The position numbers were made by a program, and so were the translations under genes. This document shows, piece by piece, positions 1 through 41,165 of a stretch of 41,165 nucleotides of DNA (within the stretch, counting starts at the first letter, position 1; the number at the start of each line of letters is the position of its first letter). Under the pieces are notes generated by a model. It was not told where the DNA came from. It saw nothing but the letters and a program-made list of their open reading frames with translations, and did no database searches. Origin of the DNA: a virus; IMG/VR virus record IMGVR_UViG_3300017963_000429, positions 1 through 41,165 of that record; one strand, 5' to 3'.

Positions 1-86
1 CTTTTCTGTATGCAAACTCCGATTTACGATATGAGCTTTGTTATACGCCCCGGCCTATATGGCACGGGCTGTATAGAGGCGGCCAT
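1..86. other. Short non-coding stretch upstream of terS
   Basis: I see no gene here. It contains CTATATGG and TATAGAGG words that resemble the CTCTATA-G-rich repeats at 41088-41129, on the opposite strand in part. If the map is circular, this stretch is the right edge of one packaging control region. No convincing promoter was found. Confidence 0.4.
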
Positions 87-671
87 ATGAGCGGCGCGGC
101 AAAGCGACAGCCGGTAAGCCTACAAGTTTACCAGGGGAATAAAAACAAGCTGAGCGAGGCCGAGCTTGCCGCACGGGGCGACGCCGAGATCACAATGGGC
201 GATTTGAATTTTACCGCGCCCGCCGACATTAAAAAAGATAAACTGGCCTTAAAGAAGTGGCGCGAGGTCGTTAAGATTTACCGCGACGCTCAGCTTACCG
301 TGGTGAGCAATACCGACACGGGCGCGATCGCTCGCTACTGTATTTTGTATTCAGAGTATTGGCAATTATCCGAACAGCGCCGGAAAATTTCGGCTTTCGA
401 TTTCCCCGACGACGACACCAACGAGATTTTAGCTATTACCGACGACGATTACAGCCGGGCGCGCTCGCGGCGGCTTTATAATATCATGGAATATTTTACA
501 CGCCTCGACGGCCTCTTAAAACTTGACGACAAAATAAACCGCAAGCTTAAAGCGATCCTCGACATTGAGGATCGTATTTTCCTTAATCCGGCGGCCAAGG
601 TACGCACGTTACCGATCAAACGCAAGCCAAAAGAGCCCGACGGGATCGGCGATCTCGGTTTTGACGTATGA
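87..671 (+). CDS. terS: Terminase small subunit (P27 family)
   Basis: 194 aa. This is the DNA-recognition subunit of the packaging motor; it selects phage DNA and delivers it to the large subunit. The N-terminal region (VSLQVYQGNKNKLSEAE) and the length fit P27-type small terminases, which are found with HK97-like heads. The position directly before the large subunit, with a 4-nt ATGA overlap, supports the call. The start ATG follows AGGCGGCC. In a circular map the gene lies just after the tandem repeat array at 40788-41051, which may contain its binding sites (inference). Confidence 0.85.
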   Translation: MSGAAKRQPVSLQVYQGNKNKLSEAELAARGDAEITMGDLNFTAPADIKKDKLALKKWREVVKIYRDAQLTVVSNTDTGAIARYCILYSEYWQLSEQRRKISAFDFPDDDTNEILAITDDDYSRARSRRLYNIMEYFTRLDGLLKLDDKINRKLKAILDIEDRIFLNPAAKVRTLPIKRKPKEPDGIGDLGFDV

Positions 672-2422
672 GTAAAAAGCTAAAAGAACTGATCCAATAT
701 TGCCGCGATTGTATCGCCGGTAAAATAAACTGCTGTACTAAACATAAGCAAGCGTGTATACGATTTTTAAAAGACTACGAGGCCACGAAAAAACGGGGCT
801 CTAAATTTATTTACAAATGGGATCGCGTTGAACACGTTATAAAATGGGCGGCATTGTTTAAGCATACCAAAGGAATATTAACCGGCAAGCCGATCGATTT
901 GGATATATCGCAAGTGTTTATAGTCGCCAATATATACGGCTTTTATTACAGCGCTACCGGCTACCGCCGCTTTCAAAAATTCTATTACCAGGTAGGCCGC
1001 AAAAATGCTAAAAGCCAATTACTCGCGGTTCTACTTTCGTACGAGCTTATGGTTTTTAGCGGCGGTCTTGCCGAGGTTTATTGCGCGGCCACAAAGCGCG
1101 AGCAAAGCCAGATCGTTTATAATGAAATGAAAGCGATACTCCAGGGCTGTAAATTATTAAATGGAAAATGGAAAGAGAGCTACCATAAAATTAACCATTT
1201 AAAAACCGGATCATTTTGCCGCGCTATGAGCAAAGAAGATCGGAAACTGGGCGACGGTCTTAACCCTCAGGCCGCTTGTATCGACGAGTACCACGCCCAC
1301 CCCACTACCGAGATTTACGACATAATCGAAAGCGGTATGGGCGCTCGCCCCGAGCCGCTTTTAGGGATCATAACTACCGCCGGGTTTGATCTAAATAACC
1401 CGTGTTACACTACTGAATATAAAATGATTTCCCGCGTACTTGATCCCCACGACGACACCGATTTAGAAAGCGTCTTTTGTGATATACACGAATTGGAAAT
1501 TAACACGACGAGCGAGGATATAATTTTAGCCGACGGCAAAAAAGTAGCGCCGGGCGATTTACTCGACGATCCTTTTAACGAGGATAATTGGATCAAGGCT
1601 AATCCGATCGTATGTAGCTATTCCGAGGGCGTAGACTTTTTAAGAAAACGCGCTGAAGAGGCCAAGGCCGCCCCGGACAAGCTCAGAAATTTTTATACAA
1701 AGCATATGAATATTTGGGTTAACCAACGCGACGCGGGCTATATGCCGCTCTTACGTTGGTCGGCTTGCCGTGGAGAATTGCCAGATTTAAACGGCGCGGC
1801 TTGTTTTGTCGGGCTCGATTTATCGGCCAAAAACGACTTAACGAGCGCCGGGCTCGTTTTCCCATTAAATGGAGTATACGCCGTAATTGGACATAGCTTT
1901 ATGCCTGAAAATACGTTTTCTGCAAAAATGAAAACCGACTTAGTACCGTACGATCTATGGAAAAATGAAGGTTGGATCACCCTCACGAAAGGCGCGGTAG
2001 TGGATTATAAAGTTGTTGTGGATTGGGTAAAAAAGACTATATTACGGCTAAATGGAGTTATTCAGGAATTTTGCGTCGATCCGTGGGGCTCGATCCAAAT
2101 CGCTAACGATTTGATAGCCGAGGGCTACGAGGTCGTAAATATTGTACAAGGGATCAAGACACTAAGCGAACCGACTAAGGATTTTAGAAACCAGGTTTAT
2201 GAGAAAAATTTAGTACACGACGGAAACCCGGTAATAGCGTGGGCTATCGGTAACGCGGTAGTCGATATAGTGGATCGGAATATGAACATACTTTTAAATA
2301 AGAGTAAGTCTACAGAAAGGATCGATCCAATCGCGGCAATAATAAACGGCTATGTACGCGCCATGATCGCCGACACGCTCGGCGGCGTTTATGGTAGCCG
2401 GGGAATGAGGAGTCTAGGTTGA
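668..2422 (+). CDS. terL: Terminase large subunit
   Basis: 584 aa, the usual length. This is the ATPase and nuclease that pumps and cuts DNA at the portal. The Walker A motif GRKNAKS is at about residues 110-116 and Walker B ACIDEYHAH at about 203-211 (catalytic D206/E207). The C-terminal RNase H-like nuclease domain begins around CFVGLDLSAKNDLTS with its first acidic residue. A Cys-rich N-terminus (YCRDCIAGKINCCTKH) is seen, as in many terminases of this group. The gene is translationally coupled to both neighbours by 4-nt overlaps. Confidence 0.95.
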   Translation: MSKKLKELIQYCRDCIAGKINCCTKHKQACIRFLKDYEATKKRGSKFIYKWDRVEHVIKWAALFKHTKGILTGKPIDLDISQVFIVANIYGFYYSATGYRRFQKFYYQVGRKNAKSQLLAVLLSYELMVFSGGLAEVYCAATKREQSQIVYNEMKAILQGCKLLNGKWKESYHKINHLKTGSFCRAMSKEDRKLGDGLNPQAACIDEYHAHPTTEIYDIIESGMGARPEPLLGIITTAGFDLNNPCYTTEYKMISRVLDPHDDTDLESVFCDIHELEINTTSEDIILADGKKVAPGDLLDDPFNEDNWIKANPIVCSYSEGVDFLRKRAEEAKAAPDKLRNFYTKHMNIWVNQRDAGYMPLLRWSACRGELPDLNGAACFVGLDLSAKNDLTSAGLVFPLNGVYAVIGHSFMPENTFSAKMKTDLVPYDLWKNEGWITLTKGAVVDYKVVVDWVKKTILRLNGVIQEFCVDPWGSIQIANDLIAEGYEVVNIVQGIKTLSEPTKDFRNQVYEKNLVHDGNPVIAWAIGNAVVDIVDRNMNILLNKSKSTERIDPIAAIINGYVRAMIADTLGGVYGSRGMRSLG

Positions 2423-3699
2423 AATTTTTTCAGAGAGTTAAGGCCGTATTTTCTCAAACCTATTTTGAGAAGTACGTACAAGACTGGCTACAGGGTAACG
2501 ACGTACCCGACAGCTTTACCGGATTAGACCAGGAAACGGCGCTGAGGTACAGCGTCTTTTTTGCGTGTAACCGGGTACTCGCGGAAACTTTCGCGAGCGT
2601 TGGAATACACGAATATAAAAAGCTCGACAACGGCGATCGCGAGGTTACAAACGACACCGGGCTTTTCCCCATTTTGCACTACGCCCCAAACGACGAAACG
2701 AGCCGTTTTAATTTTCAAGAGTGTTTAATGTATCAGTTAAACCTTGGCGGTAATTTTGTAGCCGAGCGTATTATGGACGGGCGGCGGATCGCGGGCTTTA
2801 TGCAAATACCATATGAGAACGTCGATATATACCGCGATCGTGAGGATCGCCGGTTAAAGTATCGGGTACGCGGCCAAGGCCAACAAGTTATTTTTAATCG
2901 CGATCAGGTTTTGCACGTACCTAACTGTAGCGTAGACGGTTTTATAGGTATGTCGATTTTAGAGTACGCGAGCGCTACGATCCGGCTCGGCTCTACTTAC
3001 GAAAAATTCGGGCAAAAATTTTATGACAACGGGGCGACGCCTACCGGCGTTTTTGAAACCGAAACTTTTTTTAAGGACGAGGCTTTTAACCGGCTGAAAA
3101 AAGATTTAGAGGATCGCTACCAGGGCTTACACAACGCCGGGCGGCCTATGCTTTTAGAAGACGGTTTGAAATATAAAACGCTTACGATTAACCCGATCGA
3201 CGCCGAGCTTTTGAATAGTAAAAAATTCCAGGTCGAGGATATATGCCGCTTTTTCAGAGTACCGCCCCACTTAGTACAACACTTGGAAAAGTCGAGCTTT
3301 AATAATATCGAAATGCAAAGCCTTGAGTTTGTTATGTATACTATGTTACCCCACTTTAAGCGGGTCGAGGATAACATAAACAGCCAACTATTAACGCCAA
3401 AGCAACGCGCCGACGGGTACTATTTAGAGTACAACATGGCCGCGCTCTTACGCGGCGATAGCAAGGCTATGGCTGATAGCTTTTCTAAGGGTATACAATG
3501 GGGTTGGTTTTCTATTAACGACGTGCGGCGTATGCTTAATCTCAATAGCATAGAAGACGGCGACACCCACTTACAGCCGCTAAATATGATCCCGGTGGGT
3601 ACTGAGCCCGACGCTAACGCGGCTAACAGTATCGACAATCGGATCAGCGACACGGTAAAACGCCTTATGGAAGAGGCCGACAACAAGGGGAAATTATGA
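2419..3699 (+). CDS. Portal protein (HK97 type)
   Basis: 426 aa, typical for HK97-family portals. It forms the dodecameric ring at the capsid vertex through which DNA enters and leaves, and it docks the terminase and connector proteins. The start is TTG at 2419, overlapping the terL stop; an AGGAGTC ribosome site lies just upstream. The conserved region around residues 90-290 includes the phrases YQLNLGGNFVAERI and FRVPPHLVQHLEKSSFNNIE, the latter being the portal signature before the crown. It sits between terL and the protease, the canonical gene order. Confidence 0.93.
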   Translation: MKFFQRVKAVFSQTYFEKYVQDWLQGNDVPDSFTGLDQETALRYSVFFACNRVLAETFASVGIHEYKKLDNGDREVTNDTGLFPILHYAPNDETSRFNFQECLMYQLNLGGNFVAERIMDGRRIAGFMQIPYENVDIYRDREDRRLKYRVRGQGQQVIFNRDQVLHVPNCSVDGFIGMSILEYASATIRLGSTYEKFGQKFYDNGATPTGVFETETFFKDEAFNRLKKDLEDRYQGLHNAGRPMLLEDGLKYKTLTINPIDAELLNSKKFQVEDICRFFRVPPHLVQHLEKSSFNNIEMQSLEFVMYTMLPHFKRVEDNINSQLLTPKQRADGYYLEYNMAALLRGDSKAMADSFSKGIQWGWFSINDVRRMLNLNSIEDGDTHLQPLNMIPVGTEPDANAANSIDNRISDTVKRLMEEADNKGKL

Positions 3700-4409
3700 G
3701 TAAATGGTTTGAAGTAATCGCGAAAGCTACGATCGGCGAGGTCTATATTTATGGCGAGATCGACGATTTCAAGTGGTGGGGCGACGAGGTAACGCCCACC
3801 GACATAAAAGACGAACTGGCTAAGCTTAAAGACGTAGACGAGGTTAACGTATACGTCAATAGCCCCGGCGGCGGCGTGTTTGCGGGCGTGGCGATCTATA
3901 ATGAGCTTAAGCGTATTAACAAGCCCGTTACAGCGTATATAGACGGCATAGCGGCTAGTATCGCGTCGCTTGTTGTCCTAGCGGCTGATCGTGTCGTTAT
4001 GCCCTCTAACGCTATGCTTATGATCCATAACCCGTGGAGTATGATCGCGGGCAACGCTAACGAAATGCGCGACATGGCCGACAAGCTCGACAAGATTACA
4101 GAAAGCACCTTGATCCCCACGTACCAAGCCAAGACCGGTTTAAAGGTTGACAAGCTAAAAGAATTACTCGACGCGGAAACGTGGCTTAGCGGCGAAGAGG
4201 CCGCCGAGCTTGGCTTTGCCGACGAGCTTTTAGAAGAGCAAAAGATCGCCGCTTGTTACAAAGGCGACAACGTGGAATTTAATAACGTAGAGGTTGAACT
4301 GAAACGCTTTAAAGCTTTTCCAAAAGCTAAGTTTAACGAACATAAACCCAAAAACAATTTACCATTATCAACACGCCACAGGCATACGTTAAATATGCTT
4401 AAGGCATAA
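3696..4409 (+). CDS. ClpP-like prohead maturation protease
   Basis: 237 aa. This S14-type serine protease should cleave the capsid protein delta domain during prohead maturation. The probable catalytic triad is Ser88 (in GIAASIAS), His111 (in MIHNPW) and Asp159 (in LLDAETW); the spacing matches ClpP. The VNSPGGGV motif of the ClpP fold is at about 54-61. It overlaps the portal gene by 4 nt and precedes the capsid gene, as expected for a dedicated prohead protease. The C-terminal 55 residues are basic and lie outside the protease core. Confidence 0.92.
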   Translation: MSKWFEVIAKATIGEVYIYGEIDDFKWWGDEVTPTDIKDELAKLKDVDEVNVYVNSPGGGVFAGVAIYNELKRINKPVTAYIDGIAASIASLVVLAADRVVMPSNAMLMIHNPWSMIAGNANEMRDMADKLDKITESTLIPTYQAKTGLKVDKLKELLDAETWLSGEEAAELGFADELLEEQKIAACYKGDNVEFNNVEVELKRFKAFPKAKFNEHKPKNNLPLSTRHRHTLNMLKA

Positions 4410-4425
4410 CCGGGAGGTCTAAAAA

Positions 4426-5739
4426 ATGGATTTCACAAAATTAATGAACGCTCAGCTTTCCATTATGAAAAAGCTTTACGACGCCGCCCAGGCCGAGGAT
4501 CGCGATTTCACCGAAGACGAGCGCAAAGAATACGACGCGGCAGAAACCGAGTTTAACCGCTTGAAAGCCGCCAAAGAAGAGGCCGACAAGCTCGACGCTA
4601 TGGCTAAGGCCATACCCGAGCCCAAAGCCAAGCCCGTACACGAACCGGCCAAAGCCGCCGACAGCGACGCGGCCAAGGTTACAGCGGGCGACGCGGCCAA
4701 AACCAAAAAGCCGTATGATCACCTCGGCGATATGTTGCGCGACGTTGCGCGCTCAGCGTACGGCGTAGGCGAGGCCAAAGACCGGCTCGTTAAAGCAAGC
4801 CTTAACACCGAAACCGGGGCAGACGGTAACTTTTTAGTCCCGCCCGATTTTATCGGCGGTATGTTAGAGCAAGCTATGGCCGAAAGCCAACTTTACAGCC
4901 GGGCAACTGAATTGCAGATTATGGGTAATACTGCAAACATACCGGCGGTAGACGAGGAAAGCCGCGCCGACGGATCACGCTTTGGCGGGATCGCGGTGTA
5001 CTGGGTACGCGAGGGTAGCGACGGCACATACAAACAGCCGAAATTTCGTAACCTCGATCTCAAGCTCGCTAAAATTATGGGGCTCGTTTCTGTTACCGAC
5101 GAAATGTTAGAAGACAGCGCGTTACTCGCGTCGTGGGTACAGCAAGCTTTCCCGGCTGAAATGGCTTTTACTTTGGATCAAGCTCTTTTTGACGGCGACG
5201 GTAACGGTAAACCGCTCGGTATTATGAATAGCGGCGCGCTCGTTACGGTAGCAAAAGAGGGCGGCCAAAGCGCCGACACGATCGTATACGAAAACATTAT
5301 TAAAATGTGGGCTCGTATGCCCGCCGCGCGCATGGCTCGCGCTAACTGGTTTTGCACCCAGCAAGCTTTAGAGCAATTCCCGCTTATGAAGCTCGACGTA
5401 GGTACGGGCGGTAGTGCGGTATTTTTACCGGCGGGCGGCGCGAGCGAAAGGCCGTACGCTACCCTTATGGGGCGGCCTATCATACCGATCGAGCAAGCGG
5501 CCACGCTCGGCGATCTCGGCGACATTGTTTTAGCCGATATGTCCGACTATATCGCGATCACAAAGGGCGGTTTGAAAACTGCTCAGAGTATCCACGTTGA
5601 TTTCGACAAGGCTAAAACGTCTTTCCGTTTTATACGTCGGGTTAACGGCGCGCCATACACCCGTACGCCTCTGGTAAGCCGGGCGCTTTCTACTTTCACT
5701 ACCTCGCCTTACATCACCTTAGCAGAGAGGGCGGCGTAG
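4426..5739 (+). CDS. Major capsid protein (HK97 fold)
   Basis: 437 aa. The first ~100 residues are charged, helical and Ala/Lys/Glu-rich, as expected for the scaffolding delta domain removed by the neighbouring protease. The HK97-fold body follows from about residue 120 (LNTETGADGNFLVPPDF, a typical start of the mature chain) and ends in a hydrophobic beta region. A strong GGGAGG ribosome site lies 9 nt before the ATG. The gene is followed at once by a strong terminator, which would set its mRNA level apart from downstream genes. Confidence 0.95.
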   Translation: MDFTKLMNAQLSIMKKLYDAAQAEDRDFTEDERKEYDAAETEFNRLKAAKEEADKLDAMAKAIPEPKAKPVHEPAKAADSDAAKVTAGDAAKTKKPYDHLGDMLRDVARSAYGVGEAKDRLVKASLNTETGADGNFLVPPDFIGGMLEQAMAESQLYSRATELQIMGNTANIPAVDEESRADGSRFGGIAVYWVREGSDGTYKQPKFRNLDLKLAKIMGLVSVTDEMLEDSALLASWVQQAFPAEMAFTLDQALFDGDGNGKPLGIMNSGALVTVAKEGGQSADTIVYENIIKMWARMPAARMARANWFCTQQALEQFPLMKLDVGTGGSAVFLPAGGASERPYATLMGRPIIPIEQAATLGDLGDIVLADMSDYIAITKGGLKTAQSIHVDFDKAKTSFRFIRRVNGAPYTRTPLVSRALSTFTTSPYITLAERAA

Positions 5740-5790
5740 TTTAACTACCCATTGGTCGGGGCTTAGCGCCCCGGCCAGTTAAACTTTTTT
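5740..5790 (+). terminator. Intrinsic terminator after the capsid gene
   Basis: Outer arms TTTAACT (5740-5746) and AGTTAAA (5777-5783) enclose a GC-rich hairpin CGGGGC-TTAGC-GCCCCG (5757-5773). A run of six T follows (5785-5790). The left outer arm overlaps the last base of the capsid stop codon. It lies inside the late operon, so partial read-through is expected, giving more capsid than connector mRNA. Confidence 0.85.
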
Positions 5791-5833
5791 AAAACTGAAA
5801 ACCTGAAAACCTGAAACCAAAAGAGGTAAAATT

Positions 5834-6280
5834 ATGAGAACACTTACAACTATACCCGAACAGCTTAAAACTCTGGATCGGGTTTTGTTTAACGGCCAAG
5901 TTACCGGCACGGGCGACAGCATAGGCGTACAGCCTACCAAGGGCTCTAACAGTATTTGCATACTCGCGATCGTGACTATGGCAAATGCCGCCGATCTGGA
6001 ATTGACCGTACAGACCGGCGACGACGCCGATCTTACTAACGCCGTAGATTTGGCCGACAACGTGCCGATCTTTGTTAACGACGTGCGCGAGGCGAGCGAC
6101 GGTATCGACTACACTTTTACCGACGACGACAGCGTTAACACGATCTGTTTTTGCGTACCGTCGATCCTGATCCCCGACGGTAAGTTTATCGGTTTGACTT
6201 TCGGAAATAGCAACGACGCTAATATACTGAGCGCTCTTGCTATCGACGACGCTTACCACGAAAGCGGGCAAGGGGAATAA
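5834..6280 (+). CDS. Putative head decoration or minor head protein
   Basis: 148 aa, acidic, with no signal or membrane segment. I do not recognise a family. The composition is beta-rich (alternating V/T/I and D/N/G), and the place directly after the major capsid protein is where capsid decoration or stabilising proteins are usually encoded. The start ATG is preceded by AAAGAGGTAAAATT, a good ribosome site. Function is inferred from position only. Confidence 0.5.
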   Translation: MRTLTTIPEQLKTLDRVLFNGQVTGTGDSIGVQPTKGSNSICILAIVTMANAADLELTVQTGDDADLTNAVDLADNVPIFVNDVREASDGIDYTFTDDDSVNTICFCVPSILIPDGKFIGLTFGNSNDANILSALAIDDAYHESGQGE

Positions 6281-6318
6281 ACCCAAAGCCAAAGCTTTCT
6301 AACCAGGAACTGTAAAAC

Positions 6319-6350
6319 GCCGCCGCTCTCTTAACACCGAGGGCGGCGGC
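6319..6350 (+). terminator. 12-bp GC-rich hairpin before the next head gene
   Basis: The arms at 6319-6330 and 6339-6350 pair over 12 bp with one G-T pair, closing an 8-nt loop (TTAACACC). The sequence after it is CTATTT, a weak U tract. It could be a weak terminator, an RNA processing site or a stability element. It lies 13 nt before the next ribosome site. Confidence 0.5.
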
Positions 6351-6369
6351 CTATTTGAAAGGGATCACT

Positions 6370-6648
6370 ATGGCAAAAGAAAAATCGAAAACCGCTAAAC
6401 CGGCGAGCGGAGAAAAGACGCCGGAAACGAAAGCCGACGCGCCTAAGACCGACAAACCAAAGACCGGTAAAAAGTCTAAGGCCAAAGCTAAATACGTCGG
6501 GCAAGAGCTTACTATTAAGCTGTCAAGCGGTAAGGAATATACCGGCCTTTGCACGGCTGAGCGTAAGACAAACGACGGCGATCAGGTCTTTTTGAAAATC
6601 GCCGGGGCGGTATCCCGCTTTTTTAGCGCTAAGGATATAGCTAAATGA
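6370..6648 (+). CDS. Small Lys-rich head-region protein
   Basis: 92 aa from the ATG at 6370, chosen because AAAGGGATC lies 4 nt upstream; an in-frame TTG at 6355 would add five residues but has no ribosome site. Residues 1-42 are almost entirely K, A, T, P, D and E, so probably disordered. Residues 45-92 could form a small beta domain (TIKLSSGKEYTGLC). No family is recognised. Its location between capsid and connector genes suggests a head-associated role (inference). Confidence 0.6.
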   Translation: MAKEKSKTAKPASGEKTPETKADAPKTDKPKTGKKSKAKAKYVGQELTIKLSSGKEYTGLCTAERKTNDGDQVFLKIAGAVSRFFSAKDIAK

Positions 6649-7217
6649 GCGTGAGATTTTACCGCATTGAGACAGCCGCGAGCGTAGAGCCGGTTACAGC
6701 CGACGAGGTTAAGCTTTACGCTCGCGTCGCTCACTCTGTCGAAGACAGCATTATAGAACAGTGGATCAAGGCCGCCCGCAAGCTTGCCGAAGATTATCAG
6801 CACCGATCATATGTCGAGCAAGTTTACCGTATGACTTACGATAGTTTCCCGGCGACGCCGATCCTTTTCCCCAGGCCGCCGTTAGTTAGCGTCGAGTCTG
6901 TTAAGTATTACGACGTAGACGACGCCGAAACCGAGTTTAGCGATAGTAACTATTTTGTCGATACAAATAGCGAAGTAGGCCGGTTAGCTCTTAACGACGG
7001 CGTAAGTTGGCCGACGGTTTCCCTACGGCCTATTAACGGCGTTATAATCGACTTTAAAACTGGCTACGGCGACAGCGCCGACGCCGTACCCGACAGCGTT
7101 AAAAACGCTATATACATTTACTGTACGCATATGTACGAAAACCGCGAGGGCGAAAGCGGCACGATCCCGAGAGAATTTTACGATCTGTTACGCCCCGACA
7201 GAATGGCGATCTATTAA
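6645..7217 (+). CDS. Head-tail connector protein (HK97 gp6-like)
   Basis: 190 aa. It is expected to form a ring below the portal, adapting it to the tail. The N-terminal phrase VEPVTADEVKLYARV, followed by a helical stretch (EDSIIEQWIKAARKLAEDYQ) and a central beta region (FPRPPLVSVESVKYYD), is the pattern of phage gp6/gp8-type connectors. It overlaps its upstream neighbour by 4 nt and abuts the head-closure gene. Confidence 0.82.
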   Translation: MSVRFYRIETAASVEPVTADEVKLYARVAHSVEDSIIEQWIKAARKLAEDYQHRSYVEQVYRMTYDSFPATPILFPRPPLVSVESVKYYDVDDAETEFSDSNYFVDTNSEVGRLALNDGVSWPTVSLRPINGVIIDFKTGYGDSADAVPDSVKNAIYIYCTHMYENREGESGTIPREFYDLLRPDRMAIY

Positions 7218-7603
7218 TGGCTTTACGAGTTGGAAGCAATTACAGGCAAGAAAAAAAGAAGAGCCTCGCGAGCCGTTGCCGCCACTATGTAAATTTTCAA
7301 AACAAAACAGAAACGCCCGACGACGAGGGCGGCTTTACCGAGGTTTGGGCTAACATAGACGGCGGTACTAATATACCGTGCGAGATATTACCAATCAAGG
7401 CCGAGCGCCGCGCAGAAATGAGATCATGGAATATCAAGGCTACCCACTACATACGATCCCGCTCTAATATCCCTATAGAAGAGGTCGGGCGCGTAGTATG
7501 GGACGACGCCGGAAATACGCGCTATTTCTATATACATACCTTGGAAGACATACAAGAGCGCGACATTGTACAATTTATGATCGCCGAGGAAAGGCGGCCA
7601 TAA
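7217..7603 (+). CDS. Head closure / head-tail adaptor (SPP1 gp16-like)
   Basis: 128 aa, a small beta-barrel-type protein. The phrases VNFQNKTETPDDEGGFTEVW, IPCEILPIKAERRAE and HYIRSR are typical of head-tail joining proteins that plug the connector. The start ATG overlaps the upstream TAA by one base (TAATG). The order connector, adaptor, gp10-like, tail terminator is the standard neck cassette. Confidence 0.8.
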   Translation: MALRVGSNYRQEKKKSLASRCRHYVNFQNKTETPDDEGGFTEVWANIDGGTNIPCEILPIKAERRAEMRSWNIKATHYIRSRSNIPIEEVGRVVWDDAGNTRYFYIHTLEDIQERDIVQFMIAEERRP

Positions 7604-7993
7604 ATGAGTACGATAATAAAAACGCAAAATACGCGCCTTGTCCTTAATACCGACGACATTATAAAAGATATTGATCGTAACGAGTTTATACGCCGTCGCC
7701 AAGCCGGGCGCTATGCGGTTAAGGTTATGCGCGATAACATAAGTAAAAAAGGCGTGAGTACGCCCGGCGGTTACCCGGCAAAGCGAACCGGAAAAACGCG
7801 GCGTAATATAGGTATGAAAATGCTCAGAAATGAGCGCGCGGTTTTGGTGGGCTCTAAAGATTGGAAAGCTCATCTATTAGAATTTGGTTGGGGCGACGGT
7901 AAAAGCCGTAATAAGCGGCCTTTTGTTTACCGCTCTTTGGTAGAGGCCGAGCCCGGCGTTATCGCTATTATGTCTAAGGAATACTGGCCGTAA
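7604..7993 (+). CDS. HK97 gp10-like neck / tail completion protein
   Basis: 129 aa. The region APGRRAVK-like ARYAVKVMRDNI, then YPAKRTGKTRRNI and WKAHLLEFGWGDGKSRNKRPF, follows the HK97 gp10 family pattern, in which a LEFG phrase precedes a basic P-F motif. It is expected to act at the head-tail joint. It begins directly after the previous stop codon. Confidence 0.78.
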   Translation: MSTIIKTQNTRLVLNTDDIIKDIDRNEFIRRRQAGRYAVKVMRDNISKKGVSTPGGYPAKRTGKTRRNIGMKMLRNERAVLVGSKDWKAHLLEFGWGDGKSRNKRPFVYRSLVEAEPGVIAIMSKEYWP

Positions 7994-7994
7994 A

Positions 7995-8429
7995 ATGTTT
8001 GAAAAAACTCTTATAAATTTATTAGCCGCCGACAGCGATTTACAAAGCTTGCTTTCTACGTTTTCGGGTAACCCGGCGATCTTTTCAAGCGCCGCGCCGC
8101 AAAAGGCCGAGCGGCCTTATATTGTTTTCGACATAGATAAGATCGCCGTCGAAAATTTAGCCGCGTCGGGTTTCGATATTGTTTTAGACATATATCACCG
8201 GCAAGAGAGCGGCGTAGAGATAAGAGAGATCGCCGAGCGGATCGAGTTTGTTTGCGATCGCGCTTTGATCCGCGTAGACGCGGGCGGGCGTTTCCAGGCG
8301 ATCCGCATATATTACGAGGATTACCGCGAGGTAGAAAATAGCGACGTAAAAATACGTCACGGCGTAGTAAGGCTCAGCGCTCGCGCCGGGCGTAAAAAGT
8401 GGGCTGAGGAAACCATAAGCAGACCATAG
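7995..8429 (+). CDS. Tail terminator / tail completion protein (DUF3168-like)
   Basis: 144 aa. The arrangement MFEKTLINLLAADSDLQSL, then SSAAPQKAERPYIVFDI and a beta-rich C-terminus with YHRQESGVEIREIAERI, matches small tail terminators that stop tail-tube growth and join tail to neck. Its place between the gp10-like gene and the tail-tube genes agrees. The start ATG lies one base after the upstream stop. Confidence 0.75.
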   Translation: MFEKTLINLLAADSDLQSLLSTFSGNPAIFSSAAPQKAERPYIVFDIDKIAVENLAASGFDIVLDIYHRQESGVEIREIAERIEFVCDRALIRVDAGGRFQAIRIYYEDYREVENSDVKIRHGVVRLSARAGRKKWAEETISRP

Positions 8430-8437
8430 GGGGAATT

Positions 8438-9253
8438 ATGAAAAATTTATTTTTTATTTTGATTTTAGCGGCGCTGGCTTACGGCGGCGATAAGCACTAC
8501 AGAGGGATCGTAGATATTTATTTTGATATTGCTAAGGGTAATATACCCGGCCATTCTTCTATAAACAAATTTGGACATAACCCGGCGGTAGCTACGACGG
8601 GCGAAGATGTTTGGAGTGGGGGCGGTACTTACGCTTTTTATCCCGATACCGCCCGCGTTATGGAAATAGTGAGCGACAGCGCCGCCGACGCCGACGCCGG
8701 TACGGGGGCTTGGACGGTTATGCTATACGGGCTAGATAGTAATTGGTTAGAAATTAACGAAACGGTTACTTTAGACGGTACTACGCCGGTATTACTTACT
8801 AATAGATATATACGTATGTATAGGGCGGTCGTTATGACAGCCGGTAGCTACGAAATTAATAAGGGCGACATAGCTATACGCGATACTAGCGACACGCCGA
8901 TCGGGGCTTACATAGCCGCCGACGACGGGCAAACACAACAAGCCATATACACCGTACCCGCCGGGAAATCGGCCTATTTTATTAAGGGCTACGTCGCCGT
9001 ACAAAACGACGATAAAAACGGTAACGACGCCGCTTTTAAATGGAAAGCGCGCCCCAATAACGGCGGCGACGGGGCTTGGCAAACTAAAGGGCATATAGCC
9101 TTAATAAATATTGGATCGTCGTGGTGGCAATACCGGTACGGCATACCCGCCGGGGCGTTACCGGAAAAAACCGACATTAAAATAGAGTGTTACGAAACGT
9201 CGGCCACGTCGGGCGCTACGGGCGGCTTTGATCTTATACTAGTAGACGACTAA
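8438..9253 (+). CDS. Virion-associated protein with N-terminal signal-like sequence
   Basis: 271 aa. Residues 1-16 (MKNLFFILILAALAYG) look like a cleavable signal peptide or a membrane anchor, which is odd for a structural gene. The rest is a beta-rich protein with SSINKFGHNPAVATTGEDVW and DGQTQQAIYTVPAGKSAYF, phrases I associate with an uncharacterised virion protein family in marine and environmental phages. A good GGGGGAATT ribosome site precedes the ATG. It lies between neck and tail-tube genes. The function is unknown; a decoration or tail surface role is possible. Confidence 0.6.
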   Translation: MKNLFFILILAALAYGGDKHYRGIVDIYFDIAKGNIPGHSSINKFGHNPAVATTGEDVWSGGGTYAFYPDTARVMEIVSDSAADADAGTGAWTVMLYGLDSNWLEINETVTLDGTTPVLLTNRYIRMYRAVVMTAGSYEINKGDIAIRDTSDTPIGAYIAADDGQTQQAIYTVPAGKSAYFIKGYVAVQNDDKNGNDAAFKWKARPNNGGDGAWQTKGHIALINIGSSWWQYRYGIPAGALPEKTDIKIECYETSATSGATGGFDLILVDD

Positions 9254-9260
9254 AAAAAAT

Positions 9261-9821
9261 ATGGCAAGACGACACGGCATACAAAGCGATACTTACGACA
9301 AGCTCTTACTCGACGCGGGCGCGGTGTATACCGATTTCGTAAGCGTCGGATCGCCGGGTACGTTGTTAGGCGCTACCAGGGGCGGTTCAGTATTTAAACG
9401 TATGCCCACGTATAAAGAAACACCCTACGAGGGTATACCGGGGCAAGTCGTCGGGCAAAAGCATTTAGTCGGCGTTAAGGTATCGTTAACGGTAAGTATT
9501 ATTTCTTTAGACGAGGATAACTTAGCTCTCGCGATCCCTAACTCAAATGTAAGCGCCCCGTCGGGCGGCTATGTAACGATCGACGAAACCGAGTGGGATA
9601 GCGCGGCGGTACATAGCTTAGATAATATTGCAATACTGGCTGAGCTTTCCGGCTCGGGCTCACCCGTGGTTATTATTTTAGATAACCCGATCGCCGAAAA
9701 AGATTTAAGTTTTACTTTTAAGGATAAAAGCGAGAGCGTTAGCAAGTGGATTTTTTCAGCCTTTTATAAAGAATCAACGGGCTTTGGATCGCCGCCGTGG
9801 CGTATCCTATGGCCTACATAA
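9261..9821 (+). CDS. Tail tube protein paralogue 1
   Basis: 186 aa. It is clearly a paralogue of the following gene: both start MAR(R/K)HGI, share LLDAGAVYT-like and GTLLGATRGGS phrases, and both end in a W-x-I-x-WP motif. Proteins of this kind form the hexameric rings of the non-contractile tail tube. The spacing before the ATG is 7 nt with a poor ribosome site (AAAAAAT), so expression may be lower than that of the second copy. Confidence 0.65.
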   Translation: MARRHGIQSDTYDKLLLDAGAVYTDFVSVGSPGTLLGATRGGSVFKRMPTYKETPYEGIPGQVVGQKHLVGVKVSLTVSIISLDEDNLALAIPNSNVSAPSGGYVTIDETEWDSAAVHSLDNIAILAELSGSGSPVVIILDNPIAEKDLSFTFKDKSESVSKWIFSAFYKESTGFGSPPWRILWPT

Positions 9822-9851
9822 CTACATAACAATTAACCGGAGGATCATATT

Positions 9852-10421
9852 ATGGCACGGAAACACGGGATAACAGCCGATACATACAAACGCTTTATTA
9901 TCGACGCGGGCGCGGTGTATACCGGCTTTACAAATTTCGCCTCTTTGGGTACGCTGTTAGGCGCTACTCGGGGCGGCTCACAACTCACGATCGAGCAAGA
10001 GATCAAAGACATGGAAGTAGACGGCGCGCGCGGCGTGGTTAAGGGTAGCCGCCGGATCACTATGATCAAAGCTACGCTTACCGTTAACTTTATCGAGCAT
10101 ACTTTAGCCAATCTCAAGCGGGCTTTAGTCGGTTCTAGCTCGTCGGTTTTTGAAACCGATTGGGACGCTATCAGCCGCGCCGACTTTTCGGTAGCCGACG
10201 GCGACTTTATGAGCGATATAACGATCGTCGGCGAAGTTTCCGGCGATAGCGACGGCATGGCTATAAAACTCGACAACGTGATCGCCGACGGTAACTTTGA
10301 GCTTACTTTTGCCGACAAAGAAGAGGGCGTTATAGCTATGACTTTTACGGCTCACTTTGATCCGGCTGATCTCGGCTCAGACGACGACACCGAACCGTGG
10401 ACGATTTATTGGCCTAATTAA
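9852..10421 (+). CDS. Major tail tube protein (paralogue 2)
   Basis: 189 aa, homologous along most of its length to the 186-aa protein encoded just upstream. A strong GGAGGATC ribosome site (9838-9845) suggests high expression, so this copy is the better candidate for the main tube subunit. It precedes the tail assembly chaperone genes, the canonical position. The C-terminus is acidic before a final TIYWPN. Confidence 0.72.
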   Translation: MARKHGITADTYKRFIIDAGAVYTGFTNFASLGTLLGATRGGSQLTIEQEIKDMEVDGARGVVKGSRRITMIKATLTVNFIEHTLANLKRALVGSSSSVFETDWDAISRADFSVADGDFMSDITIVGEVSGDSDGMAIKLDNVIADGNFELTFADKEEGVIAMTFTAHFDPADLGSDDDTEPWTIYWPN

Positions 10422-10461
10422 TAGTAGCTCATAACAAATCAACAAAAAGGACAAAACTATT

Positions 10462-10869
10462 ATGACAAAAGAAAATAAAGAAGAGTACCCCGACGTTAGG
10501 GTACTCACGCGCAAAGACAGAAAAAAACTTTCTGAGCTTATAAAGCTTTTCGCTGAGCGATCCGGTAACATGGAGTTAACCAAAATGTTACCGGGTAGCA
10601 AGGCCGACGACGAGGCCGACGCCCAGGCCGAGCCCGCCACGGATCAGATTTACGATCTCGTAAAATCTGTTATGGCCGGGCTTATTGAGTGGGTAGAGGC
10701 CGAGGTAGCCGAGTGGTTTATGGATTTAATAGGCTGTACGGATCGCGACGCTTACGACGCGTTACCGTTCGATATTGAGGTACATATAATCGACGAGCTT
10801 ATAAAACAGAAAGGCTTTAACAATTTTTTTACGCGAGCCTCGGCGCTATACAAGTTGATCCGAGGCTGA
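10462..10869 (+). CDS. Tail assembly chaperone, short form (gpG-like)
   Basis: 135 aa, mostly helical and acidic (DDEADAQAEPATDQIYDLV). It lies between the tube gene and the tape measure gene, where long-tailed phages encode the chaperone that coats the tape measure protein during tail assembly. The last codons contain seven consecutive T residues (10824-10830) that permit a -1 frameshift into the next frame; normal decoding stops at 10867-10869. The ribosome site is AAAGGACAAAACTATT. Confidence 0.82.
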   Translation: MTKENKEEYPDVRVLTRKDRKKLSELIKLFAERSGNMELTKMLPGSKADDEADAQAEPATDQIYDLVKSVMAGLIEWVEAEVAEWFMDLIGCTDRDAYDALPFDIEVHIIDELIKQKGFNNFFTRASALYKLIRG

Positions 10870-11210
10870 ATAGTATAACAACGGAAACCGAAAGCGCCGT
10901 ACGCTTTCATGATAACTTAACCGAGGATCAACTTGATCAATTACTTTACAGCGATCTTGATTTTCGAGGCAAGTATATTTTTAAAGAGCGGCGGCGTATT
11001 GAAAAGGATCGGCTTATCGCGGCGGCGTTTTGCGCTTGGCAAACGCTCGCCGCTCATACCGATAAGTTACCGACGTGGAATAAGTATCTAAAAAATTTAG
11101 GATTATCAAGCGAGCGGAAAATTACAAAGGACGATTTGAAACGCGAGGCCGATCGGGCTATGTCAAACGTACAAAAGATCATAAACAAAGCTAAAAAAGC
11201 GGGATCATAA
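10462..11210 (+). CDS. Tail assembly chaperone, -1 frameshift fusion (gpGT-like)
   Basis: Predicted 249-aa product: about 123 residues in the first frame, then about 126 residues after a -1 slip at T TTT TTT (10824-10830), ending at TAA 11208-11210. The second part has no usable ATG until 11160, so it must be reached by frameshifting. It is open for its whole length and reads like a real protein, for example RRIEKDRLIAAAFCAWQTL and KITKDDLKREADRAMS. The stop codon lies one base before the tape measure ATG. Such fusions are known in lambda-like tails, where the extended form recruits the tail tube. Confidence 0.85.
10824..10867 (+). promoter_or_regulatory. Programmed -1 ribosomal frameshift signal
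   Basis: The slippery heptamer T TTT TTT is in phase with the upstream frame. A 5-nt spacer is followed by a perfect 8-bp hairpin, AGCCTCGG (10836-10843) with CCGAGGCT (10860-10867) and a 16-nt loop. Slippery site, spacer and hairpin together are the classic -1 stimulator. The hairpin ends exactly at the zero-frame stop codon. Confidence 0.85.
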
Positions 11211-11211
11211 T

Positions 11212-13977
11212 ATGGCCGTAGGTAAAGAACTATTCAAGCTTTGGGGCGTGATCGGTATGGCCGGGGTTGAAAAGACCAACAAAGAGCTAAAGAAGATCGA
11301 TCGGCAAGCCCGCAAGGTACAACGCGAAATGGATAAAATGGGGCGGCGCGGCGTGGCCGTGGGTAAAACTTTAATGAAAGGTTTTACTTTGCCGTTAGCG
11401 ATCGCGGGCGGCGCGCTCGTAAAATTTGGCGCTGATTTTAATAAGGCTATGACACGATCCACGGCGATCATGGGCGATCTTTCCGAGAGCATGGAAAAGG
11501 AAATGAAGAAAGCCGCGATCGACGTTTCTAAGGTAACGTCGGCCAGTGCCAAAGAGGCCGCCGAGGCTTACTTTTTCCTCGCGTCGGCGGGTCTTGACGC
11601 CGCCCAAAGCGTAGCCGCTTTACCAAAGGTCGCCAAGTTTGCCCAGGCGGGCGCGTTTGATTTAGCCCGCGCTACTGATTTACTAACCGACGCTCAAAGC
11701 GCGCTCGGCTTGTCGTCAAAAGATACCGCTACCTCTATGCGAAATATGCAAAGGGTAAGCGACGTACTCGTAAAAGCTAATACGCTCGCTAACGCTACCG
11801 TAGAGCAGTTTAGCGAAAGCCTCACGAACAAAGCCGGGGCGGCCTTGCGTTTGCTCGGCAAGGATATAGAAGAGGGCGCGGCGGTACTGGCCGTATACGC
11901 TGATCAAGGTTTGAAAGGCGCGGCGGCGGGCGAGGCTTTAAATATATCTATGCGCGATCTACAAAAGGCCGCGATCAATAATAAGACAGCTTTCAAAAAA
12001 GCCCGCGTCGAGGTTTTCGATAGTAACGGCGAAATGAAAAATATGGCCGAGATCGTCGGCGATCTTGAGGGTCTTTTAATGGGTATGAGCGACGAGGGTA
12101 AGAAAGCTACCCTTATGCAATTAGGCTTTACCGAAAAGAGTATTAACGCGACTATGGCCTTACTCGGTACGAGCGACGCCATACGGGAATACGAGAAAGG
12201 CTTACGCGACGCCGCCGGGACTACCGACGAGGTAGCGAAAAAACAGCTTAAAAACTTTTGGGATCAACTCGGATTATTGAAAGATCGTTTAATTGCCGTA
12301 GGCTTAACTACCGGTAAATTTGCCGAGCTTGGCAGTAAGGTATTAATACCGGTTTTAGATAAGATTGTTACGGCTGTCGAGAAAGTGGGTAAATGGTATA
12401 ACAGCCTAAACGCTCAAAGTAAAAAAACGGTTAAAGGGCTCGTACTGATCGCCGCCGCTATCGCCCCGATCGTATTCTTAGTAGGTAAACTTATGATAGC
12501 GGCTAAAGCTTTAGTACCGGTTTTTGTCGCGCTTAAAACGAGTACCTCTTTATGGGGCGCGTCGCTCTTTACTATTAAAGCGTCGATACTAAGTGTAACT
12601 CTTATAATCGCGGGCTTGATCGCGTTGGGGTGGGTTTGGGTTACCCAATGGGATACGCTCAGCGCTCAGGTAGAGGCGATTTGGGCTAAGGTTACGCTCG
12701 TTATAGCCCAGGCCGTAACATGGATCGCTCAAAAAGTCGCCGACGGTATGCTTAAAGCGCTCGACATTATAGAGGTAGCGGGTAGGATTATACCGGGCTT
12801 TAGTGAGAAAATAAAACAGGCTAAGATCGATATACTGTTATTCAAAGCCGCCATGTATAAAGACTTGGCTAAACAGAAACAGCAAACGACAGCGCTTAAC
12901 GAGCAAGTAACTAAAACCGACGCCATGACCGAGGCTATAGGTAAACAGATCGAAAAGACTAAAGAGCTACTCGGTTTAAAAGACGAGCAAATAAAGAAAA
13001 CCCAAACCCAAACGGATTTAAACGAGGAAGAAAGCGAGAGCGAGGAAAAGAAAAACGAGATCGTAAATACCGGCGCGCAAGATCGTTTAGACTTTGAGAA
13101 AGGCGTACAAGATCAACTTAATCAATTAAAGCTTGACGAAATGGATCAGCTATTAGTTGAGCGTGATCAAAAGCTCGCGATCGCCGAAATGCTTAACGCT
13201 GATATATACGCCGTCGAGGAACTTTACGCGCTAAAAATAGCCGCCCTTAAAGATAAACTAGCCGACGAGGAAAAGAAGAAAAAAGAGCGGAATTTAAAAG
13301 AGGGCTTGCGCGAGGCGTCTAAGATCGGTAATAAGCTTAATTCGATACTGGCTACGTTTTCCGATAACCGGCTTAAGCGTATCGACTTGGAAGAGCAGAA
13401 AAAGATCGCCGCCATAGAGCGATCCGGTATGACCGAAGAGGCAAAGGAAAGGGCGATCGCTAAGATACAAGCCGACGCCGAAAAGGAAAGGCGAAAAGCG
13501 GAAAGGCAACGGGCGATCCGTGAGAAAGTCGCCGCGCTTTTTAACATAGCTATTAACACCGCGTCGGCTGTTGTCGAGGCTTTACCCAATATACCGCTTG
13601 CGATCCTTGTCGGCGCGCTCGGCGTGGCTGAGGGCGTCGCTGTGGCTACCACGCCGTTACCCTTTCAAGAGGGCGGCTTAATCCAGGGTAGCCCCGAGGG
13701 CGTCTTAGCCCAGGTCGGCGAGCGGGATCAAACCGAGCTAGTATTACCTTTGGAGAGCGGGATCGATCTTTTTATCGACGGGCTTTTAGATAAACTAACT
13801 GAGATCGAGTTACCGACTTTCGGCGCGCCCGAGCCCGCGTTAGCGGGTGTACCGGCGGGCGGTAATACCTATTTACAAGTCGGTACGCTGATAGCCGACG
13901 ATCGCGGGATCAAAGAATTAGAGCGCCGCTTAGACACGGTACGGATCGCGGAAAACCAAAGAAAGGGCTTTCAATAA
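11212..13977 (+). CDS. Tail tape measure protein
   Basis: 921 aa. It sets tail length and is ejected with the DNA. The N-terminal ~330 residues form the TP901-type tape measure core (GRRGVAVGKTLMKG, TRSTAIMGDLSESMEKEM, STSMRNMQRVSDVLVKANT-like). Hydrophobic membrane-crossing stretches follow at about 400-490 (VLIAAAIAPIVFLVGKLMI and LIIAGLIALGWVWV). A long coiled-coil region (about 560-790) and a glycine/proline-rich C-terminus complete it. At about 0.15 nm per residue the tail would be roughly 140 nm (known rule, inferred value). Confidence 0.92.
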   Translation: MAVGKELFKLWGVIGMAGVEKTNKELKKIDRQARKVQREMDKMGRRGVAVGKTLMKGFTLPLAIAGGALVKFGADFNKAMTRSTAIMGDLSESMEKEMKKAAIDVSKVTSASAKEAAEAYFFLASAGLDAAQSVAALPKVAKFAQAGAFDLARATDLLTDAQSALGLSSKDTATSMRNMQRVSDVLVKANTLANATVEQFSESLTNKAGAALRLLGKDIEEGAAVLAVYADQGLKGAAAGEALNISMRDLQKAAINNKTAFKKARVEVFDSNGEMKNMAEIVGDLEGLLMGMSDEGKKATLMQLGFTEKSINATMALLGTSDAIREYEKGLRDAAGTTDEVAKKQLKNFWDQLGLLKDRLIAVGLTTGKFAELGSKVLIPVLDKIVTAVEKVGKWYNSLNAQSKKTVKGLVLIAAAIAPIVFLVGKLMIAAKALVPVFVALKTSTSLWGASLFTIKASILSVTLIIAGLIALGWVWVTQWDTLSAQVEAIWAKVTLVIAQAVTWIAQKVADGMLKALDIIEVAGRIIPGFSEKIKQAKIDILLFKAAMYKDLAKQKQQTTALNEQVTKTDAMTEAIGKQIEKTKELLGLKDEQIKKTQTQTDLNEEESESEEKKNEIVNTGAQDRLDFEKGVQDQLNQLKLDEMDQLLVERDQKLAIAEMLNADIYAVEELYALKIAALKDKLADEEKKKKERNLKEGLREASKIGNKLNSILATFSDNRLKRIDLEEQKKIAAIERSGMTEEAKERAIAKIQADAEKERRKAERQRAIREKVAALFNIAINTASAVVEALPNIPLAILVGALGVAEGVAVATTPLPFQEGGLIQGSPEGVLAQVGERDQTELVLPLESGIDLFIDGLLDKLTEIELPTFGAPEPALAGVPAGGNTYLQVGTLIADDRGIKELERRLDTVRIAENQRKGFQ

Positions 13978-14360
13978 TGGCTATTGAGTGGGACATATAC
14001 TTAGGTACTACCGGCTCGACGGGCAAGCTGTCGCCCTTTGGCCGTAAGACTACGATCGTTAAAAAAGATACCTCAAGAGAACAGCGCGCCGCCGACGGTA
14101 CTTTAAAATACGATTGCCTCTACGTAAAGCGCGAGTTTGTTTTAACCTACTCGCATATAACCGAGGCCGAGTTAGATACGCTAGATTATTGGTTTAACTA
14201 TTTCAAAACTAACCGGGTAGCGCTACCGCTCTATATGTATACGAGCGCCGTAGCGTATGACGAGTACAGCGTAATACCGAAACCGGTAGATCGTACCCGC
14301 GTAACGAAAATGGCTGATAATCTTTTTAGCGGCGTTAAGTTTGTTATGATCGAGGTTTGA
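13977..14360 (+). CDS. Minor tail protein (distal tail region)
   Basis: 127 aa, starting on the last base of the tape measure stop codon. The sequence is beta-rich, with FVLTYSHITEAELDTLDYWF and RVALPLYMY, similar in style to short distal-tail proteins that connect tube and tip. I cannot assign a precise family. The position immediately after the tape measure gene supports a tail-tip role. Confidence 0.6.
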   Translation: MAIEWDIYLGTTGSTGKLSPFGRKTTIVKKDTSREQRAADGTLKYDCLYVKREFVLTYSHITEAELDTLDYWFNYFKTNRVALPLYMYTSAVAYDEYSVIPKPVDRTRVTKMADNLFSGVKFVMIEV

Positions 14361-14362
14361 TA

Positions 14363-14596
14363 TTGAGCGAGGCGGCTATTAATGGATTGGGGCGGCGATT
14401 GAATAAAGTTGAAAATACTCAAGCCGAGCAAAGCGTAAAAATAGATCGTAACGAGAAAGATATAGGTTTAATTTGGAACGGGATCGGAGAAATGCAAAGG
14501 GCTATAAATGGTATACTCTGGAAAGTGGCGTTAATGATCCTTGTGCCGTCTATGCTTTTATTAGTACAATGGCTTTTAAAAATACCGGGTAAATGA
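14363..14596 (+). CDS. Small coiled-coil membrane protein (XhlA-like)
   Basis: 77 aa from TTG at 14363, chosen because an AGG lies about 7 nt upstream; another TTG at 14357 would add two residues but is too close to that site. The N-terminal ~50 residues are a coiled coil (RLNKVENTQAEQSVKIDRNE). Residues ~53-73 form one transmembrane helix (VALMILVPSMLLLVQWLL). This layout resembles XhlA-type holin-associated proteins. Its tail-module location leaves a tail or membrane-docking role open. Confidence 0.6.
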   Translation: MSEAAINGLGRRLNKVENTQAEQSVKIDRNEKDIGLIWNGIGEMQRAINGILWKVALMILVPSMLLLVQWLLKIPGK

Positions 14597-14865
14597 AAAA
14601 ATATAAACACGACGAAAAACAGCAATTTAAATTTATCTTAACGGCTCTATGGTACGCTGTAGGTAATTGGCGTAGTATATTAATCGTATGGGGCTCGCTC
14701 ACGGCGTTAATAGCGACGCTCGGTACGTTTATTTTAAATAAAGTAGTGATCCCGAGTATCAAGCCCGCCGTACGCCCGATCGTAAAACAATATACCGAGC
14801 CGCTTAGATCGCGGATAGATACCTTAGAGCATAAAGTTAATTTTATTTTAAGGCCGATCGAATAG
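14593..14865 (+). CDS. Small single-span membrane protein
   Basis: 90 aa, overlapping the previous gene by 4 nt. The basic N-terminus (MKKYKHDEKQQFK) is followed by a transmembrane helix at about residues 26-48 (ILIVWGSLTALIATLGTFIL) and a charged tail with a short amphipathic helix (RIDTLEHKVNFIL). Together with its upstream neighbour it could be a two-component holin or a membrane adaptor. No family was recognised. Confidence 0.55.
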   Translation: MKKYKHDEKQQFKFILTALWYAVGNWRSILIVWGSLTALIATLGTFILNKVVIPSIKPAVRPIVKQYTEPLRSRIDTLEHKVNFILRPIE

Positions 14866-15356
14866 TGGATATTTTATTTATATGGGTTACCGTAGGATCG
14901 CCGCTTTACGAGTGGCGCTTAAAATGTATACGGCGCGCGGTAGAGGTATACCCCGGCGCTAACTTTAAAGTTATTACTACACTAAAAGAATTTTTCGGCT
15001 TTGAGGTAATCGACGCTTACGAGGTTTGGCAAAACCTGAAAATATTTAATGTAGATATTACCGATCCGATCTGGTTTTCAGATTACGCCCGGCTATTCTG
15101 GCTAGCCCGAAACCCTAACACGCTTTATTTAGATACCGATACTTTTTGTATATCGCCGATCCCCGTGCTTAAGGGTATTGGGTACTCTAATTATTGGGCG
15201 ATCTGGAATGGTCAAGATTTAAGCGGGATCGCTGAGGTTTTGGATAATAACAACGGCGAGCAAGCTTTATTACATACCCCGAAATTATTAGCTGAGCGCG
15301 GTAAAAACCTTTCGCAATATTTTGTACATAAGCCCGAGTGGAGTAAATTTATATAA
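14865..15356 (+). CDS. Putative GT32-like glycosyltransferase
   Basis: 163 aa. The start is GTG at 14865, sharing the last base of the upstream TAG. Residues 72-95 read SDYARLFWLARNPNTLYLDT followed by DTFC: the SDyaR helix and the DxD motif (D90-T-D92) are the sugar-nucleotide and metal-binding signature of GT32/capsular glycosyltransferases. The N-terminus (IFIWVT-like hydrophobic strand, then YPGANFKVIT) fits a GT-A fold. It is short for the family, ending soon after the core. It is encoded between tail genes, suggesting modification of a virion protein or a host surface polysaccharide (inference). Confidence 0.7.
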   Translation: MDILFIWVTVGSPLYEWRLKCIRRAVEVYPGANFKVITTLKEFFGFEVIDAYEVWQNLKIFNVDITDPIWFSDYARLFWLARNPNTLYLDTDTFCISPIPVLKGIGYSNYWAIWNGQDLSGIAEVLDNNNGEQALLHTPKLLAERGKNLSQYFVHKPEWSKFI

Positions 15357-15577
15357 TGATCGAGATCGAAATAGTTATTAAAAAGGGCGTCGATATAAAA
15401 GGCCGCTACCCTTACCCCGATATTAAAACGGGCGCTAAGGTCGAGATCGGCGGTAGCGACGATTTAAGCGAGGTAAAAGTAGCGGGCGAGAAAGTAACGG
15501 CTATAGCTGATAAGTATACAAAAGAGATCGACGCGTCGAGCGGCGTAAGGATCGTAACCTCTAACGCGGTAAGCTAA
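15356..15577 (+). CDS. Small unknown tail-region protein
   Basis: 73 aa, coupled to the upstream glycosyltransferase gene by an overlapping stop/start (TAATG) and to the downstream fibre gene by the same arrangement. It is beta-rich and acidic (VEIGGSDDLSEVKVAGEKV). No family is recognised; it may be a small adaptor for the large fibre protein. Confidence 0.55.
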   Translation: MIEIEIVIKKGVDIKGRYPYPDIKTGAKVEIGGSDDLSEVKVAGEKVTAIADKYTKEIDASSGVRIVTSNAVS

Positions 15578-18363
15578 TGGCTATAGCTTTCCAAAACACC
15601 GCGCAAGGCTACCAAACCGGTTTAGACGACGAGATAGCGAGCGCCCAACAAACCCATACCGCCGGGCGCTTATTGGTAGTTATGATCTCGGCGTGGGAAA
15701 ACGCGACGGGCGCGGTAACCGCCGTAAATGATCTAGCCGGTAATACTTTTGTAAAGGCGACTAATAGCGACTACATAGCTACCGACGACGGGTACGTAGA
15801 AATATGGTACGCGAAAAATATTACTGGCTACGTTAATAATGTAGTTACAGCCGACTTTAACGGCGATCATACTTACCGGCAAATTATAGTACACGAATAT
15901 AGCGGCGCTCACTTAACCGATCCCCTCGATCAAGTGGGCGACAATACCGGTACGGGTACGTCGTTTACTACGCCCGCCTCTACGTTAAACCATAACGACG
16001 AGTTAATAGTAGCCGGGTACGCTACGTATAACACGGCTACGGCTACGGCGGGCGCGGGTTTTACGCTACGTAACGATCTCACGTACGCCCAATCTGAGGA
16101 TCGTATACAAGGCGCTAAGGGCTCGTATGGATCGGCTTTAACTTATAGCGCGTCTACCGATTGGGGCGGCGTACACGCTACATTTAGAAGAGCGCCGGAA
16201 ACTAAAACATGGGACGGCGGCGGCGGCGATAACAATTTTACTACAGGCGCTAATTGGAATAACGACGTAGCGCCTAACGAAAGCGATAATTTGTCTTTCG
16301 GCGGTAGTACCCGGCTAACGCCAAATAACGATTACGCCGCCGGTACTGAGTGGGGCGATATAGCTTTTAACCCCGGCGCGAGCGCGTTTACCGTGGGCGG
16401 TAACGCTTTCGATCTTGACGGCGCTATATATAACCTCGATAACGATAAGCAAACTATAAACTGTAATATCACGCTTTCGAGCGGCGATAATTATATGAAT
16501 ACTACGAGCGGGAGTATTGAGCTAGGCGGCGTTATTTCGGGCTCGGGTAACTTACGTATGGGCGGCAATAATAACTTAAGATTATTAGGTACTAATACTT
16601 TTACCGGGCAATTAAAAGCGTTTCAAGGTAGGGTAGTCGGGATCGCTAATACGCAAGCTTTCGGGCTAGGTCAAATCGTAGTTAACGGCGGCGAGGTAAG
16701 GGTAAAACATAATGGAACGGGCGACGACGGTACGATCGTTTTTTCAAATAATGTATTAATTAACTCAGGCCAAACCGGTACGATCGACGTACAGAATAAC
16801 GGATCGAATACTGGTAATACTGTACAATTCCCGTTTATAAATCACGGTAAATCTACAATGAATTATACCGGGGCTAACGGGTATAAGGTAAAATTTCTCG
16901 ATTATAGTTTACGCGGCGGCGGCGCGGGCGGTACGGCTACGATTAACCCGACTACCGCGCCTTTAATTACCGGTACTTTTAACCAAGTGGCCTCGGTTAA
17001 TCATACCGCTTTACTTACCGGTAATAATAGCGATAACGAAATACAGGGCGTTATATCGGAAAGCGGCGGCGGTAGCTTACAAATAACTAAAACGGGTACG
17101 GGTAAATATAAATTTGGGCTAGACGGTACGCCGCCGACTAATACGTATACCGGCGATACTACGATCACGGCTGGAAATATAACGATCGAGCCGCTTACCG
17201 TAACGCCGCTCGGGATCGGCGGTACTGTTATTATGAATGGCGGTATTTTATGGGTAGACCGGGCTACGATCCCCAACGATATGACAGTTTCCAGCGCCGC
17301 CGGTAAGCTCGTTTTAGAAAATGGTTTTGGTAGCGAGTACAGCGGCGACATACTTTTAAACGCGACGCTTACTATAGAGTCGTGGTATCAGCCGACTAAC
17401 GATCAGTTAGTTAGCGGCGATATATCCGGTACGGGCGGTATAACTATTAATTTAGGTAGCGCTAACTCGGATATAAGATTTACCGGAAATAACACGTACT
17501 CAGGCGCTACCACGGTAAACGACGTACGGCTTATCGCCGACAGCACTACGGCGCTATCGTCTAGCTCGGCTTTTAATTTAAAAGATAGCGCCAAAACCGA
17601 GCTTTATATAAACGGCTATGTATGTACCATAGGATCGCTAACCGGCGGCGGCGCGTCGGGCGGTAACGTATGGCTAGACGGTAACCAAGTTAGCCGCTTA
17701 AAAATAGGTAACGATAATACCGACACGACATACGAGGGCGTTATAGACGACGGCGGATCGGGCGCTGAGGGCGGCATAGAAAAGATCGGTACGGGAAAAC
17801 TAACGCTTACCGGTAATAATTTGTATTGGTGGAATACTCAGGTAACCGACGGTACATTAATTATTAATGGTAGCCAGTACGATAACGACGAGATCAACGT
17901 AGCCGCCGGGGCGACGATCGGCGGTAGCGGTACAATAAAAGGCGATCTTAATATTGCTAATAACGCTACGCTTTCGCCCGGCGACGCGAGCGCGGCGGTT
18001 TTGAGTGTAGCGGCGGTAGGCGGCCACAGTTTAGATTTATTACCTACCTCTATAATTAATTTTACGCTCGGCACGTCGAGCGATCGCGTGGACGTTATCG
18101 GCACGGGCGGCGGCTCAGATTTACAGCTAGACGGTTTACTTAACGTAACCGCCGGGGCGGGTTTCGCGCCGGGCGTGTACCGGCTATTTAATTATAATAA
18201 TGTTTTAACGGATAATGGTTTAACAGTAAATACAATACCCGACGGTTATAAAGCGGTAGTCGATACCAGTACAGCCGGGCAAGTTAATTTAGTGGTTACT
18301 TTTGATAAACCCGTTAACTTAGTCGGTAACTTAGACGGCGGCTTGAAAGGAGATTTTCAATAA
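15577..18363 (+). CDS. Large fibre/adhesin with autotransporter-associated beta-strand repeats
   Basis: 928 aa. Residues 1-205 form a globular beta domain (VTAVNDLAGNTFVKA). From about 208 (KTWDGGGGDNNFTTGANW) the protein becomes a long right-handed beta-helix of repeats such as GTNTFTGQLK, GNNTYSGATTV and GTGKLTLTGNN, matching the autotransporter-associated beta-strand repeat. The C-terminal part (ATLSPGDAS through YRLFNYNNVLTDNGLTV and TSTAGQVNLVV) closely resembles bacterial surface proteins of the Verrucomicrobiota/Planctomycetota type. No signal peptide or outer-membrane barrel is present, so export is by the virion. It is probably a tail spike or receptor-binding fibre taken from a bacterial gene (inference). 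Confidence 0.75.
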   Translation: MAIAFQNTAQGYQTGLDDEIASAQQTHTAGRLLVVMISAWENATGAVTAVNDLAGNTFVKATNSDYIATDDGYVEIWYAKNITGYVNNVVTADFNGDHTYRQIIVHEYSGAHLTDPLDQVGDNTGTGTSFTTPASTLNHNDELIVAGYATYNTATATAGAGFTLRNDLTYAQSEDRIQGAKGSYGSALTYSASTDWGGVHATFRRAPETKTWDGGGGDNNFTTGANWNNDVAPNESDNLSFGGSTRLTPNNDYAAGTEWGDIAFNPGASAFTVGGNAFDLDGAIYNLDNDKQTINCNITLSSGDNYMNTTSGSIELGGVISGSGNLRMGGNNNLRLLGTNTFTGQLKAFQGRVVGIANTQAFGLGQIVVNGGEVRVKHNGTGDDGTIVFSNNVLINSGQTGTIDVQNNGSNTGNTVQFPFINHGKSTMNYTGANGYKVKFLDYSLRGGGAGGTATINPTTAPLITGTFNQVASVNHTALLTGNNSDNEIQGVISESGGGSLQITKTGTGKYKFGLDGTPPTNTYTGDTTITAGNITIEPLTVTPLGIGGTVIMNGGILWVDRATIPNDMTVSSAAGKLVLENGFGSEYSGDILLNATLTIESWYQPTNDQLVSGDISGTGGITINLGSANSDIRFTGNNTYSGATTVNDVRLIADSTTALSSSSAFNLKDSAKTELYINGYVCTIGSLTGGGASGGNVWLDGNQVSRLKIGNDNTDTTYEGVIDDGGSGAEGGIEKIGTGKLTLTGNNLYWWNTQVTDGTLIINGSQYDNDEINVAAGATIGGSGTIKGDLNIANNATLSPGDASAAVLSVAAVGGHSLDLLPTSIINFTLGTSSDRVDVIGTGGGSDLQLDGLLNVTAGAGFAPGVYRLFNYNNVLTDNGLTVNTIPDGYKAVVDTSTAGQVNLVVTFDKPVNLVGNLDGGLKGDFQ

Positions 18364-19727
18364 TGAGTAACTTTGCAAGTACAGATTATATATTAGCGGG
18401 CTCTACGAGCCGCTCGGTTACTTTCGCGCTACAAACGCGAGTAACGATCGGAAATTTAAAGTACAGCTATAGCCGCAAAAACGAGGGCGCGACATACGAC
18501 GCCGCCGTAGCCGGTACGCTCTCGGCTCATACGGCGTTAAGCGACGCTTTCGCCGCCGGAAAGGCTTTTTACCTTAGCGCCACGGCTACCGATCCCGGTT
18601 ACTTTTTATTAAGGGTAGATTTTCCCGACGCGGCTTTTAATACTGGTCGTGATAAAGTTTTATGTAGCGTATACGACGACGCTACCGGCGTAATAGCTCA
18701 CCGTATTTTTACCCTAAAGGGTAGCGATAGTATATACGTAGACGGCGCGGTATGGGTAGACACGGTAAACGGCTCGGTAGGCGGTAACCCGTATATAAAT
18801 GGTATACCGGCTAAGCCTTGCTCGGCTTTCGGTAACGCCGCAAGTATAGCCGCCGCTGTCGGCCTTAAAAGATTTCGGCTTTTAAACAGGGCTACGGCTA
18901 TAGACTTAGCTACGTCAAGCTACGCCGGTTATGATTTTATTTCGGATTCTTTAGCCCAAATTGATCTGGGCTCGGTAAGCCGCGAAAATGTAAGCTTTAC
19001 GGGGCTCGATATAAACGACAGCGTAGTAACGGTAACGGCGGGCTCGGGGTGGACTACTTTTAAAGATTGTCGGATCGGAAAGGCCGCCGGTATGGATTTA
19101 CCGAGGGCGGTAATACGCGATTGTATTTTTACCGGGATCGTACACCTAAACCAAAACGGTAATTATTTTATGGCCGGGCTTAAGACCGTAGACGGCGGCG
19201 CGGTACTTGATTTTAAAAATAGCTCGGCGGCTGATCCCGGTATAACCTCGGTAGTAATCTCGGGCTTTTCCGGGCGCTTAACTGTTAAGAATATGCTCAC
19301 TACCGACAGCTTGGAAATATCCGGCGAGGGCGAGGTAATATTAGATAGTACGTGTAACTCGGCTACGGCTACCGTACGCGTGAGCGGCGCGATCGTAGTT
19401 ACGAACGACGCTACAGACATATCTTTAACCGACGCTACCGCCGGGCATATACCGACGCTTAAGAAAAATACGGCGGTAGCTAATTATACTTTTATTATGA
19501 TCGACGCGACTACCGGAAACCCGGCCACGGGTAAAACGGTAGCCGCTCAAAAATCGCTTAACGGCGGCGCGTTTACGCCTATGGTAAATACCCCGGCTAC
19601 CGAGATAAGTAACGGCGCGTATAAGATCGACATAGCCGCCGCCGACGTTAACGGCGATACTGGGGCTTTTAGATTTACCGCGACGGGTTGCGAGGCTACA
19701 ATAATTACTTTTATAACCGAAAGCTAA
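18363..19727 (+). CDS. Tail fibre-like beta-helix protein
   Basis: 454 aa. The N-terminal ~120 residues resemble a phage attachment domain (TSRSVTFALQTRVTIGNLKY). The middle (about 190-350) is a parallel beta-helix (NVSFTGLDINDSVVTVTAG, RAVIRDCIFTGIVHLNQNG). The C-terminal ~85 residues (TFIMIDATTGNPATGKTVAA through AFRFTATGC) are an Ig-like domain that recurs in phage fibres. A strong AAAGGAGATTTTCAATA ribosome site lies before the ATG. It likely forms part of the tip or side fibre. Confidence 0.65.
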   Translation: MSNFASTDYILAGSTSRSVTFALQTRVTIGNLKYSYSRKNEGATYDAAVAGTLSAHTALSDAFAAGKAFYLSATATDPGYFLLRVDFPDAAFNTGRDKVLCSVYDDATGVIAHRIFTLKGSDSIYVDGAVWVDTVNGSVGGNPYINGIPAKPCSAFGNAASIAAAVGLKRFRLLNRATAIDLATSSYAGYDFISDSLAQIDLGSVSRENVSFTGLDINDSVVTVTAGSGWTTFKDCRIGKAAGMDLPRAVIRDCIFTGIVHLNQNGNYFMAGLKTVDGGAVLDFKNSSAADPGITSVVISGFSGRLTVKNMLTTDSLEISGEGEVILDSTCNSATATVRVSGAIVVTNDATDISLTDATAGHIPTLKKNTAVANYTFIMIDATTGNPATGKTVAAQKSLNGGAFTPMVNTPATEISNGAYKIDIAAADVNGDTGAFRFTATGCEATIITFITES

Positions 19728-21776
19728 ATGTTACTAAATTGGTCAAGCCCAAAGCATAAAAGTATCGCGTCTTATTGGCGCGGTATTAATAGAGTTTACC
19801 AGGGCGGATCAAGTGTACCATATACGAGCGACTTTATAGACGCGGCTACCGCCGATCTACGTTGCCCTCGCGCTATGGTCGAAATAACGTGGGGCGATAC
19901 ATTCAGCGACTTGAGCCGCGTTATAACCTCTAACGACGTTAACCGCATAGACCGCGCCGGGGTAGCTAACGACGTAGGCCAATTATACAACGGCAAGACC
20001 GAGAGCGGCCAAAAGTGGGCGTATATACACGACGACTTAAAAGCCGACGGTACTTTTTACGCTTGCCCCGAGCTAGACGCCGAGCCTCAAATGGGTTGGT
20101 ATGGATCGGATTTGGTAAGCGACGGATCGGGCGATTTTTCTACAAAGCCCTATATACAATTTACCCACGTCGCCCGGCCTTACGCGGCTATTACCATAGC
20201 GGGCGATAGTAAATACGCCGAGTACCCGGTAGACTTTGACATAATACTAACTCACGCGGCGGGTACTACGACTATTAACGTAGTGGGAAATACCGAGCGC
20301 GTCTATACTACGAGCTTTACACCCGTAGCCGACGTTACCGCCGTTAAGCTTGAGATCGGAAAATGGAGTAAGGCCGATACCGTAGTAAAAATTATACAGT
20401 TTAGCACCGCGTTTATCGAGGTATACAAGGCCGACGATATAGTAGAGCTTAGCATATTGGAAGAGTCGAACAGCGACACGGGGATCGTACCGATTGGTAA
20501 CGTATCGGCCAACGAGTTAGACTTAGCTTTACTCAATACGGATCGGCGTTTCAGCCACGGTAACACCGATAGCGTATACGTAAACGTCTTACGCTCGGGG
20601 CGTAAAATACGGGTATGGTTAGGCTTTATTTTACCCGTGGGCTCGGCTGATCAATCGGGCGACGTGGACGGGTACATAGTCGAAACCGTGGCCGGGGAAA
20701 AGATCGGCTATATGCCCTACGGCGTTTATTGGTCTAAGGATTGGATCAGCAGTTACGACAGCCAAGTAACCACGACGACAGCGTACGACGTGGCTTACCA
20801 GTTAGGCCAGATAGATTTTTTAAAGAGCCTCAATTACAGCGACACCGTAGAGGCCATAATTAACGAGGTACTAACCGAGGCTAAAAATGAAATACCCTCT
20901 TTAGATTGGACGGTAAGCGACGACACGGCGGCGATCGTTTGGGATAATATCGCCTTTGAAAATAAAAGCTATTTGGAAATACTAAAAGATATTGCCGAGG
21001 CTACGCTATCGTACACGTACGTAAATAAAGAGGGCGTCTTAGTTGTCGGCTCGCGGCTCGACGTAGTTACCGCCGGGTTAGAAGAGTATCAAAAAATCGG
21101 TATGGACGTATACTTTAATTTCCAGAGCGAGCCGAAAATAGACGAGCTTGTAAATACGGTACGCGTCGGCTTTATTGAGTACGTCGAGGGCGAGGAAGAT
21201 ACGAGTATATACAGTAGCGCCGAGGTTTTCGAGATACCGGCGGGCGCTACTGAGTTAGAGCTATACATAAGTTGGAGTAGTAAACCGATTATAGCCAGTA
21301 CCGCCGTCGTAGCTCTCGCCGAGGAAACCGGCGCGGCTACTCTAACAAGCGTAAACGCGTACGCTAACGGCGCTGATATAGTCGTAACCGGTAACCCAGG
21401 CGACACGTTTAAAGTAACGGCCACGGGTACGCCGTACACCTTGGAAGAGAACACAAAGACGACAGCCAATAACGCCGAGAGCGTGGAAATATTTGGCGTA
21501 AGAGAGTACGAGCTTACCGGTAACCAATTAATAAAGACAGCGGATCAAGCCCGCGAGTTAGCCGACGAGCTTATACAGTTTTACGGCGAGCTACGTAACG
21601 ACGGTAATTTTACTTGGCATTTTTCCACGCTTGTATCTATTGGCGATACCTTAGAGGTCGTCGAGTTTAAGAGCGACACCGTGGAAACAAAAACTAATTT
21701 CACAATTAAAAGACAGACTATTAAATACGCCGGATATTTAGAGGCTCAAACAAACTTAAGGCGCGAGGTAGACTAA
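19728..21776 (+). CDS. Tail tip/baseplate hub protein
   Basis: 682 aa. Large mixed domains suggest a tail-tip structural protein. Residues ~1-230 are beta-rich with a carbohydrate-binding-like region (FTHVARPYAAITIAGDSKY). Residues ~230-470 contain IVELSILEESNSDTGIVPIG and NELDLALLNTDRRFS, a pattern I associate with prophage tail hub proteins. The C-terminal region has LADELIQFYGELRNDGNF and a final beta domain. It starts directly after the upstream stop and overlaps the next gene by one base. Confidence 0.6.
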   Translation: MLLNWSSPKHKSIASYWRGINRVYQGGSSVPYTSDFIDAATADLRCPRAMVEITWGDTFSDLSRVITSNDVNRIDRAGVANDVGQLYNGKTESGQKWAYIHDDLKADGTFYACPELDAEPQMGWYGSDLVSDGSGDFSTKPYIQFTHVARPYAAITIAGDSKYAEYPVDFDIILTHAAGTTTINVVGNTERVYTTSFTPVADVTAVKLEIGKWSKADTVVKIIQFSTAFIEVYKADDIVELSILEESNSDTGIVPIGNVSANELDLALLNTDRRFSHGNTDSVYVNVLRSGRKIRVWLGFILPVGSADQSGDVDGYIVETVAGEKIGYMPYGVYWSKDWISSYDSQVTTTTAYDVAYQLGQIDFLKSLNYSDTVEAIINEVLTEAKNEIPSLDWTVSDDTAAIVWDNIAFENKSYLEILKDIAEATLSYTYVNKEGVLVVGSRLDVVTAGLEEYQKIGMDVYFNFQSEPKIDELVNTVRVGFIEYVEGEEDTSIYSSAEVFEIPAGATELELYISWSSKPIIASTAVVALAEETGAATLTSVNAYANGADIVVTGNPGDTFKVTATGTPYTLEENTKTTANNAESVEIFGVREYELTGNQLIKTADQARELADELIQFYGELRNDGNFTWHFSTLVSIGDTLEVVEFKSDTVETKTNFTIKRQTIKYAGYLEAQTNLRREVD

Positions 21777-22717
21777 TGGCTAATTATTGGACAGCACCAA
21801 AAACCGATTGGGATAGTAACGACGGGATCGGGTATGAGGATTTAAACCGGATCGAGGCTAACGTATCGGCAAACCGCGACGCTAACTTTAGGCGCGTACA
21901 AGGCTTTGGCTATACTATGGATAATACCGGCGGCACGGGTTACGACGGCGTACTAACGATCTTACCAGGGTCGGCGTACTCTTCCGACGGTTTCCCTATC
22001 CGGCAGGATACGAACATAGTTAAAAATCTTACGTCGTGGGTACAGGGTAGCGGCGCGGATAAAGGCGGCGTAGCCTCGGCGGTTACCGTGGCCGCGTATA
22101 CGTGGTATTATATTTTTGCAATTCTCGATCCGGTTACTGGCAACGTCGAAATAATGATCGACGATAACCCGAGCGGTACAAATGTAAGTAGCGGCATATA
22201 TACGAAAAAGCGGTACATAAATTGTTTTAAGACGGCGGCGGCGGGTGATCAAGGCTCTTTCGATATTTGCGAGAGTTGGAGTACCGGCGATCGCGTGTAC
22301 ATTAATCCCGACAGTAGCTTACCCACTACTCGCGGCGTAACGGACGATCTTGTAAATAACAGCTATGGCTCGATATCGTTACAAGAGTCGCCTTACGGTT
22401 ACGCTACCCCGGCGCGTGACGTACGAGCCGACATTAATATAACAGGCGATCACGATATTTGGGCTATCGGTATTTACTCGTCTTTTGGCGGCCATTATAG
22501 CGTACCGTCAAATTTTCAGAATGGCGGTATCTTAGACGGCGAGGTAGTGGCGGCTCATAATTATTTTTCTGGTAATACGCCGGATTCCGGCGAGGTTTCT
22601 TTATATGGATCAATTATGATCCCGGCGGCGCGTACGATTAACGTGGCGATTATGACACTAAGCGCCGGAGATATTACAATAAGAGTACCGGGCTTTTACG
22701 ACGATCGGCTACAGTAA
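21776..22717 (+). CDS. Tail tip / receptor-binding candidate
   Basis: 313 aa, the last gene of the late operon. The N-terminus (WTAPKTDWDSNDGIGYEDLNRIEANV) is the common WTtPkTdW opening of phage tail-tip and fibre proteins that dock to the baseplate. The C-terminal 120 residues form a beta domain (DINITGDHDIWAIGIYSSF). The final codons coincide with the left arm of a candidate terminator. Receptor binding is inferred from position and domain style. Confidence 0.62.
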   Translation: MANYWTAPKTDWDSNDGIGYEDLNRIEANVSANRDANFRRVQGFGYTMDNTGGTGYDGVLTILPGSAYSSDGFPIRQDTNIVKNLTSWVQGSGADKGGVASAVTVAAYTWYYIFAILDPVTGNVEIMIDDNPSGTNVSSGIYTKKRYINCFKTAAAGDQGSFDICESWSTGDRVYINPDSSLPTTRGVTDDLVNNSYGSISLQESPYGYATPARDVRADINITGDHDIWAIGIYSSFGGHYSVPSNFQNGGILDGEVVAAHNYFSGNTPDSGEVSLYGSIMIPAARTINVAIMTLSAGDITIRVPGFYDDRLQ

Positions 22718-22783
22718 AACGCTTTGTGAAAAATCGGCATAGCCTCAGCTCGTACTTTGTCACTGTAGCGCCTTGTATTTTTT
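22708..22783 (+). terminator. Candidate terminator between convergent operons
   Basis: Perfect 8-bp inverted repeats GCTACAGT (22708-22715) and ACTGTAGC (22762-22769) are followed by CGCCTTGTA and six T (22778-22783). The loop is long (46 nt), so this is weaker than a classic hairpin. The place, between the convergent tail and replication operons, supports it. Confidence 0.5.
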
Positions 22784-24380
22784 AAGCATTGGCGTTTAAT
22801 TTAGCGTCGCGCTTTACTGCCTCTAAAAGTTGTTGTTGTGTCCAATCATATTTAGCGACGCCTTGCATAAGCCGCACGTCGGCGCGGCCTTTGGCTATCA
22901 GGTAATAAATGAAAACCTCGCGGCGTTGGCCGGATCGGTAGAGCCTTTTATTTAATTGTTTGTTGTAGTCGAGCCGCCAATTAAGGCCAAGCCATACCAG
23001 GCAACGCCCGCGCCCGCGCTGTAGGTTGAGCCCGTGACCGGCTGATCCGGGGTGTACAAACATAAGCGGCAAGTCGCCCGCGTTCCAAGCGTGTACCGCG
23101 TCTTTACGATCCCGTATATCGATCCCCTCGGGGTAGCGCTCTTTAAGCCGGATCAATTCGTGGCCGAAATTATAGCCCACTAATACGGGCTCGGTAGCGT
23201 ACTCTAAAAGAATATCGTCGAGCGCCTTAAATTTCTCGTCGTGGATAGCTACCCACTCTTTACCCTCACCGGTATACACCGCGCCGCCGCAAACCTGTAA
23301 AAGCTTGCCCGCGAGTACCCCATTATTAGCGGCCACGATCTCGCCCTCGTTTTCGATATTCAGCACAAGATCGCGCTCAAATTGCCTATACAGCCGGGCG
23401 GCCTCTTCCGGTAGCTCTACGGCGCGCTCTACGTGGCTACAGGCCGGTAACTCGGCCTCAGCCTCGCTTTGTACGGCTATGCAAATATCCTTTATAGCGG
23501 CGTGTATGGCCGCCTCAGAGCCCGGCTTTAAATCCCACGAAAAGCCATTATGTGAGCGGTTGAAAAATCTGGCTTTATACTGGGTATAGGTACGCCCGAG
23601 CCGCTTACCGCCGTCCAGGGTGAAAATGAGCGGCCAAAGGTCTAAAAGCGCCTTATTTGAGGGCGTACCCGTGAGGTGGATTATACGGCCTATTTGGGGG
23701 CTCAGAGCGCATAGCGCGCCAAATCGCGTGTACCGGGGTGGGGAGGGCTCGAAAGCCTTACAGAGCGTTATACAGGCTTTTAACGACGTGCGAACCGGGG
23801 CGAAATCCCGGCAGGGCATAATACACCAATCCGAGTACGTACCCTTGCGAAAATCGCCACAAAACGGGCTTTCTTGGCAAAGGCCGCTCTTTTCGTGCAA
23901 AAATAGCGGGCATTGATCCGCGTGTACGCAAATGGCCTTATTTGGGGTTGTTTTCCGGGTAGCGGATTTAAAGCCCTCGGCGTCGTCAAATACTACCATA
24001 TCGTACGGCCAACGCTTACCGGCTCGCTCGGCAAGCCATACGAAATTTTCGACGTTAATAATATGGATTTCCTCAGAGCCCCGAGCCGAGGCTAACCGCT
24101 TGCCCGCGCCGCCCGTGATTACCTTAAATTTTAAATAGCTCGTATGCCGCCACTCGGCTAACTCTTCCGGCCACGTATGCCGAGCTACCCGCAAGGTCGT
24201 AACGATTAGAGCCCGCTTTACCGCGCCAAGTCTAAAGAGCTTTTCGATCGCTGTAGTTACCGCCGCCGTCTTGCCGAAACCCATAGCCGAGAAACACGCG
24301 CAAGCCGGGGTATTAATTATAAACTCGGTTACGCTTAATTGGGATTGGCGTAAATCGGATAACGAAAACCGGGCGCTCAT
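22782..24380 (-). CDS. SNF2-like DNA helicase with Cys-rich insertion
   Basis: 532 aa. A superfamily 2 helicase of the SNF2 type, common in phage replication modules. Walker A is GFGKTA at 34-39, motif II DDAE at 132-135, motif III LTGTPS at 237-242, and motif VI the phrase RLYRSGQRREVFIYY near the C-terminus. An unusual insertion at about 146-210 between motifs II and III holds eight cysteines (about 151, 157, 168, 174, 186, 190, 203, 207), suggesting a zinc or Fe-S site. It overlaps the VRR-NUC gene by 4 nt and is the last gene of the leftward operon. Confidence 0.88.
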   Translation of the reverse strand: MSARFSLSDLRQSQLSVTEFIINTPACACFSAMGFGKTAAVTTAIEKLFRLGAVKRALIVTTLRVARHTWPEELAEWRHTSYLKFKVITGGAGKRLASARGSEEIHIINVENFVWLAERAGKRWPYDMVVFDDAEGFKSATRKTTPNKAICVHADQCPLFLHEKSGLCQESPFCGDFRKGTYSDWCIMPCRDFAPVRTSLKACITLCKAFEPSPPRYTRFGALCALSPQIGRIIHLTGTPSNKALLDLWPLIFTLDGGKRLGRTYTQYKARFFNRSHNGFSWDLKPGSEAAIHAAIKDICIAVQSEAEAELPACSHVERAVELPEEAARLYRQFERDLVLNIENEGEIVAANNGVLAGKLLQVCGGAVYTGEGKEWVAIHDEKFKALDDILLEYATEPVLVGYNFGHELIRLKERYPEGIDIRDRKDAVHAWNAGDLPLMFVHPGSAGHGLNLQRGRGRCLVWLGLNWRLDYNKQLNKRLYRSGQRREVFIYYLIAKGRADVRLMQGVAKYDWTQQQLLEAVKRDAKLNANA

Positions 24381-24721
24381 ATATAAAAGCTTGTTAGATC
24401 GGTACTAGCCAGTATGAGATCAAAGATCGGATCGTCTTGCCCGGCTATGTTATCCATAAGATCGATAAACTCGCGGGCGTCGGTTACGCTATCACAGCAC
24501 CGGCACGGGATCGCGGCGCGCTTTAATTTCTTAGCCGTTTCGTATTGTAGCGGCGTGGCCTTTAGGCCGGTAGTTTTATACTCAATAGAAAATGTACAGC
24601 CGTTTTTAAAATGTAACCGATCGTGTACGCCACGGTTACCGGGGCTACTCCATTTATAAACAAGCCAACCGCGATCCTTTGCCCACTTAACGCCGTCGGC
24701 CTCTATAAGCGCCTCTTTCAA
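24377..24721 (-). CDS. VRR-NUC domain nuclease
   Basis: 114 aa. The stand-alone phage form of the VRR-NUC fold, a PD-(D/E)xK nuclease that may act on branched DNA. The key residues are D34 (GVHDRLHF) and E47-x-K49 (SIEYK). The start ATG overlaps the Dam-like gene stop by 4 nt, and its own stop overlaps the helicase start, so all three are translationally coupled. VRR-NUC next to a SNF2 helicase is a recurrent phage pair. Confidence 0.87.
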   Translation of the reverse strand: MKEALIEADGVKWAKDRGWLVYKWSSPGNRGVHDRLHFKNGCTFSIEYKTTGLKATPLQYETAKKLKRAAIPCRCCDSVTDAREFIDLMDNIAGQDDPIFDLILASTDLTSFYI

Positions 24722-25176
24722 TGGTATACCCGCCAGTTTTTTAACAAGGTTTTCTTATTCCAATCTAGCCCGGCGATAACTTGGCCGTTACGATCTTCAC
24801 TCCATACGCAAAGCATACACCCACGTACGAGCGGCCATATACGCCCGTGTACTACGTAGACGCTCGCGTAGTTCCACGTAACGATCTGGTTTTGATCACC
24901 CGATAGCGGCCATATGGTAATTATGTTACAGCCGCGCCGGGCTTGCTCGTATACCTTATCCACCCAATTACCGAGCCGGGCGAAAGGCGGGTTAAGCCAT
25001 AGCCAAGTATTAAGCGGCCAATCCATATTAAGCGCGTCGTCGGCCTCGGTGAAAAAATTATTACACTTGGCGTTTAGCTCGTCGGCGGCCATGTCGTACT
25101 CGAAAGTTACGCCAAAGTATCGCTCGACAGCTTTAAAAAATACGTCGGGCGTTTCTACGTCTTGCTTACCGGCCAT
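24718..25176 (-). CDS. Phage Dam-like DNA N6-adenine methyltransferase
   Basis: 152 aa from ATG at 25176. An upstream in-frame GTG at 25188 would give 156 aa, but the ATG overlaps the preceding stop codon (TAATG) and suits coupling better. The motif FEYDMAADELNAKCNNFF and the catalytic LNPPFA (about 61-66) are those of the phage N6-adenine methylase family (PF05869 type). Target specificity is unknown; the genome itself is rich in GATC, so GATC is a reasonable candidate (inference). Confidence 0.85.
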   Translation of the reverse strand: MAGKQDVETPDVFFKAVERYFGVTFEYDMAADELNAKCNNFFTEADDALNMDWPLNTWLWLNPPFARLGNWVDKVYEQARRGCNIITIWPLSGDQNQIVTWNYASVYVVHGRIWPLVRGCMLCVWSEDRNGQVIAGLDWNKKTLLKNWRVYH

Positions 25177-25349
25177 TATTCCGTACACCCGCTCGGCTGA
25201 TTAACCCGAGCCGTGATCCCGCCGCCGGTAGTTATGATATAATAGCACCCGTCTATATAGCGTACGCTGTAGTCGCTCGCGCTCGTACTGTTTACGCTGT
25301 CGGCTATACAGCCTATTAAAATTATCATAGCGATAAGTACCCATTTCAT
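25176..25349 (-). CDS. Small putative lipoprotein
   Basis: 57 aa. The N-terminus MKWVLIAMIILIGCIADS has a hydrophobic stretch ending in LIGC, a lipobox, so Cys14 would be the lipidated residue. The remaining ~43 residues are short and polar with two more cysteines. An AAAGGATCAAAA ribosome site lies directly before the ATG. Stop and start codons overlap those of both neighbours. A phage lipoprotein expressed with replication genes could act in superinfection exclusion (inference from known examples such as other phage lipoproteins). Confidence 0.65.
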   Translation of the reverse strand: MKWVLIAMIILIGCIADSVNSTSASDYSVRYIDGCYYIITTGGGITARVNQPSGCTE

Positions 25350-25504
25350 TTTTGATCCTTTCCTTTATTGGTTTTTATAAATACCTCTACGCCGCGCTTA
25401 CGGCTGTTAGTCCAGAATTGATCGGCCTTGTTGTAGTCGTTATAGGTTACGAACACGTTACCCAAACTATCGACGATCTTATAATTATCGGTTTCGTTAT
25501 TCAT
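25346..25504 (-). CDS. Small unknown protein in the replication operon
   Basis: 52 aa (MNNETDNYKIVDSLGNVFV...). The ATG overlaps the polymerase stop by 4 nt (ATGA), and its stop overlaps the lipoprotein start (ATGA again), which strongly supports a translated gene. It is polar with aromatic residues (YNDYNKADQFWTNSRKR) and no membrane segment. No family is recognised. Confidence 0.65.
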   Translation of the reverse strand: MNNETDNYKIVDSLGNVFVTYNDYNKADQFWTNSRKRGVEVFIKTNKGKDQK

Positions 25505-27471
25505 TTTTTATAGCGGTAAGCCTCGTACCCGTCGGCGGCCACGGGCAAGCCCGCCGCCCAGGGCGGGACGGTTTCCATTATCTCGTTAAACTCGTCGAGC
25601 GAGCCCCGGCCTTTCGGGGTATCGGCTACTAGCTCGTCGTGTACCGTGAGTACAAGCGGGTAGCCCGCCGCGTCGATCTCGATCATTTTGTCGATCATAC
25701 AATCGGCGGCGGTAGCTTGCGTTATGTTCTCTACGAGCTTGCCGCCGTAGGTACGTTGCCGCGTGTACTTTTTTGTCATTGAGTTAACGCCCATATACTC
25801 GACTTGATATTTATCAAATTTGCTTTCGATTAGCCGGGGCTTATGGTAAGCGATACGCCGCCCGCTTGGCAGTATGCAAAATAAAAAAGACCGGTTTCCC
25901 GAGCCTACCATACGGTAGCCTACGTTACGTATCTTTTGGATCGATCCCGGCTCAGCCACGGCCTTAACAGCGGCGGCCTCAATGTTATTCCAATAGCTCG
26001 TTATTTTCGGGTTAGCCTTACGCCAATTATTGATCAGCCGCTTGGCGTCGTCGTCGGGTATTACTACCTCGTACACTTTACTAAACTCTTGAAACGCGCC
26101 TAACGCGCCTTGATACCCGCAAGCTAACTCGATCACTTTTCCGATCTGTCGTTGCTCTTTGGTAACGTCGTCGTAGCCTACTTTAAAAGCCGCCGCCGCG
26201 TTTACCTTGTATATGTCGAGGCGCTTTTTGTACGCCTCAAGCTTACCCAGGTCGCCCGCAAGCCACGCTAAAACCCGACTTTCGATCTGGCTAAAGTCGG
26301 AAACGACAAGCCGGTTACCGGGCGAGGCCGTGATCATGCCGCGCAAACAAAGCGAGATCGCCCGTAAGCAGTTGTCGAAAAGTAGATCGATCATTTCGGG
26401 ATCGCGGTACTGTAATAGCTCTATACAAAGGTCGGGCAAGTCTAAAGATTTTCTCGGTAGGTTTTGGGGTTGGAAGAGGTTACCGGAAAAGCGCCCGGTA
26501 CTCGCCCCGTGGAAACGTAAGAGGCCGTAGGCGCGGTTACTCTCGTCTACGATCCCGGTAAGCTTGTCGTACTTGGCGAGCGAGGATCGCGATACCTCAA
26601 GTCGTAGCCGTATGATCTCGGCGGCCTCAGTATCGCCGAGCTTTTCGACTTCCCTTTTTAAATATTCCTTTTGGGCGTTCTCCAGGTTAACGCCGATCGT
26701 TTCCATGTATCCGAGAAATTGGTTACGGCTCGCTATGTTTTCCAGTAGCCCGGCGGTAGCGTCGCTCACCCGCTCAGCCGCCCGCTTGCGCGCTATGTCT
26801 ATGGTAGCGATCGCGTTATCTACGGCGGCCATGTCGAACCGTACACCGCGTAAATTGATCTCAAGGTCTAATTCCCATAGCTTGCGGGTACGGTCTTGTA
26901 GCTCGGGCAAAAGCTTATCTATGTTACGCTCGGCTACTATGTCGCGTTTACAATACTCTTTAAAATTGTTGAATAATTCCGGCTCGTCTTGCGGGCGTGT
27001 CCTTATCAGTTGGCCGCGTGTCGCTTTTTTCATACTGGCTTTAGGCTTAGAAAATATATTGATCAGGTTTTTACCGGCCTTGTCTTTGGCCGCCTCTACC
27101 CCGAGGCCGAGCGCCACGCCCGCGCCGTCGAGGGTACGCGGCAACGCTAACGCGGCGGCCTTGGCGGCGGCGTCAGCGTAATACTTTGGCGCGAGTACCG
27201 GCCACTTTAATACATTAGCCATGATCGATAGTTCAAAAAATAGATACCACGCCACGATCTGAAATGGCGGCGATCCTGCATGGATAGCGGCCACAAAGTC
27301 GGGCTCGGGATCGCCCGGTAGCCATATGGCCGGGGCGTCGTCGTTGAAAGCATACCCGGCCATTAATACCTCTGTACTCGGGTGTTTAGAATACGCCCAC
27401 GCGCCGATCGTTTTTAAGTCGGCCTCGCTGTACGTTTCAAAGTCGAGGTATAATTTATTCGTCGCTGTCAT
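25501..27471 (-). CDS. Family A DNA polymerase with 3'-5' exonuclease domain
   Basis: 656 aa. The replicative polymerase of the phage. The exonuclease domain starts at once (D10-F-E-T with the following DE pattern). Polymerase motif A is VVSDFSQIESRVLAW at about 395, motif B RQIGKVIELACGYQG at about 445, and motif C LTVHDELVAD with H611-D612-E613. This compact form, without the 5'-3' exonuclease, is usual in siphophage modules with DUF2800 and DUF2815 genes. It overlaps the small zinc protein gene upstream by 17 nt. Confidence 0.95.
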   Translation of the reverse strand: MTATNKLYLDFETYSEADLKTIGAWAYSKHPSTEVLMAGYAFNDDAPAIWLPGDPEPDFVAAIHAGSPPFQIVAWYLFFELSIMANVLKWPVLAPKYYADAAAKAAALALPRTLDGAGVALGLGVEAAKDKAGKNLINIFSKPKASMKKATRGQLIRTRPQDEPELFNNFKEYCKRDIVAERNIDKLLPELQDRTRKLWELDLEINLRGVRFDMAAVDNAIATIDIARKRAAERVSDATAGLLENIASRNQFLGYMETIGVNLENAQKEYLKREVEKLGDTEAAEIIRLRLEVSRSSLAKYDKLTGIVDESNRAYGLLRFHGASTGRFSGNLFQPQNLPRKSLDLPDLCIELLQYRDPEMIDLLFDNCLRAISLCLRGMITASPGNRLVVSDFSQIESRVLAWLAGDLGKLEAYKKRLDIYKVNAAAAFKVGYDDVTKEQRQIGKVIELACGYQGALGAFQEFSKVYEVVIPDDDAKRLINNWRKANPKITSYWNNIEAAAVKAVAEPGSIQKIRNVGYRMVGSGNRSFLFCILPSGRRIAYHKPRLIESKFDKYQVEYMGVNSMTKKYTRQRTYGGKLVENITQATAADCMIDKMIEIDAAGYPLVLTVHDELVADTPKGRGSLDEFNEIMETVPPWAAGLPVAADGYEAYRYKK

Positions 27472-27640
27472 TATCCGCGCCGGTTACGGGTAGCTTTTTA
27501 ATACAGTTTTGACAGGTTACAAACTTCCAATACCCGGTAGCCCGGCAATCGGTTTTAATTCCGTTCTTATCGTACAGCGGGTAACCGCATAGCGTCGTAT
27601 AAAAGTCGGCTTTAAAATGTATGGTCTTATTGCGTTTCAA
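27455..27640 (-). CDS. Small Cys-rich (zinc-binding) protein
   Basis: 61 aa. Cysteines at 18 (TLCG), 32, 43 and 46 (VTCQNC) and His8 suggest a small zinc-binding fold, similar in layout to short phage proteins ending in VTCxxC. The function is unknown. It lies between the ssDNA-binding protein gene and the polymerase gene; its RBS region is AGGGGAATTTTGAA, with the long hairpin 27663-27728 just upstream. Confidence 0.65.
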   Translation of the reverse strand: MKRNKTIHFKADFYTTLCGYPLYDKNGIKTDCRATGYWKFVTCQNCIKKLPVTGADNDSDE

Positions 27641-27662
27641 AATTCCCCTTGTAGGTTAAAGG

Positions 27663-27728
27663 GCGACGCCCGCGCTACGGGTAAGAAAAAAGCAGAGAAT
27701 CCCGTAGCGCTGAGCCCGTGGGCGTCGC
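27663..27728 (-). promoter_or_regulatory. Long bulged stem-loop in the replication operon
   Basis: Two perfect stem blocks nest: 9 bp (27663-27671 with 27720-27728, GCGACGCCC/GGGCGTCGC) and 10 bp (27672-27681 with 27701-27710, GCGCTACGGG/CCCGTAGCGC). A 9-nt one-sided bulge (27711-27719) separates them and a 19-nt loop caps the stem. No U tract follows on the minus strand, so it is unlikely to be a simple terminator. It could control mRNA cleavage or stability, or translation of the small zinc protein and polymerase. Confidence 0.65.
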
Positions 27729-27735
27729 GATAATA

Positions 27736-28326
27736 TCAGGCTAAGAGATCGTCGGTAGGCGCGCTCTCGTCGCCCATAACACCGCCCAGGTCGGGCGTAT
27801 CGTCTAAGCTCTCGAAACCCTCTACGGCCTCGGCAGGGCTCACGTAAGAACCGTCGAAGCTTTCCGCGTCTTTGGGTACATATTGCACGGCGATCAGCTT
27901 GGCGTTAACCCGCCGCCCGTACTTGTTGGCTTGTCCCCATATCTCGACTTTGGCGTTAACATAACAGCCGCTATATATTTTATCGGTTGCCTCGGTCATA
28001 ACCGTACGCCCGTCGGGGTTAAGTACGATCGGGGCTCGCGGGCTGTTAGCCTTGAGGATTAAGTTACCCTCTAAGTATTTAAGCTCGTCGCGATCTGGCT
28101 GTTTAAGGCAAAGCCGATCGCCCGAGGGCGGGTTAGCTTTGAGCTTTGAATTTTCCGCGATCGCCGTTCTCATTTCGGCCTTGATCTCGGACAGCGCCGC
28201 CGCGTGTTTTTCCTTTTCCAGTATTAAGGCTATGCCACAGCCGAACGTATCGCCGTCGCGTACCTCAGCGCCGTACAGCCTTGGAAAGCTACAACGCGCC
28301 TCTTTAATTATGATATGTTTACCCAT
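27736..28326 (-). CDS. ssDNA-binding protein (DUF2815-like)
   Basis: 196 aa. The start MGKHIIIKEARCSFPRLYGA and the acidic C-terminal tail (ESAPTDDLLA) fit DUF2815, a phage single-stranded DNA-binding protein of OB-fold type. The central part (PDRDELKYLEGNLILKANS, YSGCYVNAKVEIWGQ) agrees. It is encoded between the DUF2800 nuclease and the polymerase, the standard place. The ribosome site on the minus strand is GAAAGGATAAAGCATT. Confidence 0.82.
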   Translation of the reverse strand: MGKHIIIKEARCSFPRLYGAEVRDGDTFGCGIALILEKEKHAAALSEIKAEMRTAIAENSKLKANPPSGDRLCLKQPDRDELKYLEGNLILKANSPRAPIVLNPDGRTVMTEATDKIYSGCYVNAKVEIWGQANKYGRRVNAKLIAVQYVPKDAESFDGSYVSPAEAVEGFESLDDTPDLGGVMGDESAPTDDLLA

Positions 28327-28332
28327 AATGCT

Positions 28333-28542
28333 TTATCCTTTCGGTTTTAGGTTAGTGGGTTGTAAATTTTCCCGCTTTGTACTAGCGAGAAAGGGAAAAA
28401 GCGTAGCCAATAAGCCGCGCTTAAATTTTGCCTCTTGCTCACCTTTGCCGCCGCCGCTCGCCCGTATGATCCGCGCTCGCGCTTTTCGCTTGCGGGCTAT
28501 GCGGCGTTGGTTTCGGTAGCTGTCGTTATTTGGTTTCCTCAT
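28333..28542 (-). CDS. Small very basic protein
   Basis: 69 aa, strongly basic (RNQRRIARKRKARARIIRAS), with a hydrophobic patch (LLATLFPFLAS). It lies between the DUF2800 and DUF2815 genes, with an AGGGCAACA ribosome site and only 7 nt after the upstream stop. Basic character suggests nucleic-acid binding, but nothing more can be said. The operon context makes it more likely real than chance. Confidence 0.5.
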   Translation of the reverse strand: MRKPNNDSYRNQRRIARKRKARARIIRASGGGKGEQEAKFKRGLLATLFPFLASTKRENLQPTNLKPKG

Positions 28543-28549
28543 TGTTGCC

Positions 28550-29851
28550 CTAACTTAACAGGTCGTCGATCTCCGGGGCGGCCTCTACGTCTACCTCTAC
28601 GATCTTGTCTTTGCCGTCGGGTCTATGTATGGCTACCTTTTCCAGATTTTTGTACCGGCGCTTGTAGGTCGTCGGCTTAACCTCTTTGATCAATTTCTCG
28701 GCTTCGGTGGGGGAAATGAGGCCGATCTTTTCGTAGTGCTTTTTCTGTAGCCCGGCGGTACGTAGCGCCTTGATCGTGGCCTCGATGTCGCCAAGCCAAG
28801 CCCGATTACCCTTAGTTGGTACGAGCTTTAACCCAGGTACGCGCTCACCGGCTTTTAATCTACTGGCTATCTCGTCGGTAAGGCCGTCGAGAAAGCTTTT
28901 AAACACGGCCATACGCTTGTATATGGACGCGAGATCGGCGCTGTCAAGAAAGGCCGGATCGCGTAGCGTTTCGGGCTTAACCTCTACCGAGGGTAGATCG
29001 GTTTTTTCCTCAGCCGTGAGATCGTCGAAACCCTCGACGGCGGCGCTGAAACCGGCGGCGGCTACGGCTTTGCATTTATTCAGCCGCTTACCTTGACACC
29101 ACTTACAGCCTTTGAGCGTCGGATTAAAAGCGCCGGGGCTAAGCTCGATCTCGGGATCGCCTTGTACGATTTCGTAGAGGTTAGCGGCTTGCTCGGCTTT
29201 CGGCTTTACCTCTTCCATAGCCCAAACCTTTAGATCGTCTACGCTGATCTCGTACTCGTCTATATGATCCATACGCGGCTGAATAATAACGATAACGACG
29301 CGCTCTATATCCATGTCGAAAAGCGGATCGAGGCTGTTAAGCGAGCCGAGGCCGTATAACATACCTTGGCTATTTTGGAAAGCCTCGACTTTTACGCCCT
29401 TGCCGTATTTGAAATCGATCACGTAAAGCGTGTTAACCCGCATACCGGGCGCGAGCTTTTCGTATACCTCTAATAATACGTCGGCTGTACCAAAGCCGCC
29501 CGGCGCTATATGGCTATAGTCTACGTGTTGCTCTAAGAAAGTATTACGGGCTTGTATGCGTTGGATATACTCGATCGCTATCTCGACGGCGTTTACCATT
29601 TCTTGCGTAACGTCGATCATACGATCGGGCTTGCCGTTGCCGCTTACCGTTATACTTTTCCCCAGTACCGCGCTCGGGGCTCGGTTAAGCCTCAGCGATC
29701 GCTCTAAAAGAGTATGGGCGGCTGTACCCTCGTCGGCGTAAATACTGCCCGTATCGGGCTCACCTATTAAAGCCTCAAGGGCGAGCGAGCCCGGACAAGC
29801 TAACCACTTAGCCGAGCCGCTCGCTGATAATGTCGCGTGATCCTCAGCCAT
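28550..29851 (-). CDS. DUF2800 Cas4/AddB-like PD-(D/E)xK nuclease
   Basis: 433 aa. The nuclease core reads GGFGTADVLLEV (D124) and YVIDFKYGKGVKV (D146, K148), with E41/H46 in EGTAAH upstream. Cys20 (LACPG) plus a later C-x2-C-x7-C cluster (CKWCQGKRLNKC) is the arrangement of the Fe-S cluster in Cas4 and AddB nucleases, so an Fe-S cluster is likely here. The C-terminal ~150 residues are extra. It probably processes DNA ends in recombination or replication. It overlaps the upstream gene by one base. Confidence 0.87.
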   Translation of the reverse strand: MAEDHATLSASGSAKWLACPGSLALEALIGEPDTGSIYADEGTAAHTLLERSLRLNRAPSAVLGKSITVSGNGKPDRMIDVTQEMVNAVEIAIEYIQRIQARNTFLEQHVDYSHIAPGGFGTADVLLEVYEKLAPGMRVNTLYVIDFKYGKGVKVEAFQNSQGMLYGLGSLNSLDPLFDMDIERVVIVIIQPRMDHIDEYEISVDDLKVWAMEEVKPKAEQAANLYEIVQGDPEIELSPGAFNPTLKGCKWCQGKRLNKCKAVAAAGFSAAVEGFDDLTAEEKTDLPSVEVKPETLRDPAFLDSADLASIYKRMAVFKSFLDGLTDEIASRLKAGERVPGLKLVPTKGNRAWLGDIEATIKALRTAGLQKKHYEKIGLISPTEAEKLIKEVKPTTYKRRYKNLEKVAIHRPDGKDKIVEVDVEAAPEIDDLLS

Positions 29852-30417
29852 TATTTACCCATAGCGTCGGTTAAGGCTTGCTCGGCTTTTTCCATAGCGG
29901 CGTTAAACTTGTCGGCCTTAAGCTCACCTAACCGGGCGACACCGAGATCGGCGAGTATTTGCTTAGTAACCTCGCGGCCTAATCCCTCGGCGTTATTGAT
30001 TTTCAAGAGCGCCGCTTTAACATCTTCTAAAGTGTACTCTTTTTTATCGGCCACGTCGTCGCCCGTACCTAAAAGATCGTCGTCGTCTTTTTTGTCGGCG
30101 ATCATTTTGTCGGCCTCGTCTATGAATTTTTGAAAGTCGGCGGCCTCGCCTTTAATGTCGCTGAATTTTTTAGCGTCGAAATTTCCGAGCAACGTACCGA
30201 GCGCCGCTTTACCCAGGTCTTTAAGCACACTACCGGCTTTAGCCTTTGCGAGCTTTTTAATTTCGGCCAGTTCTTTTTTACTGGCTTTCTTTTCCGTCGC
30301 GGGCGGCGCGGCGGCGGCGGTTGTCGCCGGGGTTTGGCCTTTTACCATTTCGGTAACGGCATTAATTAAATTTGTGGCGGCCTCTAAGAGCGCCTCGGCT
30401 TTCTTTTCTATATTCAT
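29851..30417 (-). CDS. Ala/Lys-rich replication-operon protein
   Basis: 188 aa from ATG at 30417, selected because AGAAAGGATCATAAA precedes it; an in-frame ATG at 30543 has no ribosome site. The N-terminus is a helix (IEKKAEALLEAATNLINAV), followed by an Ala/Thr/Pro linker and a charged middle. The C-terminal ~55 residues (YTLEDVKAALLKINNAEGLG, ILADLGVARLGELKADKF) match a small helical domain that recurs at the ends of phage recombination and ssDNA-annealing proteins. It is the first gene of the leftward operon. Exact function unknown. Confidence 0.6.
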   Translation of the reverse strand: MNIEKKAEALLEAATNLINAVTEMVKGQTPATTAAAAPPATEKKASKKELAEIKKLAKAKAGSVLKDLGKAALGTLLGNFDAKKFSDIKGEAADFQKFIDEADKMIADKKDDDDLLGTGDDVADKKEYTLEDVKAALLKINNAEGLGREVTKQILADLGVARLGELKADKFNAAMEKAEQALTDAMGK

Positions 30418-30565
30418 TTTATGATCCTTTCTGTTGTGGGTTGGTGTAAATGGAATAATATTTAAAATCGAATAATAAGCGGCGGCAATTTTGCGGCGTA
30501 TAATACTATTAAATACGTAAGGCTTTAGACTTTCGGCTTTCATACAATTTTAGGCTTTTTCTGAT

Positions 30566-30593
30566 AATATAACCGCTTGCCTGTCCATGTCAA
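30566..30593 (-). promoter_or_regulatory. Leftward promoter of the replication operon
   Basis: On the minus strand, -35 TTGACA (30593-30588) and -10 TATATT (30571-30566) are separated by 16 bp; TATTAT at 18 bp spacing is an alternative. The predicted transcript would start near 30559, giving a leader of about 140 nt before the ATG at 30417. The stretch 30418-30565 holds no gene and no other motif I recognise. Confidence 0.75.
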
Positions 30594-30627
30594 TAGAAAA
30601 GCGTAAAACCCATAAATTAATTTTTTG

Positions 30628-30656
30628 TTGCAAATCTCCTAAAAGTAGTGTATTTT
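30628..30656 (+). promoter_or_regulatory. Candidate rightward promoter
   Basis: TTGCAA (30628-30633) and TATTTT (30651-30656) are 17 bp apart, divergent from the leftward promoter. Each hexamer departs from consensus at two positions, so it is probably weaker or activator-dependent. It would drive the small genes, the PAPS-reductase-like gene and the primase gene. Confidence 0.5.
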
Positions 30657-30694
30657 ACCAAAAAGCTGTATTTTGTTTTAAAATAGGGGAAATT

Positions 30695-30982
30695 ATGATC
30701 GATAAATTCCGAGCCGTAAAGGCCGAGGTAGACAGCATACGCGATCGAGCCCGTAAAATAAATATGAAATTAAGCGAGCTTAACGGCGTTGCCGCCGTGA
30801 TCCCGACAATAAAAAATTACCCGCTTAGCGCCTTTCGCGGTAATAAAGTTTTGTTACATAACGTACAGTTTGATGTATATAGCGGCGAGATATACGCGGT
30901 AATAATGTTACCGTATACCGGCGCTTTGGACGTTAGAGGGCATAAGATAAGAGTTAACATAAATGAAAAATGGTTTAAGTAA
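30695..30982 (+). CDS. Small unknown early protein
   Basis: 95 aa from ATG at 30695 (AGGGGAAATT ribosome site); the frame stays open upstream but has no better start. The N-terminal half is helical (DKFRAVKAEVDSIRDRARK); the C-terminal half is beta-rich (VLLHNVQFDVYSGEIYAVI). No family is recognised. It is the first gene of the rightward early operon. Confidence 0.6.
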   Translation: MIDKFRAVKAEVDSIRDRARKINMKLSELNGVAAVIPTIKNYPLSAFRGNKVLLHNVQFDVYSGEIYAVIMLPYTGALDVRGHKIRVNINEKWFK

Positions 30983-31004
30983 CCTTTAACCGAAAGGGTA
31001 TAAA

Positions 31005-31187
31005 ATGCCACAAGATAAGATCAGGGTGTACGGCGATATATCCGACGGCCACGAAAAAGCCTTTTTATTTATAAAGGGCGTTTACGGCTGTCGGAGTAAC
31101 GGCGACGCTATGGAAAAAATGATCGAAATTGTTACGCCGCTCGCCAAGAAAGAGGCGGCCAAAGCTAAAAGCGTAAAACGTGCGTAG
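31005..31187 (+). CDS. Small unknown early protein
   Basis: 60 aa, with a GAAAGGGTATAAA ribosome site. The sequence IRVYGDISDGHEKAFLFIK and a Lys/Ala-rich C-terminal helix suggest a small helical protein. It overlaps the next gene by 8 nt in another frame. No family is recognised. Confidence 0.6.
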   Translation: MPQDKIRVYGDISDGHEKAFLFIKGVYGCRSNGDAMEKMIEIVTPLAKKEAAKAKSVKRA

Positions 31188-31974
31188 GCTCGTTTGGTTT
31201 TCGTGCGGCGCGGCCTCAGCCGTGGCCGCTAAGATCGCGGTTAAAGAAAACCCCGACACGCTAGTAGTATATTGCGATACCCGAAGCGAACACCCCGACA
31301 ACGATCGATTTTTGATCGACGTACAGGATTGGATCGATACTGATATTACCGTACTGAGGTCGGATAAGTACCGCGATACTTGGCACGTATGGGAAAGCAA
31401 AAAGTATTTATCGGGTGTCCAGGGCGCGCCGTGTACGCTTGCCTTAAAGGTAGCGTTACGCCACGCTTTCGAGCGCCCCGACGATATACATATATACGGC
31501 TTTACCTCGGAAGAGGTAGCGCGGGCTACGCGTTTCGAGTACAATAACCCCGAGCTTAATTGCTATTGGCCGCTCATAGAACACGGGATCGATAAGGCTA
31601 CGTGCTTATCTATAATAGACAGCGCCGGGATCGAGATACCCGAGCTTTATAAACTCGGTTACCCTAATAATAATTGCGTACCGTGCTGTAAGGCCGCGAG
31701 CCTTGCGTACTGGAATAAAATAAAAATTGATTTTCCCGAACAGTTTAACCGTATGGCAAAGTTAGAGCGGGCGATCGGCGCGATCGATCCGAAAACTGGC
31801 AAGCCCAAAGGCGCGGCCATTAACAAGCGTTACAAGGGTAAGAAACGTATACGCGTATTTCTCGACGAGCTTACCCCGGATATGGGGCGCGGCTTAAAGC
31901 TACCCGATATTTCTTGCGGCTTACTTTGTCAGAAAATAACCGAACAGTTAAAACATGGCGACGACGAATTATAA
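31180..31974 (+). CDS. PAPS reductase-like PP-loop protein
   Basis: 264 aa. The start is GTG at 31180. The N-terminal PP-loop WFSCGAASAVAAK (S8-C-G-A-A-S13) and the following VVYCDTRSEHPDN place it in the phosphoadenosine phosphosulfate reductase/DndC-type superfamily, common in phages. A CVPCCKA cluster near residue 168 could bind metal or substrate. Phage copies are usually of unknown substrate and may modify nucleic acid or alter sulfur metabolism. It overlaps the primase gene by 20 nt. Confidence 0.78.
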   Translation: MRRLVWFSCGAASAVAAKIAVKENPDTLVVYCDTRSEHPDNDRFLIDVQDWIDTDITVLRSDKYRDTWHVWESKKYLSGVQGAPCTLALKVALRHAFERPDDIHIYGFTSEEVARATRFEYNNPELNCYWPLIEHGIDKATCLSIIDSAGIEIPELYKLGYPNNNCVPCCKAASLAYWNKIKIDFPEQFNRMAKLERAIGAIDPKTGKPKGAAINKRYKGKKRIRVFLDELTPDMGRGLKLPDISCGLLCQKITEQLKHGDDEL

Positions 31975-34222
31975 AAAACTACACGGCGCGGCCTTAGTGG
32001 CGGCTCGTTATATGCTTGTACCAATTAAGGCCGGGGAAAAGTACCCGGCTAAGAAAGCATGGCCTCAGCTTAGGGCAACACTACAAGACGTAGAGAGTTG
32101 GGCGACGAGCCGCTATTACGGCGGCCTCGGTGTACTCGGTGAGTTTAACCCAGGTATTGACATAGACGTACAAGACCGCGAGGTAGTCGATAAGCTCGTA
32201 GCGTGGTGTAAAGAGAACATAGGCGAAACCCCGATCCGTACCGGCAACGCGCCGCGAGTATTGATCCCTTGTGCCGCGCCGCCCGGCGGCCTCGGCGCTG
32301 ATAATAGCGCCAAGTATGAGGATGATTTAGGCGTTACCCACCAAATAGAGATCAAGGGCAAAGGCCAACAATGGGTCGCTTATGGTATACACCCCGGCAC
32401 GAAAAAACCTTATATTTGGAAAGGCGGCGATCTTCATTCATACGACGCCGATTTATTGCCATGTTTGACCGGTAAGAAGATCGCCGCTCTTTTCCAATAC
32501 TTTGAAAGCATAGCCCCGGATACGTGGCTTAAAATGAGCGAGGGTAGATCACGCGCCCGCGTTGGCGGCCTCGCGCCCGACGGCACTATACAAGGCGCTA
32601 CGGCTTTCGAGAATTACAAGCCCGCCCTCAATATAGATACGGATAGAATCCGATCGATACTGGCCGCGCTGAGCCCCGACGAGAGCGAATTAACGTGGCG
32701 CTCGGTAGGTATGGCGCTTTTCCACCAATACAACGGTAGCGACGAGGGTAAGGAAATTTTCCGCGAGTGGTCAGAGAATAGCGTAGCCTACGACTACGAC
32801 GAGATTAACGCCCGTTGGCCGTCGTGGGCGGCTAACACGTACGGCGGTAACCCGATCACCTTTGCCACGGTGATCCAAATGTATAACGAGGCTACCAAAA
32901 AGATAGACGATCCGACGCTCGTACAGAAAAGTAAAAAGCTCTCGGATTGGGAAAAGCGCTACGTTATGGTAGAGTTAGCGGAAAGCTCAGAGGTACACGA
33001 CGCCGGAGTACCGATCCACAAAGCCCGGCGGCATACCCTACGCGCTTTCAAAGAGCAGAACAGCGGCTATATACACCGTTATACCGACGTACTCGGTAAC
33101 GAGGCTACCGAGCCTATGGTAATAGCTTGGCAGAACAGCCGCAACGTACGCCGGTACGCGGGCTATACTTATCAACCAGGAAAGCCAAGGTTTTGCCCGC
33201 GCCCCAATAGCTACGACGACGATACGCTATACATAAATAACTTTTATTTCCCGCCCCACCCCGACGACATACCCGACTATAAAGAGCGGTTAGCCCCGTT
33301 TAAAAATCTGATCCGGCATTTGTTCCCCGAGGATAGCGAAAGGAAATGGATCATACAATGGTTAGCCCGGCTAATACAAAACCCCGAGGTACGATCGTTT
33401 GTAACGCCAATTAATATAACACCGATAACCGGCACGGGGCGCGGTATTCTTTTTGATATATTGCGGCTACTCGTAGGCGGCCACAATACCCACGACGTTA
33501 GCCCCGACGACATAGAGGGACGGTTTAACGGCTTTTTAGATAAGTGTTTGATCGCCGTTATCCAAGAGATCAAGGCTAACACCGGGGCGCGCAAGTTTCA
33601 AATATGGGAAAGAATGAAAAGCCTTTTAGCCGATACCGTCGCCAATATTCAGGCGAAAGGCCAAGACAGCTATACCGCCCACGTCTACGCTAACTTTCTT
33701 ATGTTCTCTAATAACCTCGACGCGCTACCGTTGCGCGACGTTAACGAGCGGCGTATATATGCTATGCGAGGCGCGAGCCGCCCGCTTAACAATAAAGAGA
33801 TCGACGAGATCATAGCGTGGAAAAAAGACGAGCTTAATATATCGGCGCTGTTTAAATACCTCAAGACGTACCCGGTAGACGAGGGCAATTTTAAGCGAGC
33901 GCCAAAGACGCTTACGAAAGTACAGATCGTTAACGCTACCGTCGGTATCGGCGGCGCTGATCTCGACGCTTGGCTATTGGAACAAGCGCCCCAGGTTTTC
34001 GATTATGACTACGCCGCCGAGGCGTTGGATAAGTACAGCGACGATATAGCCGCCGTCGGTATGAGCCGCGATCGGTTTCGCCGTATGCTCGTAGATAAAG
34101 GCTACCATAGCGTACAGATCAGGATCGACAGCGCTACCAGGAAATACGTTTATTATCACCCCGACAAAACCCCGAGCGACGCGGCCAAGCTCAGAGAGCT
34201 TTACAGCCAGATTAAAAAATGA
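31955..34222 (+). CDS. Primase-polymerase / helicase fusion
   Basis: 755 aa. Residues ~10-195 form a primase-polymerase domain with the catalytic GIDIDVQD (D69, D71) and an IEIKGKGQQWVAYGIHP block. A PriCT-2 linker follows at about 225-290 (IRSILAALSPDESELTWRSV). The C-terminal superfamily 3-like helicase (about 440-640) has the phosphate loop ITGTGRG, where the usual Lys-Ser/Thr is Arg-Gly, a Walker B-like CLIAVIQEIK and the sensor-like FLMFSNNLDALP. It should prime and unwind the phage replication fork. No other primase or loader is seen. Confidence 0.87.
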   Translation: MATTNYKKLHGAALVAARYMLVPIKAGEKYPAKKAWPQLRATLQDVESWATSRYYGGLGVLGEFNPGIDIDVQDREVVDKLVAWCKENIGETPIRTGNAPRVLIPCAAPPGGLGADNSAKYEDDLGVTHQIEIKGKGQQWVAYGIHPGTKKPYIWKGGDLHSYDADLLPCLTGKKIAALFQYFESIAPDTWLKMSEGRSRARVGGLAPDGTIQGATAFENYKPALNIDTDRIRSILAALSPDESELTWRSVGMALFHQYNGSDEGKEIFREWSENSVAYDYDEINARWPSWAANTYGGNPITFATVIQMYNEATKKIDDPTLVQKSKKLSDWEKRYVMVELAESSEVHDAGVPIHKARRHTLRAFKEQNSGYIHRYTDVLGNEATEPMVIAWQNSRNVRRYAGYTYQPGKPRFCPRPNSYDDDTLYINNFYFPPHPDDIPDYKERLAPFKNLIRHLFPEDSERKWIIQWLARLIQNPEVRSFVTPINITPITGTGRGILFDILRLLVGGHNTHDVSPDDIEGRFNGFLDKCLIAVIQEIKANTGARKFQIWERMKSLLADTVANIQAKGQDSYTAHVYANFLMFSNNLDALPLRDVNERRIYAMRGASRPLNNKEIDEIIAWKKDELNISALFKYLKTYPVDEGNFKRAPKTLTKVQIVNATVGIGGADLDAWLLEQAPQVFDYDYAAEALDKYSDDIAAVGMSRDRFRRMLVDKGYHSVQIRIDSATRKYVYYHPDKTPSDAAKLRELYSQIKK

Positions 34223-34223
34223 G

Positions 34224-34264
34224 CCTTTTTTCCTATAAAAAGGATCGAGCCCCAAACTTTTTTT
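34224..34264 (+). terminator. Possible weak terminator after the primase gene
   Basis: CCTTTTT (34224-34230) and AAAAAGG (34237-34243) form a 7-bp hairpin with a 6-nt loop. The nearest T run (34258-34264) is 14 nt after the stem, which is too far for a standard terminator. A second imperfect hairpin lies at 34271-34295. Together they may slow or end transcription before the next promoter. Confidence 0.35.
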
Positions 34265-34315
34265 AAAAATCGCCGTTTTTAGCTCAAAAACCGCGAAAAT
34301 AATTACGAAAATCCC

Positions 34316-34344
34316 TTGAACATAAGCGCTTATGATAGTATAAT
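34316..34344 (+). promoter_or_regulatory. Strong promoter with palindromic operator in the spacer
   Basis: TTGAAC (34316-34321) and a perfect TATAAT (34339-34344) are 17 bp apart. The spacer holds the perfect 14-bp palindrome CATAAGCGCTTATG (34321-34334), placed so that a dimeric protein bound there would block RNA polymerase. The transcript should start near 34351 and carry the leader and the chain of small genes. Confidence 0.85.
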
Positions 34345-34637
34345 TATAGTATGAACTTCATTATTAAAAACTTCTCGACTTTCGTAACGCTCTTAAGCCT
34401 TGCGAGAATCGCGATTGAAAATTTACTCAACTAAGGACGGTAACGAATAGACGACTAAACTAATCGACGGGAAAGGGGAGAGAAATTCCTAGCCCGAAAA
34501 TCCGCGAACCCGTACCGGATACGAAAACAGAGAGAGCTAAAAAAGCCACTTCGGGAGAGTCGGAAACCGCTACTAAGTTTCCTTGACAAGTCTTTGAGAA
34601 TTAAGACGAAACTCTAACACTTAACAACGAGGTAAAC
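34345..34637 (+). ncRNA. Structured ~290-nt leader RNA, no supported gene
   Basis: The stretch between the promoter and the first small gene is purine-rich. It has several short hairpins: TTGCGA/TCGCGA (34400-34414), CGTA/TACG (34511-34523), GGAAAC/GTTTCC (34562-34582, extended by GTC/GAC) and GTCTT/AAGAC (34590-34607). The last two sit shortly before the ribosome site. A 27-codon open frame (34351-34434) begins at the predicted transcript start but lacks a ribosome site. The stretch may act as a leader, attenuator or separate small RNA. Confidence 0.5.
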
Positions 34638-34796
34638 ATGGCAACACTACCCGAAAAAATCGAGGCGTGGGTAAAAAGAGAATTTAACGCTAAGTACGTA
34701 CGGCAAGTTACTAACGACTTGATCGACGTAGCCGCCGGAAACCGCGAGGGCAACAAGTTTGAAAAAGAGGCCGTCGATTTCATTATTAACGGATAA
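34638..34796 (+). CDS. Small unknown early protein
   Basis: 52 aa (MATLPEKIEAWVKREFNAKY...). The ribosome site AACGAGGTAAAC is the same as in three following genes, which supports a true start. It is a mostly helical, charged protein ending in FIING. No family is recognised. It is the first gene after the leader and has no pseudoknot element in front of it. Confidence 0.65.
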   Translation: MATLPEKIEAWVKREFNAKYVRQVTNDLIDVAAGNREGNKFEKEAVDFIING

Positions 34797-34817
34797 CCAA
34801 TAACAGCGAGGTACAAA

Positions 34818-35021
34818 ATGATATTACCGGAAAATGGTTTTAAAAAATACCGCGAGGCGAAACGCTTTGCACAAGGCAAGGCCAACGCCGCGCCGGTTTT
34901 CTTTATTCAAAACACCGGCAATAAACAATACTATTGCCTTTGGAATATACCCGCCGATTGGAAAGGCGATAACGGCGTACTCAAAGCGCCGTTAAAGCTA
35001 CTCGACGTAGTATACTCATAA
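34818..35021 (+). CDS. Small unknown early protein
   Basis: 67 aa with a GCGAGGTACAAA ribosome site. It begins with a basic helix (KKYREAKRFAQGKANA), then a beta stretch (PVFFIQNTGNKQYYCLWNI). No family is recognised. Its stop codon abuts the first pseudoknot element. Confidence 0.6.
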   Translation: MILPENGFKKYREAKRFAQGKANAAPVFFIQNTGNKQYYCLWNIPADWKGDNGVLKAPLKLLDVVYS

Positions 35022-35086
35022 GCCCCACGTCGCCCGCCTCGGCGACATTAAATAAAGCGAGGCGCGAAAGTAGCACGGGGCTACAC
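35022..35086 (+). promoter_or_regulatory. Intergenic pseudoknot RNA element, copy 1
   Basis: Order of parts: GCCCC (35022-35026); stem 1 GTCGC/GCGAC; stem 2 CGCCTCG/CGAGGCG (3' strand 35058-35064), which pairs the loop of stem 1 with downstream sequence; A-rich linker ATTAAATAAAG; constant CGAAA; hairpin GTAGC-ACGGG-GCTAC. The 5' GCCCC can pair with the GGGG of that hairpin. The element starts one base after the stop of the upstream gene and ends 32 nt before the next ATG. Confidence 0.88.
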
Positions 35087-35118
35087 TTTAACCAATCACA
35101 ATTAACAACGAGGTAAAC

Positions 35119-35613
35119 ATGGCAACAATAAATACAGAACATGGCGAAATGATAAAGACAGCCGAGGGCTACGAGTACCGGGCTTGCAATATCGTTAAGG
35201 TTAACAGCCGTTGGGGCGGGCATAAGGATTTTACGCCTAACCAATCCCATTGGAAAATCAGCCGCCAAAGTGAACACGTTAAAGTTTATTTTAACGATAG
35301 CTACCCGGCGGCCAGTACCTTAAAAGAGGCTTGTGATACCATAGATCGGGCTTTCCGTAGCCACGAGAAAAACGTAGCGCGGTGTTTGGAAATGAAAAGG
35401 CTTAGGCCAATACATAACCTTATAAACGACGCCGAAAACGACTTAGACTTACCGGCTGAGTATGTTACGCGACATATGCGGCACGTATATACTAAGGCTA
35501 ACGTATTAGAATTTTTAGCGCTCGAAAAATACGCAAGTCTTAAAGACCGGCTCGACGAGGTTTTAGCCGAGCTTGAAAAATGGCAAGGTTTAAGTACTAA
35601 GTACACCGGATAA
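35119..35613 (+). CDS. Unknown early protein
   Basis: 164 aa with the shared AACGAGGTAAACATGGCA start context. Residues 1-75 are beta-rich (YEYRACNIVKVNSRWGG, HVKVYFNDSYPAASTL); residues 80-160 are helical (ACDTIDRAFRSHEKNVARCL, LKDRLDEVLAELEKWQGL). No membrane segment and no known family. Confidence 0.65.
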   Translation: MATINTEHGEMIKTAEGYEYRACNIVKVNSRWGGHKDFTPNQSHWKISRQSEHVKVYFNDSYPAASTLKEACDTIDRAFRSHEKNVARCLEMKRLRPIHNLINDAENDLDLPAEYVTRHMRHVYTKANVLEFLALEKYASLKDRLDEVLAELEKWQGLSTKYTG

Positions 35614-35614
35614 C

Positions 35615-35681
35615 GCCCCACGACGCCCGCCCCGGCGTCACTATAAATAAATCGGGGCGCGAAAGTAGCACGGGGCTACAC
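35615..35681 (+). promoter_or_regulatory. Intergenic pseudoknot RNA element, copy 2
   Basis: Same architecture as the first copy, with compensatory changes: stem 1 is GACGC/GCGTC and stem 2 is CGCCCCG/CGGGGCG. The linker is ACTATAAATAAAT, two bases longer. The 5' GCCCCAC and 3' CGAAAGTAGCACGGGGCTAC are unchanged. It begins one base after the upstream TAA and ends 24 nt before the next ATG. Confidence 0.88.
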
Positions 35682-35705
35682 TTTTAACTTAACAACGAGG
35701 TAAAC

Positions 35706-35966
35706 ATGGCAGTAAAAGAATACACAATAAATAAAGAGATTAGAGGCCGCGCCGCTTTAAAGGCTATCAACGTAAAGTTAGCGCCGGGTAGAATGATCAG
35801 GCTGAGCGTCGAAGAAGATTTATTTATATGTAACTACGACGGCGTTTTAGCCTTAGAGCCCTCGACTTACAAAGGCAAAGTCGAAAGCCGGATCATTAAC
35901 AGCAACGCCGAAACTAATAAAGGCGTAGGCGTGTTTATTATTACACGCTCTTTTACAGTAGCTTAA
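35706..35966 (+). CDS. Small unknown early protein
   Basis: 86 aa, AACGAGGTAAACATGGCA start context. It is beta-rich (AINVKLAPGRMIRLSVEEDL, GVFIITRSFTVA) and has no cysteine cluster apart from one Cys. No family is recognised. It is framed by pseudoknot elements on both sides. Confidence 0.62.
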   Translation: MAVKEYTINKEIRGRAALKAINVKLAPGRMIRLSVEEDLFICNYDGVLALEPSTYKGKVESRIINSNAETNKGVGVFIITRSFTVA

Positions 35967-35967
35967 C

Positions 35968-36032
35968 GCCCCACGTCGCCCGCCTCGGCGACATAAAATA
36001 AAGCGAGGCGCGAAAGTAGCACGGGGCTACAC
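35968..36032 (+). promoter_or_regulatory. Intergenic pseudoknot RNA element, copy 3
   Basis: Stem 1 GTCGC/GCGAC, stem 2 CGCCTCG/CGAGGCG, linker ATAAAATAAAG. It is identical over 65 nt to the fourth copy and differs from the first by one linker base. It starts one base after the upstream stop and ends 33 nt before the next ATG. Confidence 0.88.
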
Positions 36033-36065
36033 TTTCAACCAATCACAATTAACAACGAGGTAAAC

Positions 36066-36338
36066 ATGGCAATTAATTGGAACGAAATGAAAACAACAAA
36101 AGACGAGTACGGCATTATCGCCAAGATCGCCGAGCGGGCGACTAAGACCGTTAAGCGTGATCATATGTCTATTATGATGGACATAGAGGTAGTACATAAC
36201 AGCGTAGGCTTGCGGCTTTCCGATTTACTGGCCGCGCCTAATTTTGATTTTCTGCACGACGTTTGCGGTATTATCTCAAACCTTGATCGGTATACCGGAG
36301 AGCTTTTAAATTGCTTTTTGCCCCGGTACTCGGCCTAG
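36066..36338 (+). CDS. Small unknown early protein
   Basis: 90 aa, AACGAGGTAAACATGGCA start context. It is helical in the first half (EMKTTKDEYGIIAKIAERAT) and mixed later (DFLHDVCGIISNLDRYTGEL). No family is recognised. The last G of its TAG stop is also the first base of the following pseudoknot element. Confidence 0.62.
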   Translation: MAINWNEMKTTKDEYGIIAKIAERATKTVKRDHMSIMMDIEVVHNSVGLRLSDLLAAPNFDFLHDVCGIISNLDRYTGELLNCFLPRYSA

Positions 36339-36402
36339 CCCCACGTCGCCCGCCTCGGCGACATAAAATAAAGCGAGGCGCGAAAGTAGCACGGGGCTAC
36401 AC
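36338..36402 (+). promoter_or_regulatory. Intergenic pseudoknot RNA element, copy 4
   Basis: Identical in sequence to the third copy. Its first base is the last base of the upstream stop codon, so a terminating ribosome would sit on its 5' edge. The spacer to the next ATG is 34 nt and contains a GAAAGGATCAAAC ribosome site instead of the AACGAGG type. Confidence 0.88.
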
Positions 36403-36436
36403 TATACACCAATCACAATTAACGAAAGGATCAAAC

Positions 36437-37072
36437 ATGGCAACAATAGAAATAAGAAACGAGGCTAAAAGAGGTTGCGGCTACCGCAAGCCCGGCGGCC
36501 TCTATATGGTAACCGAGGGCGTTAGCGTCGCCGTACCGTGTTTACCCGTGCCTTTGCACGTTTGCCCGGTATGTTATCAAGGCGTAAAGGCTACACGCTC
36601 TTTTCAGTGGATCGAGCCCGGTAGGCTCTTGCTCGATCTCGTAGAAAAGAATACGCCCGCTTGCCCTCAGTGTATGGGGCTTACCCAGGTTTGCGCTATG
36701 GCCTCTACGCTCAAAGGTAAGGCCGGGCTTATGTGGATCGGCGACAAGTATTATACGCCCGAGTCTTTTAGAAAAGAGGCCGCCCAAATGGGGATCAGTA
36801 AGCGTATACCAAACGTGCCGAAAGACTTTAAGATCGGAGAGCATTGGGTTTTTCTCGGACACCGTAAGGCTATCGTCCAACACGTCGGACACGTTGGTAG
36901 CCAAGAATTGAAAGACGAGTATAAGCCCGGTATCTTTACCGCTTTTAAGCCCACGGCGATCGAGTACGTAGTTAAGCCCGACGACAGCGTAGAAAAGCTC
37001 GACAGCCTCGCCAAGCGCGGTATAACGCTCGTAGACGTCAAACCCATTAAAGAGCCCGAGCTTGATCTTTAA
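36437..37072 (+). CDS. Unknown phage protein with zinc-ribbon-like cysteines
   Basis: 211 aa from ATG at 36437; the frame is open upstream to 36311, but that would run through the pseudoknot element and has no ribosome site. The N-terminus has RGCGYRKPGGLYMV, a phrase I recall from a widespread uncharacterised phage family. Two CxxC pairs (C43/C46, C76/C79) suggest a zinc ribbon. The C-terminal half (KDFKIGEHWVFLGHRKAIV) is beta-rich. Function unknown. Confidence 0.68.
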   Translation: MATIEIRNEAKRGCGYRKPGGLYMVTEGVSVAVPCLPVPLHVCPVCYQGVKATRSFQWIEPGRLLLDLVEKNTPACPQCMGLTQVCAMASTLKGKAGLMWIGDKYYTPESFRKEAAQMGISKRIPNVPKDFKIGEHWVFLGHRKAIVQHVGHVGSQELKDEYKPGIFTAFKPTAIEYVVKPDDSVEKLDSLAKRGITLVDVKPIKEPELDL

Positions 37073-37137
37073 GCCCCACGACGCCCGCCCCGGCGTCACT
37101 AAATAACACGGGGCGCGAAAGTAGCACGGGGCTACAC
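37073..37137 (+). promoter_or_regulatory. Intergenic pseudoknot RNA element, copy 5
   Basis: Stem 1 GACGC/GCGTC, stem 2 CGCCCCG/CGGGGCG, linker ACTAAATAACA. It directly follows the TAA of the upstream gene and ends 31 nt before the next ATG. The change of linker bases contrasts with the constancy of both ends. Confidence 0.88.
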
Positions 37138-37168
37138 TTTTCTTATTCACTTAGCGAAAGGATCAAAC

Positions 37169-37519
37169 ATGGCATTATTTATAAAAAGAAAAGAGCATAC
37201 CATTAACGCCACTAAAGCCGAGCTATTAGAGGCTTTAGAAAATTTAAACCACGGCGTAGAAAATAATTTTTTTCCCGGTTGGATGACTAAATTAGCTAGG
37301 GAAACGATCGCCAAAGCCACGACACCGATCAAGGCCGAGCCGGTAAAAGTTAAGCGTTGCGCGGCTTGCCGCAACGGTGAACACGACAATTACGACGACG
37401 ACGTACGGCTTACCGTTGTAAGCGATCCGGCTACCGGTAAGCTCGTACACCGCGCTTACTTATGCGGCGAACACCGGCAAGCGTACGACTACGACGGCTT
37501 TAAGATTACCATTAAATAG
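37169..37519 (+). CDS. Small unknown protein with possible zinc site
   Basis: 116 aa, GAAAGGATCAAACATGGCA start context. The N-terminal half is helical (ATKAELLEALENLNHGVENN). The C-terminal half has CAACRNGEH and CGEHRQAYDYDG, a C-x2-C...C-x2-H arrangement that could hold zinc. No family is recognised. The stop TAG overlaps the next pseudoknot element by one base. Confidence 0.62.
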   Translation: MALFIKRKEHTINATKAELLEALENLNHGVENNFFPGWMTKLARETIAKATTPIKAEPVKVKRCAACRNGEHDNYDDDVRLTVVSDPATGKLVHRAYLCGEHRQAYDYDGFKITIK

Positions 37520-37583
37520 CCCCACGCCGCCCGCCCCGGCGGCATTAAATAAATCGGGGCGCGAAAGTAGCACGGGGCTACAC
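37519..37583 (+). promoter_or_regulatory. Intergenic pseudoknot RNA element, copy 6
   Basis: Stem 1 is GCCGC/GCGGC, a third version of the covarying pair (C-G where other copies have T-A or A-T). Stem 2 is CGCCCCG/CGGGGCG and the linker ATTAAATAAAT. It begins on the last base of the upstream TAG and ends 33 nt before the next ATG. Confidence 0.88.
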
Positions 37584-37616
37584 CTTTTTTATTCACTTAA
37601 CCCGAAAGGATCAAAC

Positions 37617-37955
37617 ATGGCAACAATAGAAAAAACCAGAAAAGCGATCGGCACGTACACGCTTGAAAAGCCCGAGGTTTTCCAAAAGCTTTACGAGTGT
37701 GCGGCGTGGTATACCGATATAGAAGTACAGCCGGGCGTTTACCCGGTTACTACCGACGGGTACTGGCTTTTCGTAGAGTTACCGGGCGTTATTGTTTCGG
37801 ATAACTTTCAAAGCCTTTTCGCGGGTATGCCGATCGGCGACGCTTACGACAGAAAGCAAAACGCCGGTAAGCCCGCTACCTATTGGATACAGACACAAGA
37901 GTACGCCGTTAAATGTAACCCACGGTATAACTTAACCGGCGAGGTAAAAGTATGA
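37617..37955 (+). CDS. Unknown early protein
   Basis: 112 aa, GAAAGGATCAAACATGGCA start context. Aromatic-rich with mixed alpha/beta features (VFQKLYECAAWYTDIEVQPG, YWLFVELPGVIVSDNFQSLF). No family is recognised. Its stop overlaps the next ATG (ATGA), so the following small gene is coupled to it without a pseudoknot in between. Confidence 0.62.
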   Translation: MATIEKTRKAIGTYTLEKPEVFQKLYECAAWYTDIEVQPGVYPVTTDGYWLFVELPGVIVSDNFQSLFAGMPIGDAYDRKQNAGKPATYWIQTQEYAVKCNPRYNLTGEVKV

Positions 37956-38107
37956 GCGGCTTAACTATGCTAGAGCTTAACTATATGATCGAAAAAGTTA
38001 AGACGGCTAAAGACATATCCGAGGCCGAGCGGCGCGAGCGGCTTAAGACTTACCGCGCTATGCGGCGCGAGCTAAGAAAGAAGATCGCCGAAATGCTTAA
38101 CAGCTAA
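37952..38107 (+). CDS. Small helical unknown protein
   Basis: 51 aa, overlapping the upstream gene by 4 nt and preceded by GAGGTAAAAGT. It is almost entirely helical and charged (MLELNYMIEKVKTAK, SEAERRERLKTYRAMRRELR), perhaps a short coiled coil. No family is recognised. It is followed one base later by the last pseudoknot element. Confidence 0.62.
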   Translation: MSGLTMLELNYMIEKVKTAKDISEAERRERLKTYRAMRRELRKKIAEMLNS

Positions 38108-38108
38108 A

Positions 38109-38173
38109 GCCCCACGACGCCCGCCCGAGCGTCAATAAACAATGTCGGGCGCGAAAGTAGCACGGGGCTACAC
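38109..38173 (+). promoter_or_regulatory. Intergenic pseudoknot RNA element, copy 7
   Basis: The most divergent copy and the most informative: stem 1 GACGC/GCGTC and stem 2 CGCCCGA/TCGGGCG. Two stem-2 pairs change together (C-G to G-C and G-C to A-T), fixing stem 1 at 5 bp, stem 2 at 7 bp and a single unpaired C between them. The linker is AATAAACAATG. The ends are unchanged. It ends 34 nt before the next ATG. Confidence 0.88.
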
Positions 38174-38207
38174 TATACATCAATAACTTAACCAGAAAGG
38201 ATCGCTT

Positions 38208-38408
38208 ATGCCCGATAACATAAGAGCGCTTAACAAAGCGCAACAAACCCAATATTTGATACTGGCTGATTTTCTAGCCGATAAATTTACGCTCGACGCT
38301 ACCGACTATTGTATGTTAGCCGAGATCGCCGAGCATTTCACGTTAACGGCTCAAACGAGCTTAGCTGAGTACAGCGTTAACAATACCCTAAACCGCCACG
38401 GGGGTTAA
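38208..38408 (+). CDS. Small helical unknown protein
   Basis: 66 aa with an AGAAAGGATCGCTT ribosome site. It is helical throughout (NKAQQTQYLILADFLADKF, DYCMLAEIAEHFTLTAQTSL). No family is recognised. It is the last gene preceded by a pseudoknot element. Confidence 0.6.
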   Translation: MPDNIRALNKAQQTQYLILADFLADKFTLDATDYCMLAEIAEHFTLTAQTSLAEYSVNNTLNRHGG

Positions 38409-38412
38409 TAAT

Positions 38413-38586
38413 ATGACATGGACACCCGAAACAATGGGGCGTAAGGGCGGCCAAAAGTCACGCCGTACCCTTACACCCGAACAGGCTAAAAATATGGTCA
38501 AAAAGCGCGAGGAAAAACGCAAGCGCGAGGCTATATTAAAAGAGAAAGCAAAAAACCGATCACGCTCACCCAGGGGGCGCGTATGA
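38413..38586 (+). CDS. Small basic unknown protein
   Basis: 57 aa (MTWTPETMGRKGGQKSRRTL...), strongly basic with a Lys/Arg/Glu helix (VKKREEKRKREAILKEKAK). It starts 4 nt after the previous stop, and its stop overlaps the next ATG by 2 bases (GTATGA). Nucleic-acid binding is possible from its charge. No family is recognised. Confidence 0.58.
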   Translation: MTWTPETMGRKGGQKSRRTLTPEQAKNMVKKREEKRKREAILKEKAKNRSRSPRGRV

Positions 38587-38933
38587 TTGTAGTATACATA
38601 GCAAGCCCGTATACGTGGGGCGACGCCGGTAAAAACGTCGGTATACATATGAAAGTAGCAAACGATCTGATCGGGCGCGGCTTTTGTGTTATCGCGCCTT
38701 TGCTTTTTCATTTTCTGCATATCGTCTATCCGAGAGACTGGGCAACGTGGATCAAAGTCGATCTTGAATTGCTCAGCCGTGCCGACGTGGTTTTAAGAGT
38801 ACCGGGCAAGAGCGCCGGGGCTGATATAGAAACCGAAGAGGCCGAAAAGCTCGGTATACCCGTCGTACACGATCTCGACGAGTTGGGCGTATGGGTATTT
38901 CAACAAGACACCAAAACCGGGCGGCGGGCGTGA
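38583..38933 (+). CDS. Nucleoside 2-deoxyribosyltransferase-like protein (DUF4406/DUF1937)
   Basis: 116 aa. YIASPYTWGDAGKNV at the N-terminus, PLLFHFLHIVYPRDWATWI in the middle, and ADVVLRVPGKSAGADIETEE near the end are the pattern of phage DUF4406-type proteins in the nucleoside deoxyribosyltransferase fold. Such proteins may act in nucleotide salvage or in handling modified nucleotides. The catalytic role is not proven. It is coupled to the upstream basic protein gene. Confidence 0.78.
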   Translation: MIVVYIASPYTWGDAGKNVGIHMKVANDLIGRGFCVIAPLLFHFLHIVYPRDWATWIKVDLELLSRADVVLRVPGKSAGADIETEEAEKLGIPVVHDLDELGVWVFQQDTKTGRRA

Positions 38934-39034
38934 GTTGGGAAGAGGTAAAACTTTTTCAGGCGAGGGCGCGCCGCCATAATATTAACGCTACTGATTTAAC
39001 AAAACTTAATTTAACCAGAAAGGAAAATAAGATC

Positions 39035-39589
39035 ATGGCAAATTTTGAAACGGCGCTACAACACGCGCTACAGAACGAGGGCGGCTACGCTAACGATCCT
39101 CACGATCCGGGGCGGGAAACTTACGCCGGTATATCGCGGCGGTTTTGGCCTCATTGGGACGGGTGGAAAGCGATCGACAAACATAAGCCGCTCGGTACTA
39201 ATCAAATGGTACACGAAACCGACGCCGACGTAGCCGAGTTTTACTTTAATACTTTTTGGCTACCGCTTAAGTGTGATAAAATCGCTAACGAGAGCGTAGC
39301 CGAAAGCCTTTTTGATTTCGCGATCAATATAGGCCGTAAGCGCGCTATCCGGGTACTACAGGACACCGTTAATATATACTCAGGTAGAAAGCGGATCAAA
39401 GTAGACGGTATTATAGGCGAGAAAACCTTAGCCGGTATCGAAGCCGCAAGCGCACGATCGCCGAAATTCCCTAACGGCTTTATAAGGTTCCGCATAGATT
39501 GGTATTTTGATCTATGCTATAGCTCGCCGAAAAAGTACCGCTATTTGCGCGGGTGGGTTACCAGGGCGTTAAAGAGCCTCGAAAAATGA
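39035..39589 (+). CDS. Endolysin, GH108 lysozyme with peptidoglycan-binding domain
   Basis: 184 aa from ATG at 39035, chosen for the AGAAAGGAAAATAAGATC ribosome site; the frame is open upstream, including a GTG at 38930. The catalytic EGGY motif (Glu15) in QNEGGYANDPHDPGRETYAG marks glycoside hydrolase family 108. The C-terminal half (SLFDFAINIGRKRAIRVLQD, KVDGIIGEKTLAGIE) is the associated PG-binding domain. There is no signal peptide, so a holin is needed for release. Confidence 0.9.
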   Translation: MANFETALQHALQNEGGYANDPHDPGRETYAGISRRFWPHWDGWKAIDKHKPLGTNQMVHETDADVAEFYFNTFWLPLKCDKIANESVAESLFDFAINIGRKRAIRVLQDTVNIYSGRKRIKVDGIIGEKTLAGIEAASARSPKFPNGFIRFRIDWYFDLCYSSPKKYRYLRGWVTRALKSLEK

Positions 39590-39678
39590 TCGGGGCTTTT
39601 ATCGTACTCGTTTTAATTTGTCTTGCCTTTCTGTATTGCGTTATGTATCTAACGGAAAGGCAAGACGATCACTATTAG
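39586..39678 (+). CDS. Very small membrane protein of the lysis cluster
   Basis: 30 aa: MIGAFIVLVLICLAFLYCVM followed by YLTERQDDHY. One transmembrane helix and a short charged tail. The ATG overlaps the endolysin stop by 4 nt, which indicates coupled translation. It may be a minimal holin or a lysis helper (inference); too short for a family assignment. Confidence 0.6.
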   Translation: MIGAFIVLVLICLAFLYCVMYLTERQDDHY

Positions 39679-39698
39679 CAAGAAAGGAATATATACAT

Positions 39699-39902
39699 AT
39701 GAAATTTTTTAAAACCGTATTAAAAATAGCCTCAATTAAGCCCTTGCGGGAATTGATCTATAAGCTCGTCGTGTATTACAAAAACGATAAGCGCTACGAT
39801 CGCAAGGAAATAATTGATTTATTTTTTACTCTGGCTACCTTTTTCGGCGTGTCGATTACTCACGACAAAATGGAAAACCGGATCACAATAACGTATAATT
39901 AA
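39699..39902 (+). CDS. Small unknown protein of the lysis cluster
   Basis: 67 aa from ATG at 39699, preceded by AGAAAGGAATATATAC; an earlier in-frame start lacks a ribosome site. Basic helical N-terminus (MKFFKTVLKIASIKPLRELI) and a hydrophobic middle (IIDLFFTLATFFGVSI) that is short for a membrane span. It could associate with the membrane. No family is recognised. The lysis terminator follows. Confidence 0.58.
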   Translation: MKFFKTVLKIASIKPLRELIYKLVVYYKNDKRYDRKEIIDLFFTLATFFGVSITHDKMENRITITYN

Positions 39903-39916
39903 AACTCAAAAATAGT

Positions 39917-39964
39917 GCCATATAGAGCCGTGTATATAGCGGTATCTATATGGCCTTTTTTTTT
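39917..39964 (+). terminator. Strong intrinsic terminator of the lysis operon
   Basis: A perfect 10-bp stem, GCCATATAGA (39917-39926) with TCTATATGGC (39945-39954), is followed by C and nine T (39956-39964). The 18-nt loop can form a further CCG/CGG pairing. This is the clearest terminator in the window. Confidence 0.9.
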
Positions 39965-39991
39965 GCCCTTTTTTGAGCAAAAACGGCGATC

Positions 39992-40349
39992 TGTCTTGTT
40001 GTCTTATCTGTCTTATATGCCACAAGACAAAAAAAGCGCCCTTTTTGGCCTAAAAACCCAGGAAAAACGGCTCTGTCTTGTTGTCTTGCGTATATTGCTA
40101 TATCTATACGTGAGAAAAGTTTACTTACATACAATTTTAAACGGCGTTTTTAATTTGGTAAGTGTATGTAAGTAACTCTCTGTATATAGGGGATAGAGCG
40201 AAATACGCAAGACAACAAGACAAATCTTTATAAGCCATTGGTATATATGGCTATTACGCTGTCTTGTCACTATCGGGGCTCATATGACAACAAGACAGAT
40301 CGCCCCATACGTACCAGGATCGCCATATTTGGCCGATCGTGACAAGACA
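39992..40349. repeat. Cluster of TGTCTTG-type repeats in both orientations
   Basis: TGTCTTGTTGTCTTG or close forms occur at 39992-40005, 40074-40088 and, inverted, 40208-40222 (CAAGACAACAAGACA) and 40285-40297. Shorter sites are at 40009-40014, 40023-40029, 40260-40269 (TGTCTTGTCA) and 40340-40349 (TGACAAGACA). The stretch 39965-40411 holds no supported gene. The sites could bind a regulator or a replication initiator; the last lies in a candidate promoter. Confidence 0.75.
40121..40175. repeat. 13-bp perfect inverted repeat
   Basis: TTACTTACATACA (40121-40133) and TGTATGTAAGTAA (40163-40175) are perfect inverse copies separated by 29 bp. No T run follows, so it is not an obvious terminator. 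It lies among the TGTCTTG repeats and could be an operator, an origin element or a structured RNA. Confidence 0.7.
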
Positions 40350-40357
40350 AATATACA
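40329..40357 (+). promoter_or_regulatory. Candidate promoter before the HNH gene
   Basis: TTGGCC (40329-40334) and TATACA (40352-40357) are 17 bp apart. The spacer contains the TGACAAGACA repeat (40340-40349), so the site could be controlled by whatever binds the repeats. It would transcribe the HNH gene and perhaps, on a circular map, the terminase genes. Confidence 0.4.
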
Positions 40358-40411
40358 CCCCGGCACTATATTAATTTATAATGGAATAAATAAACAATAA
40401 GGACAAAACCA

Positions 40412-40792
40412 ATGTACAGCGCTAAGAGCATATGTAGACGGGTAGGCTGTAACGCCCTCGTAGAAAGGCCGGGCTACTGTGATATACATACGGTATACGA
40501 GCAAGAGCGCTTTAAGCATTTGAAGCGAGCGCCCGACGCCTCGGCCTTTTATAGTGGGGCTAAGTGGACTAAGACGAGCCGAGCCTTTCGTAAGGCTAAC
40601 CCGCTATGCGCTGAGCATAAGCGCGCCGGGATCATTGTTAAGGGCGCTATAGCTGATCATACAATAGAGCGAGCCGAGCTTATGCGGCAAGGGCTCGATC
40701 CCTACGATTGGAAGTATCTACAAAACCTCTGTACGCCATGCCATAATAAGAAACTCAGACAGCGGCAGAACAAAGCGAAAGGTTTTATATGA
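40412..40792 (+). CDS. HNH endonuclease
   Basis: 126 aa. The HNH core is IADHTIERAEL (D82-H83), then N105 and H111, with zinc-binding Cys66 and C107-x2-C110 (LCTPCHNKK). An additional N-terminal cluster (C8, C13, C23, H26) could hold a second zinc. In HK97-like phages an HNH protein encoded next to the terminase is required for packaging cleavage; here terS would follow if the map is circular. The ribosome site is AAGGACAAAACC. Confidence 0.88.
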   Translation: MYSAKSICRRVGCNALVERPGYCDIHTVYEQERFKHLKRAPDASAFYSGAKWTKTSRAFRKANPLCAEHKRAGIIVKGAIADHTIERAELMRQGLDPYDWKYLQNLCTPCHNKKLRQRQNKAKGFI

Positions 40793-41051
40793 GGCCAGAG
40801 AATTGCCAGAGCCCGGCCAGTGACCGGCCAGAGCCCGGCCAGTTAAGCCCCAGTGATCAGCCAGAGCCCGGCCAGTTATTTGCCAGTGACCGGCCAGAGC
40901 CCGGCCAGTGGTCGGCCAGAGAATTGCCAGAGGTAGGCCAGTGGTCGGCCAGTTATTTGCCAGAGGTCGGCCAGTTATTTGCCAGTGGTCGGCCAGTGAA
41001 CGGCCAGAGCCCGGCCAGTGATCAGCCAGTGACCGGCCAGAGAGTTGCCAG
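40788..41051. repeat. Tandem array of 11-bp repeats ending in GCCAG
   Basis: Twenty-three exact 11-bp units run from 40799 to 41051, plus a first unit at 40788-40798 that overlaps the HNH stop codon. All end in CCAG and 22 of the 23 in GCCAG. The first six bases come from a small set: AGCCCG, TGACCG, TGGTCG, TTATTT, TGATCA, AGAATT and a few single variants. Unit length never changes, so the array keeps a face-of-helix spacing. Adjacent to the HNH gene and, in a circular map, terS, it is a good candidate for the terminase recognition site. Confidence 0.92.
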
Positions 41052-41087
41052 ATCAATAAAAGGCTCTTTTTTATTTATTTTAGGGGC

Positions 41088-41129
41088 GTCTATATGGGGG
41101 GCTCTATACAGGGCGGTCTATAAGGGAGG
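41088..41129. repeat. Three tandem 14-bp G-rich repeats
   Basis: GTCTATATGGGGGG (41088-41101), CTCTATACAGGGCG (41102-41115) and GTCTATAAGGGAGG (41116-41129) form three head-to-tail 14-bp units of the type TCTATA-nn-GGG. More G runs follow to 41133. Between 41052 and 41087 there is only an AT-rich stretch. The site may be part of the packaging or cutting region, or may form a G-quadruplex. Confidence 0.7.
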
Positions 41130-41165
41130 GGGGCGATCCATCCTAGAGGGCGACGTAGCGAAGAC

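Follow-up and report, generated by a model that had tools for sequence, protein, structure and literature searches.

Why would a phage place the same short element seven times between its genes, each time directly behind a stop codon? We addressed this question in the window, a phage contig of 41,165 bases whose genes include those for terminase, portal, DNA polymerase A, DUF2800 and primase. The seven elements of 65–67 nt lie between consecutive plus-strand genes, in a small-gene region bounded by the primase gene (end at 34222) and an HNH-like gene at 40412. All are on the plus strand, and their coordinates agree with the initial annotation (Table 1), as do the constant ends of the element, the constant 3' part now extending to ...CTACAC. 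Copies 3 and 4 are identical over 65 nt. Every element ends 24–34 nt before the next ATG, and the adjacency to the preceding stop codon is confirmed; the gap, formerly given as 0–2 nt, is corrected to −1 to +1 nt, as in two copies the G of a TAG stop is also part of the element. Genes preceded by an element have the same leader as the operon's first gene, ACACTT..AACAACGAGGTAAACATGGCA.

Table 1. Positions of the repeated elements and of associated features in the window
Feature	Position	Strand	Remarks
Promoter-like site TTGAAC-17-TATAAT	34316..34344	+	Upstream of operon; consensus match 10/12
Hammerhead ribozyme type III (RF00008)	34554..34617	+	Slot before first operon gene
Hammerhead stem III	34556-34560/34611-34615		5 bp
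Hammerhead predicted cut	between 34561 and 34562		Between GTC and GG; GUC cleavage site
Hammerhead stem I	34562-34567/34577-34582		6 bp
Hammerhead core TTGACAA	34583-34589
Hammerhead stem II	34590-34594/34603-34607		5 bp
Hammerhead GAAA	34608-34611
Leader and ribosome-binding site AACACTTAACAACGAGGTAAAC	34616..34637	+	Common to genes behind elements
Operon of small genes	34638..38408	+	Mostly without known family
Operon genes	34638, 34818, 35119, 35706, 36066, 36437, 37169, 37617, 37952, 38208		Gene at 36066: DUF6874
Copy 1	35022..35086	+	Type 1; gap 0 nt to stop TAA
Copy 1, A with A'	35022-35026 with 35077-35081
Copy 1, stem B	35029-35033/35042-35046
Copy 1, stem C	35035-35041/35058-35064
Copy 1, constant tail	35065-35086
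Copy 2	35615..35681	+	Type 2, linker 13 nt; gap 1 nt to stop TAA
Copy 3	35968..36032	+	Type 1; gap 1 nt to stop TAA
Copy 4	36338..36402	+	Type 1; G of stop TAG shared with element
Copy 5	37073..37137	+	Type 2; gap 0 nt to stop TAA
Copy 6	37519..37583	+	Stem C type 2, stem B GCCGC/GCGGC; shares G of stop TAG
Copy 7	38109..38173	+	Type 3, stem C CGCCCGA/TCGGGCG; gap 1 nt to stop TAA

Pseudoknot fold and possible outer helices

Four helices are distinguished here, in the numbering of copy 1: A (1-5/56-60), B (8-12/21-25), C (14-20/37-43) and D (49-53/59-63). Each of them can be formed in every copy. The H-type pseudoknot proposed in the initial annotation fits all seven copies, with a 5-bp stem B, a single unpaired C, a 7-bp stem C, a junction of 0 nt and an A-rich linker that measures 11 nt, but 13 nt in copy 2.

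The seven aligned copies represent six distinct sequences, all from one contig, and the covariation rests on those six. Standard pairs occupy 100% of the pair cells of helices A, B and C. Four pairs are compensated: columns 9/24 (A-U, U-A, C-G), 18/41 (C-G, U-A), 19/40 (C-G, G-C) and 20/39 (G-C, A-U). When the partners were slid by 1–3 columns, pairing fell to only 32–56%, and none of 500 shuffles matched either the observed pairing or the covariation score. Outside the linker, 8 of 54 columns vary, and these are exactly the columns forming the four compensated pairs (chance approximately 5e-7). Such confinement of variation indicates selection on pairing within a single strand and, consequently, that the element acts as RNA, as had been concluded earlier from the paired stem changes. 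We regard it as almost certain that the element is a conserved structured RNA. It shares with small ribozymes a conserved fold held by covariation. Nested minimum-energy folds from RNAfold, in which no pseudoknots are drawn, differ among the copies, and a rough estimate of the pseudoknot energy is near, not below, these minima; it is thus covariation, not energy alone, that decides the fold.

Helices A (GCCCC/GGGGC) and D (GTAGC/GCTAC), which we infer as possible helices, are invariant across the copies, so that covariation cannot judge them. In their five-pair forms they compete for two bases. A three-pair A is compatible with a five-pair D, giving according to computed stacking energies a continuous 8-bp helix, GUAGC+CCC/GGGGCUAC, that would form a second pseudoknot around the first in the geometry we predict. 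The pairing of GCCCC with GGGG, suggested initially as the source of a second pseudoknot or a switch, is indeed possible, but alone it amounts to a closing stem around the pseudoknot; a second pseudoknot arises only if GTAGC/GCTAC forms simultaneously.

Ribozymes in equivalent slots

The main clue to the function of the element, overlooked in the initial annotation, is a hammerhead located approximately 400 nt upstream of the elements and separated by 22 nt from the first small gene. In a permissive Rfam scan of the contig, the match to RF00008 scored 35.4 bits, below the gathering score of 48.5, with E=1.3e-4 (1.1e-7 as a single-family search). Its core, read by hand, is UUGACAA as against the consensus CUGANGA, positions 3/8 being U-A and not C-G. 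In active hammerheads positions 3 and 8 form a base pair, and the U3-A8 core is expected to be active. The stretch combines three stems, the GAAA, the GUC site and a paired 3/8 with a score below the Rfam cut-off. A descriptor allowing the U3-A8 swap gave a single match in seven phage genomes, precisely at this place, and also a single match in 20 rounds of shuffled genomes. As a counterpoint to self-cleavage between genes, the hammerhead is found in the leader, not between two operon genes.

The hammerhead and the element occupy the same slot before the same leader, and both carry GAAA beside a helix. However, the element has neither the CUGANGA core nor a three-way junction, and RF00008 has no match in any of the copies. 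A permuted hammerhead was rejected by hand, as the UGA needed for the core is missing from every copy.

Related phages were found through their terminase and primase, yielding five nearly full-length contigs with TerL 73–79% and primase 73–80% identical. One of them, G010 (TerL 79%, primase 80% identical), carries in the same accessory region a three-copy intergenic repeat, all three copies being type-P5 twister ribozymes (RF02684) above the Rfam cut-off. These twisters begin 2–6 nt after a stop codon and end 14–21 nt before the next ATG, and a ribosome-binding site lies within this second interval. The elements show the same arrangement, in which a stop codon is followed by the RNA, a ribosome-binding site and a start codon. 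The genes beside the ribozyme slots are not homologous between our contig and G010; the layout alone is common. Like the elements, the twisters are pseudoknotted, of approximately 50–65 nt and present in several copies between small accessory-region genes, but no similarity of sequence or core links the two, and the twister covariance models (P1, P3, P5) do not match the contig. Against a ribozyme reading, known ribozymes occur in only one of the five kin phages. In its favour, across 50 viral records, 44 of them unrelated, no further match to RF00008 or twister was found at E<=0.001. The element itself is absent from the five kin contigs.

The slot at the junction of stop codon and ribosome-binding site, or before the first gene, is filled in these phages by ribozymes of two unrelated classes, hammerhead and twister, and, in this contig, by seven pseudoknots. 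In related phages, ribozymes of different classes appear to share a role before the ribosome-binding sites of small genes, mostly right after the preceding stop codon. An unknown structured RNA at a kind of site where several ribozyme classes occur is a candidate ribozyme, and it was by this reasoning that pistol, hatchet and twister-sister were arrived at (PMC10085705, PMC4604425). The element has this genomic place in common with known classes, a supporting feature and not a definition. Because known ribozyme classes occupy equivalent slots, we take self-cleavage as the likeliest action of the element.

Comparison with described RNAs

The element was regarded in the initial annotation as an undescribed motif, and the searches proposed there bear this out. 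It matched no family of Rfam 15, either at the gathering score or at E<=10, and the Rfam scans detected in it no catalytic core of a known ribozyme class. Scans with exact and degenerate patterns in viral and genome contig collections returned only chance matches, none with the helices, and BLAST against phages and plasmids produced no real match. A sequence-independent descriptor recovered the seven copies and zero others in 1.38 Mb of other loci.

Two ribozyme classes resemble the element in part. Pistol likewise has a 5-bp hairpin whose loop pairs downstream and an A-rich linker. It also has P2, placed between the linker and the pseudoknot strand, and a P3 hairpin whose cleavage junction measures 2 nt, whereas in the element P2 is absent and a closing stem precedes the hairpin on its 5' side. 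Judged by hand against the pistol order of P1, P2, P3 and pseudoknot with 10 conserved nucleotides, this identity was rejected for the missing P2 and the lack of an Rfam match. The HDV-like and theta ribozymes, which occur in phages (PMC10879173), are small nested double pseudoknots like the element, and its CGAA run resembles J4/2. Yet in the element no P3 hairpin separates P2 from the 3' strand of P1: its blocks follow the order A B C B' C' D A' D', and those of the HDV-like/theta fold the order P1a P2a P3 P1b (P4) P2b, with the catalytic C in J4/2. Block order and core residues were judged by hand not to fit, and Rfam gave no match.

Among other RNAs, the ToxI type III antitoxin consists, like our set, of H-type pseudoknot repeats, but ToxI repeats are in tandem beside the toxin gene. 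A type III antitoxin was rejected, as no ToxN-type toxin gene is found among the neighbours and the copies do not form a tandem array. Integron attC sites were dismissed for want of a hairpin with attC boxes, and stop-codon readthrough because the frames differ and stops come early.

Proposed action of the element

We consider it somewhat more probable than an even chance that the element represents an undescribed class of self-cleaving ribozyme, probably doubly pseudoknotted, which would cut the operon transcript between genes. Its compact size and pseudoknots agree with those of small ribozymes. The fuller proposal has about an even chance of being correct: a new class of approximately 65 nt and doubly pseudoknotted, present in seven copies in one phage, which would yield single-gene messages and would be interchangeable with hammerhead and twister.

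We infer the catalysis, the position of cleavage and the effect on expression. The core would be an H-type pseudoknot with B of 5 bp, C of 7 bp and the A-rich linker docked on B. A second pseudoknot would wrap the first, the 3' strand GGGGCUAC pairing with GUAGC as well as CCC from the 5' end. The active site may be built from invariant unpaired bases, namely A6 C7, C13, C44 GAAA, A54 C55 and the 3' tail. A cut would free the upstream message directly behind its stop codon, or fall inside the element, and the downstream message would keep its own ribosome-binding site. The operon transcript would in this way be split into messages of one gene each.

A protein nuclease site and a stability element would both share much of this evidence. 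Cleavage by a host or phage ribonuclease, for which the pseudoknot would be a recognition or presentation element, is nevertheless unlikely: the argument from placement applies to it equally and the long invariant single-strand/hairpin tail CGAAAGUAGCACGGGGCUACAC would suit a nuclease site, but equivalent slots hold RNA catalysts that need no protein, and seven complex pseudoknots exceed the usual needs of such a site. It is quite unlikely that the element serves mRNA stability, the pseudoknot blocking exonucleases and so shielding the 3' end of the upstream or the 5' end of the downstream message. Although its compact, GC-rich pseudoknot directly at the stop codon would be well placed for this, a barrier requires an entry point between the genes, which again implies cutting, and the known ribozymes in the same slots would be left unexplained.

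Similarly little credence can be given to translational control, in which the pseudoknot would bind a phage protein or the ribosome, or meet the terminating ribosome, and so act on termination, on reinitiation or as the control of a regulon. The tight distance to the stop codon, the common element before seven genes and a stop-to-stem spacing of 6–8 nt, which is generally familiar from recoding pseudoknots, would suit such control; against it, the element stops 24–34 nt short of the start codon and is clear of the ribosome-binding site, and readthrough peptides would lie in differing frames, terminating within the A-rich linker for six of the seven copies. Covariation strongly disfavours, and makes very improbable, the reading of the element as a weak intrinsic terminator or as a repeat that recombination spread and that is devoid of RNA function, since the compensated changes of stems B and C require pairing to be under selection. 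In three copies the hairpin GTAGC/GCTAC is followed by a T-rich stretch, but four copies fail the terminator scan, and terminators were rejected because sites of this kind are as frequent in shuffles. Leaders and gene starts are also repeated, and whole junctions were thus duplicated, as a spread repeat would have it.

Among the roles put forward in the initial annotation, an RNA pseudoknot under selection holds and transcript cutting gains from the hammerhead and twister slots, while the antitoxin decoy is abandoned and a ligand switch receives no positive evidence. If the element self-cleaves, it would add one more ribozyme class and offer a concrete answer to the question of what phage ribozymes are for. 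The operon transcript to be cut might tentatively start at the promoter-like site upstream of the operon, sites of this type being about equally common in shuffled sequence. Between the hexamers of this site lies the palindrome CATAAGCGCTTATG.

Ribozymes in the window and in kin phages

The window carries a hammerhead type III ribozyme with the core UUGACAA, in which U3-A8 replaces C3-G8 and which scores below the Rfam cut-off. Other natural hammerheads bearing the same replacement may generally escape detection by Rfam. In G010, one of the kin phages found through terminase (TerL) and primase, three type-P5 twister ribozymes are present, and each of them has a stop codon on one side and the next ribosome-binding site on the other.

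Coordinates of the features in the window and in loci of kin phages
Feature	Genome	Position	Strand
Hammerhead type III ribozyme	window	34554-34617	
DUF6874 protein (phrog_12453)	window	36066-36338	
Type-P5 twister ribozymes	G010	L033 17238-17288, 17566-17616, 17963-18013	minus
Structured intergenic stretch, ~170 nt	G001	L040 13238-13436	
Gene leaders, 95% identical	G008	L042 11769-11831, 11995-12057	minus
GC-rich 180-nt gap ahead of next gene	G008	L042 11330-11512	minus
Inverted repeat around small gene	G006	L039 11080-11440	

Intergenic structures in kin phages

The intergenic stretch of kin phage G001 is closed by a 10-bp stem (TACTGGCCGT/ACGGCCAGTA), has a fold z-score of -3.7 and has no match in Rfam. 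It starts a few nucleotides past a stop codon and ends ahead of the next ribosome-binding site, a placement that makes it a further ribozyme candidate. Both G008 leaders contain a GGGGCC-UAC-GGGCCCC hairpin downstream of the stop codon; the gap in the same phage folds no better than its shuffles. The small gene of G006 stands between the two arms of an inverted repeat, ACTAACCTACGCA and TGCGTAGGTTAGT, which match perfectly over 13 bp.

DUF6874 relatives and contig ends

The DUF6874 protein has relatives of ~40% identity in Pseudomonas, Burkholderia and Bordetella phages. A further observation concerns window 87-671 and the starts of kin contigs: many of these contigs end ~600-740 bases before terL, which agrees with the genome having a fixed end at that place.

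Follow-up and report, generated by a model that had tools for sequence, protein, structure and literature searches.

The virus record analysed here, a stretch of 41165 bp that is referred to in full as the window, carries in the spacer between its HNH endonuclease gene and cos a strictly periodic array of 24 eleven-base-pair units, best read as an accessory element that the lineage of this phage has acquired. Because close relatives do not possess it, this element looks like an accessory protein-binding array and not like a packaging site of the terminase. By analogy with other phage systems, such an acquired row of phased protein-binding sites would most likely serve the control of late transcription into terS-terL, a role proposed here with less than even confidence. 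The genes of the record include those for TerS, TerL, portal, tape measure, a PolA-type polymerase, a primase, an endolysin and a packaging-type HNH protein. The features discussed below are collected in Table 1.

Table 1. Features of the cos-proximal regions of the window
Feature	Coordinates	Strand	Remarks
Left cos end, CTTTTCTGTATGCAAA	1..16	.	common start of ten relative contigs
Three CTATATG-like repeats, exact 14-bp spacing (55, 69, 83)	55..89	+	left of cos
terS, small terminase subunit	87..671	+	
terL, large terminase subunit	668..2422	+	
HNH endonuclease gene, packaging type, phrog_144	40412..40792	+	stop codon abuts array
Array, 24 eleven-bp units, consensus (A/T)(G/T)NNNN-GCCAG	40788..41051	+	
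Open frame through array, P0001	40789..41163	+	probably not a gene
AT-rich stretch directly 3' of last unit	41052..41082	.	possible promoter -10 or unwinding region
Three CTATATG-like repeats, exact 14-bp spacing (41090, 41104, 41118)	41090..41124	+	right of cos
Right cos-proximal end (..GAC)	41125..41165	.	ends like G002, G005, G008

Structure of the array

The array (40788-41051) spans 264 bp, or 24 x 11 bp with zero indels, a unit number taken from a metagenome assembly and possibly inexact. Of these units, 23 have an unaltered GCCAG core and one has CCCAG. Across the window, the pattern GCCAG-N6-GCCAG with at most one mismatch is matched 24 times against 1.25 expected, a count reached in none of 100 shuffles, and all but one of these 24 matches fall inside the array. 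Information per column ranges from 1.74 to 2.0 bits for the core and from 0.31 to 1.33 bits for the filler. The fillers themselves are drawn from a small repertoire, with AGCCCG occurring five times and TGACCG, TGGTCG and TTATTT three times each; 11 distinct hexamers are found in 23 units, compared with 21 expected if the columns were independent (0/2000 shuffles). The fillers are therefore re-used unit types, rather than random variation. The preliminary description of this DNA had reported an 11-bp repeat of unvarying length whose variable bases come from a limited set, and both the register and the filler counts were reproduced here.

The HNH stop codon is directly adjacent to the first core (TATGAGGCCAG). 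The array and terS lie at opposite ends of the linear record, whilst joining of the cos ends places the array about 200 bp upstream of terS, between the HNH stop and the cos-proximal block, which agrees with the position previously assigned to it on a circular map. Upstream of the HNH gene, the noncoding segment 40176-40411 holds several copies of ACAAGACA/TGTCTTGT, a motif that is also present near the right end of the relative G010.

A blastn search of the array against phages gave no significant match, and the best plasmid match (Serratia, E 5e-3), which comprises five TGACCTGCCAG units, does not convince as a homologue. GC skew indicates no clear origin at the array. A role as RNA structure was rejected, as the fold of the array beats dinucleotide shuffles (z -3.4) but not permutations of unit order (z +0.6), and is weaker than that of filler-column permutations.

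Relatives and the cos region

Relatives were collected by TerL (71-81% identical); among bacterial genomes, the search returned distant TerL matches alone, at about 29%. Five near-full relatives have the gene order of the window, with TerL 73-80% identical and the HNH gene at the right end, and the genes outside a variable region of the right arm (about 34.2-40.2 kb) are mostly common to the window and its relatives. Within this variable region (34223-40200), most genes of the window are without homologues in the five near-full relatives. The spacer from the HNH gene to the end measures 70-210 bp in these five phages versus 373 bp in the window, and their HNH-cos spacers contain no GCCAG array and no 11-bp periodicity above noise. 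The array is therefore an addition in this lineage, and packaging and replication in the family proceed in its absence.

Ten relative contigs and the window begin alike, with CTTTTCTGT and in most cases with CTTTTCTGT-RY-ACAAA; the left end CTTTTCTGTATGCAAA marks the cos end of this phage group. At the right, the window shares a terminal GAC with G002, G005 and G008, and its last bases are similar to those of phi105 just before the phi105 cut. Because the starts are shared with relatives, the GAC right ends are likewise shared and phi105 is resembled, the ends of the record are taken to be physical cos ends, and the record is concluded, on the evidence of sequence, to be a complete linear cos genome from which overhang bases may be missing. 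The order HNH - cos - terS - terL is that of HK97/phi105-type cos regions, to which the array is an addition in this phage, as phi105-type relatives are without an 11-bp array at that place.

The small terminase of HK97 recognises 15 bp of DNA on the terS side of cos, at 15-29 bp from the cut (PMC11331095). By analogy, the conserved left end (1-16) is a candidate TerS site. The array ends 114 bp from the right end of the window and thus lies on the side of the cut opposite to the HK97 site.

A second repeat system, consisting of CTATATG-like sequences at an exact 14-bp spacing, flanks cos on both sides and is found at the left end of most relatives and at the right end of several. Similar copies also occur in an intergenic region further left, and these repeats therefore need not be packaging sites; they are candidates for either packaging or regulatory sites. 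Nevertheless, together with the conserved left end, they are better packaging candidates than the 11-bp array.

Strict 11-bp arrays in other viruses

Scanning IMG/VR for four GCCAG cores 11 bp apart yielded 68 stretches, whilst control scans yielded 96 stretches for four GACCG cores 11 bp apart and 51 for four GCCAG cores 10 bp apart. The notion that GCCAG is a special core was rejected, as the 11-bp stretches of GACCG outnumber those of GCCAG and also lie in initiator genes. The ORFs over both 11-bp sets are dominated by PHROGs replication-initiator families (DnaD-like loaders, O-like and other initiators). No replication match was found among 30 ORFs of the 10-bp GCCAG set, although this contrast is imperfectly matched, with one ORF per locus in the 10-bp set and up to two in the 11-bp sets.

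Examples outside initiator genes are few and were picked by inspection, with no blind count. In L212, a GACCG array is flanked on one side by a late regulator of the sigma-70 region 4 type and on the other by a packaging HNH gene, which is followed by TerL. In L009, a GCCAG array at a contig end follows a phrog_144 HNH gene at a distance of about 310 bp. In L254 and L261, 21-23 nt separate the end of the GACCG array from the -10 box of a promoter that precedes phrog_620 ParB-like genes; L269 carries a GACCG 11-bp array and shares its promoter with L261, with the -10 box again 21-23 nt after the array. In L043 (1541-1614), an 11-bp array of GCCAG follows shortly after a ParA-like gene and is likely to be a phage partition centromere. 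Strict 11-bp arrays elsewhere are thus found overwhelmingly in known kinds of protein-binding DNA, and by this analogy an 11-bp period appears to mark DNA read by a protein on one face. The preliminary description had proposed a protein array on one helix face, and to this extent it gains partial support.

Possible functions of the array

Late-transcription control was chosen as the leading explanation because, for a position upstream of terS-terL, late-activator repeats are the nearest published analogue. At the late promoter of TP901-1, Alt occupies four imperfect direct repeats between -76 and -32 (PMC13123087), each about 11 bp long by our own arithmetic, and in phi13 the deletion of four repeats upstream of the late promoter abolishes promoter activity (PMC13123087). 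In common with these Alt and Ltr late-promoter repeats of Gram-positive phages, and with late-activator sites of the Alt/Ltr/RinA kind, the present array consists of short direct repeats that precede the packaging genes, and once cos is joined it lies directly ahead of the terS-terL operon in the direction of transcription. The exact register, the conserved core and the re-used filler types favour such a role, as do the comparable 11-bp arrays at L212, L009, L254, L261 and L269. The array would act at the level of DNA as a row of sites for a sequence-specific protein which, with the GCCAG cores one helix turn apart, can therefore line one face. A late-gene-type activator (as Alt/Ltr) would bind this row and may help RNA polymerase to start in the AT-rich stretch after the array, from where transcription would read through the joined cos into terS-terL.

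Confidence in this reading is low because a regulator and a promoter consensus are missing. The scan of ORFs, right arm included, brought up no recognisable late regulator, and the gene upstream of the array is HNH; a sigma-70 promoter scan found no consensus match in the AT-rich stretch, which occupies the expected place of a -10 box, ~20 nt on from the array. In contrast to TP901-1 and phi13, there are 24 units here and not the four or so of described late promoters, cos lies between the array and terS, and relatives with the same late genes manage without the array. Furthermore, the arrays at L254, L261, L269 and L212 are few, derive from a pattern scan and have GACCG as their core instead.

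A small basic protein of 60 aa (31005-31187), ribbon-helix-helix-like by eye, is encoded by 5/5 near-full relatives. A model of it as a possible ribbon-helix-helix binder reached a mean pLDDT of 70 and gave no significant fold match, and the protein is also present in relatives without the array.

A second model, which is considered unlikely, holds that a tandem repeat, neutral or selfish, grew by recombination within an unconstrained spacer. This would suit the restriction of the array to one lineage and the differing spacer lengths of relatives, and the 11 re-used filler types point to duplication. However, the core shows 1 substitution in 120 bases, yet fillers differ at up to 6/6 positions, and no change of register occurs across 24 units. 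As mutation alone should strike core and filler equally, neutral expansion is disfavoured.

It is rather doubtful that the array consists of replication iterons, in which case an initiator would bind it and melt the adjoining AT-rich stretch as an (extra) origin, or the array would derive from the initiator gene of another phage. Origin iterons in phage initiator genes have a strict 11-bp period, a short core, few filler types and an AT-rich neighbour, all of which recur here (AT-rich 41052-41082), and strict 11-bp arrays in IMG/VR, GCCAG and GACCG alike, lie mainly in initiator genes, with none in the 10-bp control. Despite this, the array is neither in nor beside an initiator gene, initiator seeds have no match in the window or relatives, and relatives that share the polymerase (63-74% identical) and the primase (73-80%) are without the array.

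Partition centromeres provide a further parallel. The parC centromere of plasmid R1 contains 11-bp direct repeats, phased as they are here, and the GCCAG array near the ParA-like gene of L043 may be compared. Among the ORFs scanned in the window, no ParA/ParM, adaptor or other par genes were recognised.

A more elaborate and quite improbable scenario is that the unusually long, recently gained array of 24 sites ties a protein unrecognisable here to cos and so couples replication or late transcription to packaging, in this lineage only. Candidates for the binder would be a host protein, a protein of a co-resident element or an unannotated phage protein.

The preliminary description had suggested binding by the small terminase and had named absence of the array from close relatives that package normally as a result that would speak against it; such an absence was found here in the five near-full relatives. 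A packaging site, at which the small terminase (or HNH protein) would bind the array as an accessory cosB/cosQ-like element, is now very unlikely, although the array does lie within the cos interval, between HNH and terS, and L009 offers a second HNH-linked GCCAG array. All five near-full relatives, including G005 and G010 (TerS 67% identical), have the same packaging genes in the same HNH-cos-terS-terL order without the array, which is thus not conserved along with the terminase as a cosB-type element would be. What the relatives do share around cos is the left end and the 14-bp repeats, and the TerS site of HK97 lies across the cut from where the array is. Since the relatives are without the array and the family-wide cos repeats are different ones (14-bp CTATATG), the TerS-site reading is not supported.

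Finally, it is highly improbable that the array encodes an 11-residue protein repeat, as part of a small gene that an ATGA overlap would couple to HNH: no stop interrupts the frame 40789-41163 within the array (a probability of about 0.02 by chance in this frame) and its start ATG overlaps the HNH stop, but relatives are without the array, with the downstream frame open in G005 and not in G008 (by eye), and the frame is probably fortuitous because the units do not favour a phase of three (p = 0.21), no homologue of P0001 was found and the frame would need to cross cos to end.

Implications

These comparisons correct a tempting reading of the array as a packaging site and show that a single cos carries two distinct repeat systems, the 11-bp array specific to this lineage and the 14-bp repeats found across the family. 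They also suggest a rule for scanning phage genomes, whereby a strict 11-bp period around a short invariant core tends to be a sign of protein-binding arrays, in origins, late promoters and centromeres, a 10-bp period not being such a sign.
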